Notes: generated from the sequence alone by a model not told the origin. A stretch of 56,174 nt of DNA from Anaerolinea thermophila (GCA_020722345.1 DYKZ01000002.1:1-56174); one strand, 5' to 3'; shown: positions 1 to 56,174, numbered from the stretch's first letter. Numbers and translations are program-made.

Positions 1-44
1 TGATCCCGGGCCTCGTTCCGCGCAACCCGTAACAGGAGAACAAC

Positions 45-407
45 ATGGCATCGAAAACTGAAACCCGCTCCGGCCTCGTGTATGGTTGGGACTACGGCGA
101 GAACGGCTGGAACGCGGGCATGGACGCGAACCTGCTGCGCATGGGCCGCTTCGGCTTCCACCTGTCCGTGAAGGACCGGGACCTGACCGCACCCCCGGCG
201 ACCCCGGCGGCGGGCGACACCTACATTGTCGGAGCCGCGGCGACCGGCCTGTGGCAGGGCTATGACAACCAGGTCGCGGTCTGGGACGCCACGGCCAGCC
301 TTTGGGCCTTCGCCAACCCCCGCCTGGGCTGGGTCGCCTACATCGAAGATGAGGAGAAGCTGTCAGCGTTCAAGGCGGCGGGCTGGTCCGCGGGCGTGGC
401 GATCTAA
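45..407 (+). CDS. DUF2793 domain protein, probable tail/fibre-associated
   Basis: This is a 120-residue protein. After a short N-terminal region it carries the DUF2793 pattern: a Pro/Ala-rich turn leading to GDTYIVG, then TGLWQGYDNQVAVWD, then a Trp-rich stretch ending GWVAY. DUF2793 proteins are found in tail or fibre regions of phages, mostly of Alphaproteobacteria, and have no proven activity. An SD-like AACAGGAG precedes the ATG. It is the first gene in the window and would follow the tail-tip gene if the map is circular, which fits a tail role. The family call rests on pattern recognition, and the tail role is inferred. Confidence 0.7.
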   Translation: MASKTETRSGLVYGWDYGENGWNAGMDANLLRMGRFGFHLSVKDRDLTAPPATPAAGDTYIVGAAATGLWQGYDNQVAVWDATASLWAFANPRLGWVAYIEDEEKLSAFKAAGWSAGVAI

Positions 408-413
408 AATTTG

Positions 414-460
414 CCAAGTTGTTCGTTGGCCGCTAAAATAGTCACCAACGAACACCTTGG
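414..460. promoter_or_regulatory. Nested inverted repeat ahead of 480-836
   Basis: A perfect 10-bp inverted repeat (TGTTCGTTGG at 420-429, CCAACGAACA at 445-454) has a 15-nt loop. It is flanked by a second matched pair, CCAAG at 414-418 and CTTGG at 456-460. It lies between the stop of the DUF2793 gene and the SD (AAGAAGGAGGA) of the next gene. There is no T-tract, so an operator or a leader hairpin fits better than a terminator. The role is inferred. Confidence 0.55.
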
Positions 461-479
461 ACAAGAAGGAGGACCGACC

Positions 480-836
480 ATGCCCTTGACGCCGGAGCAG
501 GTTGAACAGATCGCCGTCAGCGCGGCGACTCGGGCGGCGACTCGGGCGGCGACCCAGGCCGTTGAAAACGCCGCGGACCGCGCGGCGGAGAAGGTCGCCA
601 TGTCGCACGCGGAGCTGAACAGCGTGGTGGCCGAAGCCGTGAAACAGACGCTGATTCAGCTCGGGGTGGACACCTCGGACCCGCTTGCCATGCAGCGAGA
701 CTTCCAATACCTCCGCCAGTGGCGCGAGTCCGGGGAGGACCTGAAGCGGAAGGGGACCGTTGCGCTGGTGGGCATCTTCCTGTCGGGCCTGGTCTCCCTG
801 TTCCTCCTCGGGCTCAAGGAGTGGTTCCAGAAATGA
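480..836 (+). CDS. Small protein with C-terminal membrane anchor
   Basis: A 118-residue protein of unknown function. I chose the ATG at 480 because a strong AAGGAGGA lies 7 bases upstream; an in-frame TTG at 411 has none. The N-terminal half is Ala-rich and helical, with a near-duplicated SAATRAATRAATQA stretch. The C-terminal end has one clear hydrophobic segment (about residues 91-110, VALVGIFLSGLVSLFLLGL) followed by a short charged tail. This topology suits a C-tail-anchored inner-membrane protein such as a holin or antiholin accessory, but a better holin candidate lies at 42663. Treat it as hypothetical. Confidence 0.65.
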   Translation: MPLTPEQVEQIAVSAATRAATRAATQAVENAADRAAEKVAMSHAELNSVVAEAVKQTLIQLGVDTSDPLAMQRDFQYLRQWRESGEDLKRKGTVALVGIFLSGLVSLFLLGLKEWFQK

Positions 837-1047
837 GGATGCGCTTGGGCTACTTACCTTCACACCTGAAGAAGTATAGACCCCAAGCGCCATCGAAAGC
901 CCAGCGCCGTAACAGCTCCGACCCTCCTGCGCTTAGGTTACTTCACTTTCTCCAGTTCAGTTCTACTTCGCCCGATAAATCGCCCGGACCTCCTGCCCAG
1001 GGAGGCGACCGGCGACCGTTCTGAGTGTCCGAAGGGCTCCCAGGCTT

Positions 1048-1100
1048 TTAAGGTAAGTAAGTTAAGTAAGTTAAGAAGAAGAAGAAGAAGAATATATAAA
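1048..1100. repeat. Tandem GTAAGTTAA repeats, GAA microsatellite and AT-rich stretch
   Basis: Positions 1048-1075 contain tandem GTAAGTTAA-type 9-mers and are identical to 33313-33340. About six AAG units follow to about 1091, then a short AATATATAAA stretch. Simple repeats and AT-rich DNA stand out in this GC-rich genome and would melt easily. The matching place in module B carries a TATC repeat instead, so the simple repeat is replaceable while the 9-mers are conserved. Confidence 0.75.
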
Positions 1101-1102
1101 CC

Positions 1103-1117
1103 CCCAGCCCCGCTGGG
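1103..1117 (+). terminator. Short GC hairpin in module A
   Basis: CCCAGC (1103-1108) pairs with GCTGGG (1112-1117) across a CCC loop. The following bases (CTTCCCTG) give no real U-tract, so intrinsic termination would be weak. It could instead be a structural part of the module. Confidence 0.3.
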
Positions 1118-1138
1118 CTTCCCTGCCTACTCCACTTC

Positions 1139-1230
1139 ATACTTCTTCAGCACACGAAGTCGAGCGTTGGGCCACCGTCCCAAGCGCACATGATTCTCCG
1201 CTCGCCTTCGCCGCCCCGCTGGGCTATACT
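1139..1230 (+). promoter_or_regulatory. Weak promoter-like half elements ahead of the SNF2 helicase gene
   Basis: CATACTTCTTCAG at 1139-1151 matches the -10 half of the phage promoter family, and TATACTTC lies at 1225-1232. Neither has the TTTACT -35 half 17 bp upstream, unlike the six full promoters. A promoter is expected here because the early region begins at 1264, but the exact site is uncertain. Confidence 0.3.
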
Positions 1231-1263
1231 TCCGGGCATCGCTATGAGAAATGGAGTCACCCT

Positions 1264-2958
1264 ATGGAATACCCCTTCAAGACCGAACCCTTCAACCACC
1301 AGCGCGAGGAGTGGTTGCGCTCCCGCGAAGAAGAAGCCCGCGCGATCTTCTGGGAACAGGGCACCGGCAAGTCCAAGCTGACCATCGACACCGCCTGCTG
1401 GCTCTGGCTCCGCGGGCTCATCGACGGCGTGCTGGTGGTCGCCCCGAACGGCGTGCACCGCAACTGGGTTGAGAAGGAAATCCCGGACCACGTACCTGAT
1501 GAGGTGATCAAGCACGTCCGGGCCTTCCACTACCAGAGCCCGAAGGCCGACACCAAGTGGCACAAGCAGGCGGTCAAGGCCGTCATCGAGCACAAGGGCT
1601 TCGCCTGGCTCACCATCAGCTATGAAGCCTTCATGACCGCCTCCGGGAAGCGGGCGCTGATTGACTTCTTCGACAAGCGCCGCCTCCTGTACGTCCTGGA
1701 TGAGGCGCACTACATCAAGACCCCGACCGCGGAGCGCACCAAGTCCATCCTCCGCTCCGCGAAGTACGCCCCATTCAGGCGGGTCCTGACCGGGACCCCG
1801 ATTGCTCAGGGACCCTTCGACGCCTACAGCCAGATCAAGTTCTTGATTGACGACTACTGGAACAAGAACCAGCTGGGGACCTTCACGGAGTTCAAGCAGC
1901 ACTTCGGCATCTGGAAGAAGGGCTGGAACCCGACCGCCTTCAACCCAAAGACCAAGAAGAACGATGGCAACGAGTATGACGTGCTGGTGGGCTATCGCCG
2001 CCTGGACGATCTGAACGCCCTCCTCCAGCCCGTCTCCTCCCGCGTGACGAAGGATGACGTGCTGGACCTCCCGCCGAAGCTGTACAGCAAGCGGTTCTTC
2101 CCGATGACCCCGGAGCAGGGCAAGCTGTATCGCCAGTTGCGTGACGAGTACATCGTGTGGCTGGAGACGGGCGGGATTGAACGGGACGCCGCTGCGGTCG
2201 CCGCGGAGCCGTCGCCGGACGCCTGCCCGACCTGCTTGGGCAAACGTGAGGTGGAGTTTGACGGCTTCATCTACCCCTGCCCAGACTGCGGAGACGCCCC
2301 CGACCTGGGCGCGGAAGGCACCACCCCGGTCATCGCCGCCCTCGCCATCACCCGGCTCCTCCGCCTCCAGCAGATCACCTGCGGCTACCTCCCGACCGAC
2401 GATGAAGCGGAACCTGTGTACACAATCCCGGGGCCGAACCGTCGCCTGGACCTGCTCTGCGATCTGATCGAGGAGTCCCAGCACAAGGTGATCGTCTGGG
2501 CCCGGTTCCAGATGGACATCACGTTGATCATGGACGCCCTCCGCGAGCGCGGCATCAGCGCGGTCCGCTATGATGGGCTGGTGAACGATGATGAGCGGGC
2601 GGACGCCAAGGCCCGGTTCCAGGGCGAGCGCCCCCTGTACCATAACGGGCAGGTGGTCGGGCGGGAGGCCGTCCCGCCGGAGGAACAGGCCCGCGTGTTC
2701 GTGGGCAACCCCGCGGCGGGGGCGACGGGTCTGACCTTGACGGCAGCCAAGACTGTCATTTATTATTCCAACAGCTTCAAGCTGATCGACCGCCTTCAGT
2801 CGGAGGACCGCGCCCACCGGATCGGACAGACCAACAACGTGCTGTACATCGACCTCGTGGCTGAGGACTCCGTGGATGAGAAGGTGGTGGAAGCGTTGAG
2901 GAACAAATTCAACGTGGCGAGCCAGATCACCGGCGACCGCCTCAAAGACTGGTTGTGA
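1264..2958 (+). CDS. SNF2-like DEAH-box DNA helicase/translocase
   Basis: A 564-residue superfamily 2 ATPase of the SNF2 type. Walker A is EQGTGKS (residues 31-37), the DEAH box is at 146-149, and the C-terminal lobe ends in the SNF2 motif VI region DRAHRIGQ (near residue 516). An inserted zinc-finger-like pair, CPTC and CPDC, sits at about 321-342 between the lobes. Phage SNF2-like proteins are thought to act in DNA replication or recombination as translocases. The ATG follows AAATGGAG with good spacing, and the gene opens the early region right after module A. The 2966 gene follows 7 bases downstream, so the two are probably co-transcribed. The helicase class is secure; the substrate is not known. 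Confidence 0.9.
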   Translation: MEYPFKTEPFNHQREEWLRSREEEARAIFWEQGTGKSKLTIDTACWLWLRGLIDGVLVVAPNGVHRNWVEKEIPDHVPDEVIKHVRAFHYQSPKADTKWHKQAVKAVIEHKGFAWLTISYEAFMTASGKRALIDFFDKRRLLYVLDEAHYIKTPTAERTKSILRSAKYAPFRRVLTGTPIAQGPFDAYSQIKFLIDDYWNKNQLGTFTEFKQHFGIWKKGWNPTAFNPKTKKNDGNEYDVLVGYRRLDDLNALLQPVSSRVTKDDVLDLPPKLYSKRFFPMTPEQGKLYRQLRDEYIVWLETGGIERDAAAVAAEPSPDACPTCLGKREVEFDGFIYPCPDCGDAPDLGAEGTTPVIAALAITRLLRLQQITCGYLPTDDEAEPVYTIPGPNRRLDLLCDLIEESQHKVIVWARFQMDITLIMDALRERGISAVRYDGLVNDDERADAKARFQGERPLYHNGQVVGREAVPPEEQARVFVGNPAAGATGLTLTAAKTVIYYSNSFKLIDRLQSEDRAHRIGQTNNVLYIDLVAEDSVDEKVVEALRNKFNVASQITGDRLKDWL

Positions 2959-2965
2959 GACTACT

Positions 2966-3319
2966 ATGAGCCGTGTATTTGTTGTACAGAACCAACACCG
3001 CTGGGACCGCGACAAGCAGCGGTTCGAGCCCAAATTCAACCTCGCCCCGGCGGAGGAGTTCGGTGAGCTGGTGTTCCTGCTCAGCCCGACCGCGGCCCCG
3101 TTCCGCCCGGAGCCCCTCATTGATGAGCTGAAGGAGAAGCTGGCCGACTTCGGGCCGGGGGACCACCTCCTGCTCGTGGGCAATCCGGTCCTGATCGGGT
3201 TCGCCGTCGCCATTGCCGCAGACGCCAATGACGGGGACGTGTCCCTGCTCCAGTGGAGCGGCAAGGACCAACGCTACCTCGCGGTGGACGCCTCGGGCCT
3301 CTTTACTTCTTCCGATTGA
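2966..3319 (+). CDS. Conserved hypothetical protein next to the SNF2 helicase
   Basis: A 117-residue protein with no recognised domain. It has an N-terminal RVFVVQNQ strand, an acidic/Pro-rich middle and a GPGDHLLLVGNP segment that looks like a compact alpha/beta fold. There are no membrane segments. Proteins of this appearance often sit beside helicase genes in related siphophages, but I know of no function. It starts 7 bases after the helicase stop, and its 3' end overlaps the -35 of the next promoter (3302). Confidence 0.65.
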   Translation: MSRVFVVQNQHRWDRDKQRFEPKFNLAPAEEFGELVFLLSPTAAPFRPEPLIDELKEKLADFGPGDHLLLVGNPVLIGFAVAIAADANDGDVSLLQWSGKDQRYLAVDASGLFTSSD

Positions 3320-3330
3320 CCGGCTATACT
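3302..3330 (+). promoter_or_regulatory. Phage promoter P1 (direct-repeat type)
   Basis: -35 TTTACT at 3302-3307, 17-bp spacer, -10 TATACT at 3325-3330. The 11-mer TTTACTTCTTC at the -35 is echoed by TATACTTCTTC at the -10, exactly 23 bp apart. It overlaps the 3' end of the 2966 gene and drives 3379 onward. Confidence 0.8.
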
Positions 3331-3378
3331 TCTTCAGCGTGATCGGAATACCCCCTCACCGAAGAAACGGAGAACCAC

Positions 3379-3924
3379 ATGTCAAGTGAAAACGCATACC
3401 TGGACTATGTCCAACCTCAGACCGCCGGTGGCGAACTGAGCCAACTCACTCAGCTGGCCGAACAACAGGCCGCTGCCCAGTCGAAGGTCGCAGACCTCGA
3501 AGCCCAGCTCAACAAGGCCCGCGAAGAACTCCGCGACATCGCGGAGCGCCAGGTGCCCGAACTCATGGACCAGATCGGCATTGGTGAGTTCAAGACCACC
3601 ACCGGCCTGAAGATCAAGATTGACGAGACGATCCGCGCCAGCATCCCGAAGGCCAAGGCCCCGCTCGCCTTCGCCTGGCTCAAGCAGAACGGCCATGCCG
3701 CGATGATCAAGCGCGTGGTCGCCGTCGCCTTCGGCAAGGGCGAGGACGAGAAGGCTGATGAACTGCGCCAGCGTCTCGCGGACGAGTTCGAGGTGGACGA
3801 CAACGCCCGCGTCCATCCTTCGACCCTTGCCGCTTTCGTCCGCGAGAAGCTGCGTGAAGGCGAGGAAGTCCCCCTGGACCTGTTCGGGGTCCATCGTCAG
3901 CGCGTGTCCAAGATCGAAGTGTGA
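3379..3924 (+). CDS. Coiled-coil protein of the replication region
   Basis: A 181-residue protein with no family I can name. Residues about 18-55 form a strong coiled coil rich in Gln, Ala and Glu. A basic GLKIKIDE/IPKAKAP region follows, then a helical acidic C-terminal half. The start has GGAG 9 bases upstream and lies about 45 nt after the predicted +1 of P1. It precedes the 4067 gene and is followed by a hairpin (3935). A structural or single-strand-handling partner is possible, but this is only context. Confidence 0.65.
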   Translation: MSSENAYLDYVQPQTAGGELSQLTQLAEQQAAAQSKVADLEAQLNKAREELRDIAERQVPELMDQIGIGEFKTTTGLKIKIDETIRASIPKAKAPLAFAWLKQNGHAAMIKRVVAVAFGKGEDEKADELRQRLADEFEVDDNARVHPSTLAAFVREKLREGEEVPLDLFGVHRQRVSKIEV

Positions 3925-3934
3925 CCAGAATGCC

Positions 3935-3959
3935 GGAGGACGGCCCCGGGCCTTCCTCC
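3935..3959 (+). terminator. Hairpin after 3379-3924
   Basis: GGAGGA (3935-3940) pairs with TCCTCC (3954-3959), and inside it GGCCC (3942-3946) with GGGCC (3948-3952). A single mismatch separates the two stems. There is no T-tract, so it may attenuate or protect mRNA rather than terminate. Confidence 0.4.
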
Positions 3960-4066
3960 CAACCGAACCGCCCCGCGGGTGACAGCGGGTACAGCCGGTG
4001 AGACGGCAGGGGCTATTCGACCGGGGGCCCAATCGACCCGCTCACATTGAACCAAAGGAGCCTATC

Positions 4067-4906
4067 ATGGCCAAGACCGAAAGCAAGACCACCGATGTCG
4101 CAGTGAAGGAACAGAACACCGCAATGGCGGAGTATGGCGCATATGCCGACTACGCGGGCGCGGGTTTCGAGAACCAGACCAGCGATGACTACAGCATCCC
4201 GTTCCTCCAGATTCTTCAGGCCCTCAGCCCGCAGCTCCAGGAGAACGACAGCCTGCGCCAGGGCATGATCCTGAACACCGTCACCGGCGAAGTCTGGGAC
4301 GGCAAGAAGGGCATCGCCTTCGTCCCGGCGACCACCCAGCACGTGTACGTGGAGTGGAAGCCCCGCGATGCGGGCGGCGGTTTCGTGGGCATCCATGAAG
4401 TCAACAGCGATCTGGTGAACCACGCCAAGGCAGCGTCCTCGGAGTATGGCAAGTACAGCACCCCGGACGGCAACGAGCTGATCGAAACCTTCTACGTGTA
4501 CGGCATCGCGCTGGATGATGACGGCAACGCCTCGGAAGCGGTCCTGGCCTTCAGCTCCACGAAGATCAAGAAGTACAAGGGCTGGATGACCAAGGCCAAG
4601 ACCATCCAGATTCCGCTGCCGGACGGTCGCCGCATTCCGGCTCCGCTGTTCGCCCACCGCTACCGCCTCAAGACCGTGAGCGAGAAGAACAACAAGGGCC
4701 AGTTCTTCAACTGGGACGCCATCGCCTTCGACGGCGAGAACGCCCAGCAGGCTCGCCTGCTCCCGGATGACCCGCTGTTCCAGTCCGCTGTGAACATCAA
4801 GTCGATGATTGAGCAGGGCAAGGCCCGCGCCGCCTATGAGTCGCAGGCTCCGGGCTCCGCGGATGAAGAAGCCCAGGGCGCGGGCGGCGGCAAGCCGGTG
4901 TTCTGA
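4067..4906 (+). CDS. Conserved phage protein, possible single-stranded-DNA-binding role
   Basis: A 279-residue protein. I chose the ATG at 4067 over upstream in-frame codons because AAAGGAG lies 6 bases before it. The body is a soluble alpha/beta protein with a conserved-looking SIPFLQILQ, ALSPQLQ and GKKGIAFVP region. The tail is low-complexity and acidic then Gly-rich, ending KPVF. It sits between the coiled-coil gene and a RecD-like helicase and ends just before a strong terminator, so it is likely abundant. A single-strand-binding function is compatible with the acidic tail and the context but is not shown by any motif. Confidence 0.65.
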   Translation: MAKTESKTTDVAVKEQNTAMAEYGAYADYAGAGFENQTSDDYSIPFLQILQALSPQLQENDSLRQGMILNTVTGEVWDGKKGIAFVPATTQHVYVEWKPRDAGGGFVGIHEVNSDLVNHAKAASSEYGKYSTPDGNELIETFYVYGIALDDDGNASEAVLAFSSTKIKKYKGWMTKAKTIQIPLPDGRRIPAPLFAHRYRLKTVSEKNNKGQFFNWDAIAFDGENAQQARLLPDDPLFQSAVNIKSMIEQGKARAAYESQAPGSADEEAQGAGGGKPVF

Positions 4907-4928
4907 TCTACCGGGGGGACCGACCCGG

Positions 4929-4984
4929 ACGGCCCGCCCCCTCGGGCCGTACCTTCTGGGGGCCTTCGTGGCCCCCTCTTTTTC
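4929..4984 (+). terminator. Double hairpin terminator after 4067-4906
   Basis: The first hairpin is ACGGCCCG (4929-4936) with CGGGCCGT (4943-4950). The second is GGGGGCC (4958-4964) with GGCCCCC (4970-4976), followed by TCTTTTTC. The second has the stem and U-tract of a Rho-independent terminator. It separates the 4067 gene from the helicase at 5008. Confidence 0.85.
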
Positions 4985-5007
4985 ATCAGAAACGGAGAAC
5001 GATCATC

Positions 5008-6201
5008 ATGTGGAGTCCGCAACAGCAGACCGCGCTGGACCGGGTTGGGCGCTGGCTCAAGACCCGGGACAAGCCCGTGTTCCAGCTCGCCGGGTACGCC
5101 GGAACCGGCAAGACAACCCTGGCCAAACACCTCGCCGCGACCGTCAATGGTCCGGTGTACTTCGCCGCCTACACCGGGAAGGCCGCGCACGTCCTCACGA
5201 AGTCCGGGGCGACGAACGTGAGCACCATCCACAAGCTCATCTACACGCCCAAGGACAAGTCGCAGCAGCGCCTGAAGGAACTCCAAGCGGAGCGGGCGCG
5301 GCTCCTCACCCACAAGCCCGTCCCGGAAACCCTCGTGGAGAAGGTCGATGCGGCGATCAAGGCGGAGCAGATCAACCTCGCCCGCCCGATGTTCCAGCTC
5401 AACACGGAGTCGCCCCTGTTCGAGGCCGCGCTGCTCGTGGTGGATGAGTATTCCATGATTGACGAGCAGATGGGGGAGGACTTGCTCAGCTTCGGTTGCC
5501 CGATCCTCGCCCTGGGCGATCCGGGACAGCTCCCGCCCGTGGGCGGCACCCCCTTCTTCAAGAACAAGCCAGACATCCTGCTCACGGAGATTCACCGCCA
5601 GGCCCAGGACAACCCGATCATCTGGATGTCCAAGGAGGTCCGCGAGGGCCGCGTGCTCCGCCCCGGCGACTACGGGGCCAGCCGCGTGATCCCCTATGGC
5701 CGCCTGCCACGCGAAGAACTCCGGGACATGGTACTGTCCACTGACCAGCTCCTCGTTGGCAGGAACGCCACGAGAATCACGAGCAACGGACGCGCCCGGG
5801 AACTCCTCGGGCGGACGAACGCCCTGCCCCAGGAAGGCGACAAGCTGGTGTGCCTCCGCAACAACCACGAGGTGGGCCTGCTCAACGGCCAGCTCTGGAA
5901 GGTCCGCCGTGACACGATCTTCGACGGCGACTATGTCATCATGGACATCGAAGGCGAGGACGGTGCGAAGGTCGAAGTCAGCGCCCACCCCCACTACTTC
6001 CACGGCAACAAGCCGGAGTATTGGGAGCGGAAGGACGCGGAGGAGTTCGACTATGGCTATGCGCTCACCGTCCACAAGTCCCAAGGCTCGCAGTGGAACA
6101 ACGTCCTGCTCTTTGATGAGTGGTACGGGAAGGACCGCAAGGAATGGTTGTACACCGCGATCACCCGCGCCGCGGAGCGCATTGACATCGTTATGATGTA
6201 G
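5008..6201 (+). CDS. RecD-like superfamily 1 DNA helicase
   Basis: A 397-residue SF1B helicase of the RecD/Dda type. Walker A is GYAGTGKTT (residues 29-37), Walker B DEYSM is at 146-150, GDPGQLPP forms motif III, and the C-terminal motif ALTVHKSQGSQW is typical of the UvrD/RecD fold. It would unwind DNA 5' to 3' at forks or during recombination. It starts right after a terminator with CGGAGAACG upstream and is followed by the RNR gene 22 bases later. I see no promoter in the short gap, so read-through or an undetected promoter is needed. Confidence 0.9.
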   Translation: MWSPQQQTALDRVGRWLKTRDKPVFQLAGYAGTGKTTLAKHLAATVNGPVYFAAYTGKAAHVLTKSGATNVSTIHKLIYTPKDKSQQRLKELQAERARLLTHKPVPETLVEKVDAAIKAEQINLARPMFQLNTESPLFEAALLVVDEYSMIDEQMGEDLLSFGCPILALGDPGQLPPVGGTPFFKNKPDILLTEIHRQAQDNPIIWMSKEVREGRVLRPGDYGASRVIPYGRLPREELRDMVLSTDQLLVGRNATRITSNGRARELLGRTNALPQEGDKLVCLRNNHEVGLLNGQLWKVRRDTIFDGDYVIMDIEGEDGAKVEVSAHPHYFHGNKPEYWERKDAEEFDYGYALTVHKSQGSQWNNVLLFDEWYGKDRKEWLYTAITRAAERIDIVMM

Positions 6202-6222
6202 CCCAAGAACAGGAGCAGCGAT

Positions 6223-8085
6223 ATGATAGAAAACCCTCAACCCTTCAAGGAGACTCGCAAAACGCACGGTCCACAAGTACCCTACTCACAAGAACTACAC
6301 GCCCAGAAGTACCGCGGCAGCGGCGAGTCCTTCCGCGAGGCCATGAACCGGATCGCCGCGGCCCTGAAGGACGATGACCAGCACTTCGCGGACTTCCGGG
6401 ACGCCCTCCTGGGCATGCGCTTCCTCCCGGCGGGCCGCATCCAGTCCGCGATGGGCTCCACCCGCCAAGTCACGCCATACAACTGCTACGTCTCCGGGAC
6501 GATCAATGACAGCTTTGTGGACGGCGAAGGCTCCATCATGGTCCGGGCCGCGGAAGCCGCAGCCACGATGCGTATGGGCGGCGGGATCGGCTATGACTTC
6601 AGCACCCTCCGTCCTCGCGGCGACCTGATCCGCAAGCTCCAGTCCCACTCCTCCGGCCCCATCAGCTTCATGCACATCTTCGACGCGATCTGCAAGTGCG
6701 TCGCCTCCTCCGGCCATCGCCGCGGAGCCCAGATGGGGGTGATGCGCGTGGACCATCCCGACATCGAGGAGTTCATTCACGCCAAGCAACCCGGGAAGGA
6801 CGTTCAGCCGCTCTGGGACCTCGTGGCCGAACTCCCGGAAGGGGCCCAGAAGCAGCAGCTGATCATGTCCCTCCAGCAGACCCTGAAGCTGACCGGCTTC
6901 AACGTCTCCGTCGCCATCACCGACAAGTTCATGGAGTGCGTCGCCTCCGGCGAGCCGTTCCCCCTCACCTTCGAGGGCCGGACCTACCGCGAAGTGGACG
7001 CCCGGGCGCTGTGGGACGCGATCATGCGCGGAACCTGGGATTGGGCGGAGCCGGGCGTGCTGTTCATCGACGCGATCAACCGCATGAACAACTTGTGGTA
7101 CTGCGAGACCATCGCCGCCACGAACCCCTGCGGTGAGCAGCCGCTCCCGCCCTACGGTGCCTGTTTGTTGGGCTCCTTCAACCTGGTCAAGTACATCTAC
7201 AAGGACGGGGCGGGCCGCTACGCCTTCGACTGGGACCAGTACCGCGAGGACCTCCCGCAGGTGGTCCGCGCGATGGACAACGTGGTTGATCGCGCGATCT
7301 ACCCGCTGCCGCAACAGAAGCAGGAAGCCAAGGACAAGCGCCGCATGGGCCTCGGGATCACCGGCCTGGCCAACGCCGCCGAAGCCCTGGGCCATGAGTA
7401 CGGTTCGCCCGCCTTCCTCGCCTTCGAGGCGGAGGTGCTGGACACGCTGCGTGATGAGTCCTACCTGGCCAGCGCCCACATCGCCAAGGTCAAGGGCTCC
7501 TTCCCGAAGTTCGACAAGGACAAGTACCTCCAGGGCCAGTTCATCAAGACCCTCCGCGAGGACGTGCGGGACGCCATCGCCAAATACGGCATCCGCAACT
7601 CCCACCTCACCTCCATCGCCCCGACCGGGACCATCAGCCTGTGCGCCGACAACGTCAGCTCCGGGATTGAGCCGGTGTTCGCCTACAGCTTCGACCGCAC
7701 CGTGATCGAGTTCAGCGGCCCGCGGGTGGAGACGGTGGAGGACTACGGTGCCCGCGTGTTCGGGGTCCGCGGCAAGGCCTGCTCCCGCGTCACCGTCCAG
7801 GAGCACGTCGCCGCCCTGACTGTCGCGGCCCAGCGGGTCGATTCCGCGGTGAGCAAGACCTGCAACGTGCCTTCCGACATCAGCTGGGAGGACTTCAAGA
7901 ACGTGTACGTGAGCGCCTGGGAAGGCGGGGCGAAGGGCTGCACCACCTTCCGTCTGGGCGGGAAGCGGTCGGGCATCCTCGTGGTGAAGGATGACGGCGG
8001 CGAGCCCGAAGCGGACGCCCCGGCGGAGGAGCCCGCCAGCCAGTGCCGCATCGACCCGGCCACCGGACGGAGGGAGTGCGAGTGA
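6223..8085 (+). CDS. nrdJ: Adenosylcobalamin-dependent (class II) ribonucleotide reductase
   Basis: A 620-residue reductase of ribonucleotides to deoxyribonucleotides. The active-site NPCGE is at residues 301-305. An N-terminal cysteine at about 88 (PYNCYVSG) fits the first member of the redox pair. The glycine-rich RMGGGIGYDFS and late SIAPTGTISL regions match B12-dependent RNRs. No NrdB small subunit or NrdD activase is seen in the window, which supports class II. The C-terminal tail has two cysteines (CRIDPATGRREC) that could accept electrons. Its stop overlaps the GTG of the next gene. Confidence 0.88.
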   Translation: MIENPQPFKETRKTHGPQVPYSQELHAQKYRGSGESFREAMNRIAAALKDDDQHFADFRDALLGMRFLPAGRIQSAMGSTRQVTPYNCYVSGTINDSFVDGEGSIMVRAAEAAATMRMGGGIGYDFSTLRPRGDLIRKLQSHSSGPISFMHIFDAICKCVASSGHRRGAQMGVMRVDHPDIEEFIHAKQPGKDVQPLWDLVAELPEGAQKQQLIMSLQQTLKLTGFNVSVAITDKFMECVASGEPFPLTFEGRTYREVDARALWDAIMRGTWDWAEPGVLFIDAINRMNNLWYCETIAATNPCGEQPLPPYGACLLGSFNLVKYIYKDGAGRYAFDWDQYREDLPQVVRAMDNVVDRAIYPLPQQKQEAKDKRRMGLGITGLANAAEALGHEYGSPAFLAFEAEVLDTLRDESYLASAHIAKVKGSFPKFDKDKYLQGQFIKTLREDVRDAIAKYGIRNSHLTSIAPTGTISLCADNVSSGIEPVFAYSFDRTVIEFSGPRVETVEDYGARVFGVRGKACSRVTVQEHVAALTVAAQRVDSAVSKTCNVPSDISWEDFKNVYVSAWEGGAKGCTTFRLGGKRSGILVVKDDGGEPEADAPAEEPASQCRIDPATGRRECE

Positions 8086-8267
8086 AAGAACTGAGCCTGA
8101 AGGCGGTCCTGCTGATCGCCGCCGGGTTCTTGCTCATGACCGGGATGCGCCTTGCTGAATGGGCCATCCCGGTCCCGGAGCGGACCCTCAAACTGAACAT
8201 CACCCAAGAAATGGAGGAACCCGAAGATGAACAAGCCCCTGCTGATCGGCCAAGCACCCGGACCTAA
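8082..8267 (+). CDS. Small membrane protein overlapping the RNR gene
   Basis: A 61-residue protein from GTG 8082, which overlaps the RNR stop (GTGA). One hydrophobic segment lies near residues 7-25, followed by an acidic EMEEPEDEQ tail. The tight coupling suggests translation with RNR. Function unknown. Its 3' end overlaps the start of the UDG-like gene by 41 bases. Confidence 0.55.
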   Translation: MKELSLKAVLLIAAGFLLMTGMRLAEWAIPVPERTLKLNITQEMEEPEDEQAPADRPSTRT

Positions 8268-8732
8268 CACGGACCCCGACCGGCCCCTGGCTCCCCTCCC
8301 GCGGTCCTCCGCGGGAGGGCGACTGGCGGAGCTGGCGGCCTATCGCCCAAGGACTACCTCAAGACCTTCGACCGCGCCAACCTGCTCCACACCTTCCCGG
8401 GGCGCTGGAAGCGGGACGACAAGTGGCCCGCCCGGGACGCGGAGATTGCTGCCGCAGCGATGAAGCCCTTGTTGGGCGGACGGTCCGTGATTCTGGTTGG
8501 GCGCAACGTCTCCGTGGCCTTCGGCTATCCGGCGGAGCACCTGGACTTCCACCAGTGGTTCGCGGATGATCGCTGGGGCTTCGAGGTCGCCGTGGTTCCT
8601 CACACCTCGGGGCGCAACCACTGGTACAGGAAGCCGGGGCACGAGGACGCCGCCCGGGCCTTCTGGGAAGAAGTTGTACAACGGTTCGCCCTCCGCCGTC
8701 CAACGGTTGTTGGCCTTCGGACGGGGACCTGA
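8227..8732 (+). pseudogene. Uracil-DNA-glycosylase-like protein, frameshifted
   Basis: The ATG at 8227 opens a frame that starts like the phage UDG-superfamily proteins (LIGQAPGPNTDP, then SAGGRLAEL). It then loses homology near 8337. The other frame carries the rest: SPKDYLKTFDR, the LVGRNV strand, FHQW and VVPHTSGRNHW, the typical C-terminal motif region. A -1 shift at about 8335-8340 joins them, as one missing G in GGCGGCC would explain. The family recognises or excises bases such as uracil and is notable in a phage expected to carry hydroxymethyluracil. Either the gene is dead, the base loss is a sequencing error, or the shift is programmed; no slippery heptamer is visible. A hairpin at 8294-8319 lies in the coding part. 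Confidence 0.7.
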
Positions 8733-8751
8733 AAAAGTTTAGTCAAACCAC

Positions 8752-8780
8752 TTTACTTCTTCGGGGGTTGGGGTTAAGAT
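8752..8780 (+). promoter_or_regulatory. Phage promoter P2 (direct-repeat type)
   Basis: -35 TTTACT at 8752-8757, 17-bp spacer, -10 TAAGAT at 8775-8780. The -35 half is the full TTTACTTCTTC; the -10 half is degraded (TAAGATTCTCTCA). It drives the DUF3489 gene at 8832. Confidence 0.7.
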
Positions 8781-8831
8781 TCTCTCACGGTCGAACAAGA
8801 TCGCACCTCAACCCCAGAAAAGGAGCCTACC

Positions 8832-9515
8832 ATGAACGCCATCAACTTCAACAACGTCGCCTACACCGAAGCCTCCCTGAGCGAGCTGTCCGGCCCGGCC
8901 CTGGTCGAGCTGTACAACGAAGTCATCGGCACCTTCCGCAACGGCGAGTCCGTCCCGAACGTCCGCCGATTTGCCGACAAGACCACCGCCATTGCCCGCA
9001 CCTGGAAGATGCTTCAGCGTTACGCCGAAGCGCACCCGGAAGTTGAGGCTGAGGCGCAGGCCGAACCCCAGAAGGTCGAAACCGTGAACGAAACCGCAAC
9101 CCCCGCCCCCGTCGCTGCTCCGAAGGCCCCGAAGGCTCCGAAGTCCGCGGAGGAGAAGAAGGCCCGCGCCCCGCGCGGCACCAACCTGGTCGCCCCGGGC
9201 CACGCCCCGATCCCCTGCCGCGAGGGCTCGAAGCAAGCCATGCTCCTGGACATGCTGTCCCGCCCGAACGGTGCGACCATGGCCGAACTGATCGAAGCCC
9301 TGAGCGGCGGCAACAAGCCCTGGACCGAAGCCACCGTGCGCTCCGGCTTCGGCTGGGACATGAAGCTGAAGGGCTACGGGGTCCGCTCCGCCTTCGACGC
9401 GGACGGCACTGAGCGGTTCCACATCGTGGTCCCGGAAGGCCACGCGATCCCGGCCCACAAGCCGCTGAAGCCCGCCCCGAAGGCTGACGCCCGCCAGACC
9501 CGCCTGGTTGGCTGA
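8832..9515 (+). CDS. DUF3489 domain protein, probable DNA-binding
   Basis: A 227-residue protein. The N-terminal third has the ALVELYNEV and VRRFADKTTAIARTW pattern common in phage DUF3489 proteins. The middle (about 72-117) is a disordered Pro/Ala/Lys linker. The C-terminal part (about 133-195) is the DUF3489 winged-helix-like region: GSKQAMLLDMLSRPNGATMAEL, then TVRSGFGWDM. Its own promoter, an AAAAGGAG SD and the position as first gene of a unit suggest a regulator or DNA-organising protein. No target is known. Confidence 0.75.
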   Translation: MNAINFNNVAYTEASLSELSGPALVELYNEVIGTFRNGESVPNVRRFADKTTAIARTWKMLQRYAEAHPEVEAEAQAEPQKVETVNETATPAPVAAPKAPKAPKSAEEKKARAPRGTNLVAPGHAPIPCREGSKQAMLLDMLSRPNGATMAELIEALSGGNKPWTEATVRSGFGWDMKLKGYGVRSAFDADGTERFHIVVPEGHAIPAHKPLKPAPKADARQTRLVG

Positions 9516-9525
9516 GGCAAGGGTC

Positions 9526-9789
9526 ATGGGAGCCTCGGAGCGCACCTATGACTACCTGATCCGCCGGGTGGAGTACCCGGCGGAGCGGGGATACAGAATG
9601 GAGCCCTTCAAGCTACCTCCGTGGATTCACGTGGTGATCACGGAGGACGGCGACAGCAAGTGGCTGACGGTCCATTCCCGTATTCATGTCAACAAAGAAG
9701 TCCGCATGGAGCCTTCCTTCAGTCGCCAATTCTCTGATTGGGACATCTTGAAGGACCTGAGCGGGAAAATCAGTCACGCATACTTGTGA
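9526..9789 (+). CDS. Hypothetical protein
   Basis: An 87-residue protein from the ATG at 9526; an upstream TTG at 9508 overlaps the previous stop. It contains WIHVVITEDGDSKWLTVHSRIHV, which reads as a beta-rich segment. There are no membrane segments or cysteines. It lies 9 bases before the aGPT-PPlase-like gene and is probably translated with it. Function unknown. Confidence 0.55.
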   Translation: MGASERTYDYLIRRVEYPAERGYRMEPFKLPPWIHVVITEDGDSKWLTVHSRIHVNKEVRMEPSFSRQFSDWDILKDLSGKISHAYL

Positions 9790-10903
<1,114 letters not shown>

Positions 10904-10907
<4 letters not shown>

Positions 10908-11740
10908 TTGTCAACAACACGCCCCTCGAAATCCACGAACTGAACGGGGTGCCCATCATCGTCAAGCGGGAGGACCTGTGCGCCCCGCTCCCGGGGCCGT
11001 CCTTCAGCAAGATTCGCGGTGTGGTCGCCCACATCAAGAACCGGCCTGAGACCACCATCGGCTGTCTGGACACGTACCGCTCGAAGGCGGGCTGGGCGGT
11101 CGCCTACGTCTGTCAGCAGCTCGGGAAACAGGCCGTGGACTACTGGCCCCGCTTCAAGCGCGACGGGGCCGCGGACGCCCCGCGCGTCCAACAGCAGCAC
11201 GCTCGCCAGCTCGGGGCGGACCTCGTGGACATCCCGGCGGGCCGCTCCGCGATCCTGTACCATACGGCCAAGAAGCCCCTGCGGGAGAACTACCACGACA
11301 GCTACCTGATGCCGAACGCCCTGAAGCTCCCGGAGTCGATCACGGAGAACGCCGCGGAGGCCGTCCGCACCGCCCCGCACCTCCCGGGCTCCGGGACCCT
11401 GGTCATTAGTATCAGCTCGGGGATGGTCGCCGCCGGGGGGCTCAAGGGCTTCGAGGAGGCGGGCCTGCTCCGCAACTACAACGTCATCCTTCACATGGGT
11501 TACTCGCGGAGCCAGGACGCCGCCCGGGAATACATCGAGAAGGCCGCGGGCCTGACCCTGGGCGACCGGATCAAGTTCATTGACGAGGGCTACGGGTACG
11601 CGGACGCGGCCCGGGACGCCTCCGCCCCGTTCCCCTGCAGCCCGTTCTATGACCTGAAGGCTTGGAAGTGGCTGAGTGACCCGCTCAACCTGGCTTCCGT
11701 CCACCCACGCCCCATCGTGTTCTGGAACATCGGGGAGTGA
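10904..11740 (+). CDS. PLP-dependent fold-type II enzyme, hypermodification cassette
   Basis: A 278-residue protein resembling the tryptophan-synthase-beta/ACC-deaminase superfamily. Lys36 in PSFSKIRG sits where the Schiff-base lysine is expected (N-terminal, SxxKxR-like). A Gly/Ser-rich SISSGMVAAGG loop near residue 169 fits the PLP phosphate-binding loop. In M6-type thymidine hypermodification a PLP enzyme removes a carboxyl group from the amino-acid-bearing thymidine. That reaction is inferred here from family and neighbours. ATGA overlap with the upstream gene indicates coupled translation. It ends just before promoter P3. Confidence 0.75.
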
Positions 11741-11755
11741 CCCAATTCATAGTGC

Positions 11756-11784
11756 TTTACTTCTTCCGGGTAAGGCACTAAACT
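11756..11784 (+). promoter_or_regulatory. Phage promoter P3 (direct-repeat type)
   Basis: -35 TTTACT at 11756-11761, 17-bp spacer, -10 TAAACT at 11779-11784. The first half is TTTACTTCTTC, the second TAAACTTTTTC. It splits the hypermodification genes into two units and drives the radical SAM gene. Confidence 0.72.
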
Positions 11785-11811
11785 TTTTCGCAACAGATGA
11801 GGAGTTGAACT

Positions 11812-13245
11812 ATGGACCACGCAGCATGGCTGAATGAAGAAACCGGCGAAGCCGCTCAGGAGGCTTACAAGTATTTCATGCGCCCGGACCCGAACCAACG
11901 GGAGTTCCTGGGCCCAATCGAGGAGGAGGAGGACCCGCTGACCGGCATGCGCGCGAAGTTCCGCATGGCCAAGGTGGGGATGGTCCGCAACGCGAAGGAT
12001 GACGACAAGAAGGAGGTCAAGGTGTATCTTGGCTTCAATGACGTCACCTACCCCCCGCACATCCGCATCCCGAACGCCAAGCCCCTTCAGGGCTGGCATA
12101 AGGACAAGCACAACGACAAGCGAGGCTCCCGCGCCCGCCCCTGCTTCAGCGAGGCGATCCTGACGGAGCCTTATGGAGGCTACTGCACCGTGGGTTGCGC
12201 CTTCTGCTACGTCAACAGCGGGTTCCGGGGCTACCGCGGCACCGGCCTCATCAGCGTCCCGGTGAACTACGGCGAGCAGGTCCGCAACATGCTCTCGAAG
12301 TCCCGGACCTCCGCCGCGGGCTACTTCTCCAGCTTCACGGACCCCTTCCTGCCGATTGAGGACGTGTACCACAACACCCAGCAGGGGGCGGAAGCCTTCG
12401 TGGAGTTGGGCCTGCCCATCTTCTTCCTGAGCCGTCTCAGCTACCCGTCCTGGGCCATCGACCTCCTGAAGCGGAACCCCTACAGCTACGCCCAGAAGTC
12501 GCTGAACACCGGCAACGACCGCGACTGGCACAAGTTGTCCCCCGGGGCCATTTCCCTCCAGGACCACATTGACGAAATCGCGGAGCTGCGCCGTCAGGGC
12601 ATCTACACGTCCATTCAGGTCAATCCGGTGGTCCCGGGGATCGTCACCCATGACGACATCCGCCACCTGTTCGAGCGCCTGGCCGCGGTCGGCAACAACC
12701 ACGTGATCGTGAAGTTTGTGGAAGCGGGCTACAGCTGGGCACCGGCGATGATCGAACGCCTCCACAAGCGGTTCGGCCCGGAGCGCACCAAAGCCTTCGC
12801 GGACCTGTTCACGGAGAACCAGGCCGGAGCCCAAAAGACCATCGCGGAGCCGTACCGGGTCGAAGCCCACCAGCTGTACCGGAAGTGGGCGACGGAGCTG
12901 GGCATGACCTACGCGACGTGCTATGAGTACCGCCGCGGGAAGCCCGGAACCGGCGAACCGGCCTGGCTTTCGATGGGCCGCGAAATGATCACCGCGGACC
13001 AGTGCCACGGCCAGCGCGTCCCGATGTTCACCCGGACCGATCTGGGCCAGCCCTTCCAGGAGGTCAAGGAGTGCGCCCCCACCGGCTGTCTCCACTGCGC
13101 GGACGACAACGGCGGGAAGCCCCGCTGCGGGTCGGAGCTGTTCGGCTCCGCGAAGGCCCTGCGCGCGGCGGACTACAAATTCACCGTAGCGCCGGGAGAA
13201 GGGGAGGAGCGCAAGAGCATACCTATCATCCCAGTACGAGACTGA
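11812..13245 (+). CDS. Radical SAM enzyme, hypermodification cassette
   Basis: A 477-residue protein with the radical SAM cluster motif C-x3-C-x2-C (Cys125, Cys129, Cys132 in YCTVGCAFCYV). Downstream are strands typical of the SAM barrel (FLSRLSYPS, SIQVNPVVPG). A C-terminal Cys-rich stretch (CAPTGCLHC and a later Cys) could hold an auxiliary cluster. In phage M6 a radical SAM protein takes part in converting glycyl-thymidine towards aminoethyl-deoxyuridine. The same role here is inferred from co-occurrence. It has its own promoter P3 and a GAGG SD. Confidence 0.85.
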   Translation: MDHAAWLNEETGEAAQEAYKYFMRPDPNQREFLGPIEEEEDPLTGMRAKFRMAKVGMVRNAKDDDKKEVKVYLGFNDVTYPPHIRIPNAKPLQGWHKDKHNDKRGSRARPCFSEAILTEPYGGYCTVGCAFCYVNSGFRGYRGTGLISVPVNYGEQVRNMLSKSRTSAAGYFSSFTDPFLPIEDVYHNTQQGAEAFVELGLPIFFLSRLSYPSWAIDLLKRNPYSYAQKSLNTGNDRDWHKLSPGAISLQDHIDEIAELRRQGIYTSIQVNPVVPGIVTHDDIRHLFERLAAVGNNHVIVKFVEAGYSWAPAMIERLHKRFGPERTKAFADLFTENQAGAQKTIAEPYRVEAHQLYRKWATELGMTYATCYEYRRGKPGTGEPAWLSMGREMITADQCHGQRVPMFTRTDLGQPFQEVKECAPTGCLHCADDNGGKPRCGSELFGSAKALRAADYKFTVAPGEGEERKSIPIIPVRD

Positions 13246-13272
13246 TTTGAACGCGAAAAGGAGAACCAAGAA

Positions 13273-13836
13273 GTGAAGTACATCAACGTGCGGGGCTGTA
13301 ACGGCTCCGGCAAGACCACCCTGCTGCGCTGCCTGGCCCGCGATCCGCTTTGCCGCGTCATCAACGTCATCGTCCCGGACCACAAGCCGATCCCGGTGAC
13401 GTATGCCCCGGACGGCATCGCCATCATCGGGGACTACACCCCCGCCGCCGCCGGAGCGACCACCGCCGGTCTGGACCGGATCAAGACCCAAGCCGCCGCC
13501 AAGGCCGTCGCGGAGCTGGTTGGGCGCGACCCGGACGTGAAGGCGGTCCTGTTCGAGGGCGTGGTGGTCAGCACCATCTACGGTCCGTGGCAGGAGTGGT
13601 CGAAGGCGAACGGCGGAATGATCTGGGCCTTCCTGGACACGCCGCTCGAAGTCTGCCTGAAGCGCATCCAGGAGCGCAACGGCGGGAAGCCCATCAAGGA
13701 GGACCTGGTGGCCGACAAGCACCGCACCATCGCCCGGGTCCGCGACAAGGCCCTGGCAGACGGCGAGACGGTCCGCGACATCCACTGGGAGACGGCCCTG
13801 AAGGACATCAAGGCCGTCATCGAGAACTTGGGCTGA
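13273..13836 (+). CDS. P-loop kinase, probable 5-hmdU DNA kinase
   Basis: A 187-residue P-loop protein with GTG start 13273 after AAAAGGAGAACC. Walker A is GCNGSGKTT (residues 8-16) right at the N-terminus; a LFEGVVVS strand follows, and later basic Arg/Lys residues could form a lid. Kinases of this form phosphorylate 5-hydroxymethyl-dU already in DNA, giving the pyrophosphoryl intermediate used by aGPT-PPlases. The helical domain normally associated with this kinase is encoded by the next gene, 11 bases on. A free-nucleotide kinase is the main alternative. Confidence 0.75.
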   Translation: MKYINVRGCNGSGKTTLLRCLARDPLCRVINVIVPDHKPIPVTYAPDGIAIIGDYTPAAAGATTAGLDRIKTQAAAKAVAELVGRDPDVKAVLFEGVVVSTIYGPWQEWSKANGGMIWAFLDTPLEVCLKRIQERNGGKPIKEDLVADKHRTIARVRDKALADGETVRDIHWETALKDIKAVIENLG

Positions 13837-13847
13837 GGACCCCGACT

Positions 13848-14807
13848 ATGACCACCCCGCGCATCAACGACATCGCCGCCTTCATGAAGGCTCGCCACGA
13901 CATCTACCTGGACCGCAAGGCCGGGAAGCCCGGACCCTGGACCGCGGACCCGGTTCTGCGTGATGGGCGGTTCTGCAACATCTTCCGCGAGCTGGACACC
14001 GTGACGATCTGGATTGAGGAGAACATCCGCAAGCCCTTCGCGGATCACCCCCACCTTTGGTTCATGCTCGCAGCCGCCCGCTACATCAACTGGCCCGATA
14101 CCCTCGAAGCCTTGATCAAGCACTACCCGAACGCCTGGCCCTCCTCGCCGGACTTCGAGCCGCGCCACATGACCGCGGCCCTCGAACACCTGGCCAGCTA
14201 CGGCAACAAGGTGTACACCGGAGCCTACATGATCCGCGCGGAGTCCGACCCCTCCAAGGAGTGGTACAGCTGGAGCAAGCACCGCTACATCGCTGAGATC
14301 GTCCTGGGCCGTCTCTGGGAGGACCGTGAGCGGTTCGCCGCGGAGCTGGAGAAGCCCGGCCAGACCCTCGAAGGCGCGTGGAAGCTGTTTCAGGAGCCGC
14401 GCTATGTGGGCTGGGGGCCGTTCATGGCCTATGAAGTGGTGACCGACCTCCGCCACACCCGCTACCTGCGCAACGCCCCGGACATCTACACATGGGCCAA
14501 TGCCGGCCCCGGGGCGATCCGCGGGCTGAACCGCCTGTACGGGCGGGACATCGCCGCGAAGCCGCGCCCGGAGCAGACGAACGCGGAAATGATCGAGCTG
14601 ATGCAGGAGCTGAACGCCCTGGACGCCCGGGGCTTCAACGAAACCTTCGGACCGCCGCAGCTCGGGAGCCCGCACGTGGGGCCGCGGTTCGAGGCCCGGG
14701 ACATCGAACACACGCTGTGCGAGTTCGACAAGTATGAGCGCGTGCGCCTGAACGAAGGCAAGATGCGCTCGAAGTATGACTGGCGCAAGGCAACTACCCT
14801 CGCCTGA
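13848..14807 (+). CDS. HMUDK helical-domain protein (5-hmdU DNA kinase partner)
   Basis: A 319-residue protein whose N-terminal half matches the HMUDK_hel pattern: a basic RHDIYLDRKAG segment, PWTADPVL, then RFCNIFRELDT. The second half has GWGPFMAYEVVTDL followed by GPGAIRGLNRL, which reads like a helix-hairpin-helix DNA-binding element as in the glycosylase fold. I infer that it presents 5-hmdU DNA to the adjacent P-loop kinase. Kinase and helical parts are two separate proteins here. A hairpin at 14818 follows the stop. Confidence 0.7.
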   Translation: MTTPRINDIAAFMKARHDIYLDRKAGKPGPWTADPVLRDGRFCNIFRELDTVTIWIEENIRKPFADHPHLWFMLAAARYINWPDTLEALIKHYPNAWPSSPDFEPRHMTAALEHLASYGNKVYTGAYMIRAESDPSKEWYSWSKHRYIAEIVLGRLWEDRERFAAELEKPGQTLEGAWKLFQEPRYVGWGPFMAYEVVTDLRHTRYLRNAPDIYTWANAGPGAIRGLNRLYGRDIAAKPRPEQTNAEMIELMQELNALDARGFNETFGPPQLGSPHVGPRFEARDIEHTLCEFDKYERVRLNEGKMRSKYDWRKATTLA

Positions 14808-14817
14808 TCGAAACCCC

Positions 14818-14839
14818 GCCGCCGGACCATTCCGGCGGC
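14818..14839 (+). terminator. GC hairpin after the HMUDK-helical gene
   Basis: GCCGCCGGA (14818-14826) pairs with TCCGGCGGC (14831-14839) over a CCAT loop. No T-tract follows. It may reduce read-through or protect the 3' end. Confidence 0.45.
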
Positions 14840-14862
14840 ACCAACGAAATGGAGAAACCATC

Positions 14863-15104
14863 ATGGCTGTACGTCTGTCCAAAAGGACCGCGCCCAGTTC
14901 AAGCGCGAGCGCGAGGAGGCCAAGACCGGAGCCTGGGCCGTCCTCGAAAGCGTGACCACGGTCAACAAGCTGATTCAGGTCTGGCCGGAGGTGGAGCAGT
15001 TCGCCCGCCCCTTCGCGGTTGAATCGCCGTCCCGGGCTATCGCGCTGCCGATCAAGGACCTGAACGCCCGCCTGGGCCTTCCGCCGCAGACCGCTTCGGC
15101 TTAA
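14863..15104 (+). pseudogene. Small phage protein with an early frameshift
   Basis: The ATG at 14863 has a good SD (AATGGAG) but its frame stops after 30 codons. From 14883 a second frame encodes DRAQFKREREEAKTGAWAVLE, then TTVNKLIQVWPEVEQF, then LPIKDLNARLGLPP, a pattern I know from small phage proteins (Trp-Pro-Glu, then LP..LN..LGLP), to TAA 15102. A -1 shift at the AAAA run (14881-14884) joins the start to this frame, giving about 81 residues. One missing A would explain it. No canonical slippery heptamer is present. Function unknown. Confidence 0.65.
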
Positions 15105-15116
15105 CAGGAGGGGGCC

Positions 15117-15230
15117 ATGATCTTCTCGCCGTTCTGGTGGTACTGGAGCTGGTGGTTGGTCTGGCTCCCTCGCCCCCGCGTCCTTCGCCGGACCGGCAAC
15201 GTCATCTTCGTGGAGTTTAACAAGAAATGA
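15117..15230 (+). CDS. Trp-rich 37-residue peptide
   Basis: The ATG at 15117 has a strong AGGAGGGGG just upstream, and the stop overlaps the next ATG (ATGA at 15227). The N-terminal half has seven Trp and one Tyr among about 17 residues (FWWYWSWWLVW), followed by a basic RPRVLRR stretch. This looks like a short membrane-inserting or membrane-surface peptide. The tight coupling to the dUMP hydroxymethylase gene and the SD make it a likely real gene. Confidence 0.6.
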   Translation: MIFSPFWWYWSWWLVWLPRPRVLRRTGNVIFVEFNKK

Positions 15231-16282
15231 AAGTCATCAAGACCCGCAACGTACAACAGGCCCTCCCGGAGGCCCTGTATCAACTGTCCTTCGAGGGCGT
15301 CCGCCGCGACTCGCGCAACGGCCCCGTGTTCATGTTCCCGGAACCCGTCACCACCGTGTACCTCCGCCCGGCGGAGCGCGTGCTGTTCTGGGCGGAACGG
15401 GACGCCAACCCCTTCTTCCACCTGATGGAAAGCCTCTGGATGCTGGGCGGACGCAATGATGTGGAGTACGTCGCCCGCTTCGTGGACCGCATGCGCAGCT
15501 ACTCGGATGACGGCCTGACCTTCCATGGGGCCTACGGCTTCCGCTGGCGCCAGCACTTCTTCGAGGACCAGCTGCCCAAGATCATCGCCGCCCTGAAGGC
15601 GAACCGCGATGACCGCCGCCAGGTCCTGTCGATGTGGGACGCGGACGCGGACCTGGGCCGTCAAGGCAAGGACCTCCCGTGCAACCTTCAGGCCATCTTC
15701 CAGATCGCCTGCGACGGTCGCCTGGACATGACCGTGACCAACCGCTCCAACGACCTGATCTGGGGAGCCTACGGGGCCAACGCGGTCCACTTCAGCTACC
15801 TCCATGAGTACGTCGCCCGCTCCGTGGGCGTGGAGCAGGGCGTGTATCGTCAGGTCAGCGCCAACTTCCACGCCTATGAGGAGGTGCTGGACAAGGTCGC
15901 CCCGCTCGCGGACCTCGCCGCCAACCCGATGACCGGGAAGGAGACGCCCGACCCCTACGCCGCCGGGATCGCGGAGCCGTACCCGCTGATGTCCACGGAC
16001 CCGGAGGAGTGGAACCAGGAGCTGATGATGTTCCTGAGCGAGCCGGACGCCATGGGCTTCCGTGACCCGTTCTTCCGTCGCGTGGCGATCCCGATGCTGA
16101 AGGCCCACAAGGCTTTCAAGCAGACCTCCAACCCCTCCCGCTTTGACGCCGCCTTGGCGGAGCTGGACAACGTCGCCGCCACCGACTGGAAGCTGGCCGG
16201 GGTGGAATGGATCGAACGCCGCCGCGCCGCCTTCGAGGCTCGCAAGGCCCGGGCGATGGACGATGGCGTGGCATATGAGTGA
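15227..16282 (+). CDS. Thymidylate synthase family, probable dUMP 5-hydroxymethylase
   Basis: A 351-residue thymidylate-synthase-fold enzyme. The catalytic cysteine is Cys152 in KDLPCNLQ. The nucleotide-binding segment is NRSNDLIWGAYGANAVHFS. These features, and a motif that departs from the RSCDxxLG of true thymidylate synthases, fit phage dUMP hydroxymethylases. It would make 5-hydroxymethyl-dUMP from dUMP with methylene-tetrahydrofolate, the first step of thymidine hypermodification. Its neighbours in the cassette support this over ordinary dTMP synthesis. Confidence 0.8.
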   Translation: MKVIKTRNVQQALPEALYQLSFEGVRRDSRNGPVFMFPEPVTTVYLRPAERVLFWAERDANPFFHLMESLWMLGGRNDVEYVARFVDRMRSYSDDGLTFHGAYGFRWRQHFFEDQLPKIIAALKANRDDRRQVLSMWDADADLGRQGKDLPCNLQAIFQIACDGRLDMTVTNRSNDLIWGAYGANAVHFSYLHEYVARSVGVEQGVYRQVSANFHAYEEVLDKVAPLADLAANPMTGKETPDPYAAGIAEPYPLMSTDPEEWNQELMMFLSEPDAMGFRDPFFRRVAIPMLKAHKAFKQTSNPSRFDAALAELDNVAATDWKLAGVEWIERRRAAFEARKARAMDDGVAYE

Positions 16283-16294
16283 GGAGACGGAACA

Positions 16295-16930
16295 ATGGGA
16301 AGCCTGATGAGCAAGATTCATGACGAGGAGCGCGAGGCGGAGGAGCTGAACCGCCACGCCGCCCGCCCGCTCCTGACCCGGATCGCCGCGACCCGGGAGG
16401 CCGGGACGGTCCGCCGGTGCCACATCGTCCCGCACCACGGTCAGTACAACATCGCCCAGCACAGCTACGGGGCCGTGAGCCTCCTGCTTCTGCTCCACCC
16501 GCACCCGTCGCTGAACCTGATCAAGGCGGTCCAGTGGCACGACTGCGCGGAGCGTTGGTTGGGCGACATCCCGGCCCCGGCGAAGTGGACCCACTCCGAA
16601 CTCGGGAAGGTGTATGAGGAGGCGGAACGCCGCGTGCTGGCGACCCTGGGCCTGCTCCCGGGCCTTCTCCCTGACGAGGAGGACTGGTTGAAGGCCGTGG
16701 ACACCCTCGAACTGTGGCTGTGGTGCCGGGAGGAAGAAGCCCTGGGCAACGAAGCGGTCACGGCCATGCGGAGGGCATGCGAGGCGGTGACGGAGAAGCG
16801 GGGCCTGGAGGGTAGTCTGCCCGAACCCGTCCGTGCCTTCTACGTGGCAGCGAAGCACCAGCCGCATCGCCGTCTCTCGGACTTCTTCGAGGAGGTGGTG
16901 CGCGATGGACTTGGAGAAGCTGCGACGTGA
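16295..16930 (+). CDS. HD-domain nucleotidase (YfbR-like)
   Basis: A 211-residue HD-domain protein. Metal ligands are visible as His56 (QHSYG), His82-Asp83 (WHDCAE) and a later Asp in DTLE; GDIPAPAKW matches YfbR-type 5'-deoxynucleotidases. Such enzymes dephosphorylate dNMPs. Next to a dUMP hydroxymethylase it could remove host dTMP, or dUMP overflow, so that modified nucleotides enter DNA. An alternative start at 16307 would shorten it by four residues. It overlaps the next gene. Confidence 0.78.
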   Translation: MGSLMSKIHDEEREAEELNRHAARPLLTRIAATREAGTVRRCHIVPHHGQYNIAQHSYGAVSLLLLLHPHPSLNLIKAVQWHDCAERWLGDIPAPAKWTHSELGKVYEEAERRVLATLGLLPGLLPDEEDWLKAVDTLELWLWCREEEALGNEAVTAMRRACEAVTEKRGLEGSLPEPVRAFYVAAKHQPHRRLSDFFEEVVRDGLGEAAT

Positions 16931-17132
16931 TTGGGCGGAGGACCCGCAGCTGAAGTTCTACGCCTTCGACACGGTGGAAGAACTCGCTGCGCACCTCCGC
17001 AAGGTCCATACAGATATGATGAACGGGGGGCACGGGTGTTTTGGGTACTTGTACCGCCAGCAAACACTCCGGCTCCGGGAACTGATGAAGGAGTTACAAG
17101 ATGAGCGTGAACGAAAAGCAAGTGGGCGGTGA
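16905..17132 (+). CDS. Small hypothetical protein
   Basis: A 75-residue helical, charged protein that overlaps the HD gene by 26 bases and the DUF3310 gene by 32. GGAGG lies about 10 bases upstream of its ATG. FDTVEELAAHLRKVH and a Lys/Glu-rich C-terminus are the only features. No known family. Confidence 0.55.
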   Translation: MDLEKLRRDWAEDPQLKFYAFDTVEELAAHLRKVHTDMMNGGHGCFGYLYRQQTLRLRELMKELQDERERKASGR

Positions 17133-17487
17133 GCACTACCGCTCGCCCGTCCAACACTGGGACTACGTGGAGCTGAACGGCCTCCGCTACACCGAAGGCT
17201 GCGCGACCAAGTACGCGACCCGCAACCGCAAGAAGTACGAGGACCCGCGCCAGGACCTTGAGAAGGCGATCCACTACGTGGAGAAGATCCAGGACCTGTA
17301 CCGCAACGGGGTCCTTCTGCCCCGCCCCGCCCCCGTGGTCATTACCCCGGGCGCCTTCGCCGCCGCGAACGGGCTGACGGAGGACGAAGCCGAAGTGGTC
17401 CGCATCCTCACCTTCTGGGAGTCCGACCCGGAGCTGACCGCGGCCCTGAACCTCCTGCGCAAGATGATTGCGGAGGTGGGAGCCTGA
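17101..17487 (+). CDS. DUF3310 (SaV-like) protein
   Basis: A 128-residue protein. The N-terminal half shows the DUF3310 pattern: VGGEHYRSPVQHWDYV, then YTEGCATKYATRNRKK, then DLEKAIHYVEKI. The family is sometimes labelled nucleotide-kinase-like, but its biochemistry is unproven. The C-terminal extension is acidic and helical. ATGA overlap with the DNA polymerase gene suggests coupled translation. Confidence 0.82.
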   Translation: MSVNEKQVGGEHYRSPVQHWDYVELNGLRYTEGCATKYATRNRKKYEDPRQDLEKAIHYVEKIQDLYRNGVLLPRPAPVVITPGAFAAANGLTEDEAEVVRILTFWESDPELTAALNLLRKMIAEVGA

Positions 17488-19469
17488 TGTCATACCTCCA
17501 ACCACCCCTGTTCACGACCGTCTCCAGCGACTGGGGGGCCCCGGACCTCAACACCCTCCCCTCGTGGGAGGGGGCCAAGCGGGTCGCCATCGACTGCGAG
17601 ACGCGGGACCCGGACCTGCGCAAACTCGGGCCGGGGGCGGGCCGTCGCCCGAACAGCTACATCACCGGCATCAGCTTCGCAATCGAGGACGGCCCGGGCG
17701 GGTACTTGCCCATCAGACACGAAGGCGGGGGCAACCTTCCGCTGGAGGGCGTGCTGGCCTACCTCCGCGCCCAGGCAAAGGTGTTCACCGGCGACCTCGT
17801 GGGGGCCAACCTCCCGTATGACCTGGACTTCCTCGCCGGGGACGGCATCGAGTTCGAGCGGGTCCGCTACTTCCGCGACATCCAGATCGCTGACCCGCTG
17901 ATCTGCGAACTCCACGACAGCTACAGCATGCAAGCTATCGCGGAGCGGTGGGGCTTCCACGGCAAGGACGAAGCCCTGCTGCGTGCCGCCGCGGTCGATT
18001 ATGGGATTGACCCGAAGAAGGACATGTGGATGCTCCCGGCCAAGTTTGTCGGGAAGTACGCGGAGGAGGACACGCGCCTGCCTCTGAACATCCTCCGCCG
18101 CCAGGAGCGGGAGATTGATGAGCAGGACCTCTGGGGCGTGTACAATCTGGAGTCCAAGCTGCTCCCGATCCTCACGGGCCTTCGCCGCCGGGGCGTCCGA
18201 ATCGACTGCGACCGCCTGGACATGATTGAGCGTTGGGCGCTGGAGAAGGAGACGGAGGCCCTGGCCCAAGTCCGGTCGATCACCGGCCACCGGATCGCCG
18301 TGGGCGATGTCTGGAAGCCGGAGGTGATCGCCCCCGCCCTCGAACACATCGGGATCAAGCTGAACAAGACCTCCCAGGACAAGCCCAACATCGACAAGGA
18401 GCTGCTGGGCTCAATCGACCACCCCGTGGCGGACCTCCTCGAACGTGCCCGGAAGGTGAACAAGCTGCGCACGACCTTCGCCAGCTCCGTCCGGGACCAC
18501 ATGGTGAACGGTCGCCTTCACGGGACGTTCAACCAGCTCCGCCGCCAGAAGGATGACGAAAGCGACGGGACCGCGGGCGCTGCCTACGGGCGACTGTCCA
18601 GCGAACACCCGAACCTCCAGCAGCAACCGGCTCGGGATGAGTTCGCCATGATGTGGCGGGCCATCTACCTCCCGGAGGAGGGCGAGATGTGGGCGTCCAA
18701 CGACTACAGCCAGCAGGAGCCGCGGATGGCGGTTCACTACGCCTGCTTGGCTCGGGGGCTGATCGGGGAACACGCCTGGCGGTCCGCGCTCGCCGCCCGG
18801 GACGCCTACCGCAACGACCCGAACACGGACAACCACCAGATGATGGCGGACATGGCCGGGATCAAGCGGAAAGCCGCCAAGGAAATCTACCTGGGCCTGT
18901 CCTACGGGATGGGTGGGGCGAAGATGTGCCGCAAGCTCGGGCTCCCGACCATGATGGCGGTCCGCGGTCCTCGGGGCGTCCTCTATGACGCGACCAGCCC
19001 AGAGGGGCAGCGGCTGGCGGCGGAAGGCGCGCGGCGGTTCGAGGCGGCGGGGCCGGAAGGGCAGCGGCTCCTGGACACCTTCGACGCCAAGGTGCCCTTC
19101 GTCAAGCGGTTGGCCAAGGCGTGCGAGCAGCGCGCGAAGGCCGTGGGCTACATCACGACCCTGAGCGGTCGCCGGTGCCGCTTCCCGAAGGACCCGCACG
19201 GCAACTTCGACTGGGCGCACAAAGCCCTGAACCGGCTGATCCAGGGCTCCTCCGCGGATCAGACGAAGATGGCCATGGTGGCCTGCGCTGAGGCGGGCCT
19301 GGACATCATCCTCCAGGTCCACGATGAGATCGCCTTCAGCGTGAAGAACCGCGACGAAGCGGAACGCGCTGCGGAGATCATGCGCAACAGTACCCCGCTC
19401 GAACTCCCGTCAAAGGTGGACGTGGAGATCGGGAAGAGTTGGGGCCACTCTATGGGATTCGATGGATGA
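17487..19469 (+). CDS. Family A DNA polymerase with 3'-5' exonuclease
   Basis: A 660-residue replicative polymerase. Exonuclease motif I is at Asp36/Glu38 (AIDCETRD). Polymerase motif A has Asp406 (SNDYSQQEPR), motif B runs 465-474 (KEIYLGLSYG) and motif C is His612-Asp613-Glu614 (QVHDE). No 5'-3' exonuclease domain is present, as usual for phage polymerases. Leu469 occupies the site that is Phe762 in E. coli Pol I. It would need to accept hydroxymethyl-dUTP. It is coupled upstream to DUF3310 and downstream to the methyltransferase region. Confidence 0.93.
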   Translation: MSYLQPPLFTTVSSDWGAPDLNTLPSWEGAKRVAIDCETRDPDLRKLGPGAGRRPNSYITGISFAIEDGPGGYLPIRHEGGGNLPLEGVLAYLRAQAKVFTGDLVGANLPYDLDFLAGDGIEFERVRYFRDIQIADPLICELHDSYSMQAIAERWGFHGKDEALLRAAAVDYGIDPKKDMWMLPAKFVGKYAEEDTRLPLNILRRQEREIDEQDLWGVYNLESKLLPILTGLRRRGVRIDCDRLDMIERWALEKETEALAQVRSITGHRIAVGDVWKPEVIAPALEHIGIKLNKTSQDKPNIDKELLGSIDHPVADLLERARKVNKLRTTFASSVRDHMVNGRLHGTFNQLRRQKDDESDGTAGAAYGRLSSEHPNLQQQPARDEFAMMWRAIYLPEEGEMWASNDYSQQEPRMAVHYACLARGLIGEHAWRSALAARDAYRNDPNTDNHQMMADMAGIKRKAAKEIYLGLSYGMGGAKMCRKLGLPTMMAVRGPRGVLYDATSPEGQRLAAEGARRFEAAGPEGQRLLDTFDAKVPFVKRLAKACEQRAKAVGYITTLSGRRCRFPKDPHGNFDWAHKALNRLIQGSSADQTKMAMVACAEAGLDIILQVHDEIAFSVKNRDEAERAAEIMRNSTPLELPSKVDVEIGKSWGHSMGFDG

Positions 19470-19506
19470 AGCTGCGCCAATTGAAGAACTTGCTGAAGGA
19501 GTTGAG

Positions 19507-20079
19507 ATGAACGACAAGAAGAAGAAGTACAACGTGCTGTACGCCGACCCGGCCTGGGAGTACGGCAGCGGAGGGCCGCGCGGGGGTCGTTTCGGGCCGC
19601 TCGACTATCGGACTATGCCGACGAAGGAGATCGCCGCGCTCCCGGTGCGAGAACTGGCAGAGGATACCGCCGCGCTATTCCTCTGGGCAACGTCTCCATT
19701 CCTGGAGGACGCATTGACGGTCGGTCGGGCCTGGGGCTTCCGCTATATCCGACTGGACAAGGTCTGGTCAAAGAAGACCAAGAATGGGAACCGCCACGGG
19801 GTTGTTGGGCCCTGGGGGATGACTGACGCGGAGTTCCTGCTGCTCTTTACCCGGGGCAAAGGGATGAACAAGCTGCAGGCCGCTTCGAACCAGTGGACCA
19901 TCGTTGAGGCGGAGTTCCCCGGCAGGCACTCGGAGAAGCCCGCGATCTTCCGCCAGATGATTGAGGAGCGTTTCCCGGACGCCCGGCGGCTGGAACTCTT
20001 CGCCCGGAAGGTCCACGACGGTTGGGACGCCTGGGGGGACGAGGTCGATGGTCCGATTGCTTGGGCGGGGGGGGAGTAA
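19507..20079 (+). CDS. MT-A70 family adenine DNA methyltransferase
   Basis: A 190-residue methyltransferase using the ATG at 19507 (AAGGAGTTGAG just upstream). A longer in-frame start at 19462 overlaps the polymerase stop but has no better SD. The catalytic motif is DPAW (Asp14-Trp17), a variant of the MT-A70 DPPW. FLWATSP, HSEKP and RRLELFARK follow in the family order. It would methylate N6 of adenine in a short motif, probably against host restriction. No partner endonuclease is seen. Confidence 0.85.
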   Translation: MNDKKKKYNVLYADPAWEYGSGGPRGGRFGPLDYRTMPTKEIAALPVRELAEDTAALFLWATSPFLEDALTVGRAWGFRYIRLDKVWSKKTKNGNRHGVVGPWGMTDAEFLLLFTRGKGMNKLQAASNQWTIVEAEFPGRHSEKPAIFRQMIEERFPDARRLELFARKVHDGWDAWGDEVDGPIAWAGGE

Positions 20080-20120
20080 GGGACAAGACATTCCTGCGCT
20101 TCGCCCAAAGGGTTGCTGAT

Positions 20121-20582
20121 GTGAACGAGCGCCAGCTTAAGTGGGACCGCCGCTACATCGAGCTGGCGCGAACGATCGCGCGCTGGAGCAAAGACCCGTC
20201 CACGAAGGTGGGGGCGGTCCTCGTTCGGCCCAACAACTCCGTCGCGTCCGCCGGATTCAACGGCTTCCCGCCCTGGCACGATGATTCGCCGGAGCTATAC
20301 CTGGACGGGGATTACAAGTACAAGCGCGTAGTACACGCGGAGGGGAACGCCCTCAACTTCCTCGGGCAGACGGCGAGTGGCTTCGCGCTCTATATTTCTT
20401 CTCCCTGCTGTCCCGATTGCGTAGAGCGCGCCGCGGAGGCCGGGGCGAGTCGGATAGTCCCCCCGCTGCTCCAGACGCTGGGGCGGACCGCCCGTTGGGT
20501 TGGAGACTGGACCCAACGGTTCATCCGCTCCCAGGAGGTCGCCGCTCACCACGGAATTGCGCTGGAGGTGCTGAATGAGTGA
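20121..20582 (+). CDS. dCMP deaminase
   Basis: A 153-residue cytidine-deaminase-fold enzyme starting at GTG 20121; the start is uncertain and a shorter or longer form is possible. Zinc ligands are His72 in HAEGNA, with Glu74 as proton shuttle, and Cys97/Cys100 in PCCPDC. It converts dCMP to dUMP, the substrate of the dUMP hydroxymethylase at 15227. It overlaps the next gene by 8 bases. Confidence 0.85.
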   Translation: MNERQLKWDRRYIELARTIARWSKDPSTKVGAVLVRPNNSVASAGFNGFPPWHDDSPELYLDGDYKYKRVVHAEGNALNFLGQTASGFALYISSPCCPDCVERAAEAGASRIVPPLLQTLGRTARWVGDWTQRFIRSQEVAAHHGIALEVLNE

Positions 20583-20976
20583 GAGCGCGATGTGGGACGC
20601 CCTCCGCCCGGTCCTGAAGAAGGTGGACCCGGTGCGGATTGAGAGCCGGGCGACCGGCTCCGGTATCCCGGATGTCAATTACACCCAAGGGTGGATTGAG
20701 CTCAAGTTCGCGGACCGCTGGCCTCCGCGGGGCGGGCCGCTCCGAGTGGATCACTTCACGAAGGAGCAGCGGGCTTGGTTGACTAAGCGACGGAAGGCCG
20801 GGGGCCGGGCTTTCGTCCTGCTGAAGGTCGGGACCTCGGAGTGGCTTCTGTTCGACGGAGCCGTGGCCGCGGTCGAGCTGGGCAACGTCCCGCGCGAACG
20901 GCTGTATGAGATTTGTAAGGCGCGGTGGACGCGCAAACCTAGAACTGAGGAGATTTGTAAATGGCTGCTACAGTGA
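20575..20976 (+). CDS. PD-(D/E)XK nuclease, VRR-NUC-like
   Basis: A 133-residue protein with a compact nuclease core: GIPD (Asp33) and WIELKF (Glu42, Lys44), the D...ExK pattern of VRR-NUC and Holliday-junction-type nucleases. The C-terminal half is basic. In phages such enzymes resolve branched DNA before packaging or act in replication. Overlaps at both ends (dCMP deaminase, HTH gene) show one transcript. Confidence 0.75.
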   Translation: MSESAMWDALRPVLKKVDPVRIESRATGSGIPDVNYTQGWIELKFADRWPPRGGPLRVDHFTKEQRAWLTKRRKAGGRAFVLLKVGTSEWLLFDGAVAAVELGNVPRERLYEICKARWTRKPRTEEICKWLLQ

Positions 20977-21287
20977 CACCAACCAAAGGCGAACGCCTAC
21001 TGCTACACCGCCGCCGCAAGGGTCTCAATCAGATTGAGGCCGCGAAGGAGTACGGGGTGCCCCCGGACCGCTACCGTGAATGGGAAGCGGACCGCCGCCT
21101 GGACGATCAACCGCGCCGTCACCTGGGGGAGGTGAAGCCCCATGAGGTCTGCTTCCTGCTCCGCCGCCGGGCGGGCAAGACACAGCGGGAAGTCGCTGCC
21201 GCCATCGGTTGTACCAGGCTCTGGGTGATCCAGATGGAGGGCGGCAAGGCCCCGGTTGAGCGGCTTGTTGAATATTGGGGGGCGTAA
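20961..21287 (+). CDS. Protein with two tandem helix-turn-helix domains
   Basis: A 108-residue basic protein with two Xre-like HTH units. The first is at about 12-46 (RLLLHRRRKGLNQIEAAKEYGV, then YREWEAD). The second is at about 62-98 (CFLLRRRAGKTQREVAAAIG, then LWVIQMEGGK). A duplicated DNA-binding unit suits directly repeated operators, such as the 23-bp-spaced repeats in the phage promoters. That link is inferred. It lies between the nuclease and the primase-helicase. Confidence 0.75.
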   Translation: MAATVTPTKGERLLLHRRRKGLNQIEAAKEYGVPPDRYREWEADRRLDDQPRRHLGEVKPHEVCFLLRRRAGKTQREVAAAIGCTRLWVIQMEGGKAPVERLVEYWGA

Positions 21288-21290
21288 GGA

Positions 21291-23714
21291 ATGGCGAAAT
21301 CAAACAACGAGCTGCCGGCCCACAAGACCAAGTACGCAATCGACTTCCTGAAGAAGTGGTGCCCGGAGGGGCCGTGGGTCCTGACGGCCATCATCCCGGA
21401 CGGGAAAACGGAGACGGTCACATTCATGCCCGACCGCTGGCAGAAAGCCGCGGAGTGGATCGAAGGGCACCAGGGCAAGCGCAACCTGTACTTCCACGTG
21501 AACCCGGTCCGCCGGGCGATGGACGTGAAAGCCTCGAAGGAGGACATGGCCCGCCTCGCGTGGCTTCACGTGGACATCGACCCGCGAGCCGGGGAGGACT
21601 TCGAGGAGGAGCGGGCGCGGGCTCTGAAGCTGCTCCAGTCCTACACGCCCAAGCCCACGGTCATCATCGACTCGGGCGGGGGCTATCAGGGCTTTTGGCG
21701 TCTGAACCCGTCCGACAAGCTGGACATCGCCGGATCGGTGGCGAAGGCTCAGGAGCTGGAAGCCTACAACATCCAGCTGGAGAAGGTGTTTCAGGCGGAC
21801 CACTGCCACAACGTGGACCGCATCATGCGCCTCCCGGGCACGATCAACCTGCCCACCGCGAAGAAGGTCAAGAAGGGTCGCCAGCCGACCCTCGCCCGTC
21901 TCGTGGAGTGGAATGACGCCAGCTACCCCATCGAACAATTCACCCCCGCGGTTCGAGTTCAGATGGCGGAGCAGGGCCTGGCCGGGGGCCGTCCGAAGGT
22001 GAAGATCACGGGCAACGTCCCGGACATCGGGACGGAGGAGCTGCGGGAGTGGGCCCATGAGCATGGGAAGGCTATCAGCGACCACGTGCTGGCGCTGATT
22101 GCTACTGGGCAGGACCCGCTGGACCCGACCAAGTACCCCTCCCGGTCGGAAGCCTTGTTCAAGGTCTGCTGCGACCTCGTGCGGGCGGAGGTCCCTGATG
22201 AAATGATCTTCGCGGTGATCACCGGCTCCAACGAAATCGCCGCGAGCGTCAGAGACAAGCCGAACTGGGAAGGCTACGCCCTGCGGCAGATCGAACGTGC
22301 CCACGAGGAGGCGGTGGACCCTTGGCTGCGCAAGCTCAACGAGAAGCACGCCGTCATCGCAGACATCGGCGGGAAGTGCCGCATCATCAGCGAGGTCTGG
22401 GACCCGGCGATGAAGCGGACCAAAATCAGCAAGCAGTCCTTCGAGGACTTCCGCAACCGCTACCGCCACATCAAGGTGGTGGTTGGGCACTCGGAGGAGG
22501 GCAAGCCCATCGAGAAGGCCGCGGGAGCCTTCTGGATTGATCACCCCCAGCGCCGCCAATATGAGACCATCGTGTTTGCCCCCGGTCAGGAGGTCGAAGA
22601 AGCCTACAACCTCTGGCGCGGGTTCGCGTGCGACTCCCTCCCGGGCGAGAAGCACGTGCCCTTCCTGAACCACATCCGCGACAACGTCTGCTCAGGGAAC
22701 CCGGAGCACTACCACTACCTGGTCGGGTGGATGGCGCGGATGGTCCAGCACCCGGACGGCCCGGGCGAAGTGGCCGTGGTCCTCCGCGGTCGCCGCGGCA
22801 CCGGCAAGTCCTTCTTCGCCAAGGTCCTGGGCGCGATGTTCGGGCGTCACTACCTCCAAGTCAGCGACTCGAAGCACCTGGTGGGCTCCTTCAACGCCCA
22901 CCTCCGCGATACCGTCCTGCTGTTCGGTGATGAGGCTTTCTTCGCCGGGGACAAGAAGCACGAAAGCGTGCTCAAGACCCTCGTGACCGAAGAACACCTG
23001 GTGATCGAGGGCAAGGGCGTGGACGCGGAAGCGGCCCCGAACTATGTCCACCTGGTCCTCGCCTCGAACGAAGATTGGGTGGTGCCCGCGGGTCTGGATG
23101 AGCGCCGGTTCTTCGTCATGGAGGTGGGCGAGGGCCACAAGCAGGACCACGCCTATTTCAAGCGCATCAAGGACGATCTGGACAACGGAGGGCTTGAGCA
23201 CCTGCTCCACTTCCTCCTGACCTATGACCTGAGCGCCTTCGAGGTCCGCCAGGTCCCCCAGACCCGGGCGCTGCAGGACCAGAAGATCATGAGCATGTCG
23301 CCGGAAACCCAGTGGATGTATGAGAAGCTGTGGGAAGGTCGGTTGCTCAAGACCGACCAGGACTGGCGGAACAAGGTGGTGAAGGACAGCCTGTATGACG
23401 ACTACGTGAACGACCTCCGCGACCAGGGCCGGAACTTCCGCATGAGCCGCACCGGCTTTGGCAAGTGGCTTGCCCGGGCCTTCCCGGACGGCTGGCCGCA
23501 GTCGAAGCAGGAAATGGCGGAGATTCCATGGACCAATGAACACGGCTTCGAGGTGATGATCAAGAAGCGCGTGTACATGTACCACCTCCCCCCGCTGGAG
23601 CAGGTCCGGGCGCACTGGGACAAGAACTTTGGCGGCCCGTTCGAGTGGCCCAAGGTCGAACCGACCCAGGAGCCTCTGAAGGACGGCCCGAAGTCGGACA
23701 AACCCCCGTTCTGA
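21291..23714 (+). CDS. Primase-helicase (RepB-like primase plus DUF5906 SF3 helicase)
   Basis: An 807-residue replication protein. The N-terminal primase has WLHVDIDP (Asp95, Asp97), SGGGYQGFW and NVDRIMRLPGTIN, as in RepB/archaeo-eukaryotic-type primases. The C-terminal helicase has Walker A GRRGTGKS (Lys506), a LLFGDEAFFA Walker B and LVLASNED with a downstream Arg finger region (ERRFFV). It would prime and unwind at the fork with the family A polymerase. It starts 3 bases after the HTH gene. Confidence 0.9.
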   Translation: MAKSNNELPAHKTKYAIDFLKKWCPEGPWVLTAIIPDGKTETVTFMPDRWQKAAEWIEGHQGKRNLYFHVNPVRRAMDVKASKEDMARLAWLHVDIDPRAGEDFEEERARALKLLQSYTPKPTVIIDSGGGYQGFWRLNPSDKLDIAGSVAKAQELEAYNIQLEKVFQADHCHNVDRIMRLPGTINLPTAKKVKKGRQPTLARLVEWNDASYPIEQFTPAVRVQMAEQGLAGGRPKVKITGNVPDIGTEELREWAHEHGKAISDHVLALIATGQDPLDPTKYPSRSEALFKVCCDLVRAEVPDEMIFAVITGSNEIAASVRDKPNWEGYALRQIERAHEEAVDPWLRKLNEKHAVIADIGGKCRIISEVWDPAMKRTKISKQSFEDFRNRYRHIKVVVGHSEEGKPIEKAAGAFWIDHPQRRQYETIVFAPGQEVEEAYNLWRGFACDSLPGEKHVPFLNHIRDNVCSGNPEHYHYLVGWMARMVQHPDGPGEVAVVLRGRRGTGKSFFAKVLGAMFGRHYLQVSDSKHLVGSFNAHLRDTVLLFGDEAFFAGDKKHESVLKTLVTEEHLVIEGKGVDAEAAPNYVHLVLASNEDWVVPAGLDERRFFVMEVGEGHKQDHAYFKRIKDDLDNGGLEHLLHFLLTYDLSAFEVRQVPQTRALQDQKIMSMSPETQWMYEKLWEGRLLKTDQDWRNKVVKDSLYDDYVNDLRDQGRNFRMSRTGFGKWLARAFPDGWPQSKQEMAEIPWTNEHGFEVMIKKRVYMYHLPPLEQVRAHWDKNFGGPFEWPKVEPTQEPLKDGPKSDKPPF

Positions 23715-23724
23715 GGACGCCGCG

Positions 23725-23940
23725 ATGAGCGACACGCTGGAAGCAACGAAGCGGGAACTGGAGGGGGCGGGGATCGCCTACCCGGTGGAGCAGGGCCGGA
23801 GACACTACAAGGTCCGCTTCACCGTGAGGGGGAAGCCCCTGATGGTGACGTGCTCGCGGACTTCCTCCGACCACCGCGCGGCCCTCAACGCCCGCCTTCA
23901 AGTCCGGCGGGAAATCCGCCGTGCGCTGGAATTAACCTGA
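23725..23940 (+). CDS. Small basic hypothetical protein
   Basis: A 71-residue basic protein. HYKVRFTVRGKPLMVTCSRT, then SDHRAALNARLQVRREIRR resembles small phage proteins with a HicA-like or double-stranded-RNA-binding-like fold, but I cannot assign it firmly. It follows the primase-helicase by 10 bases and ends just before promoter P4. Confidence 0.6.
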   Translation: MSDTLEATKRELEGAGIAYPVEQGRRHYKVRFTVRGKPLMVTCSRTSSDHRAALNARLQVRREIRRALELT

Positions 23941-23945
23941 TCCAC

Positions 23946-23974
23946 TTTACTTCTTCAGAAATGGACACTATACT
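23946..23974 (+). promoter_or_regulatory. Phage promoter P4 (direct-repeat type)
   Basis: -35 TTTACT at 23946-23951, 17-bp spacer, -10 TATACT at 23969-23974. Both halves are intact (TTTACTTCTTC and TATACTTCTTCA). It starts the unit that includes the GHKL-like ATPase. Confidence 0.82.
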
Positions 23975-23992
23975 TCTTCACACGAGGCGCAA

Positions 23993-24214
23993 ATGAACCC
24001 GCCACTGATACGGACAGACCTGTTCACAATTGGGAAGGAGCTGACCAACCATGAACTCCAAGAAACCTACCGCCGCATGTTCGGCAAGCCGATACCCCGC
24101 GGGGCGCGGCCCGCAGAAGTCGCCCGACACCTTGCTGCGTCAAGCCCGCTGCGATTCGAGTTTGAAGTCAATCGCCTTCGCGGCCACGCTTGGGACGCTG
24201 ACGAGACTCCGTGA
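23993..24214 (+). CDS. Small hypothetical protein overlapping 24051-24626
   Basis: A 73-residue protein: helical, with KELTNHELQETYRRMFGKP and RPAEVARHLA, which reads like a small DNA- or protein-binding helical bundle. The SD is weak (CGAGGCG). It is overlapped by 164 bases by the next gene in another frame. Of the two, its composition is the more protein-like in the shared stretch. Confidence 0.5.
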   Translation: MNPPLIRTDLFTIGKELTNHELQETYRRMFGKPIPRGARPAEVARHLAASSPLRFEFEVNRLRGHAWDADETP

Positions 24215-24626
24215 CCTCGGGTCGCTGATCGCCCCCTTGGGCTTCATCGCCCTCCTCGTGGGTGGGGTGCTCTGGGCCTTCTGGGACGCGACCGGCCTGC
24301 CGACCGTGTATCAGTCCTACATGACCCAGGAATGCGTGAGGGTGGAGTTCATCGACGGCTCCCCCGGCGACTGCTCCAACCTCCCGGACCGCTACCACCA
24401 CGTGTGGGTTGAGCGAGGTCGCGTGGTTGGTGAAGCCCAGATTCAGCGCGTCATGGAGGAAACCGGCATGGACTACCTCCAGGCACGCAACCACCTTCTC
24501 GGGAGGCAGCAAGCCCTCCGGGAAATCGAACGGAGACGGCGACAAGCCGTGGCCGATACCCTGAAGCAACTGTACCAAGAAAAGGAGTCACAACGTGATC
24601 ATCTTCCGCAACAAGGGCGTCATTGA
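24051..24626 (+). CDS. Membrane-anchored hypothetical protein
   Basis: A 191-residue protein from ATG 24051, which has a strong AAGGAG at 24035-24040. The first 40 residues look low-complexity and overlap 23993-24214. A clear membrane segment lies near 56-77 (GFIALLVGGVLWAFW), followed by a soluble part with two Cys (ECVRVEFIDGSPGDCS) and a helical Arg/Glu C-terminus. A TTG at 24162 is an alternative start. Function unknown. Confidence 0.55.
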   Translation: MNSKKPTAACSASRYPAGRGPQKSPDTLLRQARCDSSLKSIAFAATLGTLTRLRDLGSLIAPLGFIALLVGGVLWAFWDATGLPTVYQSYMTQECVRVEFIDGSPGDCSNLPDRYHHVWVERGRVVGEAQIQRVMEETGMDYLQARNHLLGRQQALREIERRRRQAVADTLKQLYQEKESQRDHLPQQGRH

Positions 24627-25773
24627 CCCCAAGTCCATCACCACCTTCGGGGTCAGCTCGAAGGAGAACCCCGGGGCCATCGGCTTCTTCGGGACCGGCC
24701 TCAAGTACGCCATCGCCGTCCTCCTCCGCGAGGGCTGCGACATCACCATTCACGCCGGGAAGCGCAAGCTGGAGTTCGGCATCAAGCGGGATCGCGTCCG
24801 GGTCGATGACTTCAACGTGGTCACGATGAACAACCGCCGTCTGGGCTTCACCACGGAGGTCGGCAAGACCTGGGAAGTGTGGCAAGCCTTCCGCGAGCTG
24901 TATTGCAACACGATGGACGAACGGGGCGAGGTGTTCGAGGCCAGCGAGGTCCCGGAAGTCGCCGCGGACGAAACCGTGATTGTGGTCCGGGGCGAGAAGT
25001 TCCTGGATGTCTGGGCCTCCCGCTCCGACATCATCCTGTCCAGCGAGCCTCTGGAGCGCCACGAGGTCGTCCACATCCACCCCGGCCCGTCGCACTTCGT
25101 GTACTACCGGGGCGTGCGAGCCTACCGGCTGGACAACCCCTCGCAGTTCACCTACAACATCCAGAAGAAGGTGGACCTGACGGAGGATCGGACCATCAAG
25201 TGGTCCTGGGACATCAGCGCCGCCGTCCGTCGCGGGCTCTGCGAATCGCAGCAGGCTCCCCTGATCAAGAAAGCCGTCACCGCGCCCAAGGCGACCTTCG
25301 AGCATGCGCTGGAGTTCGAGGGCGTGGAGCCGTCCAAGCCCTTCCTGGCGACCGTCTCCGAACTCGCCCGCAGCTTCGACTCCTCGCTGTCCCGCTCCGC
25401 GCTGAAGGCTTCGCAGGTCTGGATCATGGACCAGCTCCACGAGGAGGCGACCCCGATGCGCCTGAGCGAGCTGGATCGGACCCGGCTGGAGAAGGCCGCG
25501 GGCTTCTGCGAGCGGCTGGGCTTCGCCGTCCGGGAGTACCCGATCATTGTCAGCGAGTTCCTGGGCGAGGAGGTCCTGGGCCGGGCGCATGAGGGCAAAA
25601 TCTACATCAGCAAGCGAACCTTGATGATGGGGACCAAGATGCTGGCCGGGACGCTGATTGAGGAGTTCATCCACCTCCGCCACCAGCTGTGCGATGAAAC
25701 CCGCACCATGCAGAACTTCCTGATGGGCACCATCGTGTCCTTGGGCGAACAGATCACCGGAGAACCGCTATGA
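24595..25773 (+). CDS. GHKL-like ATP-binding protein
   Basis: A 392-residue protein. The N-terminus has IGFFGTGLKYAI, matching the G1-type ATP-lid glycine motif of GHKL (Hsp90/MutL/histidine-kinase) ATPases. Near the C-terminus LIEEFIHLRHQ contains a Glu-Glu-x-x-His pattern that may bind metal. Phage proteins of this kind are of unknown function; a DNA-repair or chaperone-like role is possible. The start is GTG with AAAAGGAG upstream. It overlaps both neighbours. Confidence 0.65.
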   Translation: MIIFRNKGVIDPKSITTFGVSSKENPGAIGFFGTGLKYAIAVLLREGCDITIHAGKRKLEFGIKRDRVRVDDFNVVTMNNRRLGFTTEVGKTWEVWQAFRELYCNTMDERGEVFEASEVPEVAADETVIVVRGEKFLDVWASRSDIILSSEPLERHEVVHIHPGPSHFVYYRGVRAYRLDNPSQFTYNIQKKVDLTEDRTIKWSWDISAAVRRGLCESQQAPLIKKAVTAPKATFEHALEFEGVEPSKPFLATVSELARSFDSSLSRSALKASQVWIMDQLHEEATPMRLSELDRTRLEKAAGFCERLGFAVREYPIIVSEFLGEEVLGRAHEGKIYISKRTLMMGTKMLAGTLIEEFIHLRHQLCDETRTMQNFLMGTIVSLGEQITGEPL

Positions 25774-26111
25774 GCCGCAAGACCACCATCCGTCTCACCG
25801 GAGACGCCCTGACCGCTGCCCGTGCCGTCCACGGCATCCACCAACAGGCCCCCGCCCGGAAGGCGGAGCTGGAACGCGAGTTCCAGGAGCGGCTGAACGA
25901 ACTCGGGCGGGACGCCCAGGAGCAGATGAGCCGGGCCTGGCCGGTGCTCATGAACGCCGCGGACCTCCCGATGGAGGAGCTGGGCGAGCGGGAACTGGAC
26001 GCGAGCTATCTGGATGACCACGGCTGCGCCTTCCTGAGCAAGCGCGAGGCGGAGGACGCCCGCCCCTCCTTGGGCGACCTCCTCCAGTCCATGACCGCCT
26101 CAAAGCACTGA
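25770..26111 (+). CDS. Hypothetical acidic helical protein
   Basis: A 113-residue protein overlapping the upstream gene (ATGA). It has a basic N-terminus (MSRKTTIRLTGDAL), a helical Gln/Glu-rich middle and an acidic Leu-rich end. The first residues could form a ribbon-type or partner-binding strand. No family recognised. Promoter P5 follows immediately. Confidence 0.6.
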   Translation: MSRKTTIRLTGDALTAARAVHGIHQQAPARKAELEREFQERLNELGRDAQEQMSRAWPVLMNAADLPMEELGERELDASYLDDHGCAFLSKREAEDARPSLGDLLQSMTASKH

Positions 26112-26115
26112 CCAC

Positions 26116-26144
26116 TTTACTTCTTCGGGGTCCGTGACTATACT
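26116..26144 (+). promoter_or_regulatory. Phage promoter P5 (direct-repeat type)
   Basis: -35 TTTACT at 26116-26121, 17-bp spacer, -10 TATACT at 26139-26144. The second half reads TATACTTTCTTCA, one T longer than in P1 and P4. It drives the secreted protein at 26179 and genes beyond. Confidence 0.82.
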
Positions 26145-26178
26145 TTCTTCACTGACCCCGAACCGAAGGAGCCCGATC

Positions 26179-26448
26179 ATGAGACTGATGACCCTCGCCC
26201 TGGCCGTCCTGCTGCCGCTCGCCACGCAGGCGCAAGCGGAGGATCGCCCCCTGTATAACGCCCAGGAGACGATCCGGCGGGCGCAGGTCGGCAGCTTCTC
26301 GCCCCGTCTCGCCCCGCCGGTTCGCGTCACCGTACCGGCGGAGGCAGGAAAGCCGGACCCGTCCCGGTTTGAGCGCCTGGAGTGCCGCCACGATCCGTCG
26401 CGGCCCCTGGGCAAGACTATTGTTTGTGAACCTCGGAGAACCAACTGA
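26179..26448 (+). CDS. Secreted (signal-peptide) small protein
   Basis: An 89-residue protein from ATG 26179 (AAGGAG upstream). The first 20 residues are a textbook signal peptide (MRLMTLALAVLLPLATQAQA) with an AQA cleavage site before ED. The mature part is about 69 residues, basic, with two cysteines that could pair in the periplasm. Being the first gene after P5, it would be made early. Superinfection exclusion or envelope remodelling are possible roles, inferred only. Confidence 0.7.
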   Translation: MRLMTLALAVLLPLATQAQAEDRPLYNAQETIRRAQVGSFSPRLAPPVRVTVPAEAGKPDPSRFERLECRHDPSRPLGKTIVCEPRRTN

Positions 26449-26450
26449 AT

Positions 26451-27056
26451 ATGGAAACCCAAGAATCAATCACCCGCTGGGCTGACGACACCTTCGGCCC
26501 GAAGCACCCCGCGGAAGTCGCCGCGCGGATGAACGTGGAAGTGGCGGAGCTGGTCGCCGGACTCGCCACCGTCGCCGCCGTCCCGGTCGCGGACATGGAC
26601 CAGGAGCTGGTCCAGGAACTCCAGAAGGAGTGCGCGGACGTGTTCATCATGCTCGCCCAGGTCGCGGAGAAGCTGAACGTGGACCTCCCGACCGTGGTGG
26701 ACTTCAAGATGGGCGTGAACCGCAACCGCGCCTGGGGCCGGAGCCCGACCGGGAAGATGCAGCACGTGGAAACCTTCCTGGACCCCGGAAGCGGTCTGGA
26801 AATGGAGTTGGACAAGTTCTACATCATCAGCGACTCCGGCAGCTTCTTCACGCCGCAGGGCTTCGACTCCGCCGATCAAGCCCTGAACTGGGCTCAGTCC
26901 GCTGACGGGATCGCCGCCGGGGCGCAGGACGCCGTGGTGCCGACCTTCCAGGCCGGGGGCTTCTTCGAGGGCCAGGACGGCGTGAACATCTACCTGGGCC
27001 GCGAGTTGCGCGCCTTCTGGAAAGCCAACCCGCTGTGCGAAGGAGAACCGTCATGA
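26451..27056 (+). CDS. MazG-like nucleotide pyrophosphohydrolase
   Basis: A 201-residue protein. The N-terminal 105 residues match the MazG-like dATP/dGTP-pyrophosphohydrolase (DUF550) layout: ITRWADDTFGP, ARMNVEVAEL, ECADVFIMLAQVAEK and the KMGVNRNRAWGRS ending. Acidic residues in the helices would bind Mg. The last 90 residues are an extension I do not recognise. It would trim specific dNTPs, consistent with the remodelled nucleotide pool. ATGA overlap with the next gene. Confidence 0.78.
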   Translation: METQESITRWADDTFGPKHPAEVAARMNVEVAELVAGLATVAAVPVADMDQELVQELQKECADVFIMLAQVAEKLNVDLPTVVDFKMGVNRNRAWGRSPTGKMQHVETFLDPGSGLEMELDKFYIISDSGSFFTPQGFDSADQALNWAQSADGIAAGAQDAVVPTFQAGGFFEGQDGVNIYLGRELRAFWKANPLCEGEPS

Positions 27057-27529
27057 CCACTACCATTCAGGGCGTCCAGGCCCGCCTCGGGCGCAGCCCG
27101 GAGGACCCGCGCAAGTACCAAGTGACGGTCCTCGTGTACAGCCAGAAGCGCCCCGGCCTGAAGTCCTCCACGGACATCGACCCGGGCCAATGCGCGAGCC
27201 AACAACACCTCCTCCAGCTGATCGGGACGGCGGGAGCCGCTTGCGCGGAGTACCTGGGCAACAACTACGGGGACAACATCGACCCCGTGGCCGCGTCCCG
27301 GGACGCCACCCGCGCCTTCGGGGAGGAGTGCCGGCTGATGGCGGAACTCGCCAAGGACGTACCCGCGAAGCTGAAGCGCCTCGAAAGCAACGTGGCGAAG
27401 CTGTCCAACGAGAACCAGGAGCAGCTGCGCCGCCTCCGCTACCTCGTGGACCACCAGGAACAGCTCCTGCCCAAGGAGGTCGCGTGGCTGAATCAGCGCC
27501 TCGGAGAACTCCACGGAGGTCAGCTGTGA
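27053..27529 (+). CDS. Hypothetical protein
   Basis: A 158-residue protein. I chose ATG 27053 because it overlaps the upstream stop and GAAGGAGAACC precedes it. It is mostly helical with a Leu/Lys coiled-coil-like segment in the second half (PAKLKRLESNVAKLSNENQE). No family recognised. Its stop overlaps the next GTG. Confidence 0.6.
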   Translation: MTTTIQGVQARLGRSPEDPRKYQVTVLVYSQKRPGLKSSTDIDPGQCASQQHLLQLIGTAGAACAEYLGNNYGDNIDPVAASRDATRAFGEECRLMAELAKDVPAKLKRLESNVAKLSNENQEQLRRLRYLVDHQEQLLPKEVAWLNQRLGELHGGQL

Positions 27530-27831
27530 GCCGCACGATCCCGACCAACAACCCGTTCCACGGCTTCTATGGGACCGTGGCCCTGAAGAAGGGCGCGGAG
27601 GGGGCGGACGCCGCCTGGGCCGTCGCCTTCCGCGACATCGCCGCCGCGATCCCGACCGCGAAGCCGGAGGAGGTCCGCAACTACCTGGACAGCGTGTACG
27701 GGCGACACACCGCGGATGAAGTCCTGAGCGGCACCCCGGTCGCCCGTCAGGTGGAGTTCCGCCGGGCTCGCCTCCTTCGCCACTTCGCTGAGATTCAACG
27801 CCAAACCGCCCGCGGGGCCTTCGAGGACTGA
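27526..27831 (+). CDS. Conserved small phage protein
   Basis: A 101-residue protein from GTG 27526. NPFHGFYGT, AAWAVAFRDI, then NYLDSVYGRHTADEV is a pattern I associate with small phage early proteins of unknown function. It is soluble with no cysteines. Overlapping starts on the 5' side and a 2-base gap on the 3' side show a packed operon. Confidence 0.6.
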   Translation: MSRTIPTNNPFHGFYGTVALKKGAEGADAAWAVAFRDIAAAIPTAKPEEVRNYLDSVYGRHTADEVLSGTPVARQVEFRRARLLRHFAEIQRQTARGAFED

Positions 27832-27833
27832 CC

Positions 27834-28121
27834 ATGATCCCATTCCACCAAGTCGAATCCTGGGTTGAGGACTTCCTCAGCGACCTCCGCGGGCGCGGGC
27901 TCGCCGGTTGTATCGTGAAGGACTCCCCCGCCCAGGTCATGTGCCCGGAGCGGGCGCTGTGGACCGGCGAACAGCACCAGCTCGCCTTCCTGGGCGAGCC
28001 GGAGGACTACCGCCTGGAGCTGCGCCGGATCGAGGACGGGCACTGGAAGGCGATCCGGGAGGAGAAGGACCCGGGCCGCTTCAACCTGATCGTCATGGAC
28101 TTCTGCGTGAAGGAGGGCTGA
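27834..28121 (+). CDS. Hypothetical protein
   Basis: A 95-residue alpha/beta protein with VESWVEDFLSDLRGRG at the N-terminus and FNLIVMDFCVKEG at the end. Two or three cysteines are present but not as a CxxC zinc site. Unknown function, third in a packed run of small genes. Confidence 0.55.
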   Translation: MIPFHQVESWVEDFLSDLRGRGLAGCIVKDSPAQVMCPERALWTGEQHQLAFLGEPEDYRLELRRIEDGHWKAIREEKDPGRFNLIVMDFCVKEG

Positions 28122-28124
28122 CCG

Positions 28125-28448
28125 ATGAGCCAAGAGTCCGACCACGAACGCATCCGCCGCCTGATCCAGGAGCGGATGGAGCAAGGCAAGCGACCCAACG
28201 GGACGTACCTGCCCAAGGCGGAGCGGCCCGCGGGCCTTCCGCCCATCAACCTCGCCGTTGTTCGGGGAGGGCTCGGGCTCCTCGCCTTCGCGCTGTTCCG
28301 TCAGGCCTTCGTGGAGGCGATGGTTGAGCAGCGCGAGCGTGACGCCGGGATCGTCCCGGGCGATCCGAACGCCCCCGCCTCCTGGGACGGGCTCGAAGCC
28401 CTCCTGGGCAAGGAGCAGGTGGACCGATTCAGGAGGGGTGGGCATTGA
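28125..28448 (+). CDS. Hypothetical protein with hydrophobic middle
   Basis: A 107-residue protein. It has a charged N-terminus (SDHERIRRLIQERMEQGKRP), a hydrophobic segment near 44-64 (INLAVVRGGLGLLAFALF) that may associate with a membrane, then an acidic tail. Its stop overlaps the TTG of the next gene. Confidence 0.55.
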   Translation: MSQESDHERIRRLIQERMEQGKRPNGTYLPKAERPAGLPPINLAVVRGGLGLLAFALFRQAFVEAMVEQRERDAGIVPGDPNAPASWDGLEALLGKEQVDRFRRGGH

Positions 28449-28609
28449 AGGAGTCGGTTGAGTGGGAGGTTTGCTGGCTCGAACCGGGCGGCAAGCTCAA
28501 CTCCAAGAAGGTCGCGGGCTACAACCGCGCCCGTCAGGAGGCGAGCAACCTCAAGTACAAGTTGCGCGACAAGCCGGGCGTCCGCGTCTGGATCATGCGC
28601 GAGTTCTGA
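28445..28609 (+). CDS. 54-residue basic protein
   Basis: Read from TTG 28445, which overlaps the upstream stop (TTGA). The product begins KESVEWEVCWLEPGGK and continues with a basic helical part (NRARQEASNLKYKLRDK). The amino-acid pattern looks genuine. A start a few codons inside is possible. The next gene has its own SD right after the stop. Confidence 0.5.
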   Translation: MKESVEWEVCWLEPGGKLNSKKVAGYNRARQEASNLKYKLRDKPGVRVWIMREF

Positions 28610-28618
28610 AGGAGAACG

Positions 28619-28747
28619 ATGATGGCCAAGGTTCTGATGTCGTGCGTCCTCGCCCTGACGGTCGGGGGCGGCGAGTCGGTCCAGGAATGCCCCGTGTGGC
28701 AAGAGTTTGTACGATTCAACGAGATCAAACTGAAGAAGGAGAAGTGA
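28619..28747 (+). CDS. 42-residue peptide with hydrophobic N-terminus
   Basis: ATG 28619 follows GAAGGAGAACG. The sequence starts MMAKVLMSCVLALTVGG and has a second Cys in ECPVW. It may be a short exported or lipid-modified peptide, although the lipobox is poor. The end is basic (KLKKEK). One base separates its stop from the exonuclease ATG. Confidence 0.45.
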   Translation: MMAKVLMSCVLALTVGGGESVQECPVWQEFVRFNEIKLKKEK

Positions 28748-28748
28748 G

Positions 28749-29321
28749 ATGAGTGATGACAACACGATGGACAGCGTGATGATCGACCTGGAGACGATGG
28801 CGACCGGCCCCAACGCCGGAGTCATTCAGGTCGGGGCGATCCCGTTCAACAGCCGAACCGGATTGGTGAAGCCGGACCTGTTCGAGGTGGACGTGGACCT
28901 TCACAGCGCCCTGCTGCTGGGCGGCGAGGTCGATGCCTCCACGGTCCAGTTCTGGCGGGACCAGGGCGGGCTCCAGCCCAAGCGCCCGCCGAAGGCGATG
29001 CGCTCCGCGCTGACGGACCTCGCACGCTGGTTGGGCAAGTACCCGGACCTGAAGCGGGTCTGGGCCCAGGGGCCGTCCTTTGACGTCGCCATTCTTGAGG
29101 GTTACTATCGCCGGGCGGGCGTCCCGATCCCGTGGGGATATTCCATGGCCCGGGACACGCGCACCGTGTATGACCTGGCGAAGGAGCGGGGCTGGTCGAA
29201 GCCGGAGGGGACGCAAGCCGTTCACACCAGCCTGGAGGACTGCCGCCGCCAGATCATCTGCCTCATGAGCGCCCTGAACGTCCTCCGGGGCAACCCTGAA
29301 GGAGAACCCAAGATTGGCTGA
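28749..29321 (+). CDS. DnaQ-like 3'-5' exonuclease
   Basis: A 190-residue DEDD-fold exonuclease. Exo I is Asp13/Glu15 (MIDLETM), Exo II lies in GPSFDVAIL and Exo III in HTSLEDCRRQ. It resembles phage RNase-T/DUF5051-type 3'-5' exonucleases rather than the polymerase's own domain. It may trim RNA or DNA ends in nucleotide scavenging. SD AAGAAGGAGAAG. It overlaps the DksA-like gene by 8 bases. Confidence 0.82.
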   Translation: MSDDNTMDSVMIDLETMATGPNAGVIQVGAIPFNSRTGLVKPDLFEVDVDLHSALLLGGEVDASTVQFWRDQGGLQPKRPPKAMRSALTDLARWLGKYPDLKRVWAQGPSFDVAILEGYYRRAGVPIPWGYSMARDTRTVYDLAKERGWSKPEGTQAVHTSLEDCRRQIICLMSALNVLRGNPEGEPKIG

Positions 29322-29505
29322 CGAAATCGACTTGAGCAATGACCGCATCCTCCGCGACACGGACCGCGAAGTGGCCCGGATCGCGGAGGCCGCGGCGAAG
29401 ATACCGCCCGGGGAGCCGGGCGACTGTGACCTGTGTGGCGAATGGAGCGGGAGACTGGTGGGAGGAGTCTGCGCCCCTTGTCGGGACCGCCACAAATTGC
29501 CGTGA
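29314..29505 (+). CDS. TraR/DksA-like C4 zinc-finger protein
   Basis: A 63-residue protein with TTG start 29314 after GAAGGAGAACCC. CDLCG and CAPC are spaced as in TraR/DksA zinc fingers. The N-terminal acidic helix carries IEDL-like residues (DREVARIAEAAAKIPPGEPGD). Phage TraR-type proteins can bind RNA polymerase through the secondary channel and alter promoter choice. That role is inferred from family. It ends just before promoter P6. Confidence 0.72.
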   Translation: MADEIDLSNDRILRDTDREVARIAEAAAKIPPGEPGDCDLCGEWSGRLVGGVCAPCRDRHKLP

Positions 29506-29529
29506 ACGAAGAAAGTTGTATGAGGGGGC

Positions 29530-29558
29530 TTTACTTCTTCGGGTCCCGCCACTATACT
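29530..29558 (+). promoter_or_regulatory. Phage promoter P6 (direct-repeat type)
   Basis: -35 TTTACT at 29530-29535, 17-bp spacer, -10 TATACT at 29553-29558. The second half is TATACTTTCTTCA as in P5. It drives the antirestriction gene. Confidence 0.82.
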
Positions 29559-29592
29559 TTCTTCACCTCAATCAGAAATGGAGAACCCCGAC

Positions 29593-30006
29593 ATGAGCAA
29601 GATCACCGCAACCCGCATCGACAACGATGACCAGCGCCTCCAGGTCCTCCCGGCCCACTTCGGGGCGGACTTCCTCCGGGTCGAAATGGCCCTGTATGAC
29701 CACCTCCAGAAGATGTCCCCGGAGGACTACAACGGCGGGTACTGGTTCATGTACCAGCTGTCCAACGGTGCGATGTACCTGGCCCCCGCGATCACCGACC
29801 GAAAGCTGCGACTGACCGTGGACACCAACGGCTACTCGGGCGAGGTCAGCGGGGACGCCGCGGGCCTGATCACCTGCCTGTTCGTGTTCAACGCCCTCTG
29901 CTGGAAGTACCCGCAGCGCGAGGACTACGTGGACCTGTTCTACAAGCTGCGTGACTTCGCCTTCGACCCCCCGGAGGCCGCGGAAATCATCGCCGCCATC
30001 GACTGA
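29593..30006 (+). CDS. ArdB/KlcA-like antirestriction protein
   Basis: A 137-residue protein. I chose ATG 29593 (ATGGAGAACC upstream) over the in-frame 29578. The pattern LPAHFGADFLRVE, then YNGGYWFMYQLSNGAMYLAP matches the ArdB/KlcA family, which blocks type I restriction in vivo by an unclear route. It heads its own promoter P6, so early expression is expected. It adds to MT-A70 methylation and thymidine modification as protection of phage DNA. Confidence 0.78.
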   Translation: MSKITATRIDNDDQRLQVLPAHFGADFLRVEMALYDHLQKMSPEDYNGGYWFMYQLSNGAMYLAPAITDRKLRLTVDTNGYSGEVSGDAAGLITCLFVFNALCWKYPQREDYVDLFYKLRDFAFDPPEAAEIIAAID

Positions 30007-30017
30007 TACATCAACCC

Positions 30018-30038
30018 GGGGCGGAGCCGATCCGCCCC
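30018..30038 (+). terminator. GC hairpin after the antirestriction gene
   Basis: GGGGCGGA (30018-30025) pairs with TCCGCCCC (30031-30038). No T-tract follows. It may lower expression of downstream genes relative to the antirestriction gene. Confidence 0.45.
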
Positions 30039-30063
30039 GAACTTCCCAGAAAAGGAGTCAATC

Positions 30064-30399
30064 ATGACCAAATCCGCCAACACTGCCAAGGCCAACCTCC
30101 TGGAGGAGACCATCAACGAAGGTCGCCAGGACGTGACCGCCCGCCGCATCCTGTCCCTGGGCGACTTCAAAGTGCGCCTCACGATCAAGTCCGACAGCTA
30201 CAAGTTCCAGTCCTTCGCCCGGGCGGAGGTCTGGAACCCGGCGACCCTGAGCTGGAACCAGGTCCACTCCATCCACTACGCTGAAATGGCGACCCCGGAG
30301 GGCCTGTGCTACCACCCGAACAAGTCCGGCCTGAAGATCACCCACTTCACCCGCGACTTCGACCGCCTGCTGACGATGGTCAAGCAGATCATCCTCTGA
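30064..30399 (+). CDS. Hypothetical protein
   Basis: A 111-residue protein, beta-rich in the middle (RRILSLGDFKVRLTIKSDSYKF) and helical at the end (RDFDRLLTMVKQII). AAAAGGAG precedes the ATG. No known domain. Confidence 0.6.
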   Translation: MTKSANTAKANLLEETINEGRQDVTARRILSLGDFKVRLTIKSDSYKFQSFARAEVWNPATLSWNQVHSIHYAEMATPEGLCYHPNKSGLKITHFTRDFDRLLTMVKQIIL

Positions 30400-30422
30400 C
30401 CTTGTAGAAAAGGAGCAACGCC

Positions 30423-30728
30423 ATGACCCTCATCAACTTCGACGCGACCCAGGAGGACGCGGCCCTGATCGAACAGATCGTGGACCGCCACGAAGCCCTG
30501 TTCAAGCGCCTGTACCCTGCGGAGAACTTCGACCGCCTCAGCGCCAGCATGGACCTGACGGCGACGCACCTGAACGGTTGCCCCCTCCGGCTCCGCGACC
30601 TCCTGGAGGCAGATGACTTCAACTTCGCCCATGACGTGGGCGGGATCGCCGGTCGCATCGACCGCTCCACCGGGAAGCTCACCCGCTGCTTCCTGCCCCG
30701 CTTCTTCGACTCGGAGGCCGCGAAATGA
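30423..30728 (+). CDS. DUF6874-like small protein
   Basis: A 101-residue protein with SMDLTATHLNGCPLRLRDLL, then DDFNFAHDVGGIAGRID, a pattern I associate with DUF6874 proteins of phages. Its function is unknown. AAAAGGAG upstream. Its stop overlaps the next ATG. Confidence 0.65.
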   Translation: MTLINFDATQEDAALIEQIVDRHEALFKRLYPAENFDRLSASMDLTATHLNGCPLRLRDLLEADDFNFAHDVGGIAGRIDRSTGKLTRCFLPRFFDSEAAK

Positions 30729-31072
30729 CGCCGCTGGCTATGGTACAAGAGTGGCGCAAGGGCTGCTCCTGCTCCTCGAAGGAACGCCCGGAGGAGTGCC
30801 TTGAGTGTACCCGGGCGCTGATCGACGCCCTGGAACCCGCCCTGAAGAAGCAACTGGCCGAAGCCCAGGCGACCCTCGCCCGGGCCGCTCGCCTGTTCGA
30901 GGAGGCCCTGCCGAAGTTCAACTGGGGCGCGAGCGCCCTGGACGCCAACGCGATCCAGCTGCTCAACGAGGTCCCGGGCGAAGTCCGCGCGGCCCTGAAG
31001 GCTTGCACCCTGTGCGGAGGGGAAGGCCACACGGCCCCGAACTGCCCGTGGGCGAAGGAGGGCGGAGCATGA
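30725..31072 (+). CDS. Zinc-knuckle protein
   Basis: A 115-residue protein. The N-terminus has a Cys cluster (CSCSS, then CLEC), the middle is a long Ala/Leu helix, and the C-terminus is a CCHC zinc knuckle (CTLCGGEGHTAPNC). Such knuckles bind single-stranded nucleic acid. Overlaps both neighbours by 4 bases. Confidence 0.65.
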   Translation: MTPLAMVQEWRKGCSCSSKERPEECLECTRALIDALEPALKKQLAEAQATLARAARLFEEALPKFNWGASALDANAIQLLNEVPGEVRAALKACTLCGGEGHTAPNCPWAKEGGA

Positions 31073-31398
31073 AGCGGGGAATCTACCGCGGCCCGATCCC
31101 GCCCCTGATCGGCAAGACCGCGCTGCTGCGCGAGGCGACCCACGGCCATGTCGTGGCCCAGTTCGATGACTGGAGCCTGACCCGGAGCGGCGACCCGATC
31201 CCGGCGGAGAAGCCCGAAGGCCCGCCCGCGGACGCCCTGGGCTACGGCTGGCACGCCTTCCCGGCGGAGGACTTCGAGGAGAACCGGACCTGCCCGACCT
31301 GCGAGGCGACCGGCTTTCAACAGAGCACGCTGGGTCCTGACCGCTGTACCTTTTGCGACGGGACGGAAGGCGGGAACCCGCCGGAGGAGGACGCATGA
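31069..31398 (+). CDS. Zinc-ribbon small protein
   Basis: A 109-residue protein with the C-terminal pair CPTC and CTFC spaced for one zinc ribbon. The N-terminal half has no recognised domain. It follows the zinc-knuckle gene with an ATGA overlap and overlaps the next gene the same way. Confidence 0.6.
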   Translation: MKRGIYRGPIPPLIGKTALLREATHGHVVAQFDDWSLTRSGDPIPAEKPEGPPADALGYGWHAFPAEDFEENRTCPTCEATGFQQSTLGPDRCTFCDGTEGGNPPEEDA

Positions 31399-31586
31399 AC
31401 GCGCCCAACACCCCGCCCGACCGCCGCGTGCGGTCCATGACCTCCTCCGTGGGCACGACCCGCGACGGCTACCTGGTCCGCCAAGTGGTTGTCGAATGCG
31501 AGGACGGCACGCTGTGGCGACTCTGCGACAACGAAGCCGGGACTGATCGCTGGGTCCGGCTCCCTTCCATACCGTCAAGGAACTGA
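31395..31586 (+). CDS. Small hypothetical protein
   Basis: A 63-residue protein that overlaps the upstream stop. It reads as a small beta sheet (DGYLVRQVVVECEDGTLWRLCDN). Function unknown. Confidence 0.5.
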   Translation: MNAPNTPPDRRVRSMTSSVGTTRDGYLVRQVVVECEDGTLWRLCDNEAGTDRWVRLPSIPSRN

Positions 31587-31589
31587 ATC

Positions 31590-31952
31590 ATGAAGAAACT
31601 GATCAAGCACTACTACGTGGAAATTGCGGACGGCTCCGGGATCATCGGAGCTGCCAACAAGTTCGAGTCGAAGGAACTGGAGGTGATCGGGGAGAACTCG
31701 CAGAACCTCGTGGTGAATGACCTCCACTTCACGACGATCCGCAAGACCCCCGACAAGTACAGCACGTGTCTGAACCGCCCCAGCATCGGAATCAGCGTGC
31801 GTGACAGCGTCTGGGGGAACCGGATCACGTACAGCTTGTACACGGAGAAGCGGAAACGGGCTGCGACGATCCGCAAGGAAATCGAACGGGCCGTGAACGA
31901 CAAGCTGGGCTTCTTCCTCCAGGGCCTGGACCTTTCCGTGGTAAGGGACTGA
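31590..31952 (+). CDS. Hypothetical protein of different composition
   Basis: A 120-residue protein with more Lys, Asn, Ile and Tyr than its neighbours and visibly lower GC. Beta-rich first half, helical basic second half (EKRKRAATIRKEIERAVNDK). It may have entered recently. No family recognised. Confidence 0.55.
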   Translation: MKKLIKHYYVEIADGSGIIGAANKFESKELEVIGENSQNLVVNDLHFTTIRKTPDKYSTCLNRPSIGISVRDSVWGNRITYSLYTEKRKRAATIRKEIERAVNDKLGFFLQGLDLSVVRD

Positions 31953-31956
31953 ACCA

Positions 31957-32208
31957 ATGGCACTGGCTGAGTTCGAGGACCGCGTGGCGGGCATCCCCTG
32001 CCTCATCGTGGTCACCTACTGGGAACCCTACGTGCCCGCGAAGGTCAGCGGCCCGCCTGAATACTGCTACCCGGCGGAAGGCGGGTGCGGTGAATGGGAA
32101 GTCCGCGACCGCCGCGGACGCCCCGCGCCCTGGCTGGAGCGGAAGCTGACGGACGCGGAGCGCGAGCGGATTGATCAACTGGTATTTGACAAGATGGAGA
32201 ACGATTGA
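31957..32208 (+). CDS. Conserved small phage protein
   Basis: An 83-residue protein. GIPCLIVVTYWEPYVPAK, then EWEVRDRRGRPAPWLERKL is a pattern common in small phage early proteins of unknown function. One base overlaps the next ATG. Confidence 0.65.
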   Translation: MALAEFEDRVAGIPCLIVVTYWEPYVPAKVSGPPEYCYPAEGGCGEWEVRDRRGRPAPWLERKLTDAERERIDQLVFDKMEND

Positions 32209-32624
32209 TGAAGCAACGCATGCTCAAGCGAGCCCGCGACCGCATCTGCCGCCGCCTCCGCGCCCGCTTCACGATGGTGAAGCCGGAGCCGGTCCAAGGC
32301 ATGTTCAACTTCCGCTGCCACGAGAACTGCGTGGAGTACGTCCGCCGCCGCCCGGAGGAGAACCTGGCCGTGGTGGAGACGATCTACATTGACGGCGGCG
32401 AGCCCATCCTACACTACCTGGTCCACGACCCCGCCGCGGGCCGCTACCTGGAAGTGACCCTGGGCTGGAGGGCGGAGCACCTGGAATACTACGTTGTCAG
32501 GACCCTACGCCCGGACGATCACCGCCACATCCTCAGCGAGTTCCAACGCGCCCTGGACGATTGGACAGAGGAGTACGTGGGCTGGTTCGGTCGGAAGGTC
32601 CTGGGCATCACGAGGGTCCTGTGA
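32208..32624 (+). CDS. Hypothetical basic protein
   Basis: A 138-residue protein with a strongly basic N-terminus (KQRMLKRARDRICRRLRARF) followed by a soluble alpha/beta part. Nucleic-acid contact is possible. Overlaps its neighbours by one base at each end. Confidence 0.55.
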   Translation: MKQRMLKRARDRICRRLRARFTMVKPEPVQGMFNFRCHENCVEYVRRRPEENLAVVETIYIDGGEPILHYLVHDPAAGRYLEVTLGWRAEHLEYYVVRTLRPDDHRHILSEFQRALDDWTEEYVGWFGRKVLGITRVL

Positions 32625-32743
32625 TGAAGCAACTACACCTCGAACGCCTGGACCAGGCCCTTCAACGCGCCGTCGCGGACGGATGCGACCCGGCGGACCT
32701 CCTCGCGGAACTCGCCGCCCGACACCTGATGAGTGATGAGTGA
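32624..32743 (+). CDS. 39-residue helical peptide
   Basis: The ATG at 32624 overlaps the upstream TGA. The product is an amphipathic helix (LERLDQALQRAVADG, then DLLAELAARHL). It is part of the run of overlapping micro-ORFs. Function unknown. Confidence 0.45.
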   Translation: MKQLHLERLDQALQRAVADGCDPADLLAELAARHLMSDE

Positions 32744-32834
32744 TGAGGCGGACCCGGCCCATGTCAACGGCATCGCCTTCGCGGAACGGTTCAACGCCGC
32801 CCTCGCGGCGAAGGCCGGAGGAGGCGGGACGTGA
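32736..32834 (+). CDS. 32-residue peptide
   Basis: Read from ATG 32736 inside the end of the previous gene; the stop overlaps the GTG at 32831. HVNGIAFAERFNAALAAKA suggests a short helix. The overlap chain supports it, but the small size keeps confidence low. Confidence 0.35.
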   Translation: MSDEADPAHVNGIAFAERFNAALAAKAGGGGT

Positions 32835-33097
32835 GACTGTACAAGGGCGACCGGGTACGCTGGCAGAACACTCACGGACTCTGGATCAAGGGCCGCGTCC
32901 TGGAACGGGTCCCGCCGGGCTCAGACCCGAACGAACTTGCCGCCCCTTACATCACCGCGGGGACTCACCGCCGCAACGCCCCGTTCGGGCGGTCCCGCGG
33001 GCTCGGGCCTCGCCTCCTGGTCGAAGTCGAAGGCCCCGGGCCGCGAAGCCTTCCCGTCATCGTGGTTCGCCGCGTCTCCTCCGTCAGCTTCGGGTAG
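32831..33097 (+). CDS. Small beta-rich hypothetical protein, last early gene
   Basis: An 88-residue protein from GTG 32831. GDRVRWQNTHGLWIKGRVLE suggests an SH3-like or KOW-like barrel. It is the last gene before module B. Function unknown. Confidence 0.5.
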   Translation: MRLYKGDRVRWQNTHGLWIKGRVLERVPPGSDPNELAAPYITAGTHRRNAPFGRSRGLGPRLLVEVEGPGPRSLPVIVVRRVSSVSFG

Positions 33098-33312
33098 TGC
33101 GCTTGGGATAGAAATGTGCGCTTGGGTTCATGCTCGAAGAAGTAAAGAAGTCAAGCTGTGGTCTAAGCCATACGGGGCTGGGGTTCCCGCGCCTTGCGCT
33201 TAGGTTACTTGGGTTTCTTACCTGAAATAAATTCGCCCGACAAATCGACCGGAGGCGACGGCCCAAGAGAATCCTTGTTGAGGCTTTCTGCTGTCCGAAG
33301 GGCTCCCAGGGG

Positions 33313-33363
33313 TTAAGGTAAGTAAGTTAAGTAAGTTAAGTATCTATCTATCTATCTATCTAT
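33313..33363. repeat. Tandem GTAAGTTAA repeats and TATC microsatellite
   Basis: Positions 33313-33340 are identical to 1048-1075. Five TATC units then run to about 33360, followed by TATAAA. This is AT-rich and easily melted, as at the matching point of module A. Confidence 0.75.
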
Positions 33364-33390
33364 AAAGGGCTGTTTTATATGGCCTTTTTG
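33364..33390 (+). terminator. Probable terminator at the end of the early region
   Basis: AAAGGGC (33364-33370) faces GGCCTTTTT (33381-33389) with one mismatch and an AT-rich loop, ending in five T. The stem is short. Placed between early and structural genes, it may stop early transcripts. Confidence 0.5.
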
Positions 33391-33529
33391 CCCGCTTGAC
33401 TTTTTACTTTTTCGGACGTGGAAGTGAAGCGCGACCCCTCGAACCTAAGCGGAGGACGCCGCCTGCCTGCTTGGGCAATCCGCTGCCGCCCGCTCCTCGT
33501 GCTCCCCCGCGGGCGAGCGCGCCCCGCCC

Positions 33530-33558
33530 TTGGCTAATGTACAAGCTCACGCTATACT
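33530..33558 (+). promoter_or_regulatory. Sigma70-like promoter for the structural genes
   Basis: -35 TTGGCT at 33530-33535, 17-bp spacer, -10 TATACT at 33553-33558. It lacks the direct repeat of the early promoters. It lies about 90 bases ahead of the terminase small subunit gene. Confidence 0.7.
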
Positions 33559-33649
33559 CGCGGCGAGGATGTCCTTGGGCGTGAGGCCGGGGACGGATCG
33601 CCGCGTGATGCGCGATTGACGAACAGTACACACCGAAGGGGGGAGCGTG

Positions 33650-34177
33650 ATGCACCCAATTGAGAAACTGAAGCCGAAGCCGATGGTGCCATTCACCTCG
33701 GATCGCAAGGAGCAGTACCTGGAGTTGTTCCGCACGCACCCCGAACTGGGTGGGCGGAAGTACCTGTGCGCGGAGGCCGTGGGCGTCTCCGGCTCCACCA
33801 TCGACTATCATGTCAAGAATGACCCGGAGTTTGCCCAGGCTCTGGAGGACGCCCGCCAAGCGTGGATTGACGAGCACCTGTTCAGCGCGGCCCTGAAGCG
33901 GGCGCGGGACGGCGTGGAGCGCCCGATCATCGGCGGGAAGTTCAAGGATGAGATCATCACCTATGAGCGGGTGTACAGCGATTCGCTGATGGCCATGATG
34001 CTCCGCGCCCATCGTGCGGAGTTCAAGGACGGGAAGGACGCGGCCAGCATGACCGCCTCGGGCACCGGCGGGGTGCTGATCGTCCCGGGGGCTCCGGCCA
34101 CGATCAACGACTGGCAGAACCAGTTTGGGGACCTCGCCCGCGGGACCGTGGGCCGTCCGACCGGGGAGGGCAGCTGA
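33650..34177 (+). CDS. terS: Terminase small subunit
   Basis: A 175-residue DNA-recognition subunit of the packaging motor. The N-terminal part has a helix-turn-helix (YLCAEAVGVSGSTIDYHVKNDP), then a helical region for oligomerisation (FAQALEDARQAWIDE). The C-terminus is Gly/Pro-rich. ATG 33650 follows GGGGGAGCG; a GTG one codon earlier is possible. Its position next to TerL, with an overlapping stop, confirms the role. It may bind sites in module B. Confidence 0.82.
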   Translation: MHPIEKLKPKPMVPFTSDRKEQYLELFRTHPELGGRKYLCAEAVGVSGSTIDYHVKNDPEFAQALEDARQAWIDEHLFSAALKRARDGVERPIIGGKFKDEIITYERVYSDSLMAMMLRAHRAEFKDGKDAASMTASGTGGVLIVPGAPATINDWQNQFGDLARGTVGRPTGEGS

Positions 34178-35724
34178 TGTTCGCCCAGACCGAAGTGAGC
34201 AAGGCGGTCGCCATCGCCGCCCGCCCGGACTACCCGATTGAGTGGCGCGAGGCGGAGCCCGGCGAGCTGCGGGGCTACTACGTGGACCCGGAGACGGGGA
34301 AGGAGTCGGAGGCGACCTGGTGCCCGCAGTACGGGTCGCAGCTCGCCTTCCTCATGGCGCACCCGATCTTCGAGGTGCTGTATGAGGGGACGCGCGGCCC
34401 GGGTAAGACCGACTGCCTGCTGATGGACTTCCTCCAGCACGTGGGGAAGGGCTACGGGTCGGAGTGGCGCGGCATCTTGTTCCGTCAGACCTACCCCCAG
34501 TTGTCGGACGTGATCAACAAGACCAACAAGTGGTTCAAGCGCATCTTCCCGGGGGCCAAGTACAACAAGGTGGAGCACAAGTGGACCTTCCCGGACGGCG
34601 AGGAGCTGCTGCTGCGTCACATGAAGTCGCCGGAGGATTATTGGAACTACCACGGCCACGCCTATCCGTGGATTGGCTGGGAAGAACTCTGCAACTGGGC
34701 CGATGACAAGTGCTACACCGTCATGATGTCCTGCTGCCGCTCCACGAAGCCGGGGATGCCCCGCTGCTACCGGGCGACCACCAACCCCTACGGCCCCGGC
34801 CACAACTGGGTCAAGGCCCGCTTCCGCCTCCCCCACATGCGCGGTCGGGTGATCCTGGACGCGATGCGCGACGGCGAGCGCGAGCCGCCCCGGGTCGCCA
34901 TCCACGGGTCCATCTATGAGAACCAAATCCTGCTCCACGCTGACCCGGAGTACATCAGCAAGATTCGAGCCGCGGCCCGGAACCCCTCCGAACTCGCCGC
35001 CTGGCTCCATGGCTCCTGGGACATCATCGCGGGTGGGATGTTTGACGACATCTACCGCGGGGACGTACACGTGGTGCCCTCCGTCCCGCTGTCGGTGATC
35101 CCGAAGCGGTGGAAGATTGACCGCAGCTTCGACTGGGGCAGCTCCAAGCCCTTCGCCGTCCTCTGGTGGGCGGAGTCGAATGGGGAGCCGTTCGAGTGGA
35201 ATGGCCGCGTGTACGGGAAGGTGCGGGGCGATCTGTACCTGATCCAGGAGTGGTACGGCTGGAACGGAACGCGCAACGAGGGCGTCCGCATGCTCGCCTC
35301 GGAGGTCGCCCAAGGGGTGAAGGACCGGGAGGAGGATTGGGCGCTGGAAGGTCGGGTCAAGCCCGGCCCCGCTGACTCCTCCATCTTCGACGTGGAGAAC
35401 GGCAACAGCATCGCCGTGGACATGGAGAAGAAGGGCGTGCGCTGGACGCCCGCGGACAAGGGCCCAGGCTCGCGCAAGCAGGGCTGGGAGCAAATCCGCA
35501 AGCTGCTCAAGGGGGCGCTGCCTCCGGCGGGCGGGGGACCGCGCGAGGTCCCTGGGCTGTTCATCTTCGACTGGTGTCAGCAGACCATCGAGACGGTCCC
35601 TGTGCTGCCCCGCGATGACAAGGACCTGGATGACGTGAACACGGAGGCGGAGGACCACATTGGTGACGCGATCCGCTACCGCGTGCGCAAGAAGCTGCGT
35701 GGCGTCAAGCAGGGCAACATGTAA
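34177..35724 (+). CDS. terL: Terminase large subunit
   Basis: A 515-residue packaging ATPase/nuclease. Walker A is EGTRGPGKTD (Lys77), with a WIGWEEL Walker B-like strand near 169 and a C-terminal RNase-H-like nuclease part containing DRSFDWGSSKP and later acidic residues. It pumps DNA into the prohead and cuts it. The length is normal. It is followed by a UUCG hairpin before the portal gene. Confidence 0.92.
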   Translation: MFAQTEVSKAVAIAARPDYPIEWREAEPGELRGYYVDPETGKESEATWCPQYGSQLAFLMAHPIFEVLYEGTRGPGKTDCLLMDFLQHVGKGYGSEWRGILFRQTYPQLSDVINKTNKWFKRIFPGAKYNKVEHKWTFPDGEELLLRHMKSPEDYWNYHGHAYPWIGWEELCNWADDKCYTVMMSCCRSTKPGMPRCYRATTNPYGPGHNWVKARFRLPHMRGRVILDAMRDGEREPPRVAIHGSIYENQILLHADPEYISKIRAAARNPSELAAWLHGSWDIIAGGMFDDIYRGDVHVVPSVPLSVIPKRWKIDRSFDWGSSKPFAVLWWAESNGEPFEWNGRVYGKVRGDLYLIQEWYGWNGTRNEGVRMLASEVAQGVKDREEDWALEGRVKPGPADSSIFDVENGNSIAVDMEKKGVRWTPADKGPGSRKQGWEQIRKLLKGALPPAGGGPREVPGLFIFDWCQQTIETVPVLPRDDKDLDDVNTEAEDHIGDAIRYRVRKKLRGVKQGNM

Positions 35725-35740
35725 TACAACTTGCCGGGTC

Positions 35741-35756
35741 CTCGCCTTCGGGCGAG
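35741..35756 (+). other. UUCG tetraloop hairpin between terL and portal
   Basis: CTCGCC (35741-35746) pairs with GGCGAG (35751-35756) over TTCG, an unusually stable RNA tetraloop. No T-tract follows. It may protect the 5' end of a processed portal mRNA or slow polymerase. Confidence 0.5.
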
Positions 35757-35781
35757 AATCCGCGAACCAGGAGAACCGACC

Positions 35782-37281
35782 ATGGCCGACAAAGACCCAA
35801 AGAGCCCCGCCACGACCAGCGGGGCGTATGACCAGATGCTCCCGCGCTGGCACGTCATCGAGACGCTGCTGGGCGGGACCGAAGCAATGCGCGAGGCGGG
35901 CGAGACGTACCTGCCCCGCCACCAGGAGGAGACGGACAAGGGCTATCAGGAGCGCCTGGCGTCCGCCGTCCTCCTCAACATGGTCGAGCAGACGCTGGAC
36001 ACCCTCAGCGGCAAGCCCTTCAGCGAGCCGATCAAGCTCAACGAGGACGTGCCCAAGGCGATTGAGGAGACGATCCTGCCTGACGTGGACCTCCAGGGGA
36101 ACAACCTGGACGTGTTCGCCCGTCAGTGGTTCCGCGAAGGCATGGCCAAGGCCCTCTGCCACGTCCTCATCGACATGCCCCGCCCGGCCCCGCGGGAGGA
36201 CGGCCAACCCCGGACCCTGGCGGATGACCGCCGGGAGGGCCTGCGCCCGTACTGGGTGATGATCAAGCCGGAGTGCCTGCTGTTCGCCCGGTCGGAGGCG
36301 ATCAACGGGGTCGAAGTCCTCCAGCACGTCCGCATCCTCGAACACTACATGGAGCAGGACGGCTTCGCGGAGGTCTGCAAGCGCCGCATCCGCGTCCTGG
36401 AGCCGGGCCTTGTCCAGCTCTGGGAGCCGGTGAAGAAGTCCAACGCCCAGAAGGAGGAGTGGGCGCTGGCGGATGAGTGGGCGACGGGGCTGAACTACGT
36501 CCCGCTGGTCACCTTCTACGCGGACCGCCAAGGCTTCATGATGGGCAAGCCCCCGCTCCTGGACCTGGCTCACCTCAACGTGGCGCACTGGCAGTCCGCC
36601 TCCGACCAACGCCACATCCTCACCGTCTCCCGCTTCCCGATCCTCGCCTGCTCGGGGGCGTCCGGGGAGGACTCGGACCCAGTGGTGGTCGGGCCGAACA
36701 AGGTGCTGTACAACCCGGACCCGGCGGGCCGGTTCTACTACGTGGAGCACACCGGCCAAGCCATCGCCGCGGGCCGCACGGACCTCAAGGACCTTGAGGA
36801 GCAGATGGCGGGCTATGGCGCGGAGTTCCTGAAGCGCAAGACCGGGAACCAGACGGCGACCGCCCGGGCGCTGGACAGCGCGGAGGCGACCAGCGACCTG
36901 AGCGCGATGACTGGGCTGTTCGAGGACGCCTTGGCCCAGGCCCTGGACATCACCGCGGACTGGCTCCGCCTTGGGCCGAACGGCGGCACCGTGGAGCTGG
37001 TGAAGGACTATGACCTGGAGGAAATGGACGCCCCGGGCCTTCAGGCCCTCCAAGTCGCACGCGAGAAGCGCGACATCAGCCGCAAGACCTACCTGAACGG
37101 CCTCCGCCTGCGCGGGGTCCTCCCGGAGGACTTCGATGAGGATGAGGACTGGGAGGAGCTGATGGAGGAAATCAGCGAGGCGATGGGCCGCGCTGGCTTG
37201 GACCTGGACCCGGCCCAGAAGAACCCGCCCGAAGGTGGAGAAGGCGGCGAAGGTGGTGGAAATCCTGGAGGCGAGTCATGA
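35782..37281 (+). CDS. Portal protein (DUF4055 family)
   Basis: A 499-residue portal using the ATG at 35782 (AGGAGAACC upstream). YLPRHQEETDKGYQERLASAVLLN, then TLDTLSGKPF match DUF4055 portals. A C-terminal acidic, Gly-rich tail follows the crown helices. It forms the dodecameric DNA gate. Its stop overlaps the small membrane gene at 37278. Confidence 0.88.
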   Translation: MADKDPKSPATTSGAYDQMLPRWHVIETLLGGTEAMREAGETYLPRHQEETDKGYQERLASAVLLNMVEQTLDTLSGKPFSEPIKLNEDVPKAIEETILPDVDLQGNNLDVFARQWFREGMAKALCHVLIDMPRPAPREDGQPRTLADDRREGLRPYWVMIKPECLLFARSEAINGVEVLQHVRILEHYMEQDGFAEVCKRRIRVLEPGLVQLWEPVKKSNAQKEEWALADEWATGLNYVPLVTFYADRQGFMMGKPPLLDLAHLNVAHWQSASDQRHILTVSRFPILACSGASGEDSDPVVVGPNKVLYNPDPAGRFYYVEHTGQAIAAGRTDLKDLEEQMAGYGAEFLKRKTGNQTATARALDSAEATSDLSAMTGLFEDALAQALDITADWLRLGPNGGTVELVKDYDLEEMDAPGLQALQVAREKRDISRKTYLNGLRLRGVLPEDFDEDEDWEELMEEISEAMGRAGLDLDPAQKNPPEGGEGGEGGGNPGGES

Positions 37282-37409
37282 ACGTCTGGCACTTCTTGGG
37301 GCTTTGGCTCCTCCTGAGCATCGTCCTCGCCCCGTTGATCGGGCGTTGTATCCACTTCGGCATGAACGGACCCAAAGAAATGGAGAAGCGGGATGCCCAC
37401 ATTCAATGA
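37278..37409 (+). CDS. Small membrane protein between portal and head protein
   Basis: A 43-residue protein; ATG 37278 overlaps the portal stop and its end overlaps the next gene by 17 bases. One membrane segment (about 4-22: WHFLGLWLLLSIVLAPLIG) is followed by a basic/acidic tail. It contains the SD (AAATGGAG) of the next gene. Function unknown. Confidence 0.5.
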   Translation: MNVWHFLGLWLLLSIVLAPLIGRCIHFGMNGPKEMEKRDAHIQ

Positions 37410-38601
37410 GGAATACCGGGACGCCGCGCTGCGTCACCAAATCGACCTGCGCCGCTACACCGCGGGCGTCACCAAGCGGGTCGCCCGGCTCCTGGAGGAG
37501 GCGGACCGCGACCTGACCGAACGCCTGCGCACCCGGCTCGCCCGCTTCGAGGGCCGTGACTTGGACTTCACCGGCGAACGCTGGAAGGCCCTGCTCACGG
37601 ACATCCGCGGAGCCCGGGCCGCGGCCCTCGCGGAGTACAAGACCCTGGTGCGGGACGAACTCGGGCAGCTCGCCGTCCTCGAAGGCCAGGCCGAAATCGA
37701 CCTGCTGCAGTCCGCCATCACGATTGAGGTGGGCTTCATGGCGGTGAACGCGGACCAGCTCCGGGCCATCGCCACCTCCCGCCCGTTCCAGGGCCGGTTC
37801 CTCCGGGACTGGTTCAGCACGTTGGAGGCGGCGGACCAGCAGCGGCTGACCACGGCCCTTCAGCTCGGGATGACGAACGGGGAGCCCATTGACGACATCG
37901 TGCGGCGAGTGGTCGGAACGCGCAAGAACGCCTATGCGGACGGCATCCTGTCGATGACCCGGCGGGACGCCCAGGGGATCGTCCGCACCGCGGTGAACCA
38001 CGTGTCCAACACCGCGCGGGGCTACGTCTGGGACGCCAACAGCGACATCATCACGGCGAAGGTCTGGGTGAGCACGCTGGACGGTCGGACCACGGCTGTA
38101 TGCCGCGCCCGGGACGGTCACGGGACCCCCGTGGGCGACAACGACCTGCCCGCGGACATCCCCCTGCTCCAGCCCAAGGACGCGAAGCCCCCGGCCCACT
38201 TCAACTGCCGGTCGGTGATGGTCGCCTACATCGACGGCGTGGGCCTCCTGGGCAATCGCCCGACCGTGACGGACACCCGGACCCGCGCCAAGCGTGAAAT
38301 CGACTTCCGCCGGATGGCGAAGGAGCAGGGCAAGCCGATCCAGGACATCAGGAAGGCTTGGGCCGCGCAGAACGTGGGCCGGGTTCCGGCGGCGACCACA
38401 TATCAGGACTTCTTGAAGCGTCAGCCCGCGGGCTTCCAGGATGAGGTCCTGGGCAAGACCAAGGCCAAGCTGTTCCGGGAGGGCGGGCTGAACGTGGACC
38501 AATTTGTGGATCGGGCCGGCAACGAGCTGACCCTGTCCCAACTCGCGGAGCGCAAGCCGGACGCCTTCCGCAAGGCTGGCCTTGACCCTGAAAAGTTCTG
38601 A
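37393..38601 (+). CDS. Phage head morphogenesis protein (Mu F / SPP1 gp7-like)
   Basis: A 402-residue minor head protein. The N-terminal 200 residues are helical and charged. The middle has the Mu F-like core KVWVSTLDGRTTAVCRARDG, then PPAHFNCRS with two Cys. The C-terminus is basic and extended. Such proteins sit on the portal or inside the prohead and help DNA entry. It follows the portal as in most related phages. Confidence 0.85.
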   Translation: MPTFNEEYRDAALRHQIDLRRYTAGVTKRVARLLEEADRDLTERLRTRLARFEGRDLDFTGERWKALLTDIRGARAAALAEYKTLVRDELGQLAVLEGQAEIDLLQSAITIEVGFMAVNADQLRAIATSRPFQGRFLRDWFSTLEAADQQRLTTALQLGMTNGEPIDDIVRRVVGTRKNAYADGILSMTRRDAQGIVRTAVNHVSNTARGYVWDANSDIITAKVWVSTLDGRTTAVCRARDGHGTPVGDNDLPADIPLLQPKDAKPPAHFNCRSVMVAYIDGVGLLGNRPTVTDTRTRAKREIDFRRMAKEQGKPIQDIRKAWAAQNVGRVPAATTYQDFLKRQPAGFQDEVLGKTKAKLFREGGLNVDQFVDRAGNELTLSQLAERKPDAFRKAGLDPEKF

Positions 38602-38610
38602 GGCTACAAT
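38582..38610 (+). promoter_or_regulatory. Sigma70-like promoter before the scaffold gene
   Basis: -35 TTGACC at 38582-38587, 17-bp spacer, -10 TACAAT at 38605-38610. It overlaps the 3' end of the head morphogenesis gene. A second TACAAT at 38663 lacks a -35. Confidence 0.55.
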
Positions 38611-38669
38611 ATGAACCGTGCGTGAGGCACAACACTGGCGGGTGATCCGCTGACAATGAGGATACAATT

Positions 38670-39452
38670 ATGGACTTTGAATTCACTCCGGTCGATTCCA
38701 TCGACAAGGTCCCGGAACAGTTCCGGGGAATCTACAAGCAGGGCGATGATGGCAAGTACGTCCCGGACGAAGCCCACAAGGGGATCGTGGAGGCCGTGAC
38801 CGGCCTGAACCGCTCCCTCAAGGCTGCTCGTGCGGAGGCGAAGGCCAAGACCTCCGTGGACCTGACCCCGCTGGCTGACTTCGGTGCGACGCCGGAGGAA
38901 ATCAAGGCCAACATCACCACGAAGCTGACCGAACTCCAGAACGAACTGGCCAAGGGCGGCGAAGCCAAGCTGAACCTGGACAAGGTTCGCCAGGAGCTGG
39001 CCGATGCGCACGCGAAGGACCTGAAGAAGGCCGGAGCCCGCGCCGAAGCCCTCCAGAACCAGCTGTATGGGCTCCTGGTCGAGAACGCCGCCACTGCCGC
39101 CGTCGCGGAGCTGAAGGGCGTCCCGGAACTCCTGCTGCCGTTCATCAAGAACCAGGTCAAGGTTGTCGAGCAGGACGGTGAATTCAAGGTGTTCGTGGTC
39201 GATGCCCAGGGTGACCAGCGTTACTCGGGCGTGACCGGCCAGCCCATGACCATCCGCGAGCTGGTCAGCGAAATGAAGGCCAACGAGAAGTATGGCCGCC
39301 TGTTCGAGTCGGAAGCCCCGGCGGGCGGCGGCATGCCTCCGCGTGGCGGTCAGACGCCTCCGCGCCAGCAGGGCAAGGTCCTGACGGCCAACGAAAAGAT
39401 CGCCCAGGGCCTCGCCAAGGGTCAGTTCAAGGCGGGCCGCGGTCGGGCGTGA
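38670..39452 (+). CDS. Capsid scaffolding protein
   Basis: A 260-residue, highly helical, Lys/Glu/Ala-rich protein placed just before the major capsid gene. Coiled-coil stretches (LTELQNELAKGG, ADAHAKDLKKAGARAEALQNQ) and a basic C-terminal tail (KGQFKAGRGRA) that can bind the capsid protein are typical of scaffolds. No protease motif is seen. A strong terminator follows. Confidence 0.75.
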   Translation: MDFEFTPVDSIDKVPEQFRGIYKQGDDGKYVPDEAHKGIVEAVTGLNRSLKAARAEAKAKTSVDLTPLADFGATPEEIKANITTKLTELQNELAKGGEAKLNLDKVRQELADAHAKDLKKAGARAEALQNQLYGLLVENAATAAVAELKGVPELLLPFIKNQVKVVEQDGEFKVFVVDAQGDQRYSGVTGQPMTIRELVSEMKANEKYGRLFESEAPAGGGMPPRGGQTPPRQQGKVLTANEKIAQGLAKGQFKAGRGRA

Positions 39453-39458
39453 CGGATC

Positions 39459-39497
39459 GGGGAGGCCCCCAAGTTTGGCCAGGGGGCTTCCCTTTTT
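39459..39497 (+). terminator. Rho-independent terminator between scaffold and capsid genes
   Basis: GGGAGGCCCCC (39460-39470) pairs with GGGGGCTTCCC (39482-39492, one G-U), followed by five T. The stem is long and the tail clear. Confidence 0.88.
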
Positions 39498-39504
39498 CGC
39501 AACT

Positions 39505-39516
39505 TGGTACTATACT
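39505..39516 (+). promoter_or_regulatory. Possible capsid-gene promoter
   Basis: A perfect -10 TATACT lies at 39511-39516, right after the terminator. The -35 is poor (TTCCCT at 17 bp). An activator or the phage TraR-like protein may be needed. The 130-base leader before the capsid gene could fold and regulate. Confidence 0.45.
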
Positions 39517-39647
39517 GACGTCACTTTTGGTTGTATAGCCAGAGGCGAAGGCCCACAGGAGTGATTCCGCGGGCCGCGACGGAACACCGGGTGATCCGGC
39601 ACGGCTGAAAACCGCTTGAGTCATCAACTTCTGAAGGAGGGCCAATC

Positions 39648-40580
39648 ATGGCTTCTGTTACCCTTGCCGAAAGCGCCAAGCTGGCCCAGGACGAACTGGT
39701 TGCTGGCGTGATCGAAAACATCATCACCGTCAACCGCATGTTTGACGTCCTGCCCTTCGATTCCATCGAAGGCAACAGCCTCGCGTACAACCGCGAGAAC
39801 GTCCTTGGCGACGTCATCATGGCCGGTGTCGGCACGACCTTCTCCGGCGCCGGTGCTGGTAAGGGCGCTGCGACCTTCACCAAGGTCAACTCCAACCTCA
39901 CCACCATCATGGGTGACGCCGAAGTGAACGGCCTGATCCAGGCTACCCGCTCCGGCGACGGCAACGACCAGACCGCTGTCCAGATCGCCTCCAAGGCGAA
40001 GTCCGCTGGCCGCAAGTACCAGGACCAGCTGATCAACGGCACCGGCGCGGGCAACGAGTTCGCTGGCTTGATCCAGCTGTATGCCGCCTCCCAGAAGGCG
40101 GACACCGGCGCGAACGGTTCCGCCCTCTCGTTCGACATCCTGGATGAGCTGATGGACCTCGTGGTGGACAAGGACGGCCAGGTGGACTACATCACCATGC
40201 ATGCGCGTACCCTGCGCAGCTACAAGGCGCTGCTCCGCGCCCTGGGTGGTGCGTCCGTCAACGAAGTGGTCGAGCTGCCCAGCGGGGCGGAGGTCCCGGC
40301 CTACTCAGGCACCCCGATCTTCCGCAACGACTATATCCCGACCGACCAGACCAAGGGCACCAGCACGGGCTCCACCACGATCTTCGCTGGCACGTTCGAT
40401 GACGGGAGCCGCACCCACGGCATCGCCGGTCTGACCGCGACCCAGGCCGCGGGCATCCAGGTTGTGGACGTGGGCGAGTCGGAGGACTCCGATGAGCACA
40501 TCTGGCGCGTCAAGTGGTACTGTGGCCTGGCTCTGTTCAGTGAGAAGGGGCTTGCTGCCGCGGACGGCATCCTCGACTAA
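39648..40580 (+). CDS. Major capsid protein
   Basis: A 310-residue HK97-fold capsid protein candidate: after the scaffold, with strong SD (GAAGGAGGG), balanced composition and codon use typical of a highly expressed gene. The sequence has an N-terminal helix, a Gly-rich central region (GTTFSGAGAGKGAATF) suitable for the E-loop and a C-terminal DSDEHIWRVKWYCGLALFS strand. It is flanked by two terminators, so its message is isolated. Confidence 0.85.
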   Translation: MASVTLAESAKLAQDELVAGVIENIITVNRMFDVLPFDSIEGNSLAYNRENVLGDVIMAGVGTTFSGAGAGKGAATFTKVNSNLTTIMGDAEVNGLIQATRSGDGNDQTAVQIASKAKSAGRKYQDQLINGTGAGNEFAGLIQLYAASQKADTGANGSALSFDILDELMDLVVDKDGQVDYITMHARTLRSYKALLRALGGASVNEVVELPSGAEVPAYSGTPIFRNDYIPTDQTKGTSTGSTTIFAGTFDDGSRTHGIAGLTATQAAGIQVVDVGESEDSDEHIWRVKWYCGLALFSEKGLAAADGILD

Positions 40581-40625
40581 GGGCTCGCCCCTATCGGGGA
40601 GGGTTCTACCCCGCGCAGCACCCGA

Positions 40626-40663
40626 AGGGCGGGCCGGTCTGAGACTGGTCCGCCCTTTTGTTT
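40626..40663 (+). terminator. Rho-independent terminator after the major capsid gene
   Basis: A 13-bp stem with two G-U pairs (40627-40638 with 40644-40655, plus an outer A-U), a five-base loop and TTTTGTTT. Strong. Confidence 0.9.
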
Positions 40664-40686
40664 GAACGCACTCAGGAGACGCTATC

Positions 40687-41265
40687 GTGCTTGCTTACCT
40701 CGTGACCCGGGATCGGACGAAATCCGGCCACCCCCTCGTCCATGGCGCTGCCGCCATGGACGTCTTCGCCGCCTCCGCGACCGCGGCCAAGCAAGCCGCT
40801 GCCGCCAAGTTCGATGGCGACGGCCTGGCCTGGCTCAACGATTCGACCGTGACCGAAATCACCGCCGGAGCCGACTGGAACGGCTGGACCTTCCGCGTGG
40901 CGATCCTCGGAGGCTTCGGCACCGGCGGAGACGAACCGCGCACCGTCGCTGTCGTGGGCGATGCGACCGACAACACCGTGGACGAAATCGCCGCGGCCCT
41001 CGTGACCGCGCTGAACGCCCTGGACGGGATCGCCAACGCCGCCTACAACGCGACCACGAACACCCTGACCGTCGCCGGTACGGCGGACGCCCTGGGCGAC
41101 CAGAAGCTGGAAGTGTCGATCATCCCCCCGGGCGGTTCGGCCTCCATCGCCTCCCTCGTGGGCACGATCACGGACGGCGGAGTTGCCGCTGCCGACCTGA
41201 CCGTGGTGCTCCCGGCGGACAACGCCGTGATCCCGAACGTCCTGGCCCCCGTCGCCCAGGTCTAA
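40687..41265 (+). CDS. Hypothetical structural protein downstream of capsid
   Basis: A 192-residue protein from GTG 40687 (AGGAGACG upstream). It is Ala/Thr/Val-rich and beta-like (NTLTVAGTADALGDQKLEVSII), a composition typical of decoration or head-tail proteins. No conserved domain recognised. It follows the capsid terminator, so it needs another promoter or read-through. Confidence 0.6.
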   Translation: MLAYLVTRDRTKSGHPLVHGAAAMDVFAASATAAKQAAAAKFDGDGLAWLNDSTVTEITAGADWNGWTFRVAILGGFGTGGDEPRTVAVVGDATDNTVDEIAAALVTALNALDGIANAAYNATTNTLTVAGTADALGDQKLEVSIIPPGGSASIASLVGTITDGGVAAADLTVVLPADNAVIPNVLAPVAQV

Positions 41266-41289
41266 CACCAACCCCGGAGAACTGTACAA

Positions 41290-41895
41290 ATGTCCACCAT
41301 CATTCAAACAACCTTCGTCCTGACCGGACCCCTGGCGGGCAAGACCGTCCGCCGGGGCAGTCAGCCCTACCCGTTCGACAAGGGCCGCTTGACCATCACC
41401 GCTCCGGCGGAGGAGGTCGCCCTGCACGCCCGCTTCCTCGAACGCAACTGGCAGGCTTACCCGGAAGGACACCCCGCACTGAAGGAGGTGCCCGATGGCC
41501 AGCGTGATCTTCAAGAAGGCTCCCAGCCGGACGGCCAACAGCCGGTACACAGCGACGTTCAGCCCAACGGGGGCGGGACTGAAGCCGGTGACGCGGCACC
41601 TGTCAGCGGCGGAGGTGTCGAAGCCGAAGCCGGGCAAGCCGGGGGCGTACCCGATGGGGACGGACAACCGGCGGTCCTGACCGATCCGGCGAAGGAGCCG
41701 ACCGTGGAGCTGAACACCAAGCTCCAGAAGGCGGTCCTGGGCCTGGACCCGGCGGACGACACCCACTGGACCAAGGACGGAAAGCCCGCGATGACCGCCG
41801 TGGAGAAGCTGTATGGCTCTGCCGGCATCACCCGCGCTGACGTGGAAGCCGTCGCCCCGGGTCATACCCGCGACAAGGCGAAGGCCGCTCAGTAA
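41290..41895 (+). CDS. Hypothetical head-region protein with disordered centre
   Basis: A 201-residue protein. The N-terminal 65 residues are folded-looking (FVLTGPLAGKTVRRGSQPYPF). The middle (about 68-135) is Gly/Gln/Pro-rich disorder. The C-terminal 60 residues have AVLGLDPADDTHWTKDGKPAMTAVEKLYG, a module I associate with similar phage head proteins. The disordered centre overlaps another ORF with a strong SD (41495). Confidence 0.65.
   Translation: MSTIIQTTFVLTGPLAGKTVRRGSQPYPFDKGRLTITAPAEEVALHARFLERNWQAYPEGHPALKEVPDGQRDLQEGSQPDGQQPVHSDVQPNGGGTEAGDAAPVSGGGVEAEAGQAGGVPDGDGQPAVLTDPAKEPTVELNTKLQKAVLGLDPADDTHWTKDGKPAMTAVEKLYGSAGITRADVEAVAPGHTRDKAKAAQ
41495..41680 (+). CDS. Nested ORF candidate in another frame
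   Basis: A 61-residue basic product (MASVIFKKAPSRTANSRYTATF at the N-terminus) with AAGGAGGTG 6-7 bases before its ATG. It lies wholly within the disordered part of 41290-41895. The SD may be chance, but it is better than that of the host gene. It may be a separate small gene or an internal translation product. Confidence 0.4.
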   Translation: MASVIFKKAPSRTANSRYTATFSPTGAGLKPVTRHLSAAEVSKPKPGKPGAYPMGTDNRRS

Positions 41896-41922
41896 CCCAA
41901 CCAACTCCGAAGGAGAAACATC

Positions 41923-42093
41923 ATGGCGAAATCCGGCACCACCAAGGCAACCGCCTCGAAGATGGTCAATGCCTCGAAGTCTGGCGTGCGTCACGGCCAG
42001 AACTCGAAGAACGTGGTCATGGGCGGAAAGTCCGCTCCGGCCCCTTCCGGTCCCACCGCCCCGATCAAGGGCATGGACAAGGGCGGGGTCTGA
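41923..42093 (+). CDS. 56-residue basic protein
   Basis: ATG 41923 follows GAAGGAGAAAC. The product is Lys/Ser/Gly-rich with no acidic cluster (ATASKMVNASKSGVRHGQNSKN). It may bind DNA or the capsid interior. Found between the head gene and the lysis genes. Confidence 0.55.
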   Translation: MAKSGTTKATASKMVNASKSGVRHGQNSKNVVMGGKSAPAPSGPTAPIKGMDKGGV

Positions 42094-42096
42094 CCC

Positions 42097-42666
42097 ATGT
42101 TCGGCTTCCCCTCCTCCAAGGTCTGGGCCGCGGCGGGCGTCCTGCTCGCCGTCGCCTTGATCGCCTTCGCGGGCTACGGCTACGGCTACGGCTCCGGGAA
42201 GGCGGACGCGACCGCGGAGGCGGCGGAGGCCATGGACAAATACAAGGAGGAGGTCCGCGCCCGGGAACGGGAGCAGGAACGCCTCCTGGCTGAGGCCAAC
42301 GACAAGAACCGTGAACAGGAGAAAGCCCATGAACAGCGTGTCGCAGACCTCCGGGCGGAGTTCGCCCAACAGCAAGCGGACGCCCGGGCGCGGGATGAGC
42401 GCACTATTGCTGATCTGCGGTCTGGCAATCAGCGGCTGCGCCTCCAAGTCTCCTCTTGTAGTGCGGCCCGATCCGGTGCGGCTGAGTCCGCCCCCGGCGG
42501 AGCTGATGGAGCCGGAACAGCCGAACTTGCGCCAGAGACTTCAGCAGCTCTCTGGGGAATCGCCGCAGACGGCGACCGGGCCATCAGGAAACTGACCGCC
42601 CTTCAGGCTTGGGCGCGGTCCGCCGTCCAGCTGTGTACCCTACCGCAACCGGAGAACCAACAATGA
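42097..42666 (+). CDS. Rz: Inner-membrane spanin Rz-like
   Basis: A 189-residue protein with one N-terminal membrane anchor (about 9-30), a long charged coiled coil (about 45-115, rich in Glu/Arg/Gln) and a Cys/Ala-rich end. This is the architecture of an i-spanin. An Rz1-like lipoprotein gene is nested inside it in another frame, which makes the call strong. Spanins fuse the inner and outer membranes at lysis. Confidence 0.85.
   Translation: MFGFPSSKVWAAAGVLLAVALIAFAGYGYGYGSGKADATAEAAEAMDKYKEEVRAREREQERLLAEANDKNREQEKAHEQRVADLRAEFAQQQADARARDERTIADLRSGNQRLRLQVSSCSAARSGAAESAPGGADGAGTAELAPETSAALWGIAADGDRAIRKLTALQAWARSAVQLCTLPQPENQQ
42395..42595 (+). CDS. Rz1: Outer-membrane spanin lipoprotein Rz1-like
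   Basis: A 66-residue lipoprotein nested in Rz in the +1 frame, from ATG 42395. Hydrophobic signal SALLLICGLAISGC has a lipobox ending at Cys. The mature part is Pro-rich (RPDPVRLSPPPAEL, then EQPNL), as in Rz1. The longer ORF from 42311 lacks the signal at its N-terminus, so the later start is preferred. Confidence 0.82.
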   Translation: MSALLLICGLAISGCASKSPLVVRPDPVRLSPPPAELMEPEQPNLRQRLQQLSGESPQTATGPSGN

Positions 42667-42998
42667 ACATCGCCGTCACCCGCTTCCTCGCCCGACTGCG
42701 CAAGCGCCTCGCCCCCTTCCTGGACCTCACGGCCTGGGTCCTGCTCATCGCCAGCATCGTCCCGTTGCTGCTGATCGACCCGGCCATGGTCGTGACCCTC
42801 GCGCAGTGGACAGCGTTTGCCCTCGCGCTGGCAGGGATCACCGTTGTGATCACCCGTGTGGTACTACCCCAGGTGGACCTGTCGGAATGGCTCGCGCATG
42901 CCCGGGAGGGCTCCGTGGCCGGGGGCCTCGTGGTCCTCGCCGTCGCCCTGACCATCTGCTTCACCTTCTTGGGATTGGTGCTATGGGCAAAAGCCTGA
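42663..42998 (+). CDS. Holin candidate
   Basis: A 111-residue membrane protein from ATG 42663 with a basic N-terminus and three hydrophobic segments (about 21-40, 43-62 and 85-107). This topology and its place between the spanins and the endolysin fit a class I holin. It overlaps the upstream and downstream genes. Confidence 0.72.
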   Translation: MNIAVTRFLARLRKRLAPFLDLTAWVLLIASIVPLLLIDPAMVVTLAQWTAFALALAGITVVITRVVLPQVDLSEWLAHAREGSVAGGLVVLAVALTICFTFLGLVLWAKA

Positions 42999-43708
42999 TT
43001 CACTTCGCCTTCGCGGTCCTCTGCTGGGCCTTCGGCTCCGTCGCCCTCGCCCAGGACGCCCGCACCTTCGTCCCTTCGGGGGCGAAGGTGTACGCGCCAG
43101 TGCTGGTCGAGAAGCAGGAGGCGGTCTGGCCGCAAGCCCCGGAGCCCTGGACCCTCGCCGGTCTGGTGGAGCAGGAAAGCTGTATCAGCCTGACGCACTC
43201 CCGCTGCTGGAACCCGCGGGCGGAGCTGCGCACCCATCGTGAATACGGCTTCGGCTTCGGTCAGGTCACGGTCGCCTATCGCCCGGACGGCTCCGAACGC
43301 ATGAACGTGTTCAACGAACTGCGCAACACCCACGCCTCCCTCCGCGACTGGACCTGGGAGAACCGCTATGACCCGGGCTTCCAGCTCACGGCCATCGTGG
43401 AAATGAACCGGAGCCTGTGGCGGAGGATCGCCGCGAACCCGGGCGCGACGGTCACGGACCAGTGGGCCTTCGTCCTGTCCAGCTACAACGGCGGGGCGGC
43501 GGGCGTCCTACAGGATCGCCGCCTGTGCTCGAACACCCGCGGATGCGACCCGGCCCGTTGGTTTGGGCACGTAGAACGCACCAGCCTCAAGTCCCGCGTC
43601 CCTCAGCCCGGGTACGGGAACCGGAGCTGGTATGAGATCAACCGGAGCCACGTGCGGAACGTCCTGACGATCCGCCGGGCCAAATATCAAGCCTTCTGGA
43701 GGACGTGA
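42983..43708 (+). CDS. Exported endolysin, lytic-transglycosylase/lysozyme-like
   Basis: A 241-residue protein from ATG 42983. The first 24 residues are a signal sequence or SAR anchor (FAFAVLCWAFGSVALAQ). GLVEQESCIS supplies the likely catalytic Glu (about 64). The later VLSSYNGGAAGVLQ motif fits transglycosylase-type muramidases. Four cysteines could pair in the periplasm. It is overlapped upstream by the holin gene and directly followed by a head-tail gene. Confidence 0.8.
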   Translation: MGKSLIHFAFAVLCWAFGSVALAQDARTFVPSGAKVYAPVLVEKQEAVWPQAPEPWTLAGLVEQESCISLTHSRCWNPRAELRTHREYGFGFGQVTVAYRPDGSERMNVFNELRNTHASLRDWTWENRYDPGFQLTAIVEMNRSLWRRIAANPGATVTDQWAFVLSSYNGGAAGVLQDRRLCSNTRGCDPARWFGHVERTSLKSRVPQPGYGNRSWYEINRSHVRNVLTIRRAKYQAFWRT

Positions 43709-44226
43709 TGGCCTTGATCGTCCAAGACAACACCGGAGCCGTCGCCGGGGCGAACGCCTACATCAGTGTGGCGGAGTTCAAGACCTACCACACTGACCGG
43801 GGCAACTCCTTCGCGGGCTCCACGGACCCTCAGATTGAGGCCGCGGTCATCCGCGCAACCGACTACCTTGACCAGCGGTTCAACTTCGTGGGCAAGAAGC
43901 GGCTGGGCCGCAACCAGACCACGGAATGGCCCCGGACGGACGCCCGGGACCGTGACCGCAGCTACGTCAACGGCATCCCGCCGGAGGTGAAGGAAGCCTG
44001 CTGTGAGTACGCCCTGCGTGCCCTCGCCGCGGAGCTGAACCCCGACCCGGAGCGGAACGCCTCGGGCGTGGCGGTCCTGTCGAAGTCGGAAGCGGTCGGA
44101 CCCATCAGCGAGTCCGTCACCTTCGTGGGCGGGGCCGTGTTCCAGATGCCCAAATACCCGGCGGCGGACCAGAAGCTGGTCCGCGCGGGCCTTGTCCGCT
44201 CCGGCGGCACGTTGCTGCGGGGGTGA
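43708..44226 (+). CDS. Head-tail connector (DnaT-like phage protein)
   Basis: A 172-residue protein. AYISVAEFKTYHTDRG, then AVIRATDYLDQRF, TEWPRTDA, and GIPPEVKEACCEYALRAL is the pattern of the DnaT-like connector family that sits at the head-tail joint. The position before the other joining proteins agrees. ATG overlaps the endolysin stop. Confidence 0.82.
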   Translation: MALIVQDNTGAVAGANAYISVAEFKTYHTDRGNSFAGSTDPQIEAAVIRATDYLDQRFNFVGKKRLGRNQTTEWPRTDARDRDRSYVNGIPPEVKEACCEYALRALAAELNPDPERNASGVAVLSKSEAVGPISESVTFVGGAVFQMPKYPAADQKLVRAGLVRSGGTLLRG

Positions 44227-44229
44227 TCC

Positions 44230-44598
44230 ATGGCACGGTTTGACTCCGCTATCGCGCTGGCCAAGAAGCTGATCAAGAAGAACGGTCAGGCCGTGACCCT
44301 GCGCGGGTTCACCACCAACGCTGCGCCCGATCCGGCGAAGCCGTGGAAGCCCGGCGGGAACGTCCCGGCGGATCAACCGATTGAGGCGGTGTTCCTGGAC
44401 TATGAGCAACGCTACATCGACGGCCAGACGATCCGCATGGGTGACCAGCGGGTGTTTATGCCCGCGGAGGGCCTGACGGCTCCGCCGGAGGTCGAAGGCT
44501 TGGTGCTGCGCAGCGCGGAGGTCTGGAAGGTCATCGCCGTGAAACCGCTGAACCCGAACGGGCAAGCGATCATGTATGAATTGCAGGTGCGCCAATGA
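44230..44598 (+). CDS. Head-tail joining/neck protein
   Basis: A 122-residue protein. The N-terminus is helical and basic, and the rest is beta-rich (QRYIDGQTIRMGDQRVFMPAEG), like neck or stopper proteins of siphophages. The order connector, this gene, tail terminator supports the call. ATGA overlap with the next gene. Confidence 0.7.
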   Translation: MARFDSAIALAKKLIKKNGQAVTLRGFTTNAAPDPAKPWKPGGNVPADQPIEAVFLDYEQRYIDGQTIRMGDQRVFMPAEGLTAPPEVEGLVLRSAEVWKVIAVKPLNPNGQAIMYELQVRQ

Positions 44599-45047
44599 CC
44601 CTCCCGACCTTCGACAGCGCCCGCGACGAAATCCTTGGGCTGTTCAACACCAAGTGGACCACGGACACCCCGGCCCTCAACGGCGGGGCTCCGATCCGCG
44701 TGGAATGGCCCGGGGTGGACGCGGGCGATCCTCCGCCCGCGGACAAGCCCTATGCCCGGATCACGTTGCGCCACACGACTTCGCGGCAGGCGACCTTCGG
44801 ACCCACCGGCGGTCGCCGCTTTACCCGTCCCGGACTGATCACGGTACAAGTTTTCACGCCCCTGTCGGGGGGACAAGGCTTGTCTCTTGCTGAAAAATGC
44901 GCGATAATTGCCCGGGACGCCTTCGAGGGGCGAGGCACCGCGAGTGGCATTTGGTTCCGCAACGCCCGGATTCAGGAGATTGGACCGGACGGGACGTGGT
45001 ACCAGATGAACGTCCTGGTGGAATTTGTGTATGACGAACTGCGGTGA
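44595..45047 (+). CDS. Tail terminator / completion protein
   Basis: A 150-residue protein. An N-terminal helix (FDSARDEILGLFN), then PYARITLRHTTSRQATFG and a beta-rich C-terminus (MNVLVEFVYDEL) match tail-completion proteins (DUF4128-like). It directly precedes the major tail protein. Confidence 0.72.
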   Translation: MTLPTFDSARDEILGLFNTKWTTDTPALNGGAPIRVEWPGVDAGDPPPADKPYARITLRHTTSRQATFGPTGGRRFTRPGLITVQVFTPLSGGQGLSLAEKCAIIARDAFEGRGTASGIWFRNARIQEIGPDGTWYQMNVLVEFVYDELR

Positions 45048-45079
45048 ACCCCTCGCCCACTTGATATAAGGAGCTGAAC

Positions 45080-46606
45080 ATGGCCAACAAAATCGACTCC
45101 AACGTGACCGGCCTCCGGTACGCTGAGGAAACTGACATCAAGACCCTTCCGGGCTCGCCCGTTTGGCATCCTCTGGAGCCGAACAGCTACAACGACTTTG
45201 GTGGCCAAATCAGCACCATCGCCCGGAACCCCATCAACCCGTCTCGCCAGCGCAAGAAGGGCGTGACGACTGACCTGGACGCCTCCGGCGGTTTCGCCCA
45301 GGACATCACCCAGACCAACCTGACCCGGTTGCTGCAGGGCTTCTTCTTCGCGGACATCCGCGAGAAGCTGACCACGGCTCCGATGAACGGCGCGGCGGTG
45401 GTCCTGACCGGCGTGGTGGCCTCCACCGACACCTATGCTGCGGCCTCGGGCCTCGCTGGCTTCCTCGCGGGCGATCTGGTGCTGGCCTCGGGCTTCGCCC
45501 AAGCAGCGAACAACGGCCTGAAGCAGGTCGCCAGCTCCACCGCCGGAACCGTGGTGGTGGGGGACGGCCTCGTGGACGAAACCCCGGGCGCTGACGCCAA
45601 GCTCCAGAAGGTTGGTTTTCAGTTCGGCTCCGCGGAGATCAACGTGGACGTGTCGGGCAGCTACCCGCGCCTGGTTCGCGCCTCGGGCACGAAGGACCTG
45701 ACGACCCTGGGCCTGATCCCGGGCGAGTGGGTGTTCATCGGCGGGGACGCGGCGGCGACCAAGTTCACCAACGCCGCCAACAACGGCTTCGCCCGCGTCC
45801 GCGCGGTCGCTGCCGCCTACATCGAGCTGGACAAGACCGCAGCCACGATGGTGACCGAAACCGGAACCGGCAAGACCCTCCGCCTGTTCTTCGGCAACGT
45901 CATCAAGAACGAGGCCGCAGCGAACCTGATCAAGCGCCGCAGCTACCAGCTGGAGCGTACCCTGGGCCAGGACGCCAACGGCACCATGTCGGAGTACCTG
46001 GTGGGCGCGGTCCCGAATGAGATGAGCCTCCAAATCCGTCAGGCCGACAAGGTCACGGCGGAGCTGGGTTTCATCGCGGTGGACAACGAGCAGCGCGACG
46101 GCTCCGTGGGCGTGAAGTCGGGCACCCGTCCCGACCTCGTGGAGGCTCCCGCCTTCAACACCTCCTCGGACTTCAGCCGGATCAAGATGCACCTGGTCAC
46201 CGCCGGGAACGCGAACCCCAACCCGCTGTTCGCATTCCTCACGGAACTGACCCTGACCGTGAACAACAACGTCTCGCCCAACAAGGCGGTCGCTGTCCTC
46301 GGGGCCTTCGACGTGAGCGCGGGCACCTTCGCGGTGTCGGGTTCGGTCACCGCCTACTTCGCGGACATCGCCGCGGTTCAGGCGGTGCGCAACAACTCGG
46401 ACGTGGCGCTGGACTTCGCCCTGGTGAAGAACAACGCTGGCATGGTCTGGGACATCCCGCTGATCGCGTTGGGCGACGGTCGCCTGAACGTGGAGCAGGA
46501 CCAGCCCATCACCCTGCCCCTGTCCATCGAAGCGGCGGAAGGCTCGAACAAGCACACCCTCTTGTTCAATGAATTCCCTTACCTTCCGAACGCTGCTGAC
46601 GTATAA
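45080..46606 (+). CDS. Major tail (tube) protein
   Basis: A 508-residue protein, large for a tube protein. The N-terminus has LRYAEETDIKTLPGSPVWHPLEP, as in phage tail-tube proteins. The C-terminal half contains Gly/Val/Asn-rich beta regions that could be an Ig-like or extra domain exposed on the tail. It lies after the terminator protein and before the tail chaperone, the normal order. SD AAGGAGCTG. A hairpin follows. Confidence 0.82.
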   Translation: MANKIDSNVTGLRYAEETDIKTLPGSPVWHPLEPNSYNDFGGQISTIARNPINPSRQRKKGVTTDLDASGGFAQDITQTNLTRLLQGFFFADIREKLTTAPMNGAAVVLTGVVASTDTYAAASGLAGFLAGDLVLASGFAQAANNGLKQVASSTAGTVVVGDGLVDETPGADAKLQKVGFQFGSAEINVDVSGSYPRLVRASGTKDLTTLGLIPGEWVFIGGDAAATKFTNAANNGFARVRAVAAAYIELDKTAATMVTETGTGKTLRLFFGNVIKNEAAANLIKRRSYQLERTLGQDANGTMSEYLVGAVPNEMSLQIRQADKVTAELGFIAVDNEQRDGSVGVKSGTRPDLVEAPAFNTSSDFSRIKMHLVTAGNANPNPLFAFLTELTLTVNNNVSPNKAVAVLGAFDVSAGTFAVSGSVTAYFADIAAVQAVRNNSDVALDFALVKNNAGMVWDIPLIALGDGRLNVEQDQPITLPLSIEAAEGSNKHTLLFNEFPYLPNAADV

Positions 46607-46614
46607 GCAACCCG

Positions 46615-46634
46615 GGGCGGGCTCCGGCCCGCCC
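46615..46634 (+). terminator. GC hairpin after the major tail gene
   Basis: GGGCGGGC (46615-46622) pairs with GCCCGCCC (46627-46634) over TCCG. No T-tract. It may step down expression after the abundant tail protein. Confidence 0.55.
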
Positions 46635-46663
46635 GAACCCTCTCAACCGCGGAGAAAACGAGA

Positions 46664-47122
46664 ATGAGCCTGTACAAACTGTTCAAGACCAACGAGAACC
46701 TGGAAACCGATGGCATCTGGCTGGAATACGGTCAGACCGAAAAGGGCGAGCCGGTCCGCATCAAGATCGCGCGAGCCGGTGGTCACAACTCCTCCTTCTC
46801 GAAGGCCCTGGAGAAAGCCACCCGCCCCTATCGCAAGGCCATCCAGACCGGGATGCTGGACAACAAGACCGCCGACAAGCTGTACAAGGAGGTGTTCGCG
46901 GACACGGTGGTGCTGGACTGGATCAACGTGGAAGGGCCGGACGGCCAGCCGATGGAGTTCAAGCGCGAGAACGTCCTGAAGCTGTTCGAGGACCTGCCGG
47001 ACCTGTTTGCGGACCTCCGCGAGCAGGCCAACAACGTGGCCCTGTTCCGGGAAGAAGTGCGGGAAGCCGACCTGGGAAACTCTGGGAAGTCCTCCACTAC
47101 GGGTTCGAGCAAGGCCCCGTAG
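46664..47122 (+). CDS. Tail assembly chaperone, short form (G-like)
   Basis: A 152-residue zero-frame product, ending in TAG 47120. It is helical and charged, as usual for G-type chaperones that bind the tape measure. Its last codons pass over the slippery GGGAAAC at 47074-47080. The position between tail tube and tape measure is diagnostic. Confidence 0.85.
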   Translation: MSLYKLFKTNENLETDGIWLEYGQTEKGEPVRIKIARAGGHNSSFSKALEKATRPYRKAIQTGMLDNKTADKLYKEVFADTVVLDWINVEGPDGQPMEFKRENVLKLFEDLPDLFADLREQANNVALFREEVREADLGNSGKSSTTGSSKAP

Positions 47123-47412
47123 AACGGAAGATCATTGAGCAGTGTATGCGGTTCGGGATGCCGTTGCCCGACCGCATACAGAACGCCCCGGAGCTAAACC
47201 TTGGCTCAGAGCTATTCTACACGGGCTTTTTGGAGCTGACGTCATGTCGGCAAATAGGCATGGGCCTGGGTCCGATTCCGTTGTTGTCCATTCTGGAGTA
47301 TTGTGTCATCAACGAAATCGACGGCGAGCAGCGGGAGGACTTCATTTGGTTCATCCAGCGGCTTGACTCGAAGTACCTTGAATGGAGTAAGGCCCGTGCC
47401 AAGTCTAAGTGA
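46664..47412 (+). CDS. Tail assembly chaperone, frameshifted long form (GT-like)
   Basis: A -1 shift on GGGAAAC joins the short frame (139 codons to AAC 47078-47080) to the second frame from 47080, giving about 249 residues. The shifted part reads LWEVLHYGFEQGPVERKI, then FGMPLPDRIQ and IPLLSILEYC, clearly protein-like even before the ATG at 47146. This matches the lambda-type G/GT system. The coordinates span both frames. Confidence 0.85.
47074..47080 (+). promoter_or_regulatory. Programmed -1 frameshift site GGGAAAC
   Basis: In the zero frame it reads CTG GGA AAC, so the heptamer is placed as G GGA AAC, the canonical X XXY YYZ. After slipping, GGG AAA is read and the second chaperone frame follows. 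No stop interrupts the new frame until 47410. Confidence 0.88.
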
Positions 47413-47842
47413 TTTCAGCAGACGCATCACCCTCCGGGGCCGCAAGGTCGCGGAGGGTGCTGACGCGCTGACGCGCAAGGTCGCCCTCGCCGCAGACCAA
47501 GCCGTGGTCTCAGGGACGCCCGTGGACACGGGCCGCGCCCGCTCCAACTGGATCGCCGCCATTGGCGGTCCCGCCTCCTCCGTCATCGACGCCTATGCCC
47601 CGGGCGAGTCCGGGAGCACCGAAGCGGCGAACACCCAAGCTGCGCTGAATCAGGCCGAAGCCGTCATCAGCGGGTACACGGCGGGCGAGGAAATCCACAT
47701 CACCAACAACCTGCCGTACATCCAGCGGCTGAATGACGGGTACTCCGCCCAGGCTCCGGCGAACTTCGTGGAGCAGGCGGTCATGGAGGCCGTTCAGGTT
47801 GTTCAATTTGGCCGTATTGTTGACGGCGATCCGGGGAGCTGA
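47396..47842 (+). CDS. HK97 gp10-like tail completion protein
   Basis: A 148-residue protein from GTG 47396, overlapping the chaperone end by 17 bases. SGTPVDTGRARSNW is the hallmark of the HK97 gp10 family. The C-terminal part has NNLPYIQRLNDGYS, also typical. It is placed after the chaperone rather than among the connector genes. GGAGTAAG precedes the start. Confidence 0.78.
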   Translation: MPSLSDFSRRITLRGRKVAEGADALTRKVALAADQAVVSGTPVDTGRARSNWIAAIGGPASSVIDAYAPGESGSTEAANTQAALNQAEAVISGYTAGEEIHITNNLPYIQRLNDGYSAQAPANFVEQAVMEAVQVVQFGRIVDGDPGS

Positions 47843-47844
47843 CG

Positions 47845-50664
47845 ATGGCCGAAGAACGCATTGACATAGTCATCACTGAGCGAGGTTCCCGGGTTGTTAA
47901 GCGCAACCTGGAGGACATCGGCGGGGGTGCTCGAAAGTCCGCTGATGGGGTGGAGTTCCTGAAGAAGGCCCTGGCGACCCTCGGGGCCGCGATCACCGCG
48001 GGCGAGCTGGTCCGACTTCTGGACACCTTCACCAACCTCCAGAACCGACTCCGGGCGACCGGCCTGGAGGCCCAGAACCTCACCGCGGTCTATCAGCAGC
48101 TGCTGGGCGTAGCCAACAGCACCCGCCAGTCCTTCGAGGGGACGGTGGAGACGTATGGACGATTGGCCAACAGCGCGAAGGACATGGGCCTGAGCCAGCA
48201 AGAGCTGATCGACTTCACGAAGTCGCTGAACCAGGCCATTGCCCTGTCGGGCGCGAGCGCGACGGAGGCCCAGGCGGGCATGATCCAGCTCGCCCAGGGT
48301 ATGGCCTCGGGCGTCCTCCGCGGCGATGAGCTGAACAGCGTCCTGGAACAGCTGCCGACCGTCGCAGACGTGATCGCCAAGCAGCTGAACGTCACCCGCG
48401 GCCAGCTCCGCAAGATGGGCGAGGACGGCAAGATCACCGCTGACATCATCTTCGACGCCTTCCAGAACGCCCGCGGCGAGCTGGAGGAGCGGTTTGGCAA
48501 GGCGGTTCCGACCATCGGCCAGTCCTTCCAGGTCCTGAAGAACAACGTCATTGACCTGGTGGGCCGCTTCGACCAAGCAACCGGGGCCAGTGAGGCCATT
48601 TCCCGGGCGCTGCGGTTCGTGAGCGAGAACCTGGACACCATCGCCAAGGTCGCCGTGTCCGCGGCGGCGGGGCTCGCCCTCGTGGGCGGGGCCACGAGGG
48701 CGATCAACCTGGCCCGGAACGCGGTGCTAGCGCTGAATGCCGCTGTCGCCACCAACCCAATCGGCTTCCTCCTCGTGGGGCTCACCTCCGCGATCACCGC
48801 GCTGACCTTGTTCCGCGACCAGATCAACCTGGGGGCGGACGAGGTCACGACCCTGGGCGATATGATGCGTGTCCTCGGGGAGACGGTCGGGGCAGTGTTC
48901 GGGGCGATCTGGCAGTGGGCCAAGGACACCTTCGGGCCGCTGATCCAGCTGATCCAGGACTGGGTGGGCGAGGTCGATGTCAGCATCATCGGCATCCTCC
49001 GCCTTGTGGCGAAGGGCGTGGACACATACATCGGGGCTTGGCGCGGAGCGATCATGGCCGTGGTCGCCCTGTTCAAGGGCCTTCCCGCGGCCCTCGGGGA
49101 CCTGATGACCCGGGTGCTGAACGTGGTCCTGGACAAAATCGGCCGCTTCGTGAACGCCGCGGGCGAACTCCTGAGCACGGTGACGGAGTTCGTGGGCTTG
49201 GGCAAGATCGCCGCGTTGGACCTTCAGCTGACCAACGAGAACGAAGGGGCCGCGCGTCAGCTCGGGCAGGACATCGGTGCCGCCTTCAGCGAAGGCTTCC
49301 GCAACACCAACTACGCTCAGGACTTCCTGGAGCGGCTGACGACCCGCGCCCAGGAGATTGGGCGCGAGCGCGCGGCGGCGGGCAACGGTCCGGCGGCGGA
49401 CCTGACCCAGAAGGGTCCGCGGGCTCAGATCGCGAACCCGGAGGCGGAAAAGGTCGCCAAGAAGCTGCGGGACGAGCTGGACCGCCTCATTGGCTCCTAC
49501 GACCGCGCGTGGAAAGCCCAACAGGAGTACGCGGAAGGCATCCGCCTCCTTGAACAGGCTGAGCGGACCGGACTGATCACCGCGGAGCGCAAGAACGAGG
49601 TGATCCGGCTGATGCGGGAGCAGCTCAAGGACGCGATGGACCCACTGGGGGCCGTCAACCGCGAGCTGGACCGCGAGCGCGAGCTGCTGGGCATGACCGC
49701 AGATCAGCGTGAAATCGAGAACCAGGTGCGCCAGATTCAGCAGGACCTCCTCCAGCAGGGCATCATCCTGAATGAGCAGGAACTCCAGCAGCTCCGCGAG
49801 CGGCTGACCTTGCTCCAGGCCGATACCCGGATCATGGAGCAGCGCAACCAGGTCCTCCAGGCGGTCCAGGGCAACCAAAAGACCTTCATGGAACAGCTCG
49901 CCGCAATCAACTCCCTGATTGCGGACGGGTCGATCACGCGCGAGCAGGCCAACGCCTACCTTGTCGAGCAGAACCAGTCGCTGCTGGAGGGGACGATTGA
50001 AGCCCAGCAGGCGATGCTCACGAACTATGAGCAGACCCTGGCCCAAATCGACGCCCTGCGGCAGGCGGACCTGATCAGTGAGCAAACGGCGGTCCAACTG
50101 AAGGCCCGGGCGAACGCGGACCTGTACGCCAAGCAGTTGTCCGGGGCGCAGCAGTTCTTCGGCAACCTCGCCGGGCTGTCCCGCTCGAAGAACCGGGAGC
50201 TGGCGGCGATTGGTAAGGCGGCGGCGGTCACTCAGGCGACCATCGACGGCGTGCTGGCGGTCCAGAAGGCCCTCGCCTCCGCTCCGCCTCCGGCCAACTA
50301 CGCCCTCGCCGCGGCGGCGGGCGTTGCGGCGGCGGCGAACGTGGCGAGCATCCTGAGCACCAACCTGGGCTTCCAGACCGGCGGCAGCTTCGTGGTGGGC
50401 GGCTCCGGCGGGCCTGACTCCCAAATGGTTGCCTTCCGGGCGACCCCGGGCGAGAAGGTGAGCGTGGCGCGGCCCGAACAGGTCCGCAAGGGCGACCCCT
50501 ATGAGGGAAGCCCCCCGGCCCCGCCGCAGGTCAACGCCCGGATCATCAACGTGGTGGACCCGGCTATGCTGGGCGACTACCTGAGCACCCCGGAAGGCGA
50601 GGAGGTGATCATGAACGTGATGCGGCGGAACTCCGACACCGCCCGCGCTATCGTGAGCGGCTGA
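47845..50664 (+). CDS. Tail tape measure protein
   Basis: A 939-residue tape measure. The N-terminal quarter matches the TMP_3-type region (LANSAKDMGLSQQELIDF, then GVLRGDELNSVLEQLPTVAD). Hydrophobic segments near 270-320 and 380-420 are followed by a Gln/Glu coiled coil (about 550-760) and a Gly/Ala hydrophobic stretch near 810-850. At about 0.15 nm per residue the tail would be near 140 nm long. No peptidase domain is visible. Confidence 0.92.
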   Translation: MAEERIDIVITERGSRVVKRNLEDIGGGARKSADGVEFLKKALATLGAAITAGELVRLLDTFTNLQNRLRATGLEAQNLTAVYQQLLGVANSTRQSFEGTVETYGRLANSAKDMGLSQQELIDFTKSLNQAIALSGASATEAQAGMIQLAQGMASGVLRGDELNSVLEQLPTVADVIAKQLNVTRGQLRKMGEDGKITADIIFDAFQNARGELEERFGKAVPTIGQSFQVLKNNVIDLVGRFDQATGASEAISRALRFVSENLDTIAKVAVSAAAGLALVGGATRAINLARNAVLALNAAVATNPIGFLLVGLTSAITALTLFRDQINLGADEVTTLGDMMRVLGETVGAVFGAIWQWAKDTFGPLIQLIQDWVGEVDVSIIGILRLVAKGVDTYIGAWRGAIMAVVALFKGLPAALGDLMTRVLNVVLDKIGRFVNAAGELLSTVTEFVGLGKIAALDLQLTNENEGAARQLGQDIGAAFSEGFRNTNYAQDFLERLTTRAQEIGRERAAAGNGPAADLTQKGPRAQIANPEAEKVAKKLRDELDRLIGSYDRAWKAQQEYAEGIRLLEQAERTGLITAERKNEVIRLMREQLKDAMDPLGAVNRELDRERELLGMTADQREIENQVRQIQQDLLQQGIILNEQELQQLRERLTLLQADTRIMEQRNQVLQAVQGNQKTFMEQLAAINSLIADGSITREQANAYLVEQNQSLLEGTIEAQQAMLTNYEQTLAQIDALRQADLISEQTAVQLKARANADLYAKQLSGAQQFFGNLAGLSRSKNRELAAIGKAAAVTQATIDGVLAVQKALASAPPPANYALAAAAGVAAAANVASILSTNLGFQTGGSFVVGGSGGPDSQMVAFRATPGEKVSVARPEQVRKGDPYEGSPPAPPQVNARIINVVDPAMLGDYLSTPEGEEVIMNVMRRNSDTARAIVSG

Positions 50665-50665
50665 T

Positions 50666-51835
50666 ATGGCGAAAGTACAAACAAGCCTCGGTGAGCTCGC
50701 GCTGCTCCCGCTCCCGGCCCGCGTGCCGGTTCGGGAGCTGCTGGAGTGGAAAACGGACCTCATGACCTCCTTCAACGGGACGGAGAAGGCGATTCAGCTG
50801 CGGAATCATCCGCGGATGACTCTCACCTACCTCCTCCCGGAGACGGCGGCGGTCAAGCCTCGTGCCTACCTCGCCCAATACGGGGCGCTGGGGCGGCGCT
50901 GGGCAATCCCGCTCTGGTGCGAGGCCCAGCCCATCGGCGGCATCCTTCTCAACACCATCACGATCCAGTGTAACACGGAGCTGTACGACCTCCGGGCGGG
51001 CGGGCTCGCCCTCCTCTGGCAGAGCTATGACCGCTGGGAGCTGGTGGAGATTGAGGCCGTGGCCCCGGGCGAAATCACGCTGACGGACTACCCCGGGGCC
51101 TTCTCCGCCGCCTTCCTGGTGCCGGTGCGGGTCGGGCACATCGACGGCTCGCCCGAACGCAGTTCAAACGGCTATGAGGCTGAAACGTCCGTCCGGTTCG
51201 AGGTCGAGGACATCGAGGCGCTGGCGGAGGATGCCCCGGCGCAGTTTCTAGGACGTGACCTGTACCTAGAGCCAGGCATGATGTCCGCGAGCACCTACGG
51301 GCAGGAAATTACCACCCGCGTTGACCGCGTTGACTATGAACTCGGCAAAGTGGCGCGGCGGACGCCTTGGCGCTACAATAGGGACCTGCGACCGCGACAC
51401 GTGGTGTGCGACGGCCCGGCGGAGGTCCGGGCTTTCCGCAACTGGCTTATGCGGCGCGCGGGCCGGTTCCGGCCCTACTGGAGCCCGACCTTTGAGAACG
51501 ATCTGCGACACAAGTCCACCGGGACCGTCGCGGACAAACTCTTGGTGGAAGCCCGGGAAGGGCTCCTGGATTGGCTCCCGCTGCGCAACCATGTCGCAGT
51601 CCAGACCCTCGCCGGGGCCTGGCTCTGCCGGACGGTGACGGCGGCGGTGCCGCTCCCAGGGAATGCTTCGACCGTTGAACTGACCCTGGACACGGCTCTG
51701 AACGTCCCGGCCCAATCCATCGCCGCGGTCAGCTTCCTCGGGCTTCGCCGGTTGGACACTGATCGAGTAGAGTTGAACTGGTTGGGCAATAGCGTTCTGC
51801 GCTGTACGGTGAACACCCTGGAGATTCAACCATGA
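50666..51835 (+). CDS. Tail protein following the tape measure (distal-tail type)
   Basis: A 389-residue tail protein. WKTDLMTSFNGTEKAIQLR, then HPRMTLTYLLPE and GALGRRWAIPLW are features I know from siphophage proteins of the YuA-like group in this position. Its place after the tape measure suggests the distal tail or hub region. ATGA overlap with the next gene. Confidence 0.72.
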   Translation: MAKVQTSLGELALLPLPARVPVRELLEWKTDLMTSFNGTEKAIQLRNHPRMTLTYLLPETAAVKPRAYLAQYGALGRRWAIPLWCEAQPIGGILLNTITIQCNTELYDLRAGGLALLWQSYDRWELVEIEAVAPGEITLTDYPGAFSAAFLVPVRVGHIDGSPERSSNGYEAETSVRFEVEDIEALAEDAPAQFLGRDLYLEPGMMSASTYGQEITTRVDRVDYELGKVARRTPWRYNRDLRPRHVVCDGPAEVRAFRNWLMRRAGRFRPYWSPTFENDLRHKSTGTVADKLLVEAREGLLDWLPLRNHVAVQTLAGAWLCRTVTAAVPLPGNASTVELTLDTALNVPAQSIAAVSFLGLRRLDTDRVELNWLGNSVLRCTVNTLEIQP

Positions 51836-53277
51836 GTACAAAAGTTGAGATGTACAGATTTGTCGAGCAGGGGCTCAAGGACCCCTTCGACGGCAACCAA
51901 AACTTCTACTTCATCGTGGACAAGTCCGGGTCCATGAATGAACAGGGGTCGCCCGGGATGACCCGGTTCCAGGTCGCCAAGGATCAGCTGAAGCGGGTCC
52001 TGGACGAAATCGACCGGAAGCGGATTGAGAAGAACGTGGCTGTCCATATCGGCATGGCGGCCTTCTCCGGGACCGGGACCGTGACGATTGTCCGCCGGAA
52101 CGTCTCCAGCTCCTCCATCGCGGACCTGAAGGCGTGGATTGATGGGCTGGTCGCTGAGGGCGGGACGCCCTATGACGCGCCCGTGGCCGCGGCGCGCAAC
52201 TACTTCCTGACCCCGACCCCGGCGGACTTCCGCCAGTCCCTGTTCTTCATCACGGACGGGGTGCCGGAGCCCGCCAGCTCTGCCGCGAACGCGGCGAGCC
52301 TCGCGGCGGACATGATCACCCGCACCGGGGCCTTCTCGCCCGCCTCCGGGAATGAGGTGGACATCTATTGTATGTCCGTGGACCATTATGACACGACCTA
52401 TCTTGGGCTGCTCGACAACACGCCCCGGGACGGCGTGCCGGTCCTCTCCTCCACGAACTCGGACGCCTTGTACAACGCCATCCTGAGCGCGGGGCCTACT
52501 GAGTCGGAGGTCTGGACCTTCACGAGCGGGGACGAGCCGGTGGACTACATGGGCGAGACGTACACGCCCGTGCCTATCGGTCGCAGCGAGGCGGAGACGA
52601 AGAACGAACTGAGCCGGGCGAACATCGAAGTCAAGGTGGACCTGGGCAACTCCATGGGACAACGCTGGCTCCACGACCACGTAGAGACGCTGGTCACACT
52701 GACGATCTTCGAGCGGGACGAGGACGATGAAATCAGCATCGTCTGGAAGGGCCGGTTGTCGGGCGTCAAGCCCACCATGAGCGAAATCATCCTCAACTTT
52801 GAGTCCGTGTTCACGTCGCTGCGCCGCCCCGGGCTCCGCGCCCGCTATCAGCGGAGCTGCCGCCACATGCTGTACTCCCGCGGTTGCGGGGTGAGTAAGG
52901 AAGCCTGGGCCGTCAAGGGCGTCCCGACCGCCATCAACGGCCTCGTGGTCACGGTCCCGGAGGCCGCGGCCTACCCCAACGGCTACTTCACCACGGGCAT
53001 CCTCGAAGGCCCGGACGGGACGCTGCGCTTCATCACGAACCACGTGGGGAACCAGCTGACCCTCCTCCGTCCGTTCGAGTCGATGGCGAAGGCTTTGGCG
53101 CTTGACGGCTACGGGCTATCCTATGGCCAGTATTACGGCGGCGCGGCAGTGCGCATGTTCCCGGGGTGCGACCGGACCCGGGGGACCTGCCACGGGCGTT
53201 TCAATAACTTGATGAACTACGGCGGATTTGACTGGATACCCATTCGCAATCCGTTCGACGGTTCATCCATCGTGTAG
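51832..53277 (+). CDS. DUF2163/BR0599-type tail-tip protein with inserted vWA domain
   Basis: A 481-residue fusion. Residues about 22-225 form a von Willebrand factor A domain with MIDAS Asp30-x-Ser32-x-Ser34 (VDKSGSMN), Thr in EGGTPYD and Asp in FFITDGVPEP. Residues about 230-481 match DUF2163/phage BR0599 tail proteins: VWTFTSGDEPVDYMGETYTP, then LRRPGLRARYQRSC and a Cys-rich C-terminus (CHGRFNN). A short native N-terminus (YRFVEQGL) precedes the insert. vWA domains bind protein ligands through a metal, so adhesion is inferred. A related vWA lies in 53711. Confidence 0.85.
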   Translation: MSTKVEMYRFVEQGLKDPFDGNQNFYFIVDKSGSMNEQGSPGMTRFQVAKDQLKRVLDEIDRKRIEKNVAVHIGMAAFSGTGTVTIVRRNVSSSSIADLKAWIDGLVAEGGTPYDAPVAAARNYFLTPTPADFRQSLFFITDGVPEPASSAANAASLAADMITRTGAFSPASGNEVDIYCMSVDHYDTTYLGLLDNTPRDGVPVLSSTNSDALYNAILSAGPTESEVWTFTSGDEPVDYMGETYTPVPIGRSEAETKNELSRANIEVKVDLGNSMGQRWLHDHVETLVTLTIFERDEDDEISIVWKGRLSGVKPTMSEIILNFESVFTSLRRPGLRARYQRSCRHMLYSRGCGVSKEAWAVKGVPTAINGLVVTVPEAAAYPNGYFTTGILEGPDGTLRFITNHVGNQLTLLRPFESMAKALALDGYGLSYGQYYGGAAVRMFPGCDRTRGTCHGRFNNLMNYGGFDWIPIRNPFDGSSIV

Positions 53278-53290
53278 AGGAGGCCAGACC

Positions 53291-53524
53291 ATGGTTTGGT
53301 GGTACATCGCGGTCTTCGTGGTCGCGCTGGTGGTCAGCTACTCGCTGACGCCCAAGCCGCAGAACGCGAAGCCCGCGGGCCTGGGCGACTTCAAGGTGCC
53401 GACCGCGGAGGAGGGCCGGGAAATCCCGGTGCTGTTCGGGACCCGGGACATTGAAGGGCCGAACGTGGTGTGGTTCGGTGACTTGCGCACCGTGGCGATC
53501 AAGAAGAAGGGCGGCAAGAAATGA
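53291..53524 (+). CDS. Small membrane/tail assembly protein
   Basis: A 77-residue protein from ATG 53291 (GAGGAGGCC upstream). One N-terminal hydrophobic segment (WWYIAVFVVALVVSYSL), then GLGDFKVPTAEEGREIPVLFGTR, a pattern conserved at this position in YuA-like siphophages. The PVLFGTR region also occurs in tail-tip proteins. Overlaps the next gene. Confidence 0.75.
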   Translation: MVWWYIAVFVVALVVSYSLTPKPQNAKPAGLGDFKVPTAEEGREIPVLFGTRDIEGPNVVWFGDLRTVAIKKKGGKK

Positions 53525-53727
53525 CGGACGATAGCCAACTGATCATCCGAATGGATGACGTGCGAGCCGTCAAGATGTGCTCCCGCGGGGCGCGGGCCTT
53601 CTTCGAGCGACACGGGCTCAACTGGTCGGAGTTCCTGGCGAACGGGATCGCCGCGGACAAACTCGTGGCCACCGGCGATCCGATGGCCCTCCAAGTAGTG
53701 GAGGCGGCCCGTGGGCGGAAGCAGTAA
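53521..53727 (+). CDS. Small conserved tail-region protein
   Basis: A 68-residue protein. RMDDVRAVKMCSRGARAFFERHGL, then EFLANGIAADKL is conserved in the tail-tip cluster of similar phages. Function unknown. It overlaps both neighbours, so it is translated with them. Confidence 0.75.
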   Translation: MTDDSQLIIRMDDVRAVKMCSRGARAFFERHGLNWSEFLANGIAADKLVATGDPMALQVVEAARGRKQ

Positions 53728-56174
53728 GAAAGTCACCGTTGGATACAAATACTACTTGGGCATGCACATGATCCTGTGCCACGGTCCGGTGGATCGCATC
53801 CTGCGCATTCGAGTGGACGGGAAGGACGCCTGGTTGGGCGACCGCAACAGCGGCTCCATCTACGTGGACAACCCGGACCTGTTCGGCGGCGAAAGCCGGG
53901 AGGGCGGTATCCAGGGCACGGTGGACTTCGAGCCCGGCGGACCGGCCCAGGGGCAGAACAGCTACCTGCTCAGCAAGCTCGGGTCCCTGATTCCGGCCTA
54001 CCGGGGCGTTGTCGGCGTGGTCCTCCGTCAGGTGTACCTCGGGCTGAACCCGTACCTGAAGAAGTGGGCATTCAGGGTCCAGCGCATTCATATGCGCCAG
54101 AGCGGCGCGGCTCAGTGGTACTACCCGAAGGCTGAAATCAAGGTCGCCTCGAACTTCAAGCAGCGCCAAATGTTCTTCTTCGCCCTGGACACGTCCGGGT
54201 CGATGGACACGGTGGTGTCGGGCGGCTTGACCCGTCTCCAGCTCGCCAAGACCCAGATGAAGGCGGTGCTGGACGCTATCGACCAACTGCGGATTGACTC
54301 CAAGGTCCAGGTGGACATCGCTGTCTGCGGCTGGAGCACGTCCACGACCCAGATGAGCCGCTTCAACGTCTCCTCCGCGGACATACAGGACCTCAAGAAC
54401 TTTGTGGACGGCTTGTCCGCCTCGGGAGGGACCGACTTCAGCCAGCCCTACGGCAACGCGGTCAACTGGTTTCAGCCCGGCTCCGCGGACGGTCGCCGCC
54501 GGGCGATGTTCTTCATCACGGACGGCCTCCCGGAACCCGCCACCACGGTCGATCAGGCGCTGGCCGTCGCGGGTCCGATGATCCGCAAGGAGGGCGTCTG
54601 GGCGCAGAGCCCCGTGGACGTGTACGGCATCAGCATCGACCTCTCAAACACCTCCTACATCGCGTTGGTCGAGAACACGCCGCAGGACGGTATCCCGGTG
54701 GTTGACTCCGCGGAGTCCAACGCCCTGTACAACGCGGTGTTCTTCGCGGTGATGGGCGACAGCTCCGCCATGAACCCGGCCCACATCATCCGGGAGTGCC
54801 TGACCGACCCCGATTGGGGCATGGGCTACTCGGACGCGGAGGTGGATGACCAGTCCTTCATGGCCGCGGCGGACCAGCTCTACAACGAGCGGATGGGCAT
54901 CAGCATCCTCTGGGACCGCCAGACCCCGATTGAGGACTTCATCGGGGAGATTGTGAAGCATATCGACGCGGCCCTGTACGTGGACCGCAAGACCGGCCTG
55001 TTCACTCTGAAGCTGATCCGCGGAGGATACAACAAGGACAACCTGCTTCACCTGAACGAAGACAATATTGACAAGATCGAGAACTTCACGCGCCCGGCCT
55101 TCGGGGAGCTGACGAACGCGGTCACGGTCAACTACTGGAACGTGAATACCGGGAGGGACGCGAGCGTGTCCGCCCAGGACATCGCGCTTCAGCAGATGCA
55201 GGGCGTCACTATCGGGACCACCATCCAGTACCCGGGATTTGTGGACCCCGCCATTGCCTCCCGGGTCGCGCAACGTGACCTCAAGGCCCTCTCCTCGCAG
55301 CGGGCCTCGTGTACCATCTACGCGGACCGGACGGCGAAGGACCTGACGATTGGCGACGTGTTCAAGCTGTCCTGGGCGGACTACAACCTCAGCGAGGTGG
55401 TGATGCGCGTCAACGGCATCGCCTATGGCGACGGACGGACGAACCGCATCAAAATCACCTGTACTGAGGACGTGTTCGACCTCCCGGAGACGGCGCTGGT
55501 CACGCCCGACCCGCCGCAATGGGAGGACCCGAACAGCGGCCCGACCCCGGTGGCTGATCAGATCGTGTACGAAATCCCGTACATCGAGCTGGTTCAACAG
55601 CAGGGGCAGGCGCAGACTGACCAGACCCTGGCCGCGGAGCCTGATCTGGGCTACGTGGGGGCGGCGGCGGGCCGTCCGAACGTGGCGAGCCTCAACGCCC
55701 GTCTCTACACGGCGGCGGGCCTGGGCGAAACCTTCGAGGAAGCCGGGGTGCTGGACTTCTGCCCCTACGCGAAGCTGTCCGCACCCGTTGGGCGATTCAA
55801 CACTGAGTTCTCCATACAAGGCGGCGTGGACCTTGATCTGGTCGAGGTCCCGTCATGGGCCCAGATCGGGGAGGAGCTGGTGTGGATCGAGGCGCTGGAC
55901 CCGGTGCTCAACACCGTGACGGTCCGCCGCGCGATCTATGACACGGTGCCCAAGGAGCACGGCGCGGGGTCCGTCATCTACTTCTGGGACGCCTTCCCGG
56001 CGGGCTCCCCCACGGAGTATGTCAACAGCGAGCAGGTCCGTGTCAAGCTGGCGACCGTCACGGGCTCCGGCCAGCTGGACATCGCCGCGGCCCCGGAAAT
56101 GTCCCTGACGATAGAGGGACGCGCGGCCCGGCCCTACCGCCCGGCGAACCTCCGCATCAACGGCGAGCTGGACG
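53711..56174 (+). CDS. Tail-tip / central fibre protein with inserted vWA domain (partial)
   Basis: At least 821 residues from GTG 53711; the window ends before the stop. The N-terminal part (1-145: VGYKYYLGMHMILCHGPVD, then LFGGESREGGIQG and RVQRIHMRQ) and the part from about 354 (MNPAHIIRECLTDPDWGMGY) match tail-tip proteins of related siphophages. Between them, residues about 148-352 are a vWA domain with MIDAS Asp160-x-Ser162-x-Ser164 (LDTSGSMD), SGGTDFS and FFITDGLPEP. The insert clearly resembles the one in 51832, including NTPQDGIPV and SNALYNAV near its end. It probably contacts the host. Confidence 0.85.
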   Translation, partial: MGGSSKKVTVGYKYYLGMHMILCHGPVDRILRIRVDGKDAWLGDRNSGSIYVDNPDLFGGESREGGIQGTVDFEPGGPAQGQNSYLLSKLGSLIPAYRGVVGVVLRQVYLGLNPYLKKWAFRVQRIHMRQSGAAQWYYPKAEIKVASNFKQRQMFFFALDTSGSMDTVVSGGLTRLQLAKTQMKAVLDAIDQLRIDSKVQVDIAVCGWSTSTTQMSRFNVSSADIQDLKNFVDGLSASGGTDFSQPYGNAVNWFQPGSADGRRRAMFFITDGLPEPATTVDQALAVAGPMIRKEGVWAQSPVDVYGISIDLSNTSYIALVENTPQDGIPVVDSAESNALYNAVFFAVMGDSSAMNPAHIIRECLTDPDWGMGYSDAEVDDQSFMAAADQLYNERMGISILWDRQTPIEDFIGEIVKHIDAALYVDRKTGLFTLKLIRGGYNKDNLLHLNEDNIDKIENFTRPAFGELTNAVTVNYWNVNTGRDASVSAQDIALQQMQGVTIGTTIQYPGFVDPAIASRVAQRDLKALSSQRASCTIYADRTAKDLTIGDVFKLSWADYNLSEVVMRVNGIAYGDGRTNRIKITCTEDVFDLPETALVTPDPPQWEDPNSGPTPVADQIVYEIPYIELVQQQGQAQTDQTLAAEPDLGYVGAAAGRPNVASLNARLYTAAGLGETFEEAGVLDFCPYAKLSAPVGRFNTEFSIQGGVDLDLVEVPSWAQIGEELVWIEALDPVLNTVTVRRAIYDTVPKEHGAGSVIYFWDAFPAGSPTEYVNSEQVRVKLATVTGSGQLDIAAAPEMSLTIEGRAARPYRPANLRINGELD

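Follow-up and report, generated by a model that had tools for sequence, protein, structure and literature searches.

The window, by which we mean the whole 56,174-nucleotide stretch of DNA analyzed in this work, ends in a phage tail-tip module with the gene order tape measure, T, H, two small genes, and J. Gene T (50666..51835, + strand) encodes a predicted distal tail protein of 389 amino acids that lacks a von Willebrand A (vWA) domain in this phage, although homologues elsewhere carry one. Gene H (51832..53277, + strand) encodes a DUF2163-type protein of 481 amino acids, the predicted upper baseplate (hub 1) protein. A vWA domain (PF13519) occupies its residues 20-226 (51889..52509, + strand), and the DUF2163 hub part, recognized by PF09931, PF09356, and relatives in the PDB, makes up residues 227-481 (52510..53274, + strand). 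Two small conserved tail genes follow on the + strand, one with an ATG at 53291 (53291..53524) and one of 68 amino acids (53521..53727); both are found at the same position in the related phage records PaMx28, CN1, and QH3. Gene J (53711..56173, + strand), whose start codon is the GTG at 53711, encodes a predicted baseplate hub protein, identified by PF13550 and hub profile matches. Its vWA domain spans residues 149-352 (54155..54766, + strand), as delimited by alignment to J proteins without the insert.

The J frame is open at the window end, where a scaffold gap of Ns breaks it off. Another contig of the same assembly (G000), C395, encodes J without interruption, at 960 amino acids. This contig (111.8 kb) holds an exact copy of the window tail module and also a diverged second phage, which has a vWA pair too (C395:86-89 kb). 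In that second phage and in contig C116, an N gap of ~100 bases falls at the same point of J and is followed by the same short tail, which looks like a scaffolding artifact. Elsewhere in the window, the phage encodes a DNA photolyase-like gene (11812-13245; PHROG 9252, 1069 bits), a ribonucleotide reductase (6223-8085), and a thymidylate synthase-like gene (15227-16282).

Identity of the proteins that carry the inserts

In phmmer searches, T matched gp49 of phage JBD30 (8rk3_U, E 7e-10) and the distal tail protein of phage Chi (8vjh_B, E 4e-6), and it was assigned to PHROG 1082 (tail). Sequence searches matched H to Chi gp27 (8vjh_D, E 1e-24) and JBD30 gp50 (8rk3_g, E 4e-18), while profile searches matched J to the hubs of Chi (8vjh_A, E 1e-169) and JBD30 (8rk3_o, E 4e-134). 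In H, two Pfam domains lie downstream of the vWA, PF09931 (baseplate hub N-terminal attachment domain, residues 226-355) and PF09356, and in J a PF13550 domain (Phage-tail_3, residues 402-566) comes after the vWA. An AlphaFold2 (AF2) model of J (mean pLDDT 81) aligned with the JBD30 and Chi hubs at Z scores of 37 and 36 over ~598 residues, with an overall rmsd of ~20 Å. We put this rmsd down to a different predicted placement of the domains, so the model supports the domain order of J and not its exact shape.

From these matches, T is a predicted distal tail protein, H a predicted upper baseplate protein (hub 1), and J a predicted baseplate hub. Both sequence and structure place the module among JBD30/Chi-type tips, with H as the DUF2163 upper baseplate protein and J as the hub. 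In the JBD30 structure, the distal tail, upper baseplate, and hub proteins make the baseplate collar and cup (PMC11445458).

Two vWA domains with complete MIDAS motifs

Pfam VWA_2 (PF13519) was detected in H at residues 26-143 (E 7e-10, 39.9 bits) and in J at residues 156-272 (E 6e-9, 37 bits), in both cases above the cutoff of 27 bits. Each domain has a complete MIDAS. In H, this consists of the DKSGS motif (D30 to S34; 51919..51933, + strand), T112 (52165-52167, + strand), and D142 (52255-52257, + strand), which correspond to the invariant columns D11, S13, S15, T93, and D123 of our alignment A1. In J, the ligands are provided by the DTSGS motif (D160 to S164; 54188..54202, + strand; near-invariant D160, S162, and S164 of alignment A2), T241 (54431-54433, + strand), and D271 (54521-54523, + strand), the last two also in near-invariant columns of A2. 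The two domains are 44-45% identical over ~200 residues (BLASTP E ~1e-50). A first-pass annotation of this DNA had proposed that both proteins carry a vWA with a full MIDAS and that the two inserts resemble each other. The Pfam matches and the aligned metal ligands bear out the former, and a similarity far above chance bears out the latter. In the AF2 models, most of the H insert was predicted with a pLDDT of ~81-97, and the inserts aligned with solved vWA domains at Z scores of ~20, as expected for the alpha/beta vWA fold.

The insert junctions were defined with homologues that lack the domains. In the Rhodobacter capsulatus phage RcSpartan (L025), neither H nor J contains a vWA. Its H reads ELYRFVEG-DSAFIYTVTSAD at the insert site, and the window vWA lies between the ELYRF-type and WTFTSGD-type segments. 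The J site is flanked by the conserved ..AQW..A.I and MNPAHIIRECLT segments; RcSpartan J has a linker of 14-16 residues before MNPAHIIRECLT at this point, and the site is empty in the hubs of Chi and JBD30. Relatives without the insert, among them RcSpartan and, for H, Bhz59, provided clean junctions, with the host folds intact on both sides, as the first reading had anticipated. The place of each insert had also been called correctly, and only its limits needed adjustment, to residues about 20-226 in H and about 149-352 in J.

Distribution of vWA domains and contents of the J socket

To place the pair among related phages, we carried out a census of phage records, viral-scan loci with alignments, and J loci of bacterial genomes, read by domain models. 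The resulting set comprised 101 complete T-H-J sets in which the J proteins are at most 90% identical to each other. The counts are not population frequencies, since one viral scan began from vWA sequences. A vWA was present in J only in 47 of the 101 sets, in both H and J in 12, in T only in 5, in T and J in 4, and in none of the three proteins in 33; in no set did H carry a vWA without one in J. The combination of H and J was found in a Mesyanzhinovviridae-type group, and T carries a vWA in RcSpartan and others. The census shows the pair to be one form of a wider pattern (J only, H and J, T only, T and J), and neither unique nor its basic element. The Pamexvirus-named relatives AAT-1 and phiH2 match H solely outside the vWA, so the H vWA is dispensable in these phages. 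By a loose regular-expression count over 162 distinct phage vWAs, the DxSxS motif is retained in 161 and a TDG-type motif in all. We also observed a vWA of the same family inside a hub-like protein of another family (L096:7212-10130), which is unrecognized by the J models.

The site occupied by the vWA in J holds other domains as well. Across the 101 sets, it contained a vWA in 63, a stretch of 3-16 residues in 13, and another domain of 130-348 residues in 25. Two of the non-vWA domains are ConA-like lectins (Laminin_G_3, E 1.4e-9 and 3.5e-4), and a jelly-roll group gave weak BetaGal_ABD2/CBM-like matches (Pfam E 0.003-0.07). As read from these alignments, one loop of J is a socket: phages leave it empty or place a vWA, a ConA-like lectin, a jelly-roll, or a domain of another type there. 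In several phages, T also begins with a domain of the jelly-roll group. One locus, L172, has a jelly-roll in both T and J (3207-3630 and 6433-6879; phmmer 1e-23), a doubling that parallels the vWA pair. At the Mesorhizobium loci L241, L243, L249, and L253, the J socket contains inserts of ~340 residues that are perhaps repeat or propeller-like.

Origin and copying of the vWA domains

A tree was built from 63 phage vWAs and a small set of 10 bacterial ones that lacks LapA-type domains. In this tree, the phage vWAs are separate from the 10 bacterial ones (support 100/99), and a single clade unites seven of the nine H vWAs (100/99). A scenario of two separate H acquisitions was dropped, since a single clade of all nine H vWAs is allowed by the AU test (p 0.11). 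Window-type J vWAs are the best or nearly the best matches of H vWAs, even where the J of the same phage differs; for most phages, the J closest to a given H vWA is not that of the same phage. Because the H vWAs best resemble the J vWAs of the window lineage, one vWA family was likely copied into H. The first-pass annotation had gone further, to one cassette duplicated into two hosts. That the cassettes are homologous stands, while a direct copy within this phage does not follow from the tree, in which the branch uniting window-type H and J vWAs has a support of 86/49.

The T vWAs require at least six changes on the tree, and a single T clade was rejected (AU p 8e-59). The domain also occurs at three insertion points in T, and the sequences indicate that T has gained a vWA several times. 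At L077, the T and J vWAs are mutual best matches (187 versus 130 bits), and by this comparison they read as a clear copy within one phage. The top bacterial match, L282, turned out to be an unrelated secreted-type protein.

Divergence of the vWA domains relative to their hosts

The window was compared with the phage locus L010, a close relative. Most of the upstream module is conserved at 96-99% identity, which drops to 61-91% in the last part of the tape measure gene and in T. Identity reaches 94-99% in the H vWA versus 77-84% in the hub part of H, and 91-98% in the first part of J and the J vWA, with subsequent decay to ~70%. The H vWA has 0.07 synonymous differences per site and its two flanks have 0.33 and 0.42 (Fisher 2e-14); for the J vWA the value is 0.10, against 0.16 and 0.40 (p 9e-8). 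We read the low-divergence island at the H vWA as probable recombination, which may have moved the vWAs or, more simply, the surrounding core. Whichever part recombined, the vWA of the window-L010 pair acts as an independent unit. No comparable drop in synonymous divergence was seen at the H vWA in the other seven H pairs, and two J pairs (CN1-MW2 and ZS04-R6L) gave weak differences of mixed direction (p ~0.02).

In several phage pairs, amino acid change is faster in the vWA than in the rest of the protein at similar pS. For the J proteins of the window and L040, for instance, pN is 0.27 in the vWA versus 0.05 and 0.13 outside. A metal site that is kept within a fast-changing remainder fits what would be expected of a ligand-binding domain.

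Relation to described systems

In profile searches, the solved sequence closest to the phage vWAs is the vWFA of the LapA adhesin (9no5, E 7.5e-16), followed by human collagen VI (2.4e-14) and the vWFA of an Aeromonas hydrophila RTX adhesin (9das, 2.7e-13). Structure matches to animal vWA receptors were counted as shared fold only. In LapA-type and RTX adhesins, ligand-binding domains protrude from host domains that are "split" (PMC12077191), and the vWFA of LapA is required for peptide-dependent biofilm formation (PMC9180339). The adhesin domains (9no5 and 9das) thus resemble the phage vWAs in emerging from a split host, but they are parts of very large bacterial adhesins that are secreted and carry RTX repeats, and they are only 21-24% identical to the phage H vWA. 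We did not class the phage vWAs as RTX adhesin vWFAs: their hosts are tail-tip proteins, and the likeness is at the domain level only.

A second point of comparison is the "evolved Dit/Tal" proteins of Gram-positive siphophages, in which inserted carbohydrate-binding modules help host binding; in lactococcal phages, the insert assists adsorption (PMC7291167, PMC10688798). As in the window phage, an extra domain lies in a loop of a conserved tail-tip core protein, and relatives exist with and without it. The two differ in that evolved Dit/Tal inserts are carbohydrate-binding modules of phages with Gram-positive hosts, whereas the window phage has vWA/MIDAS domains on a Gram-negative-type tip, its lectin-like counterparts being confined to the J proteins of relatives. 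The hosts of the insert differ as well, being the DUF2163 upper baseplate protein and the hub, with one domain in two neighbors. Closer in architecture, the tips of JBD30 (8rk3) and Chi (8vjh) share the same core of distal tail protein, DUF2163 upper baseplate protein, and hub. JBD30 gp49 carries two oligosaccharide-binding inserts (PMC11445458; baseplate gp49, gp50, and gp53), and no vWA was found in the JBD30 or Chi baseplate proteins.

PHROG 15205 (tail assembly protein) matches H across both the vWA and the hub part (residues 5-481, E 2e-163), but its description names no vWA role, no copies in J or T, and no socket. Neither our literature searches on vWA/vWF-type domains in phage tails nor the publication on phage Lydia (Mesyanzhinovviridae) yielded a description of such inserts. 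The papers retrieved on phage vWA domains deal with MoxR co-chaperones, cobaltochelatase, jumbo-phage genes, and contractile injection system fibers, with no tail-tip inserts among them. The earlier statement that no such pair had been described holds for the papers that these searches retrieved, though PHROG 15205 already contains the vWA-hub fusion and named phages, such as Variovorax phage BAPIC_0004, possess the pair.

Proposed function

Adhesion is the best-supported function for these domains. We propose, with a probability of roughly two in three, that both vWAs are accessory, probably metal-dependent adhesion modules on the tail tip of a Gram-negative siphophage. This reading is based on the conserved MIDAS, the alternative domains in the socket, the repeated gain by T, the LapA-type relatives, and the low-divergence island in H. 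Each vWA would project from the surface of the baseplate collar; the AF2 models are of monomers, with low confidence in parts of H. The domain would bind a host-surface ligand via a metal ion at the MIDAS, and vWAs on two neighboring subunits may provide avidity or a second contact. The grip would hold the phage until the true receptor-binding proteins trigger ejection. Counting against this model, vWA domains are also known in assembly and chaperone roles.

An unlikely alternative is a structural clasp, in which MIDAS contacts between the H and J vWAs, or between a vWA and another tip protein, would lock the baseplate until receptor binding. Such contacts are in keeping with the adjacency of H and J in the JBD30/Chi-type tip (PMC11445458), with the J vWA that accompanies every sampled H vWA (12/12), and with the near identity of both vWAs between the window and L010. 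However, a vWA is found in J alone in 47 of 101 sets and in T alone in 5, so a partner vWA is unneeded, and the J socket of relatives is empty or holds unrelated domains. The absence of H-only cases comes from one or two lineages. In addition, the core (T, hub, and C-terminal part of J) has strongly diverged between the window and L010 while the vWAs are nearly unchanged, which argues against tight co-adaptation. The suggestion in the first-pass annotation that the vWAs bind each other to lock the tip is thus unlikely as a general role: most carriers have a single vWA, and other phages have a lectin-like domain or no insert in the J socket.

We consider it just as improbable that the vWAs bind mucus, extracellular matrix, or environmental biofilm and so gather phages near their hosts. 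The nearest bacterial relatives are indeed domains of biofilm and surface adhesins, but the position on the tip collar, and not on the capsid, favors a role at the cell surface. Least probable is a service in tail-tip assembly or folding with no host-contact role thereafter: vWA proteins are MoxR ATPase co-chaperones in some viruses, with a proposed part in virion assembly (PMC7824862), but here the vWA is covalently within virion proteins, close relatives assemble without it, the socket accepts lectin-like domains too, and no MoxR-type partner gene was noticed (the search being unsystematic).

Returning to adhesion, the sequences allow a broader model that we put forward tentatively, at somewhat less than even odds. 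On the tail-tip collar of Gram-negative siphophages, three adjacent core proteins (T, H, and J) with a few sockets might swap domains from a shared adhesion-domain pool, and in the window phage the two MIDAS vWAs would provide a metal-dependent, integrin-like host grip. It is known that extra binding domains are inserted in tail-tip core proteins of Gram-positive siphophages (PMC7291167). In the literature searched, we found no description of a vWA/MIDAS module in this role, of the H and J positions, of the repeated doubling, or of a pool shared by T, H, and J, nor of integrin-like metal-dependent receptor binding in phage tails.

If the vWAs bind the host via a metal ion, phages would share an adhesion chemistry of bacterial and animal surfaces. 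The state of the J socket (vWA, lectin-like, jelly-roll, or none) could also serve as a marker of accessory host binding that is readable from sequence. Such a marker would cover many Gram-negative siphophages and prophages, in which most tail-tip genes go by the labels "hypothetical," "tail assembly," or "FAD/FMN-containing dehydrogenase." The last of these annotations is carried by the DUF2163 tail proteins of many Pseudomonas phages and is at odds with their baseplate match.
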